A stretch of 50,870 bases of DNA, from assembly GCA_020444075.1 (NCBI GenBank), contig JAHLLR010000035.1, positions 1 through 50,870 on the forward strand. The letters are read 5' to 3'. Shown piece after piece: positions 1 to 50,870 of this stretch (the stretch's first letter is position 1; the number at the start of each line of letters is the position of its first letter). The stretch comes from Deltaproteobacteria bacterium (GTDB lineage: Bacteria; Desulfobacterota; Desulfobacteria; Desulfobacterales; Desulfosarcinaceae). The notes beneath the pieces were generated by a model, which had not been told where the DNA came from, did no database searches, and saw nothing but the letters and a program-made list of their open reading frames with translations. A program made the translations under genes and the position numbers.

Positions 1-817
1 AATTGTCGACGGCAACCGGCAGTTGTGCCGTATAGTTCAAGGGGGCGTGGCCGGATAGGAAGGCAGGTGCCTGGGCCAGGGTGCGACGGGGCAGGGAACT
101 CTCGCTGTTCCTGACGACGGTTCCGGCATGGGTAAAGCGGGTCCACCGTCCTGCGGGGGGCAGTTCGGTAACGATATCCCGAGGGTTGAACACGTTGAAT
201 ACCGGAACGTGGGCCAGGGTTTCGGCAAATGCGGCATCACCCATGCGGGGGGCGCCGAAGGTGTATACGGCGCGCGGTGGCCGAAGCGACGCCGCCAGGG
301 TGGCCAAAGCGCCGCCCAGACTGTGACCCGTGTAAAACAAAGGCTTTTTTACGGTATTCAGTGCGGTCGAGATGGTGTCCCAGAGTTCCATCAAAACGGT
401 TTTGAATCCCCGGTGAACGGTGCCGCCGGCAGGCCAGGGGCAAAGGGCCATGTCCAGATTAACCAGCCAGTTGGACAGTCGGCCGCTGGTTCCCCGAAAT
501 ACCAGTGCGGCAAAGCCACCGCCGCCGGGATCATGGGTTTCCACCAGGGCGCCTTGAATCGTCGACCCGCTGAAAAATTGCCGTTCAACCAGACCCACGC
601 GTGCCAGAAAGTCGCTTCGCGACGCATGGCCAAAGCGGTCGATTCCCTCGCTGGCATCCTTTTTATAGATCAGGCGGGAAAGCTCGGAGAGCCACCAGGC
701 ATTGACCGGGTTGAACCCGTCGGCATTCACCGCAAAAGCCATGGGCCGATCGTCCATGAAAAAATCATCGGACGCACCGGGCCTGAATATCGCCTTCCAG
801 GAGTGGTTGTAAGCCAT
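1..817 (-). CDS. class-3 lipase family protein (3' end outside window)
   Basis: An alpha/beta hydrolase of the lipase class 3 type, likely an esterase or (phospho)lipase. The frame is open from the ATG at 817 to the left edge, so the C-terminus is missing, but the catalytic set is visible: GHSLGG with nucleophile Ser166, a candidate Asp214 in NPRDIVTE, and a candidate His257 in SGHAPLNY. The family usually ends shortly after this His, so little is lost. There is no signal peptide or membrane segment at the N-terminus (MAYNHSWKAIF), so the enzyme should act in the cytoplasm or on the inner membrane face. It is divergent from rmuC, and the gap carries an 11-bp-period Pho-box-like array pointing toward this gene. 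That suggests induction under phosphate starvation. The family call is firm; the substrate is unknown. Confidence 0.85.
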   Translation of the reverse strand, partial: MAYNHSWKAIFRPGASDDFFMDDRPMAFAVNADGFNPVNAWWLSELSRLIYKKDASEGIDRFGHASRSDFLARVGLVERQFFSGSTIQGALVETHDPGGGGFAALVFRGTSGRLSNWLVNLDMALCPWPAGGTVHRGFKTVLMELWDTISTALNTVKKPLFYTGHSLGGALATLAASLRPPRAVYTFGAPRMGDAAFAETLAHVPVFNVFNPRDIVTELPPAGRWTRFTHAGTVVRNSESSLPRRTLAQAPAFLSGHAPLNYTAQLPVAVDN

Positions 818-924
818 TTTTCCCGCCGTCTGCTTTTTGTACCGTTATACGGGCAGCTGATCCTGCCTGTGGATCCGAGTGAAGAATGTTAACCTAATCA
901 GAGGGAAAAGCGGGGTCAATAGAA

Positions 925-964
925 ATGTTAGCAATTGGTTATCAATTTGTTAGTCCATTGTCAG
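925..964 (-). promoter_or_regulatory. Pho-box-like array, four half-sites
   Basis: Read on the minus strand, four 7-mers CTGACAA, CTAACAA, ATAACCA and CTAACAT lie at 958-964, 947-953, 936-942 and 925-931. Each is separated by exactly 4 bases, giving an 11-bp period. A weaker fifth unit (ATTGACC, 914-920) keeps the register. This is the PhoB direct-repeat layout and matches the arrays before pstS in this window. It lies about 110 bases upstream of the lipase start and points toward it. Confidence 0.7.
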
Positions 965-1107
965 GGCATCGCTATTGAGGGGTATCGGCTGCGCAGGGGA
1001 TAATCCCATGCGAAGCTGGATTTACGGGCGCAACTGGCGTATAAACGAGTGGTTACAAAACCCTATCGACCAGACTATGTTCCGGTGCGACACCTTCAGG
1101 ATAAATA

Positions 1108-2604
1108 ATGACGGAACTTCAAATTGCCTATCTGATCGGCGGGGCGGCAGGATTGCTGATAGGCGCCGTGACCGCTCTTCTCGTTTCCCGTTCCCGGAAC
1201 AGGGCCGAGCGGGCAACCCTTTCGCGGCTGGCGGAGATGGAAAAGGCGGCCCTGGAAGAGAAGCTGGCATCAATCCGGCAGCAGTTGGAGACGGTTCAAA
1301 AGGAGTTGGCCGAGGTCGAGGCCAACCTGGACCATCGCCGCGAAGCCATTACCGAACTGGAGGCGCAAAAAGCCGCCCTGGTCCAGACCGTCACCCGGAT
1401 TCCCGTGCTGGAAGAAGCCCTGGAAAAGAGCCGGCTGGGACAGGCGCAACGCGATGTCGAGAACCTGTCCCTGGAAAAAAAATTGTCGGAGCTGTCCACC
1501 CGCCTGGAAGCCGATCGCAGGCAGGCCGAAGAGAAGATCGTGCTGCTCAACGATGCGCGGGACCGGATGACCGTTGAGTTCAAGCTGCTGGCGGAGCGGA
1601 TCCTGGAAGAGAAGGGGAAGACGTTTGCCGACCACAACAGGGCCCAGATGGATGGTCTGATCAGCCCTCTGCGCGAACAGCTGGGCGATTTCAAGAAGCG
1701 CGTGGAGGATGTCTACGACAAAGAGTCACGCGATCGCGCGGCCCTGCTCAACGAGATCGGCCACCTCAAAAACCTCAACGAACGCATCGGCAAAGACGCC
1801 CTGAACCTGACCCACGCCCTCAAGGGGGATGTCAAAACCCTGGGCGGCTGGGGAGAAGTGATCCTGGAGCGGATTTTGGAGGCGTCGGGGCTGGAAAAGG
1901 GGCGGGTCTACGAGACTCAGGTGAGCCTGACCGGAAGCAGCGGCAGCCGCTACCAGCCGGACGTCATCGTCCGGCTGCCCGAGGGCAGGGATGTCATCGT
2001 GGATGCCAAGGTGTCCCTCAAGGATTATGAACGCTACCACGCGTCCAGCGACGAGACGGTGCGGGCCGCGGCCATCAAGGCCCACCTCGCCTCCCTGCGG
2101 GCACACTTCAAAGGCTTGAGCGAGAAGCACTACGAGGATCTGGAAGGGATCCGGACCCTGGATTTCGTGCTCATGTTCGTGCCCGTCGAGGCCGCCTTTT
2201 TTGCAGCCGTGGAGCATGACCGCGCGCTGTTCACCGAGGCCTTCGAGAAGAACGTAATCCTGGTTTCGCCGTCCACCCTGCTGGTGACCTTAAGAACCAT
2301 TCACAATATCTGGCGCTATGCGGACCAGAATGAAAACGCCCTGGAAATTGCCCGGCAGGCCGGCGGGCTTTACGACAAATTCATCGGTTTCATCGAAGCT
2401 CTCGAAGACGTCGGGCGGCAGCTGGACCGGGCCAGGGAAGCCTATCGAACGGCCAGGGACCGGCTGTCCACGGGCAGGGGCAACCTGGTGCGGCGCGCCG
2501 AACAGATAAAGGCCCTGGGCGTGAAAGCCAACAAGGCCCTTCCTGAATCCTATGCGGTCGAGCTGGAACCCGGGGAGCGTGAAGCCCTCGAAGCGGATGA
2601 TTGA
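1108..2604 (+). CDS. rmuC: DNA recombination protein RmuC
   Basis: RmuC family protein, known to limit rearrangement at short inverted repeats and predicted to be a nuclease. The 498 residues have the standard order: one N-terminal membrane anchor (about residues 6-25), a long coiled coil (about 30-190), then the conserved RmuC domain. That domain contains the PD-(D/E)xK-like core, seen as QPDVIV followed by VIVDAKVSLKDY, and ends in a helical tail. Length and order are normal for the family. The start is the ATG at 1108. The gene stands alone, with the small cupin gene 37 bases downstream that may be cotranscribed. Confidence 0.95.
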   Translation: MTELQIAYLIGGAAGLLIGAVTALLVSRSRNRAERATLSRLAEMEKAALEEKLASIRQQLETVQKELAEVEANLDHRREAITELEAQKAALVQTVTRIPVLEEALEKSRLGQAQRDVENLSLEKKLSELSTRLEADRRQAEEKIVLLNDARDRMTVEFKLLAERILEEKGKTFADHNRAQMDGLISPLREQLGDFKKRVEDVYDKESRDRAALLNEIGHLKNLNERIGKDALNLTHALKGDVKTLGGWGEVILERILEASGLEKGRVYETQVSLTGSSGSRYQPDVIVRLPEGRDVIVDAKVSLKDYERYHASSDETVRAAAIKAHLASLRAHFKGLSEKHYEDLEGIRTLDFVLMFVPVEAAFFAAVEHDRALFTEAFEKNVILVSPSTLLVTLRTIHNIWRYADQNENALEIARQAGGLYDKFIGFIEALEDVGRQLDRAREAYRTARDRLSTGRGNLVRRAEQIKALGVKANKALPESYAVELEPGEREALEADD

Positions 2605-2641
2605 GGTTTCGTCTTAACCACGGACAACCAAAGGAGACAAG

Positions 2642-2965
2642 ATGTTCAAGAAAAAAAGTGAGCTGACCTACCGCAAGCTTCTCGACGGCGTGAACATGGG
2701 AACCCTGGTTCACGGCGAGAAAACCCTGATGGCCCGGTTCAAGCTGGAGAAGGGGAGCGCGATTCCCGTCCACAACCACCCTCACGAGCAGACCGGGTTT
2801 TTGCTCTCCGGGCGCATGGTCTTCACGGTTGATGGAGCAGATCATGACGTGATGCCCGGGGACAGCTGGTGCATCGGTTCCGACGTCCCCCATTCCGCCC
2901 GGGCGCTGGAGGATTCGATAGCCGTGGAAGTGTTTTCTCCGGTGAGGGAGGATTATCTCGGTTAA
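2642..2965 (+). CDS. small cupin-domain protein
   Basis: A single-domain cupin of 107 residues. The first cupin motif has the metal-binding pattern HNHPHEQTGFLLSG (about residues 40-53), and the second is around PGDSWCIGSDVPHSA, which supplies the last His. Such small cupins bind a divalent metal and act as isomerases, dioxygenases or sensors of small ligands; no substrate can be assigned. A clean AAGGAG ribosome site precedes the ATG. It follows rmuC on the same strand and converges with ackA. Confidence 0.85.
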   Translation: MFKKKSELTYRKLLDGVNMGTLVHGEKTLMARFKLEKGSAIPVHNHPHEQTGFLLSGRMVFTVDGADHDVMPGDSWCIGSDVPHSARALEDSIAVEVFSPVREDYLG

Positions 2966-3046
2966 AAAAAAAGGGTTCAAGGGTTCAAGTGAATGCCGCC
3001 TGCGGTCTCAGGTGGTGTTGTCTTTTCACTCGAATGCTTGATCCCT
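2964..3046 (-). terminator. rho-independent terminator of pta-ackA
   Basis: A near-perfect 22-base inverted repeat (2972-2993 against 3025-3046) with a 31-base loop. On the minus strand it is followed by a run of nine T (2964-2972). It sits just after the ackA stop and between convergent genes, so it mainly stops pta-ackA transcription. Confidence 0.75.
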
Positions 3047-3067
3047 CAATCCCTCTGTCCTCCCTTG

Positions 3068-4282
3068 TCAGCTCTTTCCCTTTACGACATCGGCGGTCTG
3101 GCGGGCGATTTCGAGTTCTTCGTTGGTGGGGATGACATAGGCCCTGACCGGGCTTCCGGCGGCGGTGATTTCTCCGCGGTACTTCTCGGGATTACGATTC
3201 CTCAGCGGATCAACGGTCAGGCCGAGGCTTGCCATTCCCCTGCAGCAGGATTCCCGGATGGCCGGATCGTTTTCACCGATGCCGGCCGTGAAAACCAGCG
3301 AATCCACCCTGCCGAGCTGAAAAAAATATGCCCCGATATACTGCCGACAGCGGTAGACGAACATGTCCAGTGCCAGTCGGGACCGGGCATCCCCCTTGTC
3401 GGCCGCCGCATGGATATCGCGCAGATCGTTCATCCCGCAGATGCCTTTCAGGCCGCTCTCTTTTTGCAGGACGGCATTGATCTCCGGCAGGGACATCCCT
3501 TTCTGCTCGGCAATGTACATGATGACCCCGGGGTCCAGATTCCCGCCCCGGGTCCCCATGATCAGCCCGCCCAGCGGCGTCATGCCCATGGAGGTGTCCA
3601 CGCTGACCCCTTTTTCGATGGCACAGATGCTGGCGCCGCTGCCCAGATGGGCGGTGATCAGGTTCACATCGGACAGCGGCCGGCCCAGCCGGGCTGCCGC
3701 CTCCCGCGCCACATACTGATGGGAGGTGCCGTGAAAGCCGTAACGGCGAACCCCCATCTGTTCATAATAGGACCAGGGCAGGGCGTAATGGTAGGCAAAG
3801 GCAGGGATGGTCTGGTGGAAGGCCGTGTCGAAAACCGCCACCTGGGGGGCATGGGGAAACAGCTCCTGCGCCACCTTGATGCCCATGAGGTTGGCGGGGT
3901 TGTGCAAAGGCGCCAGGGGAATCGTCTGTTGGATGGCCTTCAGTACGTTTTGATCCACTCGGGCGGGTTTCTGAAAATATTCTCCCCCGTGGACGACCCG
4001 GTGGCCGACGGCCGCAATTTCGCTGTGACTCGCGATTACCCCCGTACCGGGCGCTGTGAGCCGGCCAACGGCTTCGTTCATGGCGGACCGATGATCGGAT
4101 ATGGGCTTTTCATAGACGATGAACTGCCCCCCGGTTGCATCCGAATGATTTTGATGGGAAACCTTTCCTTCAGATTCACCGATGCGCTCCACCAGGCCTG
4201 ATGCCAGTGCGTGCTCGCCGTCCATCTCCAGCAGCTGGTACTTCAGGGATGAACTGCCGCAGTTGATCACCAGAATTTTCAT
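3068..4282 (-). CDS. ackA: acetate kinase
   Basis: Acetate kinase interconverts acetyl phosphate + ADP and acetate + ATP in the cytoplasm. The 404 residues match the usual length. Signatures are the N-terminal phosphate-binding strand (VINCGSSSLKYQL), the HGTSH motif in YGFHGTSHQYVA, the glycine-rich LGSGAS segment and the TPLGGLIMGTRGG loop. The start overlaps the pta stop by four bases (ATGA), so the two genes are translationally coupled. With pta it makes the reversible acetyl-CoA/acetate pathway, used for ATP formation or acetate activation in anaerobes. Confidence 0.97.
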   Translation of the reverse strand: MKILVINCGSSSLKYQLLEMDGEHALASGLVERIGESEGKVSHQNHSDATGGQFIVYEKPISDHRSAMNEAVGRLTAPGTGVIASHSEIAAVGHRVVHGGEYFQKPARVDQNVLKAIQQTIPLAPLHNPANLMGIKVAQELFPHAPQVAVFDTAFHQTIPAFAYHYALPWSYYEQMGVRRYGFHGTSHQYVAREAAARLGRPLSDVNLITAHLGSGASICAIEKGVSVDTSMGMTPLGGLIMGTRGGNLDPGVIMYIAEQKGMSLPEINAVLQKESGLKGICGMNDLRDIHAAADKGDARSRLALDMFVYRCRQYIGAYFFQLGRVDSLVFTAGIGENDPAIRESCCRGMASLGLTVDPLRNRNPEKYRGEITAAGSPVRAYVIPTNEELEIARQTADVVKGKS

Positions 4283-6396
4283 TTTTCACCCTGTTTTTCA
4301 TGCATTGTCAGGGCCTGAGCCTGGATCACCGTGATGGCTACGGTATTGACGATGTCGGTCACCGTGCATCCCCGGCTCAGGTCGTTGACCGGCTTGTTCA
4401 ACCCCTGGAGAACCGGTCCCACGGCCACGGCGCCGGCGGATCGCTGGACCGCCTTGTAGAGGTTGTTGCCCGTATTGAGGTCCGGGAATATAAACACCGT
4501 GGCCTGCCCGGCAACCTCGCTGCCCGGCAGCTTGGTCCTTGCCACGCCGGCATCCACCGCCGCATCGTATTGAATGGGGCCTTCGATCTTCAATTTTGGA
4601 AAGCGGGATTTGACGATGCGCGTGGCCTCGCGGACTTTGTCCACATCCCGGCCGGCACCCGATGTCCCCGTGGAGTACGAGCACATGGCAATGCGCGGTT
4701 CGATATTGAACATGGCGGCGGTATCGGCCGCACTGACGGCGATATCCGCCAACTGGATTGCATCGGGGTTGGGGTTCACCGCACAATCCCCATAGACGAG
4801 GACGCGATCGGGCAGGCACATGAGAAACACGCTGGAGACCAAAGATACCCCCGGACGGGTGCGGATAATCTCAAGCGCCGGCCGGATCGTGTCACCGGTG
4901 GTGTGGACGGCGCCGGAAACCATGCCGTCGGCAAGTCCCGCATTGACCATAAGGGTCCCGAAGTAGCTCACGTCGGCCGTCGTATCCCAGGCCATCTCCT
5001 TGGAAAGCCCCTTATGGCGGCGAAGGTCGTAGTAGGTTTGGGCCAGGGCCTCCCGGTGGGTCGAACCGGGCGGATGGATGATATTCAAGCCTTTCAAATC
5101 CAGTCCGAGCGTTTTGGCCGTCTGCCGGATCTGGTCCGGGTTGCCCAACAGGGTGAGGTCGGCCACATCCCGCCGGGCGAGTATCTCTGCGGCACGCAGG
5201 ATCCGCGGTTCTTCCCCCTCGGGGAGGACGATATGGCGGCGGGAAGATTTGGCCCGTTCGATGAGTTCATATTCAAACATGATCGGGGTCACCCGGGTGG
5301 ATCGGACAAGGTCGATATGCGTTTCCAGGCGGGCAAGATCCACATGCGCTTCGAAAAGGCCCAGCGCGGCGGCTATTTTGCGGTCATTGCCGGGTTGAAG
5401 GCTCGCACGGACGTCGCTGGCATTCATGGCGCTGGTGAACGTGTCCGTGGATACGCTGATGATGGGTATCTGCGAGGTTCGCTTGAAGCCTTCCACCAGG
5501 CGTTTGACCGACGGTTCCGGTTTGAATCCCCCGGTCAGCAACAGGCCTGCGATGGTTGGGAAATTGTCGGATACGACGGTTGCCAGACTCCCCAGAATGA
5601 CATCCGTGCGGTCGCCCGGTGTGATGACCAGGTCCCCCTCGCTGATAAGATCCAGGAAATGGGGGATGTTCATGGCGGCAACTTTGAAATCGTGGACCGA
5701 CCGGTCCAGCGCCTCAGCTTCACCCTGGAGTACCTCGGCACCCAGTTCCCTGGCGATATCCGCCACGGTTGGCCTGCCCAGGGTGGGCATCTCCGGAAGC
5801 ACACTCACCGGGACGTCGGGGGGGACGCCGGCACTGATGGCCGCGCGAACGGCAGCCAGTTCCGATTTTTCAACCCGGTTGACGATGACGGCGGCCACGT
5901 CGCATCCCCGGTGGGTGAAGGCCTCGATCCCCAGACCAATCGTCTCGACACTCTCTTCCGGGCTTTTGTCGATTCCATTGATCAGCATCAGGATAGGGCT
6001 CCCTATATTGCCGGCCACATCGGCATTCATGTCGAATTCGAATGCCGATGAAACACCGGTGAAATCCGTTCCTTCGCACAGGACGAAACGGCATTTTTGC
6101 TGAAGCTGGCGATATTTGGCGACGATCTGTTTCAGGATGCCCGGGTTGAGGGTATCCGCGGACAGCGTCTGGACGGCATTGTGGGTGAAGGCGAAGGTTT
6201 CGTAATAGGTCTGGTCAAGGTGGTAACGCTGCCGGATGAGTTCAATGTCGTTGTCACGCTTCAGTGCCGTGGGGATGATCGGCCTGAAGTATCCCACCCG
6301 TCCGACCCTTCTGGACAGCATCTCCATGATGCCCAAGGCGACTATCGACTTGCCGCTCTCCGGTTCGATGCTGGCGATGTAGAGGCTGTTGGCCAT
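4279..6396 (-). CDS. pta: phosphate acetyltransferase (long form)
   Basis: Phosphotransacetylase converts acetyl-CoA + phosphate to acetyl phosphate + CoA. At 705 residues this is the long, E. coli-like form: an N-terminal P-loop-type domain (start SIEPESGKSIVALGI), a middle DRTGG domain (around GDRTDVILGS), and the C-terminal catalytic PTA domain (from about residue 385, RRHIVLPEGEEPRI) with the conserved SYSTGTSG region. The long form often forms hexamers and is allosterically controlled through the N-terminal part. It is first in the pta-ackA operon. Confidence 0.97.
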   Translation of the reverse strand: MANSLYIASIEPESGKSIVALGIMEMLSRRVGRVGYFRPIIPTALKRDNDIELIRQRYHLDQTYYETFAFTHNAVQTLSADTLNPGILKQIVAKYRQLQQKCRFVLCEGTDFTGVSSAFEFDMNADVAGNIGSPILMLINGIDKSPEESVETIGLGIEAFTHRGCDVAAVIVNRVEKSELAAVRAAISAGVPPDVPVSVLPEMPTLGRPTVADIARELGAEVLQGEAEALDRSVHDFKVAAMNIPHFLDLISEGDLVITPGDRTDVILGSLATVVSDNFPTIAGLLLTGGFKPEPSVKRLVEGFKRTSQIPIISVSTDTFTSAMNASDVRASLQPGNDRKIAAALGLFEAHVDLARLETHIDLVRSTRVTPIMFEYELIERAKSSRRHIVLPEGEEPRILRAAEILARRDVADLTLLGNPDQIRQTAKTLGLDLKGLNIIHPPGSTHREALAQTYYDLRRHKGLSKEMAWDTTADVSYFGTLMVNAGLADGMVSGAVHTTGDTIRPALEIIRTRPGVSLVSSVFLMCLPDRVLVYGDCAVNPNPDAIQLADIAVSAADTAAMFNIEPRIAMCSYSTGTSGAGRDVDKVREATRIVKSRFPKLKIEGPIQYDAAVDAGVARTKLPGSEVAGQATVFIFPDLNTGNNLYKAVQRSAGAVAVGPVLQGLNKPVNDLSRGCTVTDIVNTVAITVIQAQALTMHEKQGEK

Positions 6397-6865
6397 ATGT
6401 CTTCTTAATGTCCTGTTTTTCGGTCATCGGCAAAAGGGCAATGGCAACATCCTAACGTAAAACGTGTCGGGCAACAAATCAATTCTGATGATCCGGGTAC
6501 AATTTTGCCGGTCAAATCATCAGACGCTCTTCTGCCGGCGATGCGGTTAACTGCATCGGTGCTGCCATGAGACGGAAGAATTCCTTCCTCTTTCCACGGG
6601 GAGTATTCAATTGCACCTTTTCCCCTGAAATGGTATGCAAGGATTCAGTTGAACACGGTGCGGATGCACATCCTCCTTTCCCCTATTCTCAGATACCCGA
6701 CCGCCGGTGCCAAGCCGGTGTCCGGCTGTCTCTTCCAACCCGATGAACGGTTGTGATTGAAGCACCGCTTATCCCAGTATTAACTTATTGCATATCCGTT
6801 GGCCCGGAAGAACCGCGCCGGGCGAGTATTGAACAACATCCATAAAAGAGACAAAGGAGGTATCA
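6397..6865. other. divergent intergenic region pta / porin
   Basis: About 470 bases without a supported gene. It must hold the promoters of pta-ackA (minus) and of the porin (plus). A strong AAAGGAGG ribosome site lies at the right end before the porin ATG. I could not place a clear promoter, operator or structured RNA in it. Confidence 0.5.
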
Positions 6866-8146
6866 ATGGGACTGAGAAGATGGCGTGCATTCTTAAGGCT
6901 TTTAATGGCTTCCCTCGTTTTTTGCTTCCTTGCGGCATTTTCGGCATACGGGGCAGAAAAGGAGACCCTGGATCGACTTGAGAAAATCATCAAACAGCAG
7001 CAGGTTCAGATCGAAGCCCAGCAGAAAGCCCTCGAACAGTTGCAGGGCCAGGTGGAGGCGCTGAGGGGCCAGACGGCTGCGGCCACGGTCAAGGCAGCCA
7101 CGGACAGCCCGACGGCGGTCAAAGCCGGAAACCCCAAAGGCAGTGTCAAAATATACGGCCAGGTGAACAAGGCGGTGCTGTACAGCAACGATGGGGACAG
7201 TGGCACCACCTACCTGGTGGATAACGACAACTCCTCCACCCGCGTGGGGCTGGAGGGAGCCATCAAACCCAACGACAAATATACCATCGGCACCCGCATC
7301 GAAGTGGAGTACCAGACCAACCCCAGCAACCTGGTCAACCAGGAGGATAGAAGGCTGGATGACGCCACGTTTGAGAAGCGCCATCTGGATCTGTGGGTGG
7401 ATGGCAACACGATCGGTAAGTTTTCACTGGGATGGGGAAGTACCGCATCGGATAACTCCTCGGAAGTGGACCTGTCCGGCACCAGTGTGGTGGGGTACTC
7501 CGATATCGCCAGCATGGCCGGCGGGCAGCTGTTTTACGATAATAACACGGGCAGCCTGTCCGGTACCCGGATCGGTAGCGTCTTCAGCAACATGGACGGC
7601 CTGAGCCGCCAGGAGCGCATTCGCTACGACACCCCCGACTTCAACGGGTTCGTCGGGTCGACCTCCTATATCTCCGATGGTGGCGGGGATTTCGCCGTGC
7701 GCTACAGTGCCCAGATCGATGCCTTCAAACTGGCGGCGGCCGTCGCATACTCCAATCCCGGCAGCACCTCGGATACGATTGACGATCAACTGAACGGTTC
7801 GATTTCCGTGCTGCATGACTCCGGCTTCAACGGTACCTTTGCCATGGGCACCCGCGATAACAAGGGCGCCGGTCGGGATGACGGCGCGTTTTTCTACACC
7901 AAGTTCGGCTACCGGGGCCGCTGGTGCCCGCTGGGGGTGACCTCCCTGTCTGCCGACTACGGCCGTTATTCGGATATCAGCACCAACGGCGACGATGCGG
8001 ATGTCATGGGATTCCAGATGGTGCAGGATCTTCAGGAGTGGGGCACCGAGGCCTACCTGGGCTACCGGTTCCACAAACTGGACCGAAACGGCACGGATTA
8101 TGATAACATCAATGCCATCATGACCGGCATGCGGGTGAAATTCTAA
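6866..8146 (+). CDS. outer-membrane porin with N-terminal coiled coil
   Basis: A 426-residue outer-membrane barrel. It starts with a signal peptide (about residues 1-30, ending near SAYGAE), followed by a Gln-rich coiled coil (about 33-70, with repeats such as KQQQVQIEAQQKALEQL). The rest is a beta-barrel rich in alternating aromatic and polar residues, starting at VKIYGQVNKAVLY and ending in Phe (GMRVKF), the hallmark of Bam-assembled barrels. It is probably a trimeric general porin. A strong AAAGGAGG ribosome site fits high expression. Its stop overlaps the next gene's ATG by one base. Confidence 0.88.
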   Translation: MGLRRWRAFLRLLMASLVFCFLAAFSAYGAEKETLDRLEKIIKQQQVQIEAQQKALEQLQGQVEALRGQTAAATVKAATDSPTAVKAGNPKGSVKIYGQVNKAVLYSNDGDSGTTYLVDNDNSSTRVGLEGAIKPNDKYTIGTRIEVEYQTNPSNLVNQEDRRLDDATFEKRHLDLWVDGNTIGKFSLGWGSTASDNSSEVDLSGTSVVGYSDIASMAGGQLFYDNNTGSLSGTRIGSVFSNMDGLSRQERIRYDTPDFNGFVGSTSYISDGGGDFAVRYSAQIDAFKLAAAVAYSNPGSTSDTIDDQLNGSISVLHDSGFNGTFAMGTRDNKGAGRDDGAFFYTKFGYRGRWCPLGVTSLSADYGRYSDISTNGDDADVMGFQMVQDLQEWGTEAYLGYRFHKLDRNGTDYDNINAIMTGMRVKF

Positions 8147-8373
8147 TGACACCCAAATGGAAATGGATTTGCCTGGTGTCGGCCGTTTTTATGGTAATTG
8201 AGGTCGCCGGCTGCACGTCGACGCCCCAACCGTTTGTATACCACGACGATCGGGACGAAAAGCCCGGCCCCGGCCTTTTCTCCGGTGACGAGGGTGGTTT
8301 TGTTATCTATGGTCAATCGCCCGAGAAAACATACGCAACGGAAGAGCAGTCGCCGAAAGATGATCCTCAGTAG
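8146..8373 (+). CDS. small lipoprotein downstream of the porin
   Basis: A 75-residue protein with a lipoprotein signal: a hydrophobic stretch (about residues 7-21) followed by VAGC, so Cys23 would be lipidated. The mature part is short, acidic and low in hydrophobics. No family is recognised. The one-base overlap with the porin stop (TAATG) makes it translationally coupled, which suggests a role in porin assembly or anchoring. That role is only inferred. A terminator follows. Confidence 0.65.
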   Translation: MTPKWKWICLVSAVFMVIEVAGCTSTPQPFVYHDDRDEKPGPGLFSGDEGGFVIYGQSPEKTYATEEQSPKDDPQ

Positions 8374-8390
8374 AAACCTTTAGCAGGAAA

Positions 8391-8443
8391 AAAAAGCGCT
8401 GCCGATGCCTTCTCTTGCCCGATGGCCATCGGCAGCGCTTTTT
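8391..8443. terminator. bidirectional rho-independent terminator
   Basis: A perfect 15-bp stem (8393-8407 against 8427-8441) is flanked by A on the left and T on the right. It lies between the convergent lipoprotein and YitT genes and can stop transcription in both directions. Confidence 0.9.
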
Positions 8444-8489
8444 GGACTTGCATCCAAGGAAGCACATCCGCATTTTTCGCTATCCGCTG

Positions 8490-9356
8490 TTAATACACCT
8501 TACGGCGGGAAAAACCTCTGCCCAGCACGTTAAAGGTGTTCTCCGTGATGATGAAGGCCTCCGGATCGATGGACAGGGCCGCCTCCTCCACCCGCTTCAA
8601 CTGGTAGTTGTGGACCACGGTGAGGATGACTTTCTTGGCCTTGCCCGTATATGCCCCGCTGCCCTCCAGGAAGGTGACTCCCCGGCTGAGGCGGGTATGG
8701 ATCTCCTTGGCAATACGGTCATTGAGATCGGAGATGATGAATACCATCTTGCGCTGATTGGAAAAGGCCAATACGTAATCCAGTGTCTGAGACGAAATGA
8801 AGCTCATGAAAAGGGAATAGAGCACCAGATCCGTCTCCAGCGCGCCGAAGCTGAAGGCGAACAGCACCACGTTGAAGGCAAAGTAAAAGGTGCCCAGACG
8901 GAGGCTGAACTTCTGGTTCAGGATGATGCCGATAATGTCCAGTCCGCCGGCCGAACCCAGTGAGTGGAGAACCAGACCCGAACCGGCGCCCATGAGCACG
9001 CCCCCGGCCAGTACGGCCAGCATCGGCTCTTTGATGGGCAGGGTGAACCCGATCAGATCGATGGTCAGAGAAAGGGCGGCCACTCCATACAGACTGTAAA
9101 AAAAGAACCGCCGGCTGATGTGGACCCATCCCACCAGAAAGATGGGGATGTTGACGAGCAGGTACCATAAACCCGGTGACAGGAGTCCGCTGACATAGTA
9201 AAAGAGCAGGGTCAGACCTGAAATGCCGCCGGTAATGAACCCGTGGGGAATGGCGATGGACTTCAATCCGATCCCGAATACCAGAGATCCTGCTGAAATC
9301 AGGAGCAGGTTCCACAGCACGGAAGAGATAAACCGGTGGTACAGGAGCTTTTTCAT
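8490..9356 (-). CDS. YitT family membrane protein
   Basis: A 288-residue YitT-type protein. The N-terminal half has five to six membrane helices (the first about residues 12-32) with the family's IPHGFITGGISGLTLL segment and the GSAGGLDIIG motif. A soluble C-terminal DUF2179-like domain (about residues 205-280, MVFIISDLNDRIAKEIH onward) ends the protein. The family is widespread but its function is not established; transport or export is assumed. An AAAGGA ribosome site precedes the ATG. It is divergent from the ferredoxin-nitroreductase gene. Confidence 0.88.
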   Translation of the reverse strand: MKKLLYHRFISSVLWNLLLISAGSLVFGIGLKSIAIPHGFITGGISGLTLLFYYVSGLLSPGLWYLLVNIPIFLVGWVHISRRFFFYSLYGVAALSLTIDLIGFTLPIKEPMLAVLAGGVLMGAGSGLVLHSLGSAGGLDIIGIILNQKFSLRLGTFYFAFNVVLFAFSFGALETDLVLYSLFMSFISSQTLDYVLAFSNQRKMVFIISDLNDRIAKEIHTRLSRGVTFLEGSGAYTGKAKKVILTVVHNYQLKRVEEAALSIDPEAFIITENTFNVLGRGFSRRKVY

Positions 9357-9508
9357 TGGGTGATTCCTTTGTTCCGGGCAGCATGCTGGCCGTTGCCGGC
9401 AGAACTGGTTTTTTCGATCATGATTGCGGCTATTTCCCTATGGAAAATTTGTAAAAGCGACAATTCTAATGCTGGCATGTTGCATGTCAAGCAGCAAACC
9501 CAAAAAAA

Positions 9509-10441
9509 ATGACAGATATCCAAAAACAATTTTCAGCCCGTGAAGTGACAGTGACGATCGACCCCGGGCGATGCATCGGCTGCGGGAGGTGCATCCCGGT
9601 GTGCCCCAAAGAGACGCTGGTCATCCACAACGGTAAGGCCATCGTCCAGGGGACCGAGTCCCTTAACTGTGGGCACTGTGCGGCGGCTTGCCCGGAGGAT
9701 GCCATCCGCGTGGCGGCGGTGGATCCGGGGCTGTCTCAATTCCAAACCTTTTCGGCCGACACCCGATGGCTTCCCCCTGGCTGTTTTGACACCGCGGCCC
9801 TGGTCAATCTCATGGGCTCACGGCGTTCCTGCCGGAATTTTTCCGATCGTCCGGTGGGCCGGCCGCTTCTGGAAGACCTGGTGAAGGTGGGCATCACCGC
9901 GCCGTCGGGCTCCAACTGCCAGCCATGGACCTTCACCATACTGCCGAACCGGGAGGCCGTCAACAAACTGGGACGTCGGGTAGGGGGGTTCTTCAGGAAA
10001 ACCAACCGGATGGCGGAAAAGCGATGGCTCCGAACCGGATTGAGGCTGCTCGGCAAACCGGAACTGGACACCTATTTCCGCCTGCATTATCCTGCCGTGG
10101 AGATGGGGCTGGCGGCCTGGGACCGGGGTGAACGCGACCTGCTGTTCCATGGGGCAACCGCCGTTATCGTGGTGGCCGCTGACAATGCCGCCTCCTGCCC
10201 GTCCGAAGATGCCCTGCTGGCCACCGGGAACATGCTGCTGGCCGCCCATGCCATGGGGCTTGGCACCTGTCTGGTCGGGTTTGTCATCGAAGCCATGCGG
10301 CGGGATCGATCGATTGTTCGCAGGCTGGGTATTCCGGCCCACGAAACCCCCCATGCCGTGATCGCTATCGGCTGGCCCGAGGAAACCTATCATCAGGTGG
10401 CCGGGAGAAAGCCGGTCGTGATCCGCTATGCGGGTTCCTGA
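9509..10441 (+). CDS. nitroreductase with N-terminal 2[4Fe-4S] ferredoxin domain
   Basis: A two-domain redox protein of 310 residues. The N-terminus carries two [4Fe-4S] motifs (CIGCGRCIPVCP and CGHCAAACP, about residues 22-62). The rest is an FMN-dependent nitroreductase-like domain (about 90-305), with SRRSCRNF as the FMN phosphate-binding start and SGSNCQPWTF. This fusion is common in anaerobes, where ferredoxin may feed the flavin directly. The substrate is unknown. No good ribosome site is visible before the ATG, and there is no other start before the first Cys cluster. Confidence 0.92.
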   Translation: MTDIQKQFSAREVTVTIDPGRCIGCGRCIPVCPKETLVIHNGKAIVQGTESLNCGHCAAACPEDAIRVAAVDPGLSQFQTFSADTRWLPPGCFDTAALVNLMGSRRSCRNFSDRPVGRPLLEDLVKVGITAPSGSNCQPWTFTILPNREAVNKLGRRVGGFFRKTNRMAEKRWLRTGLRLLGKPELDTYFRLHYPAVEMGLAAWDRGERDLLFHGATAVIVVAADNAASCPSEDALLATGNMLLAAHAMGLGTCLVGFVIEAMRRDRSIVRRLGIPAHETPHAVIAIGWPEETYHQVAGRKPVVIRYAGS

Positions 10442-10612
10442 CATATTCAGAAAAATTTTCAGATCAAAAAAATCCCGATAGGCCCGGACATTGCATTGAT
10501 TCGATAACGATGTCATATTGATGCATGGTTTTGCCCGGTGCCTGCGCTGCCAGGCATGACAACACCTTGAAAGCAGGCCGCTTGACCATTGGCCTCAGGA
10601 AGGAAACTTTTT

Positions 10613-11596
10613 TTGACCGTTACCCATCTGATCGCATTCACGGCAGGACTTCTGCTGCTCTACTATGGTGCCGGCTGGCTGGTCCGAGGGGCATCTACAC
10701 TCGCCCGTGGCATGGGGCTCACGCCGATGGTCATCGGGCTCACCGTGGTCGCATTCGGAACCTCGGCTCCCGAACTGGTGGTCAGCCTGGTCTCCGCCGC
10801 CAAGGGCAAGAGCATGATCGCCCTGGGCAACGTCGTGGGCAGCAATATATGTAATATCGCACTGATTCTGGGACTTACTGCCATGTTTCAGCCGGTGACG
10901 ACCAGCCGCATTGTGATCTCCCGGGACATTCCCCTCATGCTGGCCATCTCCGTCTTCCTGCTGCTGCTCTCCTTCAATTCGTTCATCGGCAGGGTCGAGG
11001 GCCTAATCCTTTTCTGCGGCATCGTTGCCTATACCTGGTTCAATTACAAGGTGGCCGTTCGCGTCGATCGCACCATGCCTGTTTCTGCAGGTGCGAACCC
11101 TGGCGTATCGCCACCGGCTGCCGGGCTGATGGGGAAACGGTGGGGTCAGTGCCTGATGATCATCGGCGGAACGGCAGCGGTGGTCGTCGGTGCGGATATG
11201 CTCGTGGATGCGGCGGTGAGCGCCATGTCTGCCCTGGGCGTCAACGAAAAGTTCGTGGGACTCACCGTGGTGGCTCTGGGCACCTCGGTGCCCGAACTGG
11301 CCACCTCCGTTGTGGCGGCCATGAAAAAGGAGATGGATATCTCCCTGGGGAACCTGGTGGGCAGCAACGTGTTCAACATCCTCAGCGTCGTTGGCGCCAC
11401 GGCCATGGTAAAACCCATTGTCATCTCCGGTGGTTTCATCGGAAGCGGTCTGGTGGTGGACTATCTGGTGATGATGGTCATCAGTGCGCTGCCCTGGGCG
11501 CTGATGAGACGGGACTTGACAATTACCCGCAGAAAAGGTCTGATTCTGCTTGGATGCTACGCGGCCTATGTGTCTTTCCTTATTCTCAAATCCTGA
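10613..11596 (+). CDS. calcium/sodium antiporter (CaCA family)
   Basis: A cation/Ca exchanger of the YrbG type, about 327 residues with some ten membrane helices. The two inverted alpha-repeats are clear: GTSAPELVVSL with GNVVGSNICNI in the first half, and GTSVPELATSV with GNLVGSNVFNI in the second. These build the ion site, and the Glu of each PEL is essential in the family. I place the start at a TTG at 10613 because AGGAAGGAAA (10598-10607) is correctly spaced before it. A TTG at 10589 in the same frame would add eight residues but has no ribosome site. Confidence 0.92.
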   Translation: MTVTHLIAFTAGLLLLYYGAGWLVRGASTLARGMGLTPMVIGLTVVAFGTSAPELVVSLVSAAKGKSMIALGNVVGSNICNIALILGLTAMFQPVTTSRIVISRDIPLMLAISVFLLLLSFNSFIGRVEGLILFCGIVAYTWFNYKVAVRVDRTMPVSAGANPGVSPPAAGLMGKRWGQCLMIIGGTAAVVVGADMLVDAAVSAMSALGVNEKFVGLTVVALGTSVPELATSVVAAMKKEMDISLGNLVGSNVFNILSVVGATAMVKPIVISGGFIGSGLVVDYLVMMVISALPWALMRRDLTITRRKGLILLGCYAAYVSFLILKS

Positions 11597-11708
11597 ATGG
11601 TCCTGAACGGGATGAACCTCTCCATCAATCTGCTGATCAACGCGGCCTTTTCCCTTCTGCTGATGTGCATGTGTAAGCTACTGTAATGTAATGAAAGAAC
11701 CCAAATAC

Positions 11709-11771
11709 CCGGACCGTTATCGCGATGCTCCCATTGCTTGATGGGGGCGTGCTCCACTACGGTCCTTCCGG
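11709..11771 (+). other. stem-loop in the 5' leader of the HD-GYP gene
   Basis: An outer 7-bp stem (GGACCGT 11711-11717 with ACGGTCC 11759-11765) encloses an inner 8-bp stem (11727-11734 with 11741-11748, one G-U pair). The structure ends right before the GGAG ribosome site (11770-11773). It could affect translation of the regulator, but no T-run follows. I do not recognise a known riboswitch. Confidence 0.45.
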
Positions 11772-11780
11772 AGAAATTCG

Positions 11781-12851
11781 ATGATATCCATAGCCACCGA
11801 CAGTTCGCCATCCCCCCTGGTCCTGGTGGTGGATGACGATGACGATATTCGTGATATTCTTTCCTACGGCATTGAGGCCTCCGGGTGTCGGTGCCTCACT
11901 GCCGAGAGTGCGGAAGCGGCTTTGAAAGTCTTGAATTCGAATCCGGTGGAGGTCGTGATCTCCGATGTCCAGATGAAGGGAATGAGCGGTCTCGACCTGT
12001 GCCGTCGGATCAAGGATAATTTCCATGCCGATGTCGTCATCATTACCGGCCTGGTGAATAATTTTGCCTACGAGGAGATCATCGCCCAGGGTGCCAGCGA
12101 CTTTATCGAAAAACCCATCCGCCTGGCGGAGATCGTGGCCCGGCTTAAACGCGTGCTTCTCGAACGACAGACCCGGGAGAAGCTCAAACAGACCGCCGAA
12201 GAGCTGCGAAGCAATGCGGTTCGTTTTCAGAAGGCCATGGAGGGATCGGTCCAGGCCATCGCCCTGGCTGTCGAAATGCGCGATCCCTATACATCGGGCC
12301 ACCAGAATCGGGTAGCCGACCTGGCCTGCGCCATTGGCCAGGAGATGGGACTTTCGGAGGACCGGATATATGGCCTGCAAATGGCCAGCGTTGTTCACGA
12401 CCTGGGAAAGCTCACCATACCCGGGGAGATCCTCTGCAAGCCGGGGAGGCTCAGCGGCCCCGAATACGCAATGATCCAGACCCACGTGCAGTCGGGATAC
12501 GACATCCTGAAAAAGATCGATTTTCCGTGGCCCCTGGCGGATATTGTGCTCCAGCATCACGAGCGGATGGACGGATCAGGCTACCCCAACGGTCTTTCCG
12601 GGGAAGCGATCATGATGGAGGCCAGGATTCTAAGCGTGGCCGATGTATTCGAAACCATCGGGTCCCATCGACCCTACCGTCCCTCTCTGGGATTGAAAAA
12701 AGCCATGGGGGAACTCACCGGCAACAGCGGCACCTTATACGATTCCGATGTGGTTTCGGCCTGCCTGGGCCTGGTGGAGAGCGAACGCTTTCAATTCAAG
12801 AGCGCCAAGGGGGCCTCGGTGTTCGTGACCACCCAGATGCAATCCCTGTAA
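11781..12851 (+). CDS. response regulator with HD-GYP domain
   Basis: A two-domain signalling protein of 356 residues. The N-terminal receiver has acidic DDDDD near residue 15 and phospho-acceptor Asp62 (VVISDVQM), followed by a coiled linker (about 125-165). The C-terminal HD-GYP domain has His206-Asp207 (VVHDLGKL), His259-His260-Glu261 (HHERMDGSGYP) and the GYP triplet. Such domains hydrolyse cyclic di-GMP or related dinucleotides, so the protein probably lowers this messenger when phosphorylated. No histidine kinase gene is adjacent; the partner is elsewhere. Confidence 0.93.
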   Translation: MISIATDSSPSPLVLVVDDDDDIRDILSYGIEASGCRCLTAESAEAALKVLNSNPVEVVISDVQMKGMSGLDLCRRIKDNFHADVVIITGLVNNFAYEEIIAQGASDFIEKPIRLAEIVARLKRVLLERQTREKLKQTAEELRSNAVRFQKAMEGSVQAIALAVEMRDPYTSGHQNRVADLACAIGQEMGLSEDRIYGLQMASVVHDLGKLTIPGEILCKPGRLSGPEYAMIQTHVQSGYDILKKIDFPWPLADIVLQHHERMDGSGYPNGLSGEAIMMEARILSVADVFETIGSHRPYRPSLGLKKAMGELTGNSGTLYDSDVVSACLGLVESERFQFKSAKGASVFVTTQMQSL

Positions 12852-12926
12852 TCAGGCCTTCAGGTTGTTAGACGGGAGCTTTTCAGGTTGGTGTCGGTTG
12901 TCTATTTCAGTTTTTCAAATCTGTCA

Positions 12927-14117
12927 TCAGACCGCTCTCTTTTGCCTTACGACCGGAAACATGAGAATCAGGGGGACGGTGACAAGCGGGATGAAGGCGA
13001 CGGCCCGCAATACGGTGGCTACCGAATAGAGGTCGGCCAGCCGACCCACGACCGGAGCCACCGCACCGCCCAGGCCATAGGCCAGCCCCATCATCAGGCT
13101 CGAGACCATGGATCGTCCACCCGGTGCCAGCTCCTGGGCAAGGGTAACTCCTAACGGCAGGGTGGCCAGCACGAAAAAACCGGCCATGAACACGCCGCCG
13201 TAGATCCATGAACCCGATAGTGAAAGCATCATCAGCAGGGCCGGCGTCATCAGCAGATGGGAAACCAGGAAAATCGGACGGGATCCCGTCCTGTCGGTAA
13301 AATAGCCGGCCAGCAGGCCGCTGGCGGTGCCGGCCAGGGTGAACACGGTGATCATGAGGCCGCCGGAAACCAGGGAATATCCGCGACTGACCAGAAGGAC
13401 GGGCATGAATGTCATGAACGACTGGCCGACCACCGCCCGCAGCACCATCACCAGCCAGATGAGAAAGATGGATTTCCATACGGTGCCGAACTGTTTCTTC
13501 AGCGTACCCATCAATCCCAGGGATGCCATGCCTTCACTTTCGGGAGACGGTACCGCCACCCACAGGTAGACGAACACCGCCAGCCCGAGGACCATGGTGG
13601 CCGGCATGGCACCGAGGCCGAAGGCGGCCACCATGGCGGTGATGAAAAAGGGGCCCACGGCAAAGGCCAGGGTGCCGCCGGTGTTGAACACGGACATGGA
13701 AAAGCCTTTCCTGTTGCCTGAATAGAGCGGAATCATGCCGGCCACGCAGGGGTGAAACATCGAGGACCCCACGGATCCCAAGGCGATGAACAGCATCAGC
13801 ATCCCGTAGCTGCCGGCAATGCCGGAAAGCGGGATGAAGACCACGGCCATGAGCAGGCCGCCGAGAATGATGGCGCGCCCCTGGTAGCGGTCCGCCAGGT
13901 AGCCGGCTACCGGCTGGACGATGAAAGAGAGGAACCGGTTGACGCCGGCGATGAGCCCCACCTGGGCCAGGGTCAGATTCAGTTTGGCCATGAAAGCGGG
14001 AAACAGGGGCGTGGTGAAGGCGCTGTAGAAATCGCCTGTGAAATGGACCAGGGTCAGGGCGAAAATGATTTTCAGGTTGGTTTGATGTTGGGGTTTCATG
14101 GGTTCGATTGGTTTCAT
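12927..14117 (-). CDS. MFS transporter, fosmidomycin-resistance (Fsr)-like
   Basis: A 12-helix major facilitator of 396 residues. The loop after helix 2 has the MFS pattern GYLADRYQGR (about residues 73-82), and the GSSMFHPCVAGMIPLYSG segment resembles the Fsr group, where FHP is conserved. It probably exports a small organic compound or drug; the substrate is unknown. The start at 14117 and an in-frame ATG at 14099 are both possible, and neither has a clear ribosome site. It is divergent from pstS, and the Pho-box arrays in the gap point away from it. Confidence 0.85.
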   Translation of the reverse strand: MKPIEPMKPQHQTNLKIIFALTLVHFTGDFYSAFTTPLFPAFMAKLNLTLAQVGLIAGVNRFLSFIVQPVAGYLADRYQGRAIILGGLLMAVVFIPLSGIAGSYGMLMLFIALGSVGSSMFHPCVAGMIPLYSGNRKGFSMSVFNTGGTLAFAVGPFFITAMVAAFGLGAMPATMVLGLAVFVYLWVAVPSPESEGMASLGLMGTLKKQFGTVWKSIFLIWLVMVLRAVVGQSFMTFMPVLLVSRGYSLVSGGLMITVFTLAGTASGLLAGYFTDRTGSRPIFLVSHLLMTPALLMMLSLSGSWIYGGVFMAGFFVLATLPLGVTLAQELAPGGRSMVSSLMMGLAYGLGGAVAPVVGRLADLYSVATVLRAVAFIPLVTVPLILMFPVVRQKRAV

Positions 14118-14273
14118 GGGTTGGCGCTATGGTATTTTTCGGACCGACAAGTATCCACGTCCGCATTAGAAAAAGCCAGCATAGTAGGCAACCCTGATGC
14201 GGTGGTCAAGACTGAATGCCTTTGGTGAGCCGGTTTTTTCCACCCGGCTGAAAAATCGAAGACTCATCGAAAA

Positions 14274-14302
14274 CTAATTTTGTGCTAACCGTTTGCTAAC
14301 AT
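14274..14302 (+). promoter_or_regulatory. distal Pho-box-like array before pstS
   Basis: Three 7-mers CTAATTT (14274-14280), CTAACCG (14285-14291) and CTAACAT (14296-14302) are spaced by 4 bases, an 11-bp period. They have the same orientation as the stronger array 58 bases downstream. This is probably a second PhoB site or a second promoter for the pst operon. Confidence 0.55.
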
Positions 14303-14359
14303 TTGATCTTTAGATTGCGCTCTCAGGAAATCGTTGGGATTCGGTGACGGAGGGGGATG

Positions 14360-14399
14360 CTGACAGCAACCTGACCCGACCCTGACACAAATCTAACAC
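14360..14399 (+). promoter_or_regulatory. proximal Pho-box array before pstS
   Basis: Four half-sites CTGACAG (14360-14366), CTGACCC (14371-14377), CTGACAC (14382-14388) and CTAACAC (14393-14399) are each separated by exactly 4 bases. This is close to the enterobacterial CTGTCAT-type repeat. The array ends 46 bases before the pstS ATG, the expected place for PhoB replacing a -35 box; a TAGCCT about 9 bases later could be the -10. Confidence 0.8.
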
Positions 14400-14445
14400 A
14401 GGGCGCTTAGCCTTGAATAAAGAATCAAACGGAGGGAAACGACCC

Positions 14446-15264
14446 ATGAAAAAGATGTTTCACATGATTGCATCAGTCATCGCGGCATTGACTCTTTGTG
14501 CGGCCACCGCCACGGCCGGAAACCTGGTGATCAAGGGCTCCACCACGGTGCTGCCCATTTCCCAACTGGCTGTTGAAGCATACATGAAGGCTCACCCGGA
14601 TGTGAACATCTCCCTATCCGGCGGCGGTTCCAGCAACGGCATCAAGGCCATTATCGACGGCTCCACCGACATTGCCAACGCCTCGCGTTTCATCAAAGAC
14701 AAGGAAGTGGCCCTGGCCCAGGAAAAGGGGGTTTACCCGGTGCCGTTCGCCGTGGCCTACGACTCCATTATTCCAGTTGTCCACCCCAGCAACACCCTGA
14801 CGGACATTACCCTGGTCCAGCTTAAAGACATCTACATGGGCAAGATCACCAATTTCAAAGAGATCGGCGGACCGGACCTCAAGATCGTCGTCTGCTCCCG
14901 CGACACATCCTCCGGCACCTATGAAACCTGGGAGGGCAAGGTTTTGGATAAAGAACGCGTTACTCCCCGCGCCCAGGTCATGGCGTCCAATGGCGCGATC
15001 GTTCAGGCCGTGTCCAACAACAAGTACGCCATCGGCTACATCGGCATCGGGTATCTTAACGATGCTGTCAAACCTTTGACCGTGGACGGGGTAAAAGGGA
15101 CCAAGGAAAGCACCCTCAACGGTACCTTTCCGATCAGCCGCCCCTTGTTCATGTTTACCAACGGCTGGCCCAAGGGCGAAACGCTGAACTTCGTCAACTA
15201 CATGCTCAATCCCCAAACGGGACAGAAGCTTGTTGAAAAGAGCGGTTATGTACCGCTGTATTAG
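14446..15264 (+). CDS. pstS: phosphate ABC transporter, substrate-binding protein PstS
   Basis: A periplasmic phosphate-binding protein of 272 residues. It has a signal peptide (about residues 1-24, ending ATATAG) and the PstS start of the mature protein, GSTTVLPISQLAVEAYM. Further signatures are SGGGSSNGIKAIIDGSTDIANASR and the SRDTSSGTYETWE loop, all lining the phosphate site. The ATG at 14446 has a GGAGGG ribosome site. It is first in the pst-pho operon behind two Pho-box arrays and is followed by a perfect stem-loop. Confidence 0.96.
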   Translation: MKKMFHMIASVIAALTLCAATATAGNLVIKGSTTVLPISQLAVEAYMKAHPDVNISLSGGGSSNGIKAIIDGSTDIANASRFIKDKEVALAQEKGVYPVPFAVAYDSIIPVVHPSNTLTDITLVQLKDIYMGKITNFKEIGGPDLKIVVCSRDTSSGTYETWEGKVLDKERVTPRAQVMASNGAIVQAVSNNKYAIGYIGIGYLNDAVKPLTVDGVKGTKESTLNGTFPISRPLFMFTNGWPKGETLNFVNYMLNPQTGQKLVEKSGYVPLY

Positions 15265-15301
15265 TCGTTTCGGTCGGCTCGATTAAGCGCTCCCCTTGAA
15301 C

Positions 15302-15337
15302 ACACCGTCCGCCGGGTCCGTTTCCGGCGGACGGTGT
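15302..15337 (+). terminator. pstS-pstC intercistronic stem-loop (attenuator)
   Basis: A perfect 14-bp stem (15302-15315 with 15324-15337) and an 8-base loop. Only ATTATTC follows instead of a T-run, so it is more likely a partial terminator or an mRNA-stabilising end. It would make pstS mRNA more abundant than that of the transporter core. Confidence 0.75.
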
Positions 15338-15396
15338 ATTATTCAAAAGGTGCGATGTAAAATCGATTTATAGGAAACAACAGACAGGCAATATCC

Positions 15397-16290
15397 ATGG
15401 CCAACCGTCGCCAAACCACAGAAAAATCCATGCAGGCGATGTTCTTCATCATCGCCACGGCATCCATTTCGATCCTGTTCCTGATTATGCTCTTCCTATT
15501 CAAGGAGGGGCTGCCGATTTTTAAGACGGTTTCTGTAACCGACTTTATTTTCGGGAAATACTGGTACCCGACGTCCGATCCGGCCGACTTTGGCATCTTT
15601 CCCCTGATTTTCGCATCGGTGGCGGTGACGGCCGTTTCCGGGGCGATATCCATCCCCCTGGGCGTAATGACCGCCATTTATCTCTCCGAAATCGCCAGGC
15701 CCCGGGTGGGGGAGATCGTCAAACCGGTTGTGGAACTGATGGCGGCGCTGCCGTCGGTCGTGATCGGATTTTTCGGCATGGTCCTGGTGGCGCCTTTCCT
15801 CCAGCGGATATTTGACATCCCCACGGGACTGAATCTGTTCAACGCATCGCTCATGCTGGCCTTTATGTCCATTCCGACGATCTGCAGCATCTCCGAGGAT
15901 GCCATTCACAGCGTACCCACCGCCCTGCGCGAGGCGTCGGTGGCCCTGGGTGCCACCCAGCTGCAGACCATTGTGCGGGTGGTGGTGCCGGCCTCGCTGT
16001 CGGGAATCAGCACGGCCGTGATCCTCGGTCTGTCCCGGGCCGTGGGTGAGACCATGGTGGTACTCATGGTCGCCGGTGGCGCCGCCATGCTGCCCGAATC
16101 GATCTTTGACCCGGTGCGTCCCATGCCGGCGAGCATTGCCGCCGAGATGGCCGAGGCGCCGGTAGGCAGTGAGCACTATTATGCCCTGTTTGCCACCGGT
16201 ATCGTTCTTTTCATCTTCACCCTGGTTTTCAACATCGTTGCCGACTATATCGCCCACCGCTATGCGCAGGTGGGGGAGGCATCCCTTTAA
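15397..16290 (+). CDS. pstC: phosphate ABC transporter permease PstC
   Basis: An inner-membrane permease of 297 residues with six helices. The first is about residues 14-36, and a periplasmic loop follows with FGKYWYPTSDPADFGIFPL. The EAA loop that contacts PstB is ALREASVALGATQLQTIVRVVVP, followed by GLSRAVGETMVVLMV, typical of Pst permeases. It pairs with PstA. The ribosome site before the ATG at 15397 is weak; translation may depend on the upstream stem-loop region. Confidence 0.95.
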   Translation: MANRRQTTEKSMQAMFFIIATASISILFLIMLFLFKEGLPIFKTVSVTDFIFGKYWYPTSDPADFGIFPLIFASVAVTAVSGAISIPLGVMTAIYLSEIARPRVGEIVKPVVELMAALPSVVIGFFGMVLVAPFLQRIFDIPTGLNLFNASLMLAFMSIPTICSISEDAIHSVPTALREASVALGATQLQTIVRVVVPASLSGISTAVILGLSRAVGETMVVLMVAGGAAMLPESIFDPVRPMPASIAAEMAEAPVGSEHYYALFATGIVLFIFTLVFNIVADYIAHRYAQVGEASL

Positions 16291-16347
16291 CGGCTGCGCC
16301 ATGGGTTTTCGAAATGATGAAAAAACACAAGCAAGAACCCTGAATCC

Positions 16348-17262
16348 ATGAAACAAGCAAAACCCAAGATGACTACCGAAAAGACATTATCCAAAAATAT
16401 GGCGGCCTATGACAAGCGTCGACGGTTTAAACAGAAAGTCTTCTTTACGCTTTTCAGGGGGGCGGCCGCTATCAACGGAATGGCTCTGCTGGTGATCGTC
16501 TACTTCATGGTGGCCAACGGCTGGCGGGCCATCAGCTGGGAATTTATCAGCCAACCGCCCATGGAATCCATGACCAAAGGGGGCATTCTGCCCTGTATCG
16601 TGGGCACCATCTGCCTGAGCTTCGGGGCCATCCTGGCGGCACTGCCCATCGGCATCGCCTCGGCCATCTACCTGAACGAATATGCCCGTCCTGGCAAGGT
16701 GGTGCGGCTCATCCGCCTGGGCATCAGCAACCTGGCAGGCGTTCCGTCGGTGGTCTTCGGACTTTTCGGACTGGCCTTTTTCGTAGTCATCCTCGACATG
16801 GGGGTAAGCATTGCCGCCGGCGCCCTGACCCTGGGAGCCATGTCCCTGCCGGTGATCATCGGCGCCACCGAAGAGGCCCTCAAATCCGTTCCCGACACCT
16901 ATCGTGAAGCTTCGCTGGGATTGGGGGCCACCAAATGGCAGACCATCTGGCGGGTGGTGCTGCCGTCGGCCCTGCCGGGAATTCTTACCGGTGCCATTCT
17001 GGGGGTCAGCCGGGCCGCCGGCGAGACGGCACCGATCATGTTTACCGGGGCGGTTTTTTTTACCCCCAAGCTGCCCACGTCGATCTTCAACGAGGTCATG
17101 GCGCTGCCCTATCACATTTATGTGCTGGCCACCGCCGGTACCGAAATCGAAAAGACGCGGCACCTTCAATACGGAACGGCCATCGTGCTGATCGCCCTGG
17201 TATTGGGGATGAACCTGCTGGCCATTTTCTGGCGGGCCCGTCTGAGAAAAAGGCTGAAGTAG
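16348..17262 (+). CDS. pstA: phosphate ABC transporter permease PstA
   Basis: The second Pst permease, 304 residues and six membrane helices. The N-terminal cytoplasmic tail is basic (about residues 1-35). Conserved parts are GVPSVVFGLFGLAFFV, the EAA loop DTYREASLGLGATKWQTIW, and GVSRAAGETAPIMFTGAVFF. It works with PstC and PstB to import phosphate. It starts 57 bases after pstC in the same operon. Confidence 0.95.
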   Translation: MKQAKPKMTTEKTLSKNMAAYDKRRRFKQKVFFTLFRGAAAINGMALLVIVYFMVANGWRAISWEFISQPPMESMTKGGILPCIVGTICLSFGAILAALPIGIASAIYLNEYARPGKVVRLIRLGISNLAGVPSVVFGLFGLAFFVVILDMGVSIAAGALTLGAMSLPVIIGATEEALKSVPDTYREASLGLGATKWQTIWRVVLPSALPGILTGAILGVSRAAGETAPIMFTGAVFFTPKLPTSIFNEVMALPYHIYVLATAGTEIEKTRHLQYGTAIVLIALVLGMNLLAIFWRARLRKRLK

Positions 17263-17388
17263 GCTTCGCGGGTTGGTTTGAATTATTCGTTAATTGGTCT
17301 TTTTGGGTGACGATTTAAACCAATCAACCCAAAATCAATTGTGTTTAGGATTCTGCCAATGAATGCGCCTGCATACCAGGAAGAACAG

Positions 17389-18150
17389 ATGAAACCGGAA
17401 TATAAGATGTCATCCGAAAACCTCGATTTCTACTACGGGGATTTCAAGGCCCTGCACGGTGTCTCCATGGACTTCAAGCCGCGCGAGGTGACCGCCCTGA
17501 TCGGCCCCTCCGGATGCGGCAAAAGCACTTATCTGAGATGCCTCAACCGCATGAACGACCTGATTCCCATCAGTCGGGTGGAAGGCAAGGTCACCCTGGA
17601 CGGCGAAGACATTTACGCCCCCAGCCTGGATGTGGTCATGCTGCGCCGCAAGGTGGGGATGGTGTTTCAGAAACCCAATCCGTTTCCCAAGACCATCTTT
17701 GACAATGTGGCTTACGGCCTGTGGGTCAACGGCATCAAGGACAAGGCGTTTGTCCAGGAACGGGTGGAGGAGAGCCTGAAGCAGGCCGCTATCTGGGATG
17801 AAGTCAAAGACCGGCTTCAGGATACCGCCCTGGGGCTGTCCGGCGGCCAGCAGCAGCGCCTCTGCATCGCCCGGGCCCTGGCCGTCAAACCGGAGGTGGT
17901 GCTCATGGACGAACCGGCATCCGCTCTGGATCCCATCGCCACCCAGAAAATCGAGGAGTTGATTCACGAACTCAAGGAGACCTACACGATTATCATCGTC
18001 ACCCACAACATGCAGCAGGCCGCGCGGGTATCGGATGTCACCGCCTTTTTTTATGTGGGTAAACTGATCGAGGTGGGGGACACGGACACGATTTTTACCC
18101 GGCCCAAGAAAAAGCAGACCGAGGATTACATTACCGGGCGCTTCGGCTGA
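17389..18150 (+). CDS. pstB: phosphate ABC transporter ATP-binding protein PstB
   Basis: The Pst ATPase, 253 residues from the chosen start. Walker A is GPSGCGKST, the Q-loop is [12 protein letters not shown], the signature is [15 protein letters not shown], Walker B is [12 protein letters not shown] and the switch His is in [12 protein letters not shown]. The C-terminus [14 protein letters not shown] is diagnostic of PstB. I prefer the ATG at 17389 with AGGAAG just upstream; in-frame starts at 17359 and 17341 would add 10 to 16 residues without a good ribosome site. Confidence 0.95.
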
Positions 18151-18226
18151 TACCTTCAACGTTGCCCGAATGGCGGGCGAGCGCGTCAAGACGCCCGGAC
18201 CATCTATCCAACAAGGAAAACGAACG

Positions 18227-18886
18227 GTGAAACACTTTCAAAGAGAACTCGATACCATCAAGAAAATGATCCTGTCCCTGGGAGCACTCGTGGAACAGCG
18301 GGTACACCGGATCAAACAGGCGGTTGAGGACCGGGACATCGATCTGGCCAAAGAGATCATGCACCTCGATCACGAGATCGATGAGATGGAAGTGGAGATC
18401 GAGGAGGCCTGCCTGAAGATCATCGCCCTGCACCAGCCCGTGGCCGCGGATCTCCGTTTCCTGGTCGCCGTGATCAAGATCAATAACGACCTGGAGCGTA
18501 TCGGCGACCAGGTGGTCAACATTGCCCAGCGCGTGGTGCGCATCGCCAAGCGTCCGGTGGCCCCTTATCACTTCGATTATTCGGTGATGGCGGAGAAGGC
18601 GGAAGCCATGCTGCGCATGAGCCTGGACAGCCTGGTGAATCAGGACCTCGATCTGGCCATCAAGGTGCTCCACCTGGATGACGAAGTGGACAAAATCAAG
18701 GACGAGGCCTATGATCGCATCAAACAGGCCATGACCGACGGCGTGACGGAGGACATCGGCTACATGATCAACCTGCTGCTCATCTCCCGGCACATCGAGC
18801 GGCTGGCAGACCATGCGACCAACATCGCCGAGGAAGTGGTTTATATGATCGAAGGAGAAATCGTTCGTCACGGTAAACTGGATTGA
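18227..18886 (+). CDS. phoU: phosphate signalling regulator PhoU
   Basis: PhoU links the Pst transporter to the PhoR kinase and represses the Pho response when phosphate is plentiful. The 219 residues form two three-helix PhoU repeats, each with the family metal-site pattern (EACLKIIALHQPVAADLR with INNDLERIGDQVVNIA, and the second half with RHIERLADHATNIAEEV). The GTG at 18227 follows AAGGAAAA; an upstream in-frame start at 18170 would overlap little but lacks a ribosome site and family homology. Confidence 0.95.
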   Translation: MKHFQRELDTIKKMILSLGALVEQRVHRIKQAVEDRDIDLAKEIMHLDHEIDEMEVEIEEACLKIIALHQPVAADLRFLVAVIKINNDLERIGDQVVNIAQRVVRIAKRPVAPYHFDYSVMAEKAEAMLRMSLDSLVNQDLDLAIKVLHLDDEVDKIKDEAYDRIKQAMTDGVTEDIGYMINLLLISRHIERLADHATNIAEEVVYMIEGEIVRHGKLD

Positions 18887-18952
18887 CCGGCAGGGGACAG
18901 TTGACCGAGGACCGTAATCCGGAAAAGCCGACATTTCAAAGGCAAATGAAAA

Positions 18953-19641
18953 ATGAGTAAAGAGAAGATACTGGTGGTGGACGATGAGGAGGATATCCTC
19001 GAACTGGTCCGCTACAATCTGGCCCGCGAGGGGTATGCGGTGACCTGCGCCGCCTCCGGTGAAGCGGCCCTCAAATCGGCCATGTCGGATCCGGTTGACC
19101 TGATCATTCTGGATCTGATGCTGCCGGGCATCGATGGCCTGGAAGTGGCCCGACGCCTCAAACAAAATTCCGGCACCAAGGATACTCCCATTGTCATGCT
19201 TACCGCCAAGGGCGAAGAGGCGGACATCGTCACCGGTCTGGAGCTGGGCGCCGACGACTATGTGACCAAACCATTTTCCCCGCGCATCCTTATCGCACGC
19301 ATGAAAGCGGTGATCCGACGGCGAAGCGGCATTGTCGAACCGGAGAGCGAGGTATTGACCATCCGGGAGCTGTCCATCCATACCGGACGCCGTCACGTCA
19401 CCGCCGCCGGCAAATCGCTGGACCTGACCTATACGGAATTTCAGGTGCTCCATTTTCTCGCCCGCCGGCCGGGATGGGTTTTTACCCGCTCTCAGATCGT
19501 GGATGCGGTGCGCGGTGACGACTATCCGGTTACCGACCGCAGCGTGGATGTCCAGATCGTGGGACTCAGAAAGAAATTGGGACCTCTGGGAAAATATATT
19601 GAAACGGTGCGGGGGGTGGGCTACCGGTTCATGGAAAACTG

Positions 19642-19642
<1 letters not shown>
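18953..19642 (+). CDS. phoB: phosphate regulon response regulator PhoB
   Basis: An OmpR-type response regulator of 229 residues. The receiver domain has acidic DDEED, phospho-acceptor Asp54 (IILDLMLPG), the Thr of VMLTAKGEE and Lys in DDYVTKPFSP. The C-terminal winged helix (about residues 135-227) has TYTEFQVLHFLARRPGWVFTR and ends VRGVGYRFME. It should bind the 11-bp-period arrays described before pstS and the lipase. The stop overlaps phoR by one base. Confidence 0.93.
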
Positions 19643-21426
<1,784 letters not shown>

Positions 21427-21655
21427 GTTGATCCTTTCAAACCACCTGATCCGGATAAACCGGAACCGACAAATTACAAGCACCCCATCTCAAATAAATT
21501 CCAAATCATTAAAGCCCAATCAAAAATATGATCAAAAACATATAGTTGTTTGGAATTTTATCCATTGTTTTTCCCTGCCCATCTGATGTAGAAAGAAAAA
21601 TTCTTCCGCTTTCTTTGCGGCCTATTCCGATAACTCCTGTTGCAGGAACGACTTG

Positions 21656-22672
21656 ATGATACCAACGGATATCTTTCCCCCACGCCTTCGACTGGCCCAC
21701 ACGCCCACGCCCCTGCAGAAGATGGAACGGCTCAGCCGGCAGACCGGGGTGGAGATCTTCTTTAAGCGGGACGATTTTACCGGCAGCGAGCTGTCCGGCA
21801 ACAAAGTCAGGAAGCTTGAGTTTCTCCTGGCCGATGCACTGGCCAAAGGGGCCGACACGGTGATTACCTGCGGCGGCGCCCAGTCCAACCACTGCCGGGC
21901 CACGGCTCTGGCGGCAGTCAGGGCCGGCCTTTCCTCATTGCTGCTGCTGCGCACGGACGACCCCGCCAACCCGCCGCCGGTTTCCGGGAATATCCTGCTG
22001 GATCGCCTGGCGGGATCCGAAATCGTCTGGATCACGCCGGAGCAGTATCGGGCACGCGAGGAAATATTTGAACGTGAGGCCCAACGGTTGCGCAACGAGG
22101 GGCGAGAACCCTTCATCATTCCCGAAGGCGGGTCTACGGCATTGGGCGCCTGGGGCTATGTGGCCGAAATGCAGGAACTGGCGGCGGACCTCAAGCATCT
22201 GGATGGCGGCGACGTGAAACCCACCACCGTCGTCTGCGCCACCGGCTCCGGCGGCACCACCGCCGGCCTGGCTCTGGGTGCCCGGTTGTCGGGCGCTGCT
22301 ATCCGGGTGGTGGGAGTGAACGTCTGCGATGACCGGGATTATTTCGTGGCCGTGATCGACGGTATCTGCCGAACATTCAATGATACCTGGCTGCCGGGAA
22401 AGTCCGCCGTTATCCCTCCATATGATATTGTGGACGGCTATGTGGGGCGAGGCTACGCGCTGTCCCGGCCCGAGGAACTGGTCGCCATCCGTGACCTGGT
22501 GCGTCTGGAGGGGGTGGTGCTGGATCCGGTCTACACGGGCAAAGCCTATTTCGGTATGATCGCGGAATTGGCGAAAGATCCCAGGATATTCGGTGACCGA
22601 ATCGTTTTCATTCATACGGGCGGCCTTTTCGGCCTTTTTCCTGTCGCGGAGCAGTTTGCCGGACTTGTCTGA
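21656..22672 (+). CDS. D-cysteine desulfhydrase / ACC deaminase family PLP enzyme
   Basis: A fold-type II pyridoxal-phosphate enzyme of 338 residues. The PLP lysine is Lys50 in [15 protein letters not shown], the [16 protein letters not shown] segment binds the substrate carboxylate, and the [15 protein letters not shown] loop binds the PLP phosphate. The family includes D-cysteine desulfhydrase, ACC deaminase and L-cysteate lyase (CuyA), which cannot be separated by eye; D-cysteine or cysteate is plausible in a sulfur-metabolising organism. The ATG at 21656 has CAGGAA upstream. It stands alone, convergent with the glycosidase gene. Confidence 0.85.
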
Positions 22673-22764
22673 CGGGGTGCTGAAAATGGTTTTTTGCTAA
22701 AAAGGGATAGCAACCGTGGAACCCTCCCCGGTCGAACCATCTCTATCCAATCCGCAGGGTGTCT

Positions 22765-24201
22765 TCAGCCGTCCGACGACAGCGTCATCAGGGTGGTGTC
22801 CGTCGCCGGCATCGAAACGAGATCTACCTGGAAGGGGAAATTGGCCGTGCCCACATGGCCGTTCTGATCCAGGACGTAGACGAAGAGCCGGTATTCGCCG
22901 GCTTTCTGCGGTGCCAGGAGGCTCAGTTCCGGCAGGCTTCCGTCGATCACCACATCCAGCGCCCCGGGACGAGGTTCGTAGGACCCTCCAATGCCTAACT
23001 CGGTCGGCTCTTCCATCAGCTCCCAGACAAACCGCAAACCGTCTTTGTCCGGATCGGCAGCCGCCACCCGGGCAATGAACGACTCGCCCGGGGTGAGTGT
23101 GACATCGCCGCTGGCTATCCGGTTGTTGATGGTGATACGAACAACCTTGGGCGCCCGATTGGACGGCCAGTCGCCCGACCAGTTGAAGCGCATTGCGTCC
23201 ACCGTGGCGCAGGCGGCCACAGGGAGATCGATCCCGGGCAGTTTTTCGATGAACATGCTGTACCAGGTAGGCGTGCGCTCCTGCTTCTGACCCCAAAGGA
23301 ACACATAGGAGCCGATGCAGCGGTCACTGTTGGCCAGGATGTTCTGTTCATAGCGCCGCAGGTGGAAGTCCACCTTCTGCTCGCTGGTGGGCTCGATGGG
23401 GCGGCCCCAGACGGTCCGTTTGGCCTCCCAGTGGCCGTCGACCCCCCATTCGGTGATCAGGTACGGGCCTTCGAAGTCCGAGTCCTCGATCATGATGCGC
23501 ACGCTGGACAGGGAGGCGTAGGCGTTGATGCCCACGGCATCCAGGTCCGGGGCATACGCGGCGAGGTTGTTGGGCGTATCTTCGTCGTAGGAAATCACGG
23601 TGATCACGGGGTGGTGGGGATCCTGGCTTTTGATCTGACAGGCCAGTTCATTGACGAACTCCCAGGCCTCGGGGGTGTCGGCGCCTTCGAGATTGATTTC
23701 GTTGCCCAGGGCCCACATGAGCAGGGCCGGATGGTTTTTGTGAAGCTCCAAAAGCTGCTGGACTTCTTCGATCTTGCGGGTTTTGTAGGCGGGGTCCAGG
23801 TAGTCCGATGCCACGTGGGAGAGCCAGATTCCCAGGGTGACGGTCATCCCGTAGCCCCGGGCATGCTCCAGCAGTTCGCCGGCATCGTTGGGCCCCCAGG
23901 TTCTGACCGAATTGGCGCCCGCCTCTGCGGCCAGGCCAAGGTGCTGCCGTCCACCGACGCCCTTGATGAAATAGGGCTGGCCGCCGCGATAAATCCGGTA
24001 AGCACCGTTCACTTTCTGGATGGTAACGGGAACGGGCGAATCGGGGGCGTTCATCTGGATGGGAAGCGCCAGCCCGGACGGATTGGTCGTGCCTGGATCC
24101 GATGCGCGGCAGGGGCTGCCGATGCCCCAGGAAATGAGCAGTGATAGACCGAAAATTGCAGAAAGGAATTGTTTTTTGGGGACAAGGCGCATAAAAATCA
24201 T
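22765..24201 (-). CDS. exported glycoside hydrolase, family 2-type TIM barrel
   Basis: An exported glycosidase-like protein of about 478 residues. A signal peptide (about residues 1-32, ending near PCRAS) leads into a TIM barrel that starts with YFIKGVGGRQHLGLAAEAG. Clan A residues are visible: acid/base Glu168 after Asn in LWALGNEINLEG and nucleophile Glu251 in YLITEWGVDGHWE. The C-terminal part (about 345-475) looks like an Ig-like or cadherin-like domain. It is divergent from the beta-glucan synthase, so it probably trims or transglycosylates periplasmic glucan. In-frame starts at 24225, 24201 and 24192 are all possible. Confidence 0.8.
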   Translation of the reverse strand: MIFMRLVPKKQFLSAIFGLSLLISWGIGSPCRASDPGTTNPSGLALPIQMNAPDSPVPVTIQKVNGAYRIYRGGQPYFIKGVGGRQHLGLAAEAGANSVRTWGPNDAGELLEHARGYGMTVTLGIWLSHVASDYLDPAYKTRKIEEVQQLLELHKNHPALLMWALGNEINLEGADTPEAWEFVNELACQIKSQDPHHPVITVISYDEDTPNNLAAYAPDLDAVGINAYASLSSVRIMIEDSDFEGPYLITEWGVDGHWEAKRTVWGRPIEPTSEQKVDFHLRRYEQNILANSDRCIGSYVFLWGQKQERTPTWYSMFIEKLPGIDLPVAACATVDAMRFNWSGDWPSNRAPKVVRITINNRIASGDVTLTPGESFIARVAAADPDKDGLRFVWELMEEPTELGIGGSYEPRPGALDVVIDGSLPELSLLAPQKAGEYRLFVYVLDQNGHVGTANFPFQVDLVSMPATDTTLMTLSSDG

Positions 24202-24448
24202 CTTTAGGTCTCGTTTATAAATCATTATCAGGTTGAATGACAACGAAAAAAGCGATTTTCCCGCTTGCCGATCGGACCGGTGACCCAACCTGACGGCTGG
24301 CTCACCGGATGGGATCCTGATTCTATGTTCTATATCGTTCGCTGCGGGAAATACTTTAGCTGACCGCGAAATGGATAACGGAGGTCCGAGGCCGTCCGAG
24401 AAACAGGACAATGTCTCCGGAAATCCGGACTTGGTGGAGTGACTTCGG

Positions 24449-27043
24449 ATGAAATTGTCGAGCATTGTGATCACCCTGGCGATCGCCATTTTGGCCATCA
24501 GCCTGTGGGCCCTGGCCAATCGACCGGAACAGGAGCCGCCCTGGCCGGAGCGCATCCAGGGCTTCTCGTTTTCGCCTTTTATGGAGGGCCAGAGCCCCCT
24601 GGAAAAAATCTACCCGACGCTCGATCAGATCGAGGCCGACATGGCACTATTGGAAGGCAAGACCCATGCCATCCGCTCCTACACAGTGGAGGACGTGCTG
24701 GTGCAGATTCCCGAACTGGCCAAGAAACACCATCTCAACGTGGCCTTCGGCGTCTGGATCGACAAGGATGTGGAGCGCAACCGTGAGCACATGAAGCTCT
24801 TTCTGGAGACGGCCGCCCGAAGCACTAACATCGTGCGGGTCATGGTGGGCAACGAGGTGATGCTGCGCGGCGAACTGACCGTTGATGAACTCGCCGAATA
24901 CCTGGACCAGGCACGGCAGGAACTGGAGCTCCCCGTCAGCACGGCCGAGCCTTGGCATGTCTGGGTCAAGCACCCCGAGCTGGCCGAGCATGTGGACTAT
25001 ATCGCGGTGCACATGCTGCCCTACTGGGAAGGGATCCATATCGACCTGGCCGTGGATTATGTGGTTGAAAAAGTAAACGAAATCAAGAAGATGTTTCCGA
25101 ACAAGCCCGTGGTGATCGCCGAAGTGGGGTGGCCCAGCAACGGTCGCACGCGTCAGTCGGCGGTAGCCTCGCCGGCAAACCAGGCGGTGTTCCTGCGGCG
25201 ATTTCTGGAGCGCGCCCAGCAGGAAAAGTACATTTATTACGTCATGGAGGCCTTCGATCAGCCCTGGAAGCGGGATACCGAGGGGTCCGTAGGGGCCTAC
25301 TGGGGCGTCTACAATGTGGCCCGCCAGGAGAAATTCCCCTTTACCCAACCCATCGTTCCCATCGCCAACTGGACCCTGCTGGCCGGCCTGTCGGTCTTCA
25401 TCGCCATGATCACCTTCGCCATCCTGCTCATCGACAGCCAGACCCTGGGGAACCGCGGACGCAGCTTCCTGGCCGTGCTGGTCTTCGCCGCCGCCTCGGC
25501 GGCGGTGTGGGTGGTCCACGACTACATCAACCAATACCTCACCGTGAGGACCGTCATCGTGGGGCTGGTGATGATCAGCGGCATGATCGGGGTGATCGTG
25601 GTGCTGCTCACCGAGGCCCATGAGTGGGCCGAGGCGCGCTGGATCATCCGTCTGCGGCGACCCTTCCAGCTCGTGGTCCTCGCCGATGACCAGCTGCCCA
25701 TGGTCTCCATCCATGTGCCGGCTTACAACGAGCCGCCGGCCATGGTCATCAAGACCCTGGACGCACTGGCAACCCTTGACTACCCGCGTTTCGAGGTGCT
25801 GGTGGTGGATAACAACACGCAGGATCCGAAGGTCTGGGAGCCGGTGGAAGCCCACTGCCGCACCTTGGGGGCGCGCTTCCGTTTCTTCCATGTGGCACCC
25901 CTGTCGGGCTTCAAGGCCGGGGCCCTGAACTTCGCCATGACCCGCACCGACCCGACGGCCGAGATCATCGCGGTGATCGACAGCGACTACGCCGTGGCGC
26001 CCAACTGGCTGAGGGAACTGGTGCCCCAGTTCAAGGAGCCCAAAATCGGCATCGTCCAGGCGCCCCAGGATTACCGCGACGGCTCCGTAAATGCCTTCAA
26101 GGCCATGTGCTACAGCGAATACCGGGGGTTCTTTTTCATCGGCATGGTTACGCGCAACGAACGCAACGCCATCATCCAGCATGGCACCATGACCCTGATC
26201 CGCCGGACGATCCTGGAAAGCATCGGCGGCTGGAGCGAGTGGTGCATCACCGAGGATGCCGAACTGGGCCTCAAGGTTTTCGAGCAGGGCTACGAAGCCG
26301 CCTATATCCCCCGTTCCTACGGCCGCGGCCTGATGCCCGACACCTTCATCGACTACAAGAAGCAGCGCCATCGCTGGGCCTACGGCGCCATGCAGATCCT
26401 GCGGCGGCACGCCGCCTTTCTGACGGCCAAGCGAAGCAGCCGTTTGCGGCATGGACAGCGCTACCACTTCATCGCCGGCTGGCTGCCCTGGCTGGCCGAC
26501 GGCGCCAATTTCTTTTTCAACATGGCGGCGCTGCTCTGGTCGGTGGCCATGATCATCGATCCCAAGCACGTCGACCCGCCTCTGGTGGTTTTCTCCCTCC
26601 TGCCGCTGGCCCTGTTTGCCTTCAAGATCGGCAAGCTGATCTACCTCTACCGCACGCGCGTCAATGCCACCCTGGTCCAAACCGTGGCGGCCGCTGTGGC
26701 CGGCCTGGCACTTTCCCACACCATTGCCAAAGCCGTTCTGTCGGGACTGGTCACCCGGGACAAGCCTTTCTTCCGGACCCCCAAAATGGCCGGCGCATCC
26801 CCCCTGGCAGGGGCTCTGGCCAGCTCTTCCGAAGAGATCCTTATGCTCGCCGCCATGCTCTGTGCGGCCTCGGCCATCGGATTGGTGCAGAAAATGGACA
26901 CCCTGGACATGAATCTGTGGGTGATCGTTCTCGTGGTTCAGTCGCTGCCTTATGCCGCTACCCTCTTTGTGGCCCTGATAAGCGGATTTCCACGCCTGCC
27001 GGGCCGCTGGATGTCATGGAGCCCGCGCCAGGAGCCGTCCTGA
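24449..27043 (+). CDS. GH17-GT2 fusion, NdvB/NdvC-like beta-glucan synthase
   Basis: An inner-membrane fusion of 864 residues. After one N-terminal helix (about 5-24) comes a periplasmic GH17 domain (about 35-295) with acid/base Glu136 in MVGNEVML and nucleophile Glu225 in VVIAEVGWPSNG. Three helices follow (about 305-395), then a cytoplasmic GT2 domain (about 410-660): VPAYNEPP, Asp511-Ser-Asp513, Asp603 in ITEDAELG, and Gln639-R-H-R-W643. Several more helices end the protein. The order matches Pseudomonas NdvB, where GT2 makes beta-glucan and GH17 remodels it. Product linkage here is unknown. Confidence 0.88.
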   Translation: MKLSSIVITLAIAILAISLWALANRPEQEPPWPERIQGFSFSPFMEGQSPLEKIYPTLDQIEADMALLEGKTHAIRSYTVEDVLVQIPELAKKHHLNVAFGVWIDKDVERNREHMKLFLETAARSTNIVRVMVGNEVMLRGELTVDELAEYLDQARQELELPVSTAEPWHVWVKHPELAEHVDYIAVHMLPYWEGIHIDLAVDYVVEKVNEIKKMFPNKPVVIAEVGWPSNGRTRQSAVASPANQAVFLRRFLERAQQEKYIYYVMEAFDQPWKRDTEGSVGAYWGVYNVARQEKFPFTQPIVPIANWTLLAGLSVFIAMITFAILLIDSQTLGNRGRSFLAVLVFAAASAAVWVVHDYINQYLTVRTVIVGLVMISGMIGVIVVLLTEAHEWAEARWIIRLRRPFQLVVLADDQLPMVSIHVPAYNEPPAMVIKTLDALATLDYPRFEVLVVDNNTQDPKVWEPVEAHCRTLGARFRFFHVAPLSGFKAGALNFAMTRTDPTAEIIAVIDSDYAVAPNWLRELVPQFKEPKIGIVQAPQDYRDGSVNAFKAMCYSEYRGFFFIGMVTRNERNAIIQHGTMTLIRRTILESIGGWSEWCITEDAELGLKVFEQGYEAAYIPRSYGRGLMPDTFIDYKKQRHRWAYGAMQILRRHAAFLTAKRSSRLRHGQRYHFIAGWLPWLADGANFFFNMAALLWSVAMIIDPKHVDPPLVVFSLLPLALFAFKIGKLIYLYRTRVNATLVQTVAAAVAGLALSHTIAKAVLSGLVTRDKPFFRTPKMAGASPLAGALASSSEEILMLAAMLCAASAIGLVQKMDTLDMNLWVIVLVVQSLPYAATLFVALISGFPRLPGRWMSWSPRQEPS

Positions 27044-27099
27044 ACCTTTCGGCAGGCAGATGAGAAGAAAACCACCCGACACACGCAAGGAGAACCACT

Positions 27100-28722
27100 A
27101 TGCTCAAAACCGGCAAGGACTATCGGACGCTGTGCGACAACTTTCAATGGGAAGTTCCGGAATCCTACAACATCGGGGTGGACATCTGCGACAAATGGGC
27201 CGGTCCGGGCGACCGCCTGGCCCTGATCTACGAAAGCGACACGGGAGAGTCGCAGCGCTATACCTTCCGGGATCTGAAGCAGCGCTCCAATCGGCTGGCC
27301 AACGGCCTCCAGGCCATGGGCATCGCCAGGGGCGACCGGGTGGGCATTCTCCTGCCCCAGCGGCCGGAAACGGCCATCAGCCACATCGCCATCTACAAGC
27401 TGGGGGGCATCGCCATACCGCTCTTCACCCTTTTCGGCACCGATGCCCTGGCCTATCGCCTGGGAAACAGCCAGGCCAGCGGGGTGATCACCGATGCGGC
27501 CAACCTGCCAAAAATTCTTTCCATCCGCGATGACCTGCCTCAACTGCGGGTCATCATTGTCACCGAAGGGGAGGTGCCCGATGGCGTTGCGGACTTTCAG
27601 GATCTGCTGTCCCGGGGCAGCGATGCCTTCACACCGGTGCAGACCCTGGCCGACGACCCGGCCCTGATCATTTATACATCGGGGACCACCGGCCCGCCCA
27701 AGGGAGCCCTGCACGCCCACCGGGTGCTTCTTGGCCACCTGCCCGGTGTCGAATTCCCACACAATTTCTTTCCCTGCGAGGGGGACCGGTTCTGGACACC
27801 GGCGGACTGGGCCTGGATCGGGGGGCTCATCGATGTACTCTTTCCCAGTTGGCACCACGGCATACCCGTAGTCGCCCACCGCGCCAGAAAATTCGATCCG
27901 GAGGAGGCCTTCCACCTGCTGGCCAGACACCGCATCCGCAACGCCTTCATGCCGCCCACGGCCTTAAAGCTCATGCGCCAGGTGGCGGAATCTTCTGTGC
28001 CCCCTGATTTAAAAATGAGAACCATCGGCAGCGGCGGTGAGACGTTGGGCGAAGAACTGCTGGAATGGGGCCGCAGGGTGATGGGCGTGACCATCAATGA
28101 GTTTTACGGGCAGACCGAATGCAACCTGGTGGTGGGCAACTGCTCCGAGGTGATGCCCATCCGGGCCGGATCCATGGGCCGGCCCATTCCCGGGCACACG
28201 GTGGCGGTGGTGGATGAAGACGGCCATCCGGTGCCGGCGGGCAGTGTGGGTGAAATTGCCGTGCGCAGCCCCGATCCGGTGATGTTTCTCGAGTACTGGA
28301 AAAATCCGGAGGCCACCCGGAAAAAAATCATCAACGGGTGGAGCCTCACCGGAGACCTCGCCCGCATGGACGATGACGGATACCTCTGGTTCGTGGGCCG
28401 CAAGGACGACCTGATCACCAGCGCCGGCTACCGCATCGGACCGGCGGAGATCGAAGACTGCATCATGAAACATCCGGCCGTGAGTATGGTGGCGGTTATC
28501 GGCCGCCCGGATCCGCTGCGCACCGAAATCGTCAAGGCTTTCATCGTGCTCCGGGAACCGGGCAGCGCCTCGGCGGAAACGGCCAGGGAAATCCAGCAGT
28601 TCGTCAGGGAACGGCTGGCTGCCCACGAGTATCCCCGGGAGATCGAATTCACCGAGAGCCTGCCCATGACGGCCACGGGCAAGATCATGCGCCGGGAACT
28701 CAAAGCGCGGGAATCAAAATAA
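27100..28722 (+). CDS. acyl-CoA synthetase (AMP-forming)
   Basis: An ANL-superfamily ligase of 540 residues that activates a carboxylic acid to acyl-AMP and then acyl-CoA. Motifs: IIYTSGTTGPPKGALHAH (phosphate loop), NEFYGQTECN (A4/A5), LTGDLARMDDDGYLWFVGRKDD with the hinge Asp, AGYRIGPAEIED, and the catalytic Lys in PMTATGKIMRREL. It resembles short/medium-chain acyl-CoA synthetases rather than full-length acetyl-CoA synthetase (about 650 residues). AAGGAGA precedes the ATG. It is 56 bases after the glucan synthase and 11 bases before a cupin gene. Confidence 0.9.
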   Translation: MLKTGKDYRTLCDNFQWEVPESYNIGVDICDKWAGPGDRLALIYESDTGESQRYTFRDLKQRSNRLANGLQAMGIARGDRVGILLPQRPETAISHIAIYKLGGIAIPLFTLFGTDALAYRLGNSQASGVITDAANLPKILSIRDDLPQLRVIIVTEGEVPDGVADFQDLLSRGSDAFTPVQTLADDPALIIYTSGTTGPPKGALHAHRVLLGHLPGVEFPHNFFPCEGDRFWTPADWAWIGGLIDVLFPSWHHGIPVVAHRARKFDPEEAFHLLARHRIRNAFMPPTALKLMRQVAESSVPPDLKMRTIGSGGETLGEELLEWGRRVMGVTINEFYGQTECNLVVGNCSEVMPIRAGSMGRPIPGHTVAVVDEDGHPVPAGSVGEIAVRSPDPVMFLEYWKNPEATRKKIINGWSLTGDLARMDDDGYLWFVGRKDDLITSAGYRIGPAEIEDCIMKHPAVSMVAVIGRPDPLRTEIVKAFIVLREPGSASAETAREIQQFVRERLAAHEYPREIEFTESLPMTATGKIMRRELKARESK

Positions 28723-28733
28723 GAGGGGGTGAC

Positions 28734-29246
28734 ATGCCCACTGTATTTCACACCAGGGACCTTAAATTCGAAGCGAAGAAATCCCACCTGCCCCAATTTG
28801 CATGGCAGACCAGCCCCCGGCTGGCCAAGCTGGCGGGGGCCCGACAGCTGGATTTCGACATTCGTTCTCTGGATCCGGACCGTTTCTCCTTTCCCTACCA
28901 TTTCCACCGGGCGGCCGAGGAGTTGTTCCTGATCCTCTCCGGTGAAGGCACCCTGCGCACACCGGAGGGTTTCCAAAAGATCACCGCCGGGGACCTGATT
29001 TTTTTCGAGCAGGGAGACACCGGCGCCCATCAGCTATACAACCACGGCGACGCACCCTGTGTCTATCTGGACATTCGAACCACGGTGGGCATAGACGTAT
29101 GCGAATACCCCGATTCCGGAAAGATTTCCATTTTACCCTTGCTGGAGGTGTTCGAGAGCAGTTCACGGGTACGCTACTTCCAGGGAGAGGAGAGGGTGAA
29201 AGAAAAATGGCCTGGGAAGATATTGCGGAAGCCATTGGAGAAATGA
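28734..29246 (+). CDS. cupin-domain protein
   Basis: A 170-residue single cupin. Motif 1 is FPYHFHRAAEELFLILSGEG with two His and Glu for metal binding; motif 2 is AGDLIFFEQGDTGAHQLYNH with the last His. The N-terminal 35 residues (FHTRDLKFEAKKSHL) and the C-terminal 50 are outside the core. The family binds small sugars or acids; no substrate can be assigned. A GAGGGGGTG ribosome site lies before the ATG. It probably shares a transcript with the acyl-CoA synthetase. Confidence 0.82.
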   Translation: MPTVFHTRDLKFEAKKSHLPQFAWQTSPRLAKLAGARQLDFDIRSLDPDRFSFPYHFHRAAEELFLILSGEGTLRTPEGFQKITAGDLIFFEQGDTGAHQLYNHGDAPCVYLDIRTTVGIDVCEYPDSGKISILPLLEVFESSSRVRYFQGEERVKEKWPGKILRKPLEK

Positions 29247-29350
29247 AGGCGATTTACTGGTATTCACAAAATAGATGACAGACCAATCCTTGACCCCCTA
29301 GACCCCTTGGATCCTCGAATCCTTTCTTATCTAAAACCATGGAGGTAGTA

Positions 29351-29857
29351 ATGCAACCCAAGACCCAGGACAACATTCATAAAGCGTTCATCGGTGAGGC
29401 AAAAGCCTACTTTCGACTGCTGGCTTATGCGGAAAAGGCGGAGGAGGAGAACGTTCCCCAGATTGCCAGGTTGTTTCGCGCCATCGCCGAGGCCGAACGG
29501 GTGCATGCCACCCGGCAGATGAACCTGATCAAAGATCTGATCGTCAAAGATACGGACACCAATCTGGAAAAATCCTTCCAGCGGGAAAAATCCATCAGCG
29601 AAAATGAATATCCTGAATTTCTGAAAATTGCCGAAGAAGAGGGCGAGACGGTCGCTGCATTGGCCTTCAGCCATGCCAGGGATGCGGAGGGCTTCCACGC
29701 CAAATTGTATGAACGGGCCATCATGAATGTCATCAAGGATGAGGTGAAGGAGTACCATGTCTGCCAGGTGTGCGGCTACGTGACCGACAAGAAAATTCCC
29801 AAGAAGTGCCCGGTATGCGGTGCGCCCGAAGAGAAATTCAAGACGATCGACGACTGA
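29351..29857 (+). CDS. rubrerythrin
   Basis: A peroxide-reducing di-iron protein of 168 residues. The N-terminal ferritin-like domain (about 1-125) has EAKAYFRLLAYAEKAEEE and EAERVHATRQMN as the first ExxH half, and EEGETVAALAFSHARDAEGFH as the second. The C-terminal rubredoxin-type domain (about 132-165) has CQVCGYV and CPVCGAPEEKF, a four-Cys iron site. It reduces hydrogen peroxide in the cytoplasm of anaerobes. The ATG at 29351 follows GGAGG; an ATG at 29339 would place that site inside the gene. Confidence 0.95.
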   Translation: MQPKTQDNIHKAFIGEAKAYFRLLAYAEKAEEENVPQIARLFRAIAEAERVHATRQMNLIKDLIVKDTDTNLEKSFQREKSISENEYPEFLKIAEEEGETVAALAFSHARDAEGFHAKLYERAIMNVIKDEVKEYHVCQVCGYVTDKKIPKKCPVCGAPEEKFKTIDD

Positions 29858-30056
29858 GCGGCTATCATTTGTGGAGCGCCCCTTCGGGTGGGCACCGCGT
29901 ATATTTCTGCGGTAAATGGATTCATGCCCTGGATAAGGGAGGATTCATCTCCGCCCACCGGGAGCGTTGACTTTCAAGGCAGGAATCGCCCGAGACAGGT
30001 TCCTTGATTTAAAAGAGTTGAACTCAGGCTTCCCCAAAAAAGAGGAGAGACTTTAA

Positions 30057-30632
30057 ATGAAAGTGGTCGCATTCAACGGCAGTCCCCGAAAAGACGGAAA
30101 CACTTCCATCCTGATCCGGAACGTGCTGGAGGCCATCGAAGGCCAGGGCATCGAAACGGAAACCGTACAGGTGGGCGGGAAACCCATCCGCGGCTGTGTC
30201 GCCTGCTACAAATGCTTCGAGAATAAAGACTGCCACTGTTCCGTGGGCAAGGACATGCTCAACGACTGCATTGACCGGATGCTGGCGGCCGACGGAATTA
30301 TCCTGGGCTCGCCGACCTATTTTGCCTGCATGAGCCCGGAGATCAAGGCCCTGATCGATCGCGCGGGCATGGTGTCAATAGCCAATGGAATGATGCTGCG
30401 GCGCAAGGTCGGAGCGGCCGTGGTGGCGGTTCGACGGGCCGGGGCGGTGCACACCTTCGACTCCATCAACCATTTTTTCACGATCGGCGAGATGATCATA
30501 CCCGGCTCCAGGTACTGGAATATGGGATTCGGCAGGGAAAAGGGAGAAGTCAACAACGATACCGAGGGCCTTGCGATCATGAAGACCCTGGGTGAGAACA
30601 TGGCCTGGCTGCTGAAAAAGATTGCCGGGTGA
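30057..30632 (+). CDS. flavodoxin-like NAD(P)H:FMN oxidoreductase, iron-sulfur flavoprotein type
   Basis: A 191-residue flavodoxin-fold protein. The N-terminal strand and loop [17 protein letters not shown] bind the FMN phosphate. [13 protein letters not shown] gives three or four closely spaced Cys (about residues 45-60), as in iron-sulfur flavoproteins of anaerobes, which may bind a [4Fe-4S] cluster. [19 protein letters not shown] is the family's flavin-isoalloxazine loop. It probably transfers electrons from ferredoxin or NAD(P)H. A GAGGAGA ribosome site precedes the ATG. It follows rubrerythrin, suggesting oxidative-stress or redox duty. Confidence 0.9.
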
Positions 30633-30673
30633 AGTCTGGGAGGATCGGATGAAAGCATGATCAACAGATGGGA

Positions 30674-31024
30674 TCATCCCCAAAAGCAACCCTGCGGATC
30701 CTGTTCGATGACGTCCAGGATCTCTTCCAGCGAGGCCGACGAGGGGAATGGCTGATAGGTGTGCCATTTCCCATCCGCCCGCATCCAATACACTTTCCAG
30801 ATTTTCTGGCTTTTCACGTAGGTTGCCTTGGCGATAGGGCCCTCGATTTTTTGGGTGGGGTCATTCCATTGCGGCCGTATCTCAAAAAGCTCGACGCTCT
30901 GGCCGGATATCCTAAATGAAATATCCAATTGACTGCGCATGTGCGCTGCCGGGCGTCTGCTTTCAACATATTGTCCGACAAGCTTCTCGATCCGTTTAAT
31001 TTCAAATTCACTGATAGCCATCAT
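30674..31024 (-). CDS. DUF3024 family protein
   Basis: A small cytoplasmic protein of 116 residues resembling the DUF3024 family. Recognisable parts are the start SEFEIKRIEKLVGQYVESRRP, a middle SVELFEIRPQWNDPTQKI, and KIWKVYWMRADGKWHTYQPFP near the C-terminus. The function of the family is unknown. It begins three bases after the stop of the upstream SDR gene on the same strand, so it is likely translationally coupled to it. Confidence 0.7.
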   Translation of the reverse strand: MMAISEFEIKRIEKLVGQYVESRRPAAHMRSQLDISFRISGQSVELFEIRPQWNDPTQKIEGPIAKATYVKSQKIWKVYWMRADGKWHTYQPFPSSASLEEILDVIEQDPQGCFWG

Positions 31025-31027
31025 TCA

Positions 31028-32665
31028 TCACCAATCAATCGGAAAATAGTCCTTCAAAAATTTACCGCACCAGTGTCTGCCGGTATTGATGCCGTCAAAA
31101 AAGGGATCACATACCCGTGCAGCACCATCAACGATATCCAACGGCGGCTGAAAATCATGCAGATCCTGTTTGCGTCTGGAAAGTTGTGCCGGATCTTCAT
31201 CGGTTACCCAGCCGGTATCTACTGCATTCATAAAAATACCATGGTTGGCGAGCTCGCTGGCCGACGTATGGGTCAACATATTGAGGGCCGCTTTGGCCAT
31301 ATTGGTATGCGGATGACGCTCGCCCTTTTTAAAGCGCATGAATTTGCCTTCCATCGCGGAAACATTGACAATATGTTTTTGACCCGTATGGTTTTTTTTC
31401 ATCAAGGGCGCCAGTTTATTGCATAACACAAAGGGGGCGACGGCGTTGATAAGCTGTATTTCAAGCATTTCCGAGGTGTTGATTTCACCGAGTTTGAGCC
31501 GCCAGCTGTTGGTGGCCCTCAAATCAACCTGTTGCAGGTCAGCGTCCATTTTCCCCTTGGGAAAAACAGCATCCGCAGGCAAGGGGTTATCGTAAGCGTA
31601 AGGTATTTGGGATAGTTGCGCAGATTTTCTTAATCCTATTCCCGGCAGTTTGCCATGCCAGGTAACCGGGACAGCCGGTTCCGATTTCAGATGGGGAATG
31701 GCCAACGCGTTTAATTGGTCAGTACATCTTTGATAGTTCCTCATCAGCTTCCGGGAACGCCCGGGAAGTTCATGCAGCGCTTTAGTCTCGTTTTCAATCA
31801 GATGGGCATAAAATCCTGGAGGGCGGCGTACGGTCTGGGCAGCGTTATTGATTAAAATATCTAATTGATCAAATGTTTGTTCAATGTGACGGCAAAAAAG
31901 CTCAACACTGGGGGTATGTCTTAAATCCAGTCCATAAATGTGTAATCGGTCTCCCCAATCCTTAAAATCTTTTTCCTTGGAATACCTTGATGCCGAATCC
32001 ACCGGAAAACGGGTCGTTGCAATAACCGTAGCACCGGCCTTTAACATCATTAATGTGGCCTGATAACCGATTTTCAAACGGGATCCGGTAATCAGAGCAA
32101 CCTGTCCCCTCAGATCGGCGGTCTGGAACCGCTTTTGGTAGTTCAGTTCTGCGCAAACGGGGCACATCGTGTCATAGAAAAAATGCAGTCGGGTGAATTC
32201 CGCTTTGCAAACGTAACAATTTCGCGGCGACTGCAATACCAAAGGCGCCCTGGTCGATTCGATGGGTTGTGAAAGCTGTAACGGCGCCGAAAATACTGCC
32301 TCCTCCCTGGCCAGACGAATCCCGGTGGCCGCTCTGGCCTTTCGTTCCGCAGAAACCAATTGTTCCCTTTTAATTTTGCGAACGGCTTTATTGCGTCGTT
32401 TCAGCTGATGACAGTCCGGTCTGGACAATTGGCCGGCAATTTTTATTAACGCTATTTGTTTTTCTCTTGGCAGCGCCACAAAATCTTCGCCATTATTAAC
32501 CATATGCGTGAGTATGCGGATACAACGATCTATATCTTTTGTCGCATAGGGCTGGCTGTTGTCTATGATCACTTTTAGTTCCTTGAAGTTTAAAATAGGT
32601 TTTAGGCGACCGGGCTTTTGTAACCTTGTTGGCAAGGGCCAATTATTATCCAAATGAAACAGCAT
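31028..32665 (-). CDS. large SDR-family oxidoreductase with Cys4 module
   Basis: A 545-residue protein, about twice the usual SDR length. The N-terminal part (about 1-185) is basic and ends in a CxxC-14-CxxC module (Cys150, Cys153, Cys168, Cys171; CYVC and CPVC), probably a zinc site. The SDR fold follows, with [19 protein letters not shown] as the nucleotide loop, [10 protein letters not shown], and NVSAMEG giving Ser436. At the catalytic Tyr-x-x-x-Lys place the sequence is [12 protein letters not shown]: Lys458 is kept but Thr454 replaces Tyr. Dehydrogenase activity is therefore uncertain. No ribosome site is visible before the ATG. The region is AT-rich compared with its neighbours. Confidence 0.75.
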
Positions 32666-32953
32666 TTGTCAAATGATGGGATATTCTGTGCGATATTGTT
32701 CAAGCGGTTATAACTCACAAAAGAGAAAGAGGGGGTGGTTAAGAAATACCAACCTTTTTAAATCGTTGGCATTGATATTGCGTTTCCCGACAAGGATGAA
32801 TCTCGACCTATCGGATAATGGCTGCGACAAGGGACGGTGACCTGACTTGGGATCGCTTCCATTGTTTGACGCGGGTTGGATGGCCGGGATCGTAAGTTAG
32901 GGCTTCGAAAAATCCTATTGAACCTTTTCCGAATTAACTAGTCGAGGTTGTTC

Positions 32954-33472
32954 ATGTTTTCCTTTTTCCGTTATAAAAAAAACGGCTTGCCATACGGTTT
33001 GATTACCATCCATGAAGTTCTGGTTCGAGATATCTTCCATTATTTTGAAAACGGGCGCTTTGTTCGAAAAAAAACCCGAAACGCCCGCAAAGCCATCAGC
33101 GCCGCTCTCCGGTTTGCCAGGAAAAAAAAGACGTATCCCAGCAATAAGACGGCAGACGCGCTGAATGCTTTAGAACAAATACAGGATGAAATAGAATACA
33201 CCCATAAAGCCATTTTGACCGCTTTCGAGGAGGCGGAAAGCATCATTAAGATGATAATGCAGGAAAAAGTCGGGGAAGTCATTCCCTTGGTCGAAAAAGC
33301 GAGAGAACAATTCAAAAACCATGATCTTGAAGGTGGAACGGCGCTCTTGAAAGGCGTTCAGGAAAAGTTGAAAAACCGGTTTCTGCCAATAAGCAGAAAA
33401 GAGGCCCTGGCAGGTTTTGACAGCGACATTAAAAAACTCAAGCATGAACTGATGGAAAGGAAAAACAGATAG
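32954..33472 (+). CDS. hypothetical basic coiled-coil protein
   Basis: A 172-residue soluble protein with no family I recognise. The N-terminus (FFRYKKNGLPYGLITIHEVLV) is followed by a very basic stretch (RKKTRNARKAISAALRFARKKK, about residues 35-58). Helical, coiled-coil-like sequence then runs to the end (about 70-165). No signal peptide or membrane helix is seen. GAGG lies six bases before the ATG at 32954. It is monocistronic in an AT-rich stretch. Confidence 0.6.
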   Translation: MFSFFRYKKNGLPYGLITIHEVLVRDIFHYFENGRFVRKKTRNARKAISAALRFARKKKTYPSNKTADALNALEQIQDEIEYTHKAILTAFEEAESIIKMIMQEKVGEVIPLVEKAREQFKNHDLEGGTALLKGVQEKLKNRFLPISRKEALAGFDSDIKKLKHELMERKNR

Positions 33473-33603
33473 ATAATGACCTCAATGGACTTTTCAGTCA
33501 ATTATCATTTTATGTCGTACCGGTTGGAGTAATCGTGTGGCGCAGCGACTGTTGTAACCCTGAAATAGACCGATCGTATCTTTAGATAGAATGGACGCCG
33601 ATG

Positions 33604-33637
33604 AAAAAAGGCCGACAACCAGATATTTTAATCGGCC
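33604..33637 (-). terminator. rho-independent terminator after the exported-protein gene
   Basis: On the minus strand, GGCCGA (33632-33637) pairs with TCGGCC (33610-33615) and is followed by a T-run (33604-33609). It lies about 60 bases after the stop of the exported-protein gene ending at 33698. Confidence 0.7.
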
Positions 33638-33697
33638 ATTTGGTAATATGCTCAACCTAAACAGTATTTGCCGGCTTAAAAATCGTGTAATCGCGCA

Positions 33698-34342
33698 TTA
33701 GTTTGCAGGACTGAAACTGACCAGTTCGGTCACTTCGCCTTTACCATTGCCACCCTCGTCAGAAACTTCGTTGCGGACGATACGACGAACCTCGGGACAG
33801 TACCAGCGCGTCCCTTTTGTTTCTTTGCCGCGCCCAGAATGCGGATTTGCATGCGTGGCCTCGAAGACGATCTTCAATGCATTGAATTCACCGGCGGGCG
33901 TGGTCACGATCTCCCACCCTTCTACACGGCTTTTCATGGTAGCATTAAACGTTTCCATCTTGTTTTTTTTCCCCCAGACGGAGTATTTCCAGGAACCCTC
34001 CCACGCTTTTCCGGGAGCCAGGGGGAAACTGAAATACGGCACATACGGCGTGAATTTGCGGTCGTTGTCCTTAAGGGCGTTCATTTCCGTCGTATACTCG
34101 CCAACTTCATCCTTGGCAGCCCCTTCGATCACCTTCGTGGAGGTTGCAAATCCGGAGCCGGAAACCGACGTCACGGTAACGACGAACTTTCCCGTGCGGG
34201 TTCGGTTGAATTTGTTGGTCCGTTGATAAGTCCAATTATCACCGACCTTAAATGTCGGCAGTTCAGCCGTGTCCTGCGCCTGCAGCGGTCGCGGCGTTAC
34301 CGCGAACAGCCCGACGACTAATCCGATCAATAAGTAACGCAT
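33698..34342 (-). CDS. exported protein of unknown function (VGDNWTY type)
   Basis: A 214-residue protein with a signal peptide (about residues 1-22, RPLQA/Q) and a mainly beta mature part. Recurrent features of this loosely defined periplasmic group are VGDNWTYQR near the N-terminus, YFSFPLAPGKAWEGSWKY, TPAGEFNALKIVFEA and TRWYCPEVRRIVRNE. Function is unknown. The ATG at 34342 has a perfect AAGGAGG site; an upstream in-frame start at 34447 adds a non-signal extension and is unlikely. It ends at a terminator. Confidence 0.7.
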   Translation of the reverse strand: MRYLLIGLVVGLFAVTPRPLQAQDTAELPTFKVGDNWTYQRTNKFNRTRTGKFVVTVTSVSGSGFATSTKVIEGAAKDEVGEYTTEMNALKDNDRKFTPYVPYFSFPLAPGKAWEGSWKYSVWGKKNKMETFNATMKSRVEGWEIVTTPAGEFNALKIVFEATHANPHSGRGKETKGTRWYCPEVRRIVRNEVSDEGGNGKGEVTELVSFSPAN

Positions 34343-34767
34343 GCTTGCCTCCTTCTTGCCTTGCATGTGTAGGTGTTGTTTATGAACCATTCCTCGCGGG
34401 GGTAGTGTTGGTTCACTTTGGCCCCGCGGAAATTCCTTATTGCCCAACCGATAATCAGCTTCTGATCAGGGCGCGTCTCAGCACGCGCCCGCACTGTCGA
34501 CGGCATCATCAACAACCCATTTGCATGCACCGGCCGTATGATTATAAAACGCCTCTGCGTCCTGGATTCCTGCACAATTCCAATCCACAGGCAATGGTTC
34601 CGTCAGCTCATTGATATGCTGTTCAGTGTGATCCGAGAGCTCCTGCCAAGCAACTCCAGGCACAGCCACGGCGCCGACTCACCATCGATTGGCATCTTCG
34701 GACATCGCAAGCGTATCGAGTGTCCATTGACACGACAAAAAAAGGCGATTTACCTTAGATGTTGTGA
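34343..34767. other. intergenic region without a supported gene
   Basis: About 425 bases. A short minus-strand open frame (34478-34669) has no ribosome site and no recognisable domain. The stretch presumably holds the promoter of the exported-protein gene at its left end. Nothing else is supported. Confidence 0.4.
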
Positions 34768-35118
34768 TCAGGACTTGGTTGGTGCCTTATACGCCATGGC
34801 CGCAGCCATCTTCTGGGCTTTTTGCATTATTGGCACAGCGTCTTCTGCGCGCACCGCAGGTACTGAGGTGATAGATTGGATTCCGCCAGAGCCTCTCACA
34901 AGCATCGAATTCACCATGGCTACCTCAGCAATTTTGTCTTCCGGCATGTCCGTAACAATAAAGAAATCAAACTCTCCATTTAACAACAAATGATAGCTGA
35001 TTAGCTTACCGCCAAGTGCCGCTACTAATTTTCCAACAGGTTCGGCGCGGTTCTGAGGCTCAGCCATCATCCCTTTAACGCCTTCTTGTGTTACCTTCCC
35101 GTAAGAAACCCAGAGCAT
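34768..35118 (-). CDS. GYD-domain protein
   Basis: A 116-residue cytoplasmic protein of the GYD type, a small ferredoxin-like alpha/beta fold. It starts with LWVSYGKVTQEGVKGMM and continues with AALGGKLISYHLLLNGEFDFFIVTDMPED, the family's central strand-helix unit. The C-terminus has an Ala-rich helix (PIMQKAQKMAAAMAYKA). The biochemical role of the family is not known. GAAAGGAAA precedes the ATG. Confidence 0.8.
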   Translation of the reverse strand: MLWVSYGKVTQEGVKGMMAEPQNRAEPVGKLVAALGGKLISYHLLLNGEFDFFIVTDMPEDKIAEVAMVNSMLVRGSGGIQSITSVPAVRAEDAVPIMQKAQKMAAAMAYKAPTKS

Positions 35119-35652
35119 GTGAATTTCCTTTCAGTAAAATGGTTAAGTCGGACTTTTGTTCAGAAGTTGCTGACATCTGATGCCCCTTAAGGCGGGACGC
35201 AGAAATAGAGTTGGTAAGGAAACACTAAAAGATAGGTTGGAGGGAGAATGCACCATGCACAGAAACCATAGATAGTTTCAGACCTACGGAGCATTGAAGG
35301 CTAACTATGTTCATGTTTAATTCAATCTGCCATATTTGGTCAAGCAAAATGGATGAAGCCGTAAAAAGTACCGAAAAGGCTTTTTTTGCAATTTGTTAAG
35401 CTATAATTGACATATACAAAAGTTTGAACCGTTCAAAGCCTTGGTTTTTCAAATGGCTGAAACGGTTTGGGACGTAGACATTTTTTTAACAAGTTCTCGT
35501 TCTGTTTCAAAAAAAAATTGATTGATAAATAGAAGGACTTATTTTGTGATCAGTGGACCTGCTTCGCTCAAGCGGGCACTAGTTTTACTCAAATTCGCCG
35601 GACTCAAGCGTGAGATTGCTTATGCCGAAAAAACCGATAGAGGGTGGTCACC
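35119..35652. other. AT-rich intergenic region with an imperfect hairpin
   Basis: About 530 bases, clearly AT-rich. An imperfect inverted repeat begins with AACCGTT near 35427 and closes with AACGGTT near 35467, and a T-run lies about 12 bases later. A 66-residue plus-strand open frame (35522-35722) overlaps the next gene in another frame and shows no domain, so it is not called. Confidence 0.4.
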
Positions 35653-36252
35653 ATGGATAAATACAGCGTTTTCCCGGATCAGCCCATTGCACCTTCAGGC
35701 GAGGTGTCAAGGCGGTTTTTAAGCCTCGGCATCCGTACCTTTCAGGAGGCCTGCCGCCATGTGCATGAACTTCCCTATGGCTACAACTCGAACCGGGACG
35801 ATCTTATGATTCTCTTCAAAGAGAAATTGGGTACCTGTACCACCAAACATGCCGTGATCGCCACCCTTGCGGCTGAATTGAAGCTTCCGATCCATAAAAA
35901 TATCGGTATCTATGCGATGACCGAATCGATCGTCACGGGCACCGATTCAATCCTCAACACTTACGGCCTGCCTTACGTGCCGATGATCCACTGCTTTCTG
36001 ACCGATGGCGACCACCGGGTCGATCTGACCGAAGGCAACGCCAACGGCAAAAACCGATCCATCGACGATTTCCTGTTTACCGAGACGGTTACCCCGAATA
36101 TCTCGGGAAAAGATGAGTATCTGAAGTACCGCAACGCCTTGAAGGAACATATTCTAAAACGTACCGAGCTGCAGGGCATCGACATCAAGGCGGTGCTTCA
36201 CGCCCGTGAGGAGGGCCTTGAGCTACTCAAAAGGAATGTAATCCGGAGATGA
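35653..36252 (+). CDS. transglutaminase-like superfamily protein
   Basis: A cytoplasmic protein of 199 residues. The core suggests the transglutaminase/papain-like fold: KLGTCTTKHAVIATLAAEL gives a candidate catalytic Cys at the start of a helix, and PMIHCFLTDGDHRVDLTEG gives the strand region expected to carry His and Asp. Substrate and partner are unknown. The ATG at 35653 follows GAGGGTGG with 5-base spacing; an in-frame GTG at 35644 lies inside that site. Assignment is from pattern only. Confidence 0.55.
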   Translation: MDKYSVFPDQPIAPSGEVSRRFLSLGIRTFQEACRHVHELPYGYNSNRDDLMILFKEKLGTCTTKHAVIATLAAELKLPIHKNIGIYAMTESIVTGTDSILNTYGLPYVPMIHCFLTDGDHRVDLTEGNANGKNRSIDDFLFTETVTPNISGKDEYLKYRNALKEHILKRTELQGIDIKAVLHAREEGLELLKRNVIRR

Positions 36253-36598
36253 AGCCGGGCGATTCAAGATTTCTTCTGTCAGGATCCCGATGGTCTTCGG
36301 TAATCCTGGAGGCTCACTGGTGCCCTTAAAACGGAAAAAATCCCTTTGGGCTTGGAAGACCAGTTGTCACTTATTCAAAAATGACACCATTACTGCCGAA
36401 AACATAAGCCCGAACCGCATCAGCCCTTCTGTGCTGCCGTCTGATTCAATGAACCCATTACTTTTACTGAGAGCTCTGATCTTGTGGGCAGACTGGGTGT
36501 CGAAACGGATGGTCCCTAAAATCCGCTGGGAATTTCCGGATGCGACCCGTTTACACCGGGAGTCCCGTCTTCCTGCACAACGCTGAACTGTCATACAC
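36253..36598. other. intergenic region without a supported gene
   Basis: About 350 bases between convergent genes. Open frames on both strands (plus 36290-36586, minus 36367-36594) have no ribosome site or domain. It may be decayed coding sequence or a repeat; neither can be shown here. Confidence 0.35.
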
Positions 36599-38002
36599 TT
36601 ACGGCTGAATTTGACTGCCGCAGGTGATGGTCGATGGAAACATTTTTCCGGGGTTGAGGATGCCGTTGGGGTCGAGGAAACGTTTTAAGCGCTGCATCAG
36701 CGCAAGGGTGTTTTCGTCAAGGTTCCAGCCGATCTGGTTGCGTTTGACGAACCCGATACCGTGTTCTGCCGCGATACGGCCTTCCAGTGCCACCGTGGCC
36801 TTCAGGATGGCTTCCCTGGCCCGGCGCATGTTTTCCGGAGGCGTGTTTTTGTCCCGGGCGGCGATGCTGACGTGAATGTTGCCGTCTCCGGCGTGGCCGA
36901 AACTGACCACCAGCACGTTCAGCTGTCTGCCGATTTCCTCCAGCATATGCACCATCTCCGGGATGCGCGCGATGGGCACCGAGATGTCTTCTTCCTCCCA
37001 ATTCGGGCGCAGTTGGGTCAGCGCGGCATGGACCGACCGCCTCGATCGCCACAGTTCCTCCTGGCCCGTTTTCTCTTTTGCGACCTGAATGGCAAGGGCC
37101 CCGTTGGCTTCGCACACCTTTCTGACCCGGTCCAGATCCGTTTCTATTTCTCGGCGCTTGCCGTCGACCTCGATGAGTAAAAGTGCCCCGGCGCCGGTGG
37201 GCAGTCCGGGGTTCCGGTATTGGGCAACGGCGCGGATGCAGTGTCTGTCCATGAACTCAAGAGTCGTCGGAATGATGCCTTTTTTGATGATGTCCGCTAC
37301 GGTCCCCGCAGCCCGGCCGATGCTATCGAAAGTGGCCATCAGGGTCTGTTTGCCCTCGGGAAGGGGCAGCAGTTTGAGAATGGCGCGGGTGATGACCCCC
37401 AAGGTTCCTTCGGACCCGACGAACAGCCGGGTCAGATCGTACCCCACCACATCTTTGACGCATCGGGAGCCGGTATGGATGACCTCCCCATTGGCCAGAA
37501 CTACTTCCAGGCCCATCACGAAATCCTTGGTGACTCCGTATTTGACGGCACGCATGCCGCCGGCGTTCTCGGCGATATTGCCCCCGATGGAGGAGAAGTC
37601 CATGCTGGCCGGGTCCGGCGGATAGAACAGGCCCTGCGCTTCGACGGCGGCATGCAGTCTGGAGGTAACCACTCCCGGCTCCACAATGGCCTGAAGGTTG
37701 TCCGTATCGACGGCGATGATGCGGTTAAAACGATCCATGGCCATGACGATGCCGCCAGTCAGGGGAACGCTCCCGCCCGTCAACCCGCTGCCGGCCCCCC
37801 GGGGAACCACCGGGGTTCTATAGGTATTGGAAATGGAGAGCAGTTCAGAAACCTGCGCAACATTTTCCGGAAAGACCACCGCTTCCGGAAGGCATTGTCC
37901 GCCGCTGGCATCGTAGGCATAGGTCAGCCTGTCCTCCATCGACTCAAGATAGTGGTCCCGGCCTATCAGTTCGATATATTGCCTTCTTGCGTGTCTATTC
38001 AT
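36599..38002 (-). CDS. FAD-binding 2-hydroxyacid oxidase/dehydrogenase, GlcD type
   Basis: A 467-residue flavoprotein of the VAO/PCMH family. The N-terminal FAD domain has VVPRGAGSGLTGGSVPL (about residues 64-80) and the SIGGNIAENAGGMRAVKYG segment. The C-terminal FAD-oxidase domain ends with SFGHAGDGNIHVSI and AAEHGIGFVKR, the GlcD/D-lactate-dehydrogenase signature. It should oxidise a 2-hydroxy acid (D-lactate or glycolate type) to the 2-oxo acid. It lies 33 bases after the racemase-like gene, so racemisation and oxidation are probably linked. No iron-sulfur partner (GlcF) is present here. Confidence 0.93.
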   Translation of the reverse strand: MNRHARRQYIELIGRDHYLESMEDRLTYAYDASGGQCLPEAVVFPENVAQVSELLSISNTYRTPVVPRGAGSGLTGGSVPLTGGIVMAMDRFNRIIAVDTDNLQAIVEPGVVTSRLHAAVEAQGLFYPPDPASMDFSSIGGNIAENAGGMRAVKYGVTKDFVMGLEVVLANGEVIHTGSRCVKDVVGYDLTRLFVGSEGTLGVITRAILKLLPLPEGKQTLMATFDSIGRAAGTVADIIKKGIIPTTLEFMDRHCIRAVAQYRNPGLPTGAGALLLIEVDGKRREIETDLDRVRKVCEANGALAIQVAKEKTGQEELWRSRRSVHAALTQLRPNWEEEDISVPIARIPEMVHMLEEIGRQLNVLVVSFGHAGDGNIHVSIAARDKNTPPENMRRAREAILKATVALEGRIAAEHGIGFVKRNQIGWNLDENTLALMQRLKRFLDPNGILNPGKMFPSTITCGSQIQP

Positions 38003-38035
38003 AATGCGGTGTTTTTCTTATTTGCCCGCGGCCGA

Positions 38036-39301
38036 TCAGTCCGGCAGCAGCGGAAGGGTTACCCCGCCATGGGTCAACAATCCGATTTTTTTCTCCTGCA
38101 TCGGTCCGATTGCCTCGTCAATGGCCGTCTCTACCGAGAGATAATATGAAAACCCCATTTGGCGTGCCTCGTCCGCAGAAAGACCGGATGACACCAGGCC
38201 GATTCTGATGCGCTGTTTCATGCGGACAATTGCCACCGCTTCCGCGGCTGCGCATCGATCCGCGATTCCGCCGCCATTGAACCTGCGCAGCAGGTCGTCC
38301 AGGTCCATGCCGATGTAGCCGGCAAAGCGGGGATGGGTGCCGTGGCCTTCCGGGCACTCGGCAACCAGGATCAGCGTACCGCCGGACTGGGTCAATATCT
38401 CTCCGCTGGCGAGTGCTTTCGTGCTCTGCCAGAAATCGATCTGGTGGGGGTAGGCGTTGGCAATCACCAGGGGATATCGCCGTTTGACCGCTGCGCCGTA
38501 TACCTCACGCGCGAATCGGATGCCGGCCCGGTGGGCCCGGACCGCATCCCCGGCCACGCAACGGTAGAGGTTGCCACGGCCGTCCAGGACCACATTCAGG
38601 ATAAAATCCAGCCGCATGCATTCGCCAACCCATTGTTCCAGATCGAGACGAAGGGCGGCATTTTCGCGCCCGAGCGGGTTGGCATCGATACTGGCCATCT
38701 GGGAGTGAAAGGCATCTACGGTTGCTTTGCTGCACACGCCGGGCAGAACGATTTTCGCCCCTCCGCCGTAACCGGCATCCAGATGGGGCATGATCATCCC
38801 GATACCGATGCGAAAATCCGCTTCGGCCACGGTGCGGTTGACCCATGCCGGAATGCCCCGTGAGGATCTGCCCACGTAGACCATTTCGCGGCTGTTGCCG
38901 GCCGGAACGTTTACCACCCGATAATCTCTGGCGATGGTCGATCCGATTTTCCGGTCGATCTCCGAGGGGGTCATCGGCCGATGGGTTCCCAGGGCGATTA
39001 CGATGACAATTTTCTCGCGCGGGACGCCGCTGCCGGCAAGCACCTCCAGAATCAACGGGAGCACGATGGCGGTGGGCGTTTCACGGGTGATGTCATCGAC
39101 GATCACGGCGACGCGGTTTTCCGGGCGAACCAACTGCTCCAGGCAGGGGGTGCCGATGGGGTGTGACAGCGCCGAACGGATCGTTGCGATAGAATCCTTG
39201 CTGGAATCCGTCCGGGGAGGGGTCACTATTTCGCCGAGGTAATCCTCCGGGATGTCGATGCGTAAGCTATTCCGGATCCCTGGCAGGTCTATTCTGGCCA
39301 T
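38036..39301 (-). CDS. LarA-family nickel-pincer 2-hydroxyacid racemase
   Basis: A 421-residue LarA homologue (DUF2088). LarA uses a nickel-pincer nucleotide covalently held by a Lys. Equivalent residues here are His107 (ALGTHRPM), His173 and Lys183 (PHLDAGYGGGAKIVLPG) and His199 (DAFHSQ). These match His108, His174, Lys184 and His200 of the Lactobacillus enzyme with a constant offset of one. The DDITRETPT segment also fits. It should racemise or epimerise a 2-hydroxy acid; the family has many substrates besides lactate. The cofactor genes larB, larC and larE are not in the window. AGAAGG precedes the ATG. Confidence 0.9.
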   Translation of the reverse strand: MARIDLPGIRNSLRIDIPEDYLGEIVTPPRTDSSKDSIATIRSALSHPIGTPCLEQLVRPENRVAVIVDDITRETPTAIVLPLILEVLAGSGVPREKIVIVIALGTHRPMTPSEIDRKIGSTIARDYRVVNVPAGNSREMVYVGRSSRGIPAWVNRTVAEADFRIGIGMIMPHLDAGYGGGAKIVLPGVCSKATVDAFHSQMASIDANPLGRENAALRLDLEQWVGECMRLDFILNVVLDGRGNLYRCVAGDAVRAHRAGIRFAREVYGAAVKRRYPLVIANAYPHQIDFWQSTKALASGEILTQSGGTLILVAECPEGHGTHPRFAGYIGMDLDDLLRRFNGGGIADRCAAAEAVAIVRMKQRIRIGLVSSGLSADEARQMGFSYYLSVETAIDEAIGPMQEKKIGLLTHGGVTLPLLPD

Positions 39302-39359
39302 GGCCTTCTTTCTCCATCGGCCGGTCGAGGCGAGGGGGCGTTATGCTTCAGATCCTTTT

Positions 39360-40043
39360 TCACCGGGTTGCCGTTTCCATGCTTTCCAGTCCCGGGGTTT
39401 CGAATCGTTTGCCGACATACCGCAAAATCAACGTCGCCAGCCCGACGATGACCAGATAGATCAGCGCGACAATGATGTAGGTTGAAATAGGCGCAAAATA
39501 GCGGCTGGAAACCATTTTGGCTTTGCCCATCAGGTCCGGCACGGCGATCAGAAAGACCACCGCGGTGTATTTGATGATGGAGATCATTTCATTGGACCAT
39601 GACGGCATGACCAGTCGGAAGGCCTGGGGCAAAATGATATATCGGATCGCCTTGAACCGGCTCATGCCGATGGCGCGGGCGGCCACCATTTGCTTCTCGC
39701 CCACCGACTGAATGGCGCCCCGGAAATATTCCGCCTGATACGCGCTGCTGTTCAGGCCGAGGGTCAGATAAGCCGCGGTTAACCGCGAAAAGGTCAATCC
39801 TAAATCGGGAAGACCGTAGTAAACGACAAAAAGCTGGACCAGCAGCGGAGTGCCGCGGAAGATATTGATGTATCCGGTGACGATAAGCTGAAGCCAGGGA
39901 CTTCCATAGACGCGGATCAGTGCCGTTGGAAGCCCGACGGCAAAGCCGATGAACAGCGCTCCGCCGGCGATCTTGAGGGTTACCCGCGTGCCCTGGAGCA
40001 GTTCGGGAATAATGGTCTGGAAAAAAATAAAGAACTCGTTCAT
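39360..40043 (-). CDS. polar amino-acid ABC transporter permease (system 1)
   Basis: A 227-residue HisM/GlnP-type permease with about five helices. The EAA loop that binds the ATPase is VAARAIGMSRFKAIRYIILP (about residues 137-156). NIFRGTPLLVQLFVVYYGLP is the family signature in the first half. It pairs with the permease at 40892-41545 and the ATPase between them. The substrate is probably an amino acid or small amine; specificity is not readable. Confidence 0.9.
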   Translation of the reverse strand: MNEFFIFFQTIIPELLQGTRVTLKIAGGALFIGFAVGLPTALIRVYGSPWLQLIVTGYINIFRGTPLLVQLFVVYYGLPDLGLTFSRLTAAYLTLGLNSSAYQAEYFRGAIQSVGEKQMVAARAIGMSRFKAIRYIILPQAFRLVMPSWSNEMISIIKYTAVVFLIAVPDLMGKAKMVSSRYFAPISTYIIVALIYLVIVGLATLILRYVGKRFETPGLESMETATR

Positions 40044-40069
40044 GAGGGTCTCATCGGCCTTATTGGCGC

Positions 40070-40879
40070 TTACGGCTTCCGGGTCGCATCGTCTGCGACC
40101 CTGCCGCGTTGATCCTCGGGAGAATCCGCACCGTTATGCGACCGGGCGATCATGGACAGGAATTGTCTGGCGCGTTCCGATCTGGGCGCTTCGAACAATT
40201 GCTGCGGCGGACCCGCTTCGACAATGAAGCCGGCTTCCATGAAGACAATGCGGTGGGCCACCTCGCGGGCAAACCCCATCTCGTGGGAAACCACCAGCAT
40301 GGTCATGCCTTCCCGTGCCAGTTTATGCATGACGTTCAACACCTCGCCGGTCAATTCGGGATCGAGAGCCGACGTCGGCTCATCAAAAAGCATGATGGCT
40401 GGATCCATTCCCAGGGCACGCGCAATGCCGACCCGTTGCTTCTGCCCGCCGGAAAGCTGAGCGGGATACTTGTCCGCATGGTCGGACAACCCCACCCGGT
40501 CCAATTCAAACCGGCCTTTGCGACGGGCCTCGTCCGCTTTCATCCCCAGGACCCGGGTCAGGCCGATGGTGACATTGTCCAGGGTCGTCAGGTGATTGAA
40601 AAGATTGAATTCCTGAAAAACCATGCCGATCCGCTGGCGAATCCGGTTCACATTAACGCCGGGTGCGGTGATTTCCCGGTCGGCCAGCCAGATCCGCCCA
40701 CCGGTAGGCCGGGTGAGCAGGTTGATGCATTGGAGCAGGGTGCTTTTTCCCGTACCGCTGGGGCCGACGATGACCACGACCTCCCTGGGCAGGACCTCCA
40801 GTGAAATGCCCTTGATGATCTCTGTCCCGCCGAAGGATTTTCGTAGGTTTTCTATTCTGAGGATGGGCTTTTCAGGCAT
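40070..40879 (-). CDS. polar amino-acid ABC transporter ATP-binding protein (system 1)
   Basis: A GlnQ/HisP-type ATPase of 269 residues. Walker A is GPSGTGKST, the Q-loop is GMVFQEFNLFNHLT, the signature is LSGGQKQRVGIARAL, Walker B is [12 protein letters not shown] and the switch region is VVSHEMGFAREVAH. A 25-residue C-terminal tail is rich in Arg and Asp. It is placed between the two permeases of system 1 with short gaps (12 and 26 bases). Confidence 0.93.
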   Translation of the reverse strand: MPEKPILRIENLRKSFGGTEIIKGISLEVLPREVVVIVGPSGTGKSTLLQCINLLTRPTGGRIWLADREITAPGVNVNRIRQRIGMVFQEFNLFNHLTTLDNVTIGLTRVLGMKADEARRKGRFELDRVGLSDHADKYPAQLSGGQKQRVGIARALGMDPAIMLFDEPTSALDPELTGEVLNVMHKLAREGMTMLVVSHEMGFAREVAHRIVFMEAGFIVEAGPPQQLFEAPRSERARQFLSMIARSHNGADSPEDQRGRVADDATRKP

Positions 40880-40891
40880 GGTCCTTCTTCT

Positions 40892-41545
40892 CTACATGAT
40901 GATTTTGTATCGGCGTTCCAGAGTGCCCAGCAGGCGGCTGGCCAGCAGGGTGAATACGATGTAAAACGCTGCCGCCGTGCCGAACGCCAAAAACGGTTCC
41001 AGGGTACGGGCGCTGACCCATTGGGCGCGTCGCAGCAATTCCGGCACACCGATGACATAGACCAGGGTTGAATCTTTCAACACCAGGGTAAATTCGTTGG
41101 ACCATGCCGGAATCGCCAGCCGGACAGCCTGAGGCAGGATGATGCTGCGGATGGCGGTGAACCGACTCATGCCGATGGCGCGGGCGGCGATCATCTGGCC
41201 TGGGGGGACGGACAGGATCGCCCCGCGGAAAATCTCCGACTGGTAAGCGCCGCTGGCAAATCCCAGCGCGATGGCTCCCGACAGAAAGGGGGACAGATCG
41301 ACCAGTTCGGAGATGACGAAAAACAGGATGAAAATAATGACAACCACCGGAACAGCCCGCACGACAATACTGTAGACCGCTGCAACGGGCGAGAGGAACC
41401 GCCCCCCGTAAATCCGGAGCACAGCCATCACCGTCCCGATCACCAGACCGATGGTCAGGGCAATCAGGGTGACGGACACCGTTATACCGATCCCGGGGAT
41501 CAGATATTGAAGAACCGTCAACAGGCTCCGGGACAATACGCTCAT
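40892..41545 (-). CDS. polar amino-acid ABC transporter permease (system 1)
   Basis: A 217-residue GlnP-type permease with its EAA loop in ARAIGMSRFTAIRSIILPQ. I start it at the ATG at 41545 (SVLSRSLLTVLQYL), which has AGGAAG just upstream, although the spacing is short. The open frame runs on to 41719, but that extension is the translation of a palindromic repeat (DPRLHGDDKK) and is not homologous to permeases. The matching binding protein is upstream, beyond that repeat. Confidence 0.88.
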   Translation of the reverse strand: MSVLSRSLLTVLQYLIPGIGITVSVTLIALTIGLVIGTVMAVLRIYGGRFLSPVAAVYSIVVRAVPVVVIIFILFFVISELVDLSPFLSGAIALGFASGAYQSEIFRGAILSVPPGQMIAARAIGMSRFTAIRSIILPQAVRLAIPAWSNEFTLVLKDSTLVYVIGVPELLRRAQWVSARTLEPFLAFGTAAAFYIVFTLLASRLLGTLERRYKIIM

Positions 41546-41639
41546 GGCTTCCTGATGCGTGACATGAAAGGTTGTGGCGGACGCCCCGACAAATGAGGCT
41601 TCATCTTGTCCGGGTCGTCCGCTCTTTTCTTGCGGCGTT

Positions 41640-41812
41640 TCAGTTTTGATGGAATCGTAAAAAGTCGAGATCTCAGGTTTTTTGTCATCCCCGTGAAGAC
41701 GGGGATCCATAAGATTCAAATAGTTATAGATAGCGCTAAAGCTTCACTACGTGCCCCGCCTCCGCGGGAATGACACCTGGGGGACTTTTTACGAGGCCAT
41801 CAGTTTTGAAGG
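41640..41812. repeat. MITE-like element with nested inverted repeats
   Basis: The ends are inverted copies of GACTTTTTACGA followed after two bases by CCATCA (left about 41644-41667, right about 41782-41801). Inside are two further inverted arms, TGTCATCCCCGTGAAGACGG (from 41683) and its partner ending GCGGGAATGACA (to 41775). It carries no gene and lies between a binding-protein gene and its permease gene. Such elements are common in deltaproteobacteria. Confidence 0.75.
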
Positions 41813-41827
41813 GTAGCGGAAACCGGT

Positions 41828-42625
41828 TTAATCGATACCGTGCGCTTTCTTCGTTTTCTCGATCCATCCCTCTTTCTTCAAGTCTTCGATCACCCGGTCG
41901 ATCTCGGCTTTGAGCTGGGTTTCACCATCGGGCAAGGCGAGGCACTGGCCGGCCAGGACGGTATCCGTGGTCACCAGGGCAATTTTCAGGTTTTTCATTT
42001 TTCCGACCAGGTCCCTGGCCGGCTTGGCCTGGATGAGCAGCAGGTCGATGCGTCCGGCGGCCAGGTCCAGGCCGGCATTGTCCACCCGCTCATACTGAAA
42101 CAGGTGGTCTTCGGGGGTCAGTCCGGTTTCGATCAGGTTCTTCCGGATCCAGCTTTCCTGGATGGTGCCCGTCTGGGTGCCGATCTTCCTGCCGGCGGCA
42201 TCTTTGGGAGAACTCATTTTTACATCGGCTTTGGTGGATGTGACAAAGGCATCCTGTACAAAATTATACGGAATGGAAAAATCGACGGTCTTGTCCCGTT
42301 CTGCGGTGCCCTGCATGGCCGCGGCGACCAGATCTATTTTTTTGTTCTGCACGGCGGCGATGAGGGTGTCAAAGCCCATGTCTTTGATCTCGACATCCAC
42401 CCCCATCCGTTTGCCGACTTCGCGGACCAGGTCCATATCGAACCCGACGAATTTACCCGAAGGGTCCACCGACTCATAGGGCGGGTAGTCGGCCGAGGTG
42501 CCGACAATCAGTTTGCCCCGTTCCTTGATTACGCTCAAATGATCGGCCGCAAATCCCAAACTCCAGCCGGTCAGTACAAAAACTGCAATTGCCGTTGCCG
42601 TCCAAATCATGGTTGACCGCTTCAT
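41828..42625 (-). CDS. amino-acid ABC transporter substrate-binding protein (system 1)
   Basis: A family-3 periplasmic binding protein of 265 residues. The signal peptide covers about residues 1-27 (ending SLGFA/A). Family marks are GKLIVGTSADYPPYESVD, FVGFDMDLVREVGKRMG, and GTAERDKTVDFSIPY, where the Arg-Asp contact the ligand amino and carboxylate groups. The ATG at 42625 follows GAAAGGAAG with good spacing; the ATG at 42631 would place that site directly against the start codon. It belongs to system 1 downstream. Confidence 0.92.
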   Translation of the reverse strand: MKRSTMIWTATAIAVFVLTGWSLGFAADHLSVIKERGKLIVGTSADYPPYESVDPSGKFVGFDMDLVREVGKRMGVDVEIKDMGFDTLIAAVQNKKIDLVAAAMQGTAERDKTVDFSIPYNFVQDAFVTSTKADVKMSSPKDAAGRKIGTQTGTIQESWIRKNLIETGLTPEDHLFQYERVDNAGLDLAAGRIDLLLIQAKPARDLVGKMKNLKIALVTTDTVLAGQCLALPDGETQLKAEIDRVIEDLKKEGWIEKTKKAHGID

Positions 42626-42817
42626 ATGCATCTTCCTTTCTCAATTGATTGGATGTGTCGTGCCGGACGAGGTGAGTCTCATCCATCGGCGCTGTGTTCA
42701 TATTTTTCTGCGGACTTCAGGCGGGGATGATATCACATGCTATCGTCCGTCTCAATAATCGGTTTGGGTGGATCCGGGGGGATTCGGCTAGGGTTTCATA
42801 ACCCGTGCGTTCGGGTC

Positions 42818-43546
42818 CTAGTGGGTCAGAATCTTACTGATAAACTGGGCGGCACGGTCCGTCTGGGGATTGGCGAAAAAATCGTGGGGCTTGCCGGTTT
42901 CCACCAGGCTGCCCTCGTCCATAAAAATGACCCGGTGGGCCACCTGTCGGGCAAAACCCATCTCATGGGTGACGACGCACATGGTCATGCCTTCACTGGC
43001 CAGTTTGACCATCACGTCCAGCACCTCGCCGATCATCTCGGGGTCCAGGGCGCTGGTGGGTTCGTCGAAGAGCATGATTTTGGGAGACATGGCCAGGCCG
43101 CGGGCGATGGCCACCCGCTGCTGCTGACCCCCGGAAAGCTGGGTCGGATGTGCATCGGCCTTGTCCGCCAAGCCTACACGAGCCAGTTTTTCATGTGCCA
43201 GCGCTTCGGCATCGGCCCGTTTCATCTTTCTCACATTGATGGGTGCCAGGGCGACATTCTGCAGGGCCGTCATGTGGGGGTAGAGGTGAAACTGCTGAAA
43301 GACGAATCCGATCTCAGCCCTCAGTTTGGTCAAATTGGTGGAATGGTCGTGCAGGGGGGTGCCGTCTACGAACAGTTCCCCTTTCTGGAACTTCTCCAGG
43401 CGGTTGATGCAGCGGATGAGGGTGGACTTTCCCGATCCGCTGGGGCCGCAAACGACCACCACTTCGCCGGGAGAGACATGCAGGTCGATATCCCTGAGGA
43501 CATGGAGTTTGCCGAACCACTTGTTGACACCCTTGAATTTGATCAT
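42818..43546 (-). CDS. polar amino-acid ABC transporter ATP-binding protein (system 2)
   Basis: A GlnQ-type ATPase of 242 residues, the family's normal length. Walker A is GPSGSGKST, the Q-loop is [14 protein letters not shown], the signature is [15 protein letters not shown], Walker B is [12 protein letters not shown] and the switch is [14 protein letters not shown]. It follows the two permeases of system 2 with a 34-base gap, giving the order binding protein, permease, permease, ATPase. Confidence 0.94.
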
Positions 43547-43580
43547 TTTCTTATTTCCCCGATTTCCGTATAATGTGTTG

Positions 43581-44249
43581 CTACAGCATGACCTGCTGGG
43601 TGGCCATTTTCTTTTCGAGCCGGTTGGACAGCCGGATCAGCGGATAGGAGATGGCAAAATAGAGGACACCCACCAGTGAGAAAACCATCAACCCTTCCGG
43701 AATCCGATTAACGGTCACCCATCCCACCCGGGTCAATTCCACCACGCCGATGACCGATACCACCGAAGAATCCTTGATCAGCAGCACATACTGGCCGACC
43801 AGGGGCGGGAGGATGGTCTGCAAGCTCTGGGGTACGATCACGTATCGCAACTGCTGAAAAATGTTCAGGCCAGAGGATGCCGCTGCTTCCCACTGGCCAT
43901 TGGGGACCGCCTTAATCCCGCCGGCCACGATCTCGCAGATGAAGGCTGTCGCCAGGATTGTCAAGGAGATTATTGCTGCCGGGAACGCGTCCAGTTGGAT
44001 TCCCCATTCGGGCAGAATGAAAAAGACAATAAATATCTGCACCACGAAGGGTGTGCCCCGGATGACGGCCACGTAGACACCGATAATGGCCACGAAAAAC
44101 TTGTTTCCCGAGGCGCGCAAAATGCCCAGCACCAATCCGAAGATCGTTCCGAAGACCAGGCTGATGCCCGACACGGCCACCGTCATCCACAGCCCCTTGA
44201 GGAAAAAGGGATAAATTTCGATCAGCCGCTGGAAGTAAAAGAGCATCAT
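43581..44249 (-). CDS. polar amino-acid ABC transporter permease (system 2)
   Basis: A 222-residue permease with five helices. [20 protein letters not shown] is the family segment and [20 protein letters not shown] the EAA loop. It ends with a basic cytoplasmic tail. A GGAGG stretch lies upstream of the ATG. It starts two bases after its partner permease ends, so the two are coupled and probably form a heterodimer. Confidence 0.92.
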
Positions 44250-44251
44250 GG

Positions 44252-44920
44252 TCAGTAGGCCTCCCTGAAAATGAGCTTTTTCTGGGACCAGTCAGCCAGG
44301 GATTTCAGCACGAAGTAGATGCACAGGTAGAGGAAGGCCACGGTAAAAAAGGCTTCCGAGGGCATGAAACGCTCGGAGGTGAGCGTCTGCCCGACCCGGG
44401 TCAGTTCCATGACCGAAATCAGGGAAAGCAGGGCCGAATCCTTGAACAGGACAATGGCTTGCCCCAGCAGGGGCGGTACCGTCACTCCCAGGGCCTGAGG
44501 GAGGATGATGAAGCGCATCCGCTGAAAGTAGTTCAATCCCGACGCGATGCCCGCTTCGATCTGTCCGTTGGGCACCGACGTCATGCCTGCCCGGACAATC
44601 TCGGCGATGTAGGCGCCGCTGTTGAGCATCAGGGCAATGATGCCCGTCTGTAGCTCAGGTACCCGCAGGCCTAATGTGGGCAGGCCGAAGTACAGGAAGT
44701 AGATCTGAACCAGGAGGGGGGTGGAGCGGATGGATTCGATATAGGCGATGGAGAGGCCCCGAACCAGCCGCCACGGGGAGAGCCGGCAGGCGCAGGCGAT
44801 GATTCCTGCAATCAGAGCCAGAAAAAGGGAAACGATGGATATCAGGAAGGTGTTGCGCAGTCCTTCCATGAAAAACGGCATATACTCCCAGATAACTCTG
44901 AAATTAAACCCTTCAAGCAT
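44252..44920 (-). CDS. polar amino-acid ABC transporter permease (system 2)
   Basis: A permease of 222 residues from the chosen start. It has SIRSTPLLVQIYFLYFGLP and the EAA loop AGIASGLNYFQRMRFIILPQ. I start it at the ATG at 44920 (LEGFNFRVIWEYMP), where homology to permeases begins. The frame continues to 45019, but that extension is translated from the intergenic repeat region and has no signal for translation. Confidence 0.9.
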   Translation of the reverse strand: MLEGFNFRVIWEYMPFFMEGLRNTFLISIVSLFLALIAGIIACACRLSPWRLVRGLSIAYIESIRSTPLLVQIYFLYFGLPTLGLRVPELQTGIIALMLNSGAYIAEIVRAGMTSVPNGQIEAGIASGLNYFQRMRFIILPQALGVTVPPLLGQAIVLFKDSALLSLISVMELTRVGQTLTSERFMPSEAFFTVAFLYLCIYFVLKSLADWSQKKLIFREAY

Positions 44921-44989
44921 GGCTGACCTATTGGTTGCATAAAAAAAATCGGAGACAACAAAGAAGCGTCCAGCGATTGGGCTGGTTTG

Positions 44990-45055
44990 CGTAGGAGCGG
45001 CTTCCAGCCGCGAGCACAAAAGGCGATTGGTGCGGCTGAAAGCCGCTCTCCTACG
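44990..45055. repeat. palindromic repeat, copy 1
   Basis: A REP-like palindrome: CGTAGGAGCGGCTTCCAGCC starts at 44990 and its inverted partner ends at 45055 (CTCTCCTACG), with a 20-base loop. A second copy of the same family lies at the right edge of the window (from 50803). The position between a binding-protein gene and its permease genes suggests it may shape mRNA levels. Confidence 0.85.
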
Positions 45056-45128
45056 TCAGTCCGTTTCTTTGGTATCTATGGCCTGTTGTAGCCTGAATAC
45101 ATTGATTGCGGGACCACCGGTGCCCCGA

Positions 45129-45923
45129 TCAGTGGTCTTTTTTCCAATCCGTGGATTCCATCCAGTACTTGATGTTTTTATCGTAGGAACCGTCGCTGTG
45201 GGCGAACTTCAGATAAAGGTTGATCCATTGCCACAGGTTCACTGACTCGTGGCGGACCGCAAAGGCCAGCGGATCCTTGCCCTGGCCCAGGCGTTGATCC
45301 AGGACCCGCACCGAGTTGGACGGGAAATCCGGCAGCACGGTCAGTACGGCGAGGTCGTCGTTGACGCCCGCATCCACGTGGCCGGCCAAAAGGGCCTGGA
45401 CGATCATGCGCCCGCCGCCCTTGTACGTCTTGATTTTGGCGTTGGGCAGGTATTGTTTGGCGATGGTTTCACCGGTGGAACCCAGCAGCACGCCCACGGT
45501 TACGTCCGGCTTGTTGACATCCTCCGGGACCTTGAAGGCGGCGCCGGTGGTGGTGAACACGCAGGGCTGCACATAGTACCACGGGTCGCAAAAGGTGATT
45601 TTAAGATGACGCTTGAGCGTGGGGGTCATGTCCGCGGCAAGGATATCCGCCTTTCCGGACAGCAGCGCCGGAATCAGCCCGTCCCAGTCAAAATCCAGAA
45701 TCTTGAGCTTGACGCCCATGCGGTCGGCCATGTCCTTGGCAAAATCCACCATCGAACCAGTTTGTTCGCCATTTTTATCCACAAAGGCATAGGGGGCCGC
45801 GCCGGACTGAACAGCCACGCGCAGTTCTCCCCGCTGGACGATGTCTGCGAGGGTGTTGGCCATTGCGGTTCCGGTCGTGATCATGATCAATGCCAGCAGT
45901 ACCGCCAAAATTCGTGTCTTCAT
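45129..45923 (-). CDS. amino-acid ABC transporter substrate-binding protein (system 2)
   Basis: A family-3 periplasmic binding protein of 264 residues. It has a signal peptide (about residues 1-22, ending GTAMA/N) and the mature start TLADIVQRGELRVAVQSGAA. Further marks are FVDKNGEQTGSMVDFAKDMA and MTPTLKRHLKITFCDPWYY, where family members carry the ligand-binding Arg. The ATG at 45923 follows a perfect AAGGAGG. The frame opens further upstream to 46409 inside the next gene, which is not meaningful. It heads system 2. Confidence 0.93.
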   Translation of the reverse strand: MKTRILAVLLALIMITTGTAMANTLADIVQRGELRVAVQSGAAPYAFVDKNGEQTGSMVDFAKDMADRMGVKLKILDFDWDGLIPALLSGKADILAADMTPTLKRHLKITFCDPWYYVQPCVFTTTGAAFKVPEDVNKPDVTVGVLLGSTGETIAKQYLPNAKIKTYKGGGRMIVQALLAGHVDAGVNDDLAVLTVLPDFPSNSVRVLDQRLGQGKDPLAFAVRHESVNLWQWINLYLKFAHSDGSYDKNIKYWMESTDWKKDH

Positions 45924-45985
45924 CGCTTCCTCCTTGGTTGAATGTCCTCTGTTATTTGATTTGACCCAGCAGCACAAGGCCGCAA

Positions 45986-47158
45986 TTACGGCAACGTGAT
46001 CTCCTCCTCTTCGACAATGATCCCGCGGGACCGCAACGCATCGATGAAGGCAGGGTAGGGGATATGCTTCATCGGTGACAGAACCCCTTTTCCTGTAATT
46101 TCTCCCCTGGCGATCATCTGGGCGGCGATGCTGGCCGGGTAGCCGACTCCCTGGGCCATGGCCATGAGCCCCGTCTCCAGATTCCGTTCGATGAGCAGTC
46201 GGCTGGCCAGGCGAACCCGCCGGCCGTCTTTTTTGCCCTCGAACACGTTGAGCATGGCCACCAGATCCTTTTCGTTGCGCTGGTACTGAAGCTGGGGGCC
46301 AAGAAGTTTGTCCATCATCTGATAGGGCGACACCGGGCAGGGAAGGCCGGCCACGGGATCTTCGCTCAAAAAACCCAATTGCTTCAACGGGCGCCAGAAG
46401 GCGCTCCAACCGGGCCAGCGCAGAGAGTAGCGCCCGGTTTCACGGATGGTTTCAGTGACCCCCAGGGCATCGGTGAAAAATACTGCATTGCCGTTGGGGA
46501 TGGCCTCCAGGGTCCCAAGAGCCGGAAAATCTACGGTGTGGAGGTACTCCGGATCGTGCTGGCGGGCACCGGGGATGTCGATCACCGCTCCCTCCCGGAC
46601 CACCCGGCTGTCTCTTTTGGTGGAGGCGAGCACCCCTTCGAAAACCCATGATACCTTGTAGTTGAGCGGGTTGTCGCAAGCGGCGCGTTCCGGGAATCCG
46701 CCGCAGTAGGAGTTGATCACATTGAGCTCGTCGAAGCGGCGGTAAGCTTCGCCATACAGAACCAGGTCGATTCCCGGGTCCAGTCCGCATTCGGGCATGA
46801 TGGCCACTCCTGCAGCCCGGGCCTCTTCGTTCAGGTGCGCAATAGAATAAGCGTAGTTGGTGTTCACCACGCTGACGCCGGTGCGGATGGCTGCCTGGCA
46901 GACACTCTCCAGAAACTGCCGGGGGAGCAGATCGATAACCACATCCACCTGCCGGAAAAGGCGGTCCAGGCTCTCCGAATCGCCGGCGTCAAGGGATTCG
47001 GTGCTGACCTTCGACATGTCGATGAAACCCGATATCTCCTTGATTTTCTCAAGGTTGACGTCGGCACAGATTACGCGTTCGACGGCGGTGGTTCGGGCCA
47101 GATCATAAACGGCGGTTTTCCCTTGGATGCCGCATCCTCCTAATACCAATACTCTCAC
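45986..47158 (-). CDS. saccharopine dehydrogenase-family enzyme, lysine 6-dehydrogenase-like
   Basis: A 390-residue NAD(P)-dependent oxidoreductase. The N-terminal Rossmann strand is VLVLGGCGIQGKTAVYDLAR with the acidic residue in CADVNLEK. The whole layout, including DAGDSESL, AAGVAIMPECGLDPG, CGGFPERAACDNPLNYKVSW, EGKKDGRRVRL and AQMIARGEITGKGVLSP, resembles Geobacillus lysine 6-dehydrogenase from memory. A lysine- or ornithine-like substrate is plausible but unproven. The start is a GTG with CAGGAG ten bases upstream. It sits between an Lrp-type regulator and an amino-acid transporter. Confidence 0.85.
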   Translation of the reverse strand: MRVLVLGGCGIQGKTAVYDLARTTAVERVICADVNLEKIKEISGFIDMSKVSTESLDAGDSESLDRLFRQVDVVIDLLPRQFLESVCQAAIRTGVSVVNTNYAYSIAHLNEEARAAGVAIMPECGLDPGIDLVLYGEAYRRFDELNVINSYCGGFPERAACDNPLNYKVSWVFEGVLASTKRDSRVVREGAVIDIPGARQHDPEYLHTVDFPALGTLEAIPNGNAVFFTDALGVTETIRETGRYSLRWPGWSAFWRPLKQLGFLSEDPVAGLPCPVSPYQMMDKLLGPQLQYQRNEKDLVAMLNVFEGKKDGRRVRLASRLLIERNLETGLMAMAQGVGYPASIAAQMIARGEITGKGVLSPMKHIPYPAFIDALRSRGIIVEEEEITLP

Positions 47159-47276
47159 TGTTTGTACACTCCTGTTTTATTCGTTAGTTGATGAATGCCT
47201 TCATCCTCGCGATGCCGCCGGGTCTTCGGACAGCGCTGTCAACGGACCGGGGATCGCTGAGGATCGATGGTGCCTG

Positions 47277-47753
47277 TTACCAGTCTTCGAGTCCGACGGG
47301 CTTGAACAACCACTTCCGGCTGGACCGCATGACCACGAATGTCTCACAATGGGTTACCCGACCGATGGTGGGCAGATCTATGGAAGTGAATGTATAGAGA
47401 TCCTCCGTCCCGCCTTTGACCACCACTTCGGCGATGACATCGAATCGTCCGGTGACCACTGCCGCCCAGTGAACCTGTCTCAGCGAAGTCAGTTTTTCGA
47501 GCTGGTTGCTCAACTGGCCTCGGGATTCGATGTTAATTCCAATCAGCGCCGTTGTCAGATCGGATACGGCCGACAGGTTAACCAGGCCTGCCACACGCAG
47601 AATGCCTGCCTCGATCAGCGCTTTCATGCGGGACCGAACGGTCGGGGTGGTGACCTCCAGTTTTTCGGCGATATGGGCCGTGGGTGCGCGGCCATCCACC
47701 TTAAGCAGTCTGATCAGATCTTTGTCCAGTTTGTCCGGGTTGAGTTCGGACAC
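47277..47753 (-). CDS. Lrp/AsnC family transcriptional regulator
   Basis: A 158-residue regulator. The N-terminal helix-turn-helix (about residues 5-55) has LDKDLIRLLKVDGRAPTAHI and TPTVRSRMKALIEAGILRV. The C-terminal RAM (AsnC ligand-binding) domain has VTGRFDVIAEVVVKGGTEDLYTF, where amino-acid effectors bind in the family. The GTG at 47753 with AAAGGAG upstream is the better start; a start at 47798 would add 15 residues. It is first in the minus-strand cluster, so it probably controls the dehydrogenase and transporters in response to an amino acid. Confidence 0.92.
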   Translation of the reverse strand: MSELNPDKLDKDLIRLLKVDGRAPTAHIAEKLEVTTPTVRSRMKALIEAGILRVAGLVNLSAVSDLTTALIGINIESRGQLSNQLEKLTSLRQVHWAAVVTGRFDVIAEVVVKGGTEDLYTFTSIDLPTIGRVTHCETFVVMRSSRKWLFKPVGLEDW

Positions 47754-48445
47754 AGTGACTCCTTTGATCGGATACCAGATGAGGGGAAATTTACACAAAT
47801 TAACGGTTATGGAAAAAAAATGTCAATAAGTTTTTCAATAACAAATAAAAACATGTGTATAAATTATCTTATAATAATCCTTGCATACGACTTTCAGGAA
47901 AAATGATTAAAAAAGATTAATATTTCTTTCGGTTATAACTAGGTATCTTAAAAATGAAGTGGCGGCACAGGTATTGCTGGTACCAAAAGCGAGCGTGTGG
48001 TGGAATATGTGTAAACAATGGTTGACCAAATTGTTGACATTCAGGCTGAATTCAGTTTTTTATAACAAAATTATAGTGTGTTAAGCTCTATTTCGTTGTC
48101 TTCAGCCCGATTCTGTATTTTTAATCGAGTTTCCGATTATCAGTAAGCCTAAAAAAAATTTGACGGTTAAAAACAACTTTATATGAAACTTTTTTCACAG
48201 ATGCAAGCGATTCACTACAGGAGCAGCAATTCTGGATGAAGCATCTATACACTGATTTATTTGCTAACAGGGCACTGAAAAGGATAGACGGGAGGCCATT
48301 TTTCAGTCGATTGGATGAAATAACGGCCTCGGTTGTAAGCACTATGATTGGACTGGACGGCAACAGACAATAGATCGGCGGTATCCGCCCGTCGACAGGG
48401 GGATAGGTGTTGTGCGTCATCTGTTTGCATGGCTTAACAGACCTG
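47754..48445. other. AT-rich intergenic region with a possible gene remnant
   Basis: About 690 bases, strongly AT-rich on the left, which should contain the promoter of the Lrp-type regulator. A plus-strand frame 48164-48372 is open without a good start. It reads like protein (for example QEQQFWMKHLYTDLFANRA and RPFFSRLDEITASVV), so it may be the tail of a broken gene. I recognise no family. Part of the stretch may be the left end of the adjacent IS. Confidence 0.4.
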
Positions 48446-49747
48446 TTAAGGGGCTCTGATTTCAGGCGGGTCGGCCACATTGCGCAAGAGGTGATCGAAA
48501 TCACGAAAGAGCATCATACGGATGGCCGTGCGCAGATTGTTCCAATACTCTTTGCGGGAACTAAACTTGGATCGGCAATACTGGTAGCCACGATCGCACA
48601 ATTCCAGGATTTGATGGATGTAAAAGGCCAACAGGTTGAGCACAAAAAACGTGTTCGATAGAAATCGTTGTCCATGCCCTAAGTTGTGTTCGATGTGGTA
48701 CCCCTGATTCTTCAGGGTATTGAAGGTTTCGTTTTCAATCTTCCAGCGCGCCCGGCCGGCATGTACCAGTTCAACGACATTGCCTTTTCCGACCGCGATG
48801 TCGGTTACCCAACTGTTGTGATAGGTGATCTTTTGATCGACATGCAGCCAATACTCAAAAAAGTTCGCCGGATCGGCATTGCGGCTGCCATTGAGCGGCA
48901 CCTGATTGACCCAGCGATAAACGTGGCGTCGCCCCTTCTCATCACTGAACTGTAAATACTCGCATTGCCCAAGACCGTCGAGTTCATTGACCCATTCGAA
49001 CAACACGGTATGATCGGTGGGTTTGGCCACCAGGATGAAAGACATCCGTGCCGCTTTCAACACATCGACAAAGGGTTGTTTCGAGTAGAGGCCATCGGCC
49101 GTAATAATGATCTTCAGTTTAGGATGAGCGGCACGGATGTCGGCCACAATTCGTTTGGCGGCATTGATCTCGCAATCCTGCTTGGTGTGACCATCGGTGT
49201 TGGCCACCGGCTCCGGGGCCATGAGCAGGACCTGGCGCCGGTCAGGGCTCAGTATCATCGCCTGCAGGATCTGATGGGAATACCGTGTTGATCTTTTTGC
49301 GCCCTTGTATGTCAGGCAGTTGGGACAATGGATCTTTTCGGAAGAAAAATACTGTGAGTCGTCCAGGCCGATCAAAGAATGCCCGCTTTCCAGTTGGTAG
49401 GCGACCAGCTGTTTTCCCCGCTGCAGGTGTTGGAGCAAGATCGAGAATGCCGGATACAGGACGTGCGTGGGGACATTGTCCAGGGTTTGTCGCAAGGCGC
49501 TGTCACTGGGGATTTTCTTGACCGCAAACATCGCTTTTAAATTGCAGCACTGCATGCGATCTTGCATTCGCCGTTGAAAAGAAAGCAGGGAGTGGTCTTG
49601 AAAGAACATCATCGCCAAGGCGCTCATCAAACAATCGTGCATCGAGAATTCGACTTTGCCCGCCTGTCGGGAATCGTCGATCTTATCGAAGAGTTCGGAA
49701 AGAGCCCTTCGCAGTGCGTTGAAACTCAGATGCTTTTTGATGTGCAC
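48446..49747 (-). mobile_element. IS4-like DDE transposase (insertion sequence)
   Basis: A transposase of 433 residues from the chosen start. Catalytic residues are visible: Asp in SLIGLDDSQYF, Asp in IIITADGLYSKQPF, and Glu in RARWKIENETFNTLKNQGY, the YREK-like region of IS4-type enzymes. The N-terminus is a helical domain and CPNC in the middle is a possible metal site. The GTG at 49747 follows AGGGGGG; the frame opens at 49774. The gene looks intact. I could not define terminal inverted repeats or a target duplication, so the element's ends are unknown. Confidence 0.88.
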
Positions 49748-49920
49748 CACAGCCCCCCTGCATAGATAACTCACTGTAATCTATAGCAGTAAAAAGGGCT
49801 TGTGTCTAGATAAATATATCCAATTAAAACAATGGTTTGTGATTTTTCTAGCGAGACCCATCGCGAAATCTTGTTTTTAGTAATTGAATAGATCGGCAAA
49901 TATCAGCATGAACCGCATTC

Positions 49921-50624
49921 AGTCAGAACTGCTGGTCCCTGGTCCAGATCCCCGGCCAGCCGGATGAAGCGGACGAGAAGGACTATCACGGCACGATCGT
50001 CAAGGCTGGATATAAATGGCTCAAGGACTATGGCTGGCCCTGGACATCGGAAGCGTCCATGCTCTACAAGGACCTCGATGACAAGAAAGTGGTCGAGCTC
50101 AACGGCCTGTCAACGGCGCCCCAGAAGAATTTCGTCTACAACCTGAACCTCAACGGATGGTACCTGTTTGAAAATATCGGCGGCGGGGTTCGGCTGGGTG
50201 TGGAACTCGACGGCGGCCGATATGACAGCAACCAGAACTATTACGACCTGGTGGGCGTGGTCCCCAACCCCAACACGGTCTTCATCAATGATTTTTACGA
50301 CTACTATGCTTACACGGTCAGGCCTTACGTCTCCTACACCTTCGATCTGCTGCCGCTGACGCCGGGGTTCTCATACGCCTACCGGCGGGTCGACTACACG
50401 GACCGGCTGGCACGCAATGCGGTCGGCTTGTATACACCTCGGACAAACAGTGGGAAGCGCTTCACGAAACGATCCTCTCCCTGCGCTACGACCTGACCGA
50501 CCAGTGGAGCCTGATCGGCTGGTGGCAGCACCAGAAAGCCCGGTCCAACAATGAATATCAGAGCGTGTACCGCTATGATTACGTGGTGGACAATATATCG
50601 TTCGGCGCGTTTTTCCGCTTCTAA
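49921..50624 (+). pseudogene. remnant of an outer-membrane beta-barrel gene
   Basis: A truncated and frameshifted gene. From 49921 the frame reads VQIPGQPDEADEKDYHGTIV and KWLKDYGWPWTSEASMLYKD, then barrel-like strands (NFVYNLNLNGWYLFENIGGG, YTVRPYVSYTFDLL) to about 50425-50433. There the frame shifts by one base, consistent with a single-base deletion. The rest continues as YTSDKQWEALHETILSLRYD and ends ISFGAFFRF with the terminal Phe of barrel proteins at 50624. No start or signal peptide is left; the 5' part is missing next to the IS, which may have removed it. Confidence 0.75.
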
Positions 50625-50625
50625 C

Positions 50626-50762
50626 AGGTTGTTGAAAAACTATTGCGCTTGGCAATACAGCGTTAAAATTTGGCTCAAAATTCTCATTTATCACACATAA
50701 ACTCCGCTTTTTCGCCAAATTTTGCCTTGTCTTGCCCGCGCTCATGACGTTTTTCAACATCC
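50626..50762. repeat. MITE-like palindromic element
   Basis: The outer arms are GGTTGTTGAAAAAC (50627-50640) and GTTTTTCAACATCC (50749-50762). The inner arms are AAAATTTGGC (50665-50674) and GCCAAATTTT (50714-50723), a perfect match. It carries no gene. It begins directly after the stop of the barrel remnant. Confidence 0.75.
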
Positions 50763-50802
50763 TTTGTTCCTGGCCGGAAGGGGCATCTTTCTACTCCCGG
50801 CA

Positions 50803-50870
50803 GCGTAGGAACGGCTTCCAGCCGCGAAAAACAACGGATTTACCTGGATTTCGGCTGGAAGCCGCTCTTA
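50803..50870. repeat. palindromic repeat, copy 2 (cut by window edge)
   Basis: GCGTAGGAACGGCTTCCAGC starts at 50803 and its inverted arm TCGGCTGGAAGCCGCTCTTA runs to the edge. It has the same arms as copy 1 at 44990-45055 but a different loop. Two related copies within 6 kb suggest a dispersed family. Confidence 0.8.

Follow-up and report, generated by a model that had tools for sequence, protein, structure and literature searches.

The PHO box has been described as two or more direct repeats of 11 nt, each made of seven conserved and four less conserved bases (PMC4415409). In the sulfate reducer Desulfovibrio alaskensis G20, phosphate limitation was reported to result in the replacement of more than 90% of the phospholipids by glycolipids and ornithine lipids, and both Pst and PhoR were found to matter for the phosphate response (PMC5193443); such replacement in a sulfate reducer is thus already published. 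Neither 'lipase' nor 'phospholipase' occurs as a word in the main text of the D. alaskensis G20 paper, and nothing on point was retrieved from the mostly open-access literature that we searched for Pho control of a class-3 lipase or for a Desulfosarcina lipase in connection with phosphate. Here we describe a Pho-type array in front of a class-3 lipase gene, which suggests that membrane lipids would be dismantled when phosphate is short. In Desulfosarcina, the lipase seems to be under the positive control of PhoB, the regulator of the response to phosphate starvation.

The features of the window, by which we mean the whole analysed stretch of 50,870 nucleotides, are listed in Table 1. Read on the minus strand from 964 to 925, the array in front of the lipase has the sequence CTGACAA-tgga-CTAACAA-attg-ATAACCA-attg-CTAACAT, i.e., its four units lie on an exact 11-bp grid and agree in unit and spacing with a Pho box. 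When four-unit sites in the window were scored against a loose Pho-type consensus of our own choice, the lipase array and the proximal pstS array shared the top score of 26/28. The original prediction had described four 7-mers with exact 4-base spacers facing the lipase and the same 11-bp layout as in front of pstS. The 7-mers were confirmed on the minus strand, and the motif is shared with pstS; a profile built from pst arrays alone found the lipase array, although weakly. The PhoB-type regulator is encoded 18 kb from the array. It matched TIGR02154 (PhoB) with an E-value of 4.2e-72 and 242.1 bits, under the cut-off of 296.2 bits, and the histidine kinase matched NF046044 (PnpS) with 389.8 bits at a cut-off of 400. 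As both regulators are under the NCBIfam cut-offs, the names PhoB and PhoR follow from the best match and from the position of the genes. A transposase-like gene, for which the DDE_Tnp_1 models scored below their cut-offs, lies at 48446-49774, close to the right end of the contig.

Table 1. Coordinates of the features of the window.
Feature	Position	Strand	Remarks
Class-3 lipase (Lipase_3, PF01764)	5..817	-	271 residues inside the window; ATG at 817
Sigma70-like promoter TTGACC-N17-TAGGTT	891..919	-	Predicted; just downstream of the array
Pho-type array	925..964	-	Four 7-mers with exact 4-base spacers, aimed at the lipase
rmuC, divergent neighbour	1108..2604	+	PF02646, E 5.8e-105; array and promoter face away from it
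Distal pstS array	14274..14301	+	Reference site
Proximal pstS array	14360..14399	+	Reference site
pstS, pstC, pstA, pstB (phosphate transporter)	14413..18150	+	Named by Pfam domains and gene order
PhoB-type response regulator and PhoR/PnpS-type histidine kinase	18953..21426	+	

To assess how unusual such an array is, its parts were counted in the genome of the window (5.59 Mb, 173 contigs) and in the genus. Dimers with at most one mismatch were uninformative by themselves: they occurred 30 times in this genome, compared with 64 times for the reversed pattern. Exact matches to CTRACA-N5-CTRACA numbered three, located in front of the lipase, in front of pstS and on contig C144. It is the number of units that makes the lipase site unusual. 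Across the 13 Desulfosarcina genomes, three units with at most one mismatch were found 71 times, against 39 in the control, and the 26 exact three-unit matches were distributed over pst (18), the lipase (six), a DAGK-like protein (one) and a small unknown protein (one). When the 300-bp upstream region was resampled 2,000 times with an order-1 Markov model and scored with a unit matrix derived from the pst arrays, neither the two-unit nor the three-unit score of the lipase array was ever reached.

Downstream of the array follow five bases, TTGACC, 17 bases, TAGGTT and approximately 75 bases up to the start codon of the lipase. When the last repeat is taken to begin at position 1, TA starts at position 16 in all 11 distal pst arrays, and eight of the 11 read TAnTTT at this point; the array there thus stands in for a -35 box. 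In E. coli, the Pho array likewise replaces the -35 box. This classical placement, in which the last repeat serves as the -35 box and the -10 box lies about 16 bp after the start of the repeat, was not observed at the lipase. Instead, all eight arrayed promoters of the genus, as well as that of the homologue L155 from another family, carry TTGAC[CT] from position 13 on and TAnnnT from position 36 on, the two being separated by 17 bp; at the more distant loci L156 and L042, TTGAC stands at positions 12 and 11, respectively, with no TAnnnT at the 17-bp spacing. With the -10 box at position 36, the lipase array is situated 20 bp, or near two helical turns, further upstream than the pstS array. 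From this layout we infer that PhoB would act as an upstream activator at a lipase promoter having its own -35 box, and this box may allow some basal activity to be retained. An rmuC operator was also considered and could be ruled out on the basis of the orientation of the repeats and the conserved -35 and -10 boxes aimed at the lipase.

A profile, R1, was derived exclusively from pst arrays (22, taken from 11 genomes), lipase sites being excluded, and was searched against the 13 Desulfosarcina genomes at E≤10 with at most 150 candidates scored per genome. This resulted in at least 65 sites in 11 of the 13 genomes. Matches to pst (24 sites) were expected by construction, but the matches to the lipase (nine sites in eight genomes) were not. 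The following gene was a small protein at six sites, a DAGK-like protein at four, and ppk, a short-chain dehydrogenase and phoA at two each, one of the phoA sites being a weak and distant match. Six further sites preceded single genes, three of which encode an LtaS-like sulfatase, a phytase-like protein and a low-molecular-weight phosphatase, respectively, and ten of the 65 had no assigned gene, five of these never having been retrieved for assignment. Two sites of G017 lie inside an extrapolated pstS start, i.e., not clearly before the gene. Among the 150 of 445 candidates scored in the genome of the window, three sites passed E≤10, two at pst (0.029 and 0.29) and one at the lipase (9.6, 10.0 bits), and no R1 site beyond these was found. 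The genome scan with a pst-derived matrix, which the original prediction had proposed, thus placed the lipase among the Pho sites of the genus, but ranked it third and weakest in its own genome. No PlcP and no synthase of glycolipids or ornithine lipids was recognised among those of the 65 R1 sites that had an assigned gene.

The same search uncovered other genes with Pho-type arrays. A DAGK_cat/YegS-like lipid kinase carries the array in four Desulfosarcina genomes, G013, G014, G022 and G023, and a homologue adjoins an R1 match in G028 (DAGK-like loci, taken together: L086:3192-4097, L090, L096, L136:1979-2869 and L194); the protein was looked for in the genome of the window and not found. 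A DAG-kinase-like protein with a Pho array in four relatives would fit diacylglycerol turnover. The small proteins (L095:3760-4167, L135:3768-4040, L138, L142, L146 and L147), several of which start with MISENCSIEEFVE or similar, make up a putative, uncharacterised Pho-linked family, which is located upstream of ppx in four of six places; the member at L095 had no Pfam match. In two genomes, a Pho-type array precedes a heavy-metal-type P-type ATPase (L099:6842-8770 and L097:10517-12397). At L099, TATATT is found at the classical distance, and at L097 the ATPase gene is followed by an SPFH/HflK-like gene.

A full-length lipase gene was identified in nine of the 13 genus genomes including that of the window, to whose protein the other eight are 62-85% identical. 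The array precedes eight of these nine orthologues, about 90-155 bp ahead of the ATG, and for each of the eight, 2,000 rounds of Markov resampling of its own upstream region never reached the two-unit score. No array was present upstream of the G014 orthologue (65% identical). By eye, array and promoter were the most clearly shared block of the upstream alignment. A lack of conservation before orthologues had been named in advance as a refutation of the original prediction, and the array proved to be conserved within the genus. Outside the genus it was detected at three of 32 distant homologues scanned, namely L042 of another genus of the same family and L155 and L156 of two other families, with 29 having none; the scan took in 32 of the 45 matches of the homologue search. 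The class-3 lipase paralogue L050 of G023 and the distant homologues L043-L049 had no arrays.

In a tree of 37 lipases, constructed without L042, L047, L048 and L049, the ten arrayed sequences all belonged to a single 12-member clade with a support of 95/88, which additionally contains the lipases of G014 and G200. The neighbours of the lipase in three genomes of other families provide evidence that is independent of motif scoring: in G063 a pstS-like gene is located upstream in the same direction, in G200 phoA is located downstream with a weak R1 match (E 1.98) in between, and in G047, whose lipase does not belong to the clade, the lipase and an alkaline phosphatase gene are divergently oriented. 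At the arrayless loci L161, L162, L165 and L166 of other families, the homologue lies directly behind a gene of about 200 aa with a PAS domain, and this neighbourhood suggests a different, non-phosphate role in those families. The lipase homologue of G028 (L042/L051, G028:C97:723-1578) is split over two reading frames with the array ahead of it, and represents either an assembly error or a decaying gene.

The lipase was assigned to Pfam Lipase_3 (PF01764) with an E-value of 5.9e-20 and 72 bits, compared to a curated cut-off of 22, while NCBIfam gave no useful name for it. The residues Ser166 (in GHSLGG), Asp214 and His257, noted as a full set in the original prediction, were invariant in all five aligned proteins; they are a triad assigned by motif and position, without a confident structural model. 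Neither a signal peptide nor a membrane anchor was visible by eye in the five N-termini. The AlphaFold model, for which five sequences were used, was poor (mean pLDDT 56.4). With this low-confidence model, Foldseek returned at E≤0.001 only class-3-type lipases, phospholipases A1, a feruloyl esterase and EDS1 complexes, the best match being the mono- and diacylglycerol lipase 5ch8. Sequence and fold searches together pointed to class-3 lipases, mono- and diacylglycerol lipases and plant phospholipases A1, and the sequence cannot choose between a phospholipid and diacylglycerol as the substrate. As an enzyme that cuts acyl esters, a class-3 lipase would not liberate phosphate on its own.

The first bases of the window are also present at the end of contig C19, which adds one more lipase residue, the stop codon and then an alpha/beta hydrolase (L178). 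A gene for such a hydrolase follows the lipase in seven of the nine genus genomes (G000, G012, G014, G017, G021, G022 and G023) and also in G083, but none was seen in the 1.4 kb read in G018, the 400 bp read in G015, or the G028 and G063 loci. By eye, six of the seven genus spacers contain a TTGACC promoter pattern of the hydrolase's own and no Pho array, L038 being the exception, and a TTGACC ... TGGTAAA-like pattern is common to the lipase-hydrolase spacers L035, L037, L039, L040, L041, L155 and L178. A Pho operon of lipase and hydrolase is thus unsupported, given this separate promoter pattern and the absence of the hydrolase downstream in G018.

The sequence itself provides an array that has the pst motif and is conserved, together with a promoter pattern and conserved triad residues. 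Taking these together, we consider it very probable that a PhoB operator raises the level of a putatively cytoplasmic lipase at low phosphate and that this lipase deacylates membrane glycerolipids during lipid replacement. The binding and activation by PhoB, the substrate and the physiological role can be pictured as follows. At low phosphate, PhoB would become phosphorylated and occupy the four repeats immediately upstream of the TTGAC -35 box, probably in the form of two tandem dimers, and transcription of the putatively cytoplasmic class-3 lipase would rise as a result. The enzyme would most likely strip acyl chains from glycerolipids, either from phospholipids or from diacylglycerol after removal of the head group, and this would accompany the rebuilding of the membrane with phosphorus-free lipids. 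In most of the genus, the adjoining alpha/beta hydrolase may take the second acyl chain. Regarding the original interpretation, the Pho-type array facing the lipase is well supported, whereas the release of phosphate-bearing lipid or the recycling of acyl chains is something that the lipase may contribute to.

Two other explanations concern the array itself. It is extremely improbable that the array is a chance resemblance within an A+T-rich intergenic gap; although dimer matches are frequent in this genome (30, versus 64 for the backwards-read pattern), the array stands out as the most clearly shared block in otherwise diverged upstream DNA and its score was reached by none of the 2,000 resamples, and on these grounds of orthologue conservation and resampling a chance match was ruled out. 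Tandem repeats of roughly 10-11 bp are common targets of OmpR-type regulators, and a different member of this family with a similar 11-bp repeat could bind the array, in which case the lipase would not be controlled by phosphate. This preference of the family and the placement of the array, which differs from that at pstS, would agree with such a regulator, but the pst-derived profile also finds the ppk, ppx-linked and phoA sites, and in three genomes from other families the lipase has a pstS-like or phoA-like neighbour; this makes another regulator improbable.

The other explanations concern the lipid on which a PhoB-controlled lipase would act. A PlcP-like phospholipase C could remove the head group, after which the lipase would clear or recycle the diacylglycerol in competition with the Pho-linked DAG-kinase-like enzyme. 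We regard this as a tentative possibility, to which the DAGK_cat protein with the same Pho array in four genus genomes, its homologue by an R1 match in G028, the fold match of the low-confidence model to 5ch8, and the diacylglycerol lipase known from Sinorhizobium meliloti all lend weight. However, the kinase-like protein was not found in the genome of the window, and Foldseek rank inside one superfamily says little about the substrate. The lipase could also be a phospholipase A which, together with the adjoining hydrolase and a glycerophosphodiester phosphodiesterase (GDPD), would fully deacylate phospholipids so that phosphate is freed. GDPD is present in ten of the 13 genus genomes, that of the window included, and could act on fully deacylated phospholipids; the presence of the hydrolase behind the lipase in most of the genus and in G083, and the plant phospholipases A1 among the fold matches of the low-confidence model, point in the same direction. 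Against it stand the four loci in which the hydrolase was not found downstream of the lipase (within the lengths read in G018 and G015), the promoter pattern of the hydrolase without a Pho array, and GDPD itself, no gene of which was assigned to a Pho array, the one in G014 lying just upstream of an array that faces another gene; this full deacylation is possible but rather doubtful.

Returning to PhoB control of the lipase, a more detailed version can be proposed, in which the PhoB-controlled class-3 acyl hydrolase dismantles phospholipids with the neighbouring hydrolase in most species and the Pho-linked lipid kinase in some, instead of or beside PlcP, and in which PhoB bound upstream of a true -35 box keeps basal expression. 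As a whole, this version is speculative and we would not call it likely. The locus offers a testable entry to the dismantling of phospholipids by sediment sulfate reducers that are short of phosphate, and the analysis yields a Pho motif for Desulfosarcina together with a list of Pho genes, several of which are uncharacterised.

Desulfovibrio alaskensis G20 belongs to another lineage. Like Desulfosarcina it is a sulfate reducer, and the lipid replacement published for it is proposed here for Desulfosarcina. A diacylglycerol lipase of Sinorhizobium meliloti, reportedly described by Sahonero-Canavesi in 2015, is said to have a patatin-like fold, and we know of no phosphate control of this enzyme; it resembles the present case as a bacterial lipase tied to lipid turnover, but is patatin-like and not of class 3. 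The fungal class-3 lipases (Thermomyces, Rhizomucor, Penicillium MDLA) share Lipase_3, GHSLGG and the Ser-Asp-His residues with the Desulfosarcina lipase. They are secreted enzymes, whereas the Desulfosarcina lipase has no evident signal peptide (by eye) and is Pho-linked. PlcP is a phospholipase C, while the enzyme here, as a member of the fungal-type class-3 lipases, is an acyl hydrolase. PlcP-dependent remodelling, as described in PMC7779409 and PMC4796936, likewise involves a lipid hydrolase linked to phosphate stress and the swapping of phospholipids for phosphorus-free lipids, which is what we propose here. Compared with the PHO box, the same motif is found in Desulfosarcina at pst, ppk, ppx-linked and phoA genes, but it reads CTAAC(A/C)N instead of the CTGTCAT of E. 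coli, the lipase array is located upstream of a separate TTGAC -35 box and not in its place, and the controlled gene would be a class-3 lipase. The lipase would be a new addition to the known Pho regulon from an enzyme family not previously tied, as far as our searches show, to bacterial phosphate starvation and, if confirmed, would place one more enzyme family among the Pho-controlled lipid hydrolases.
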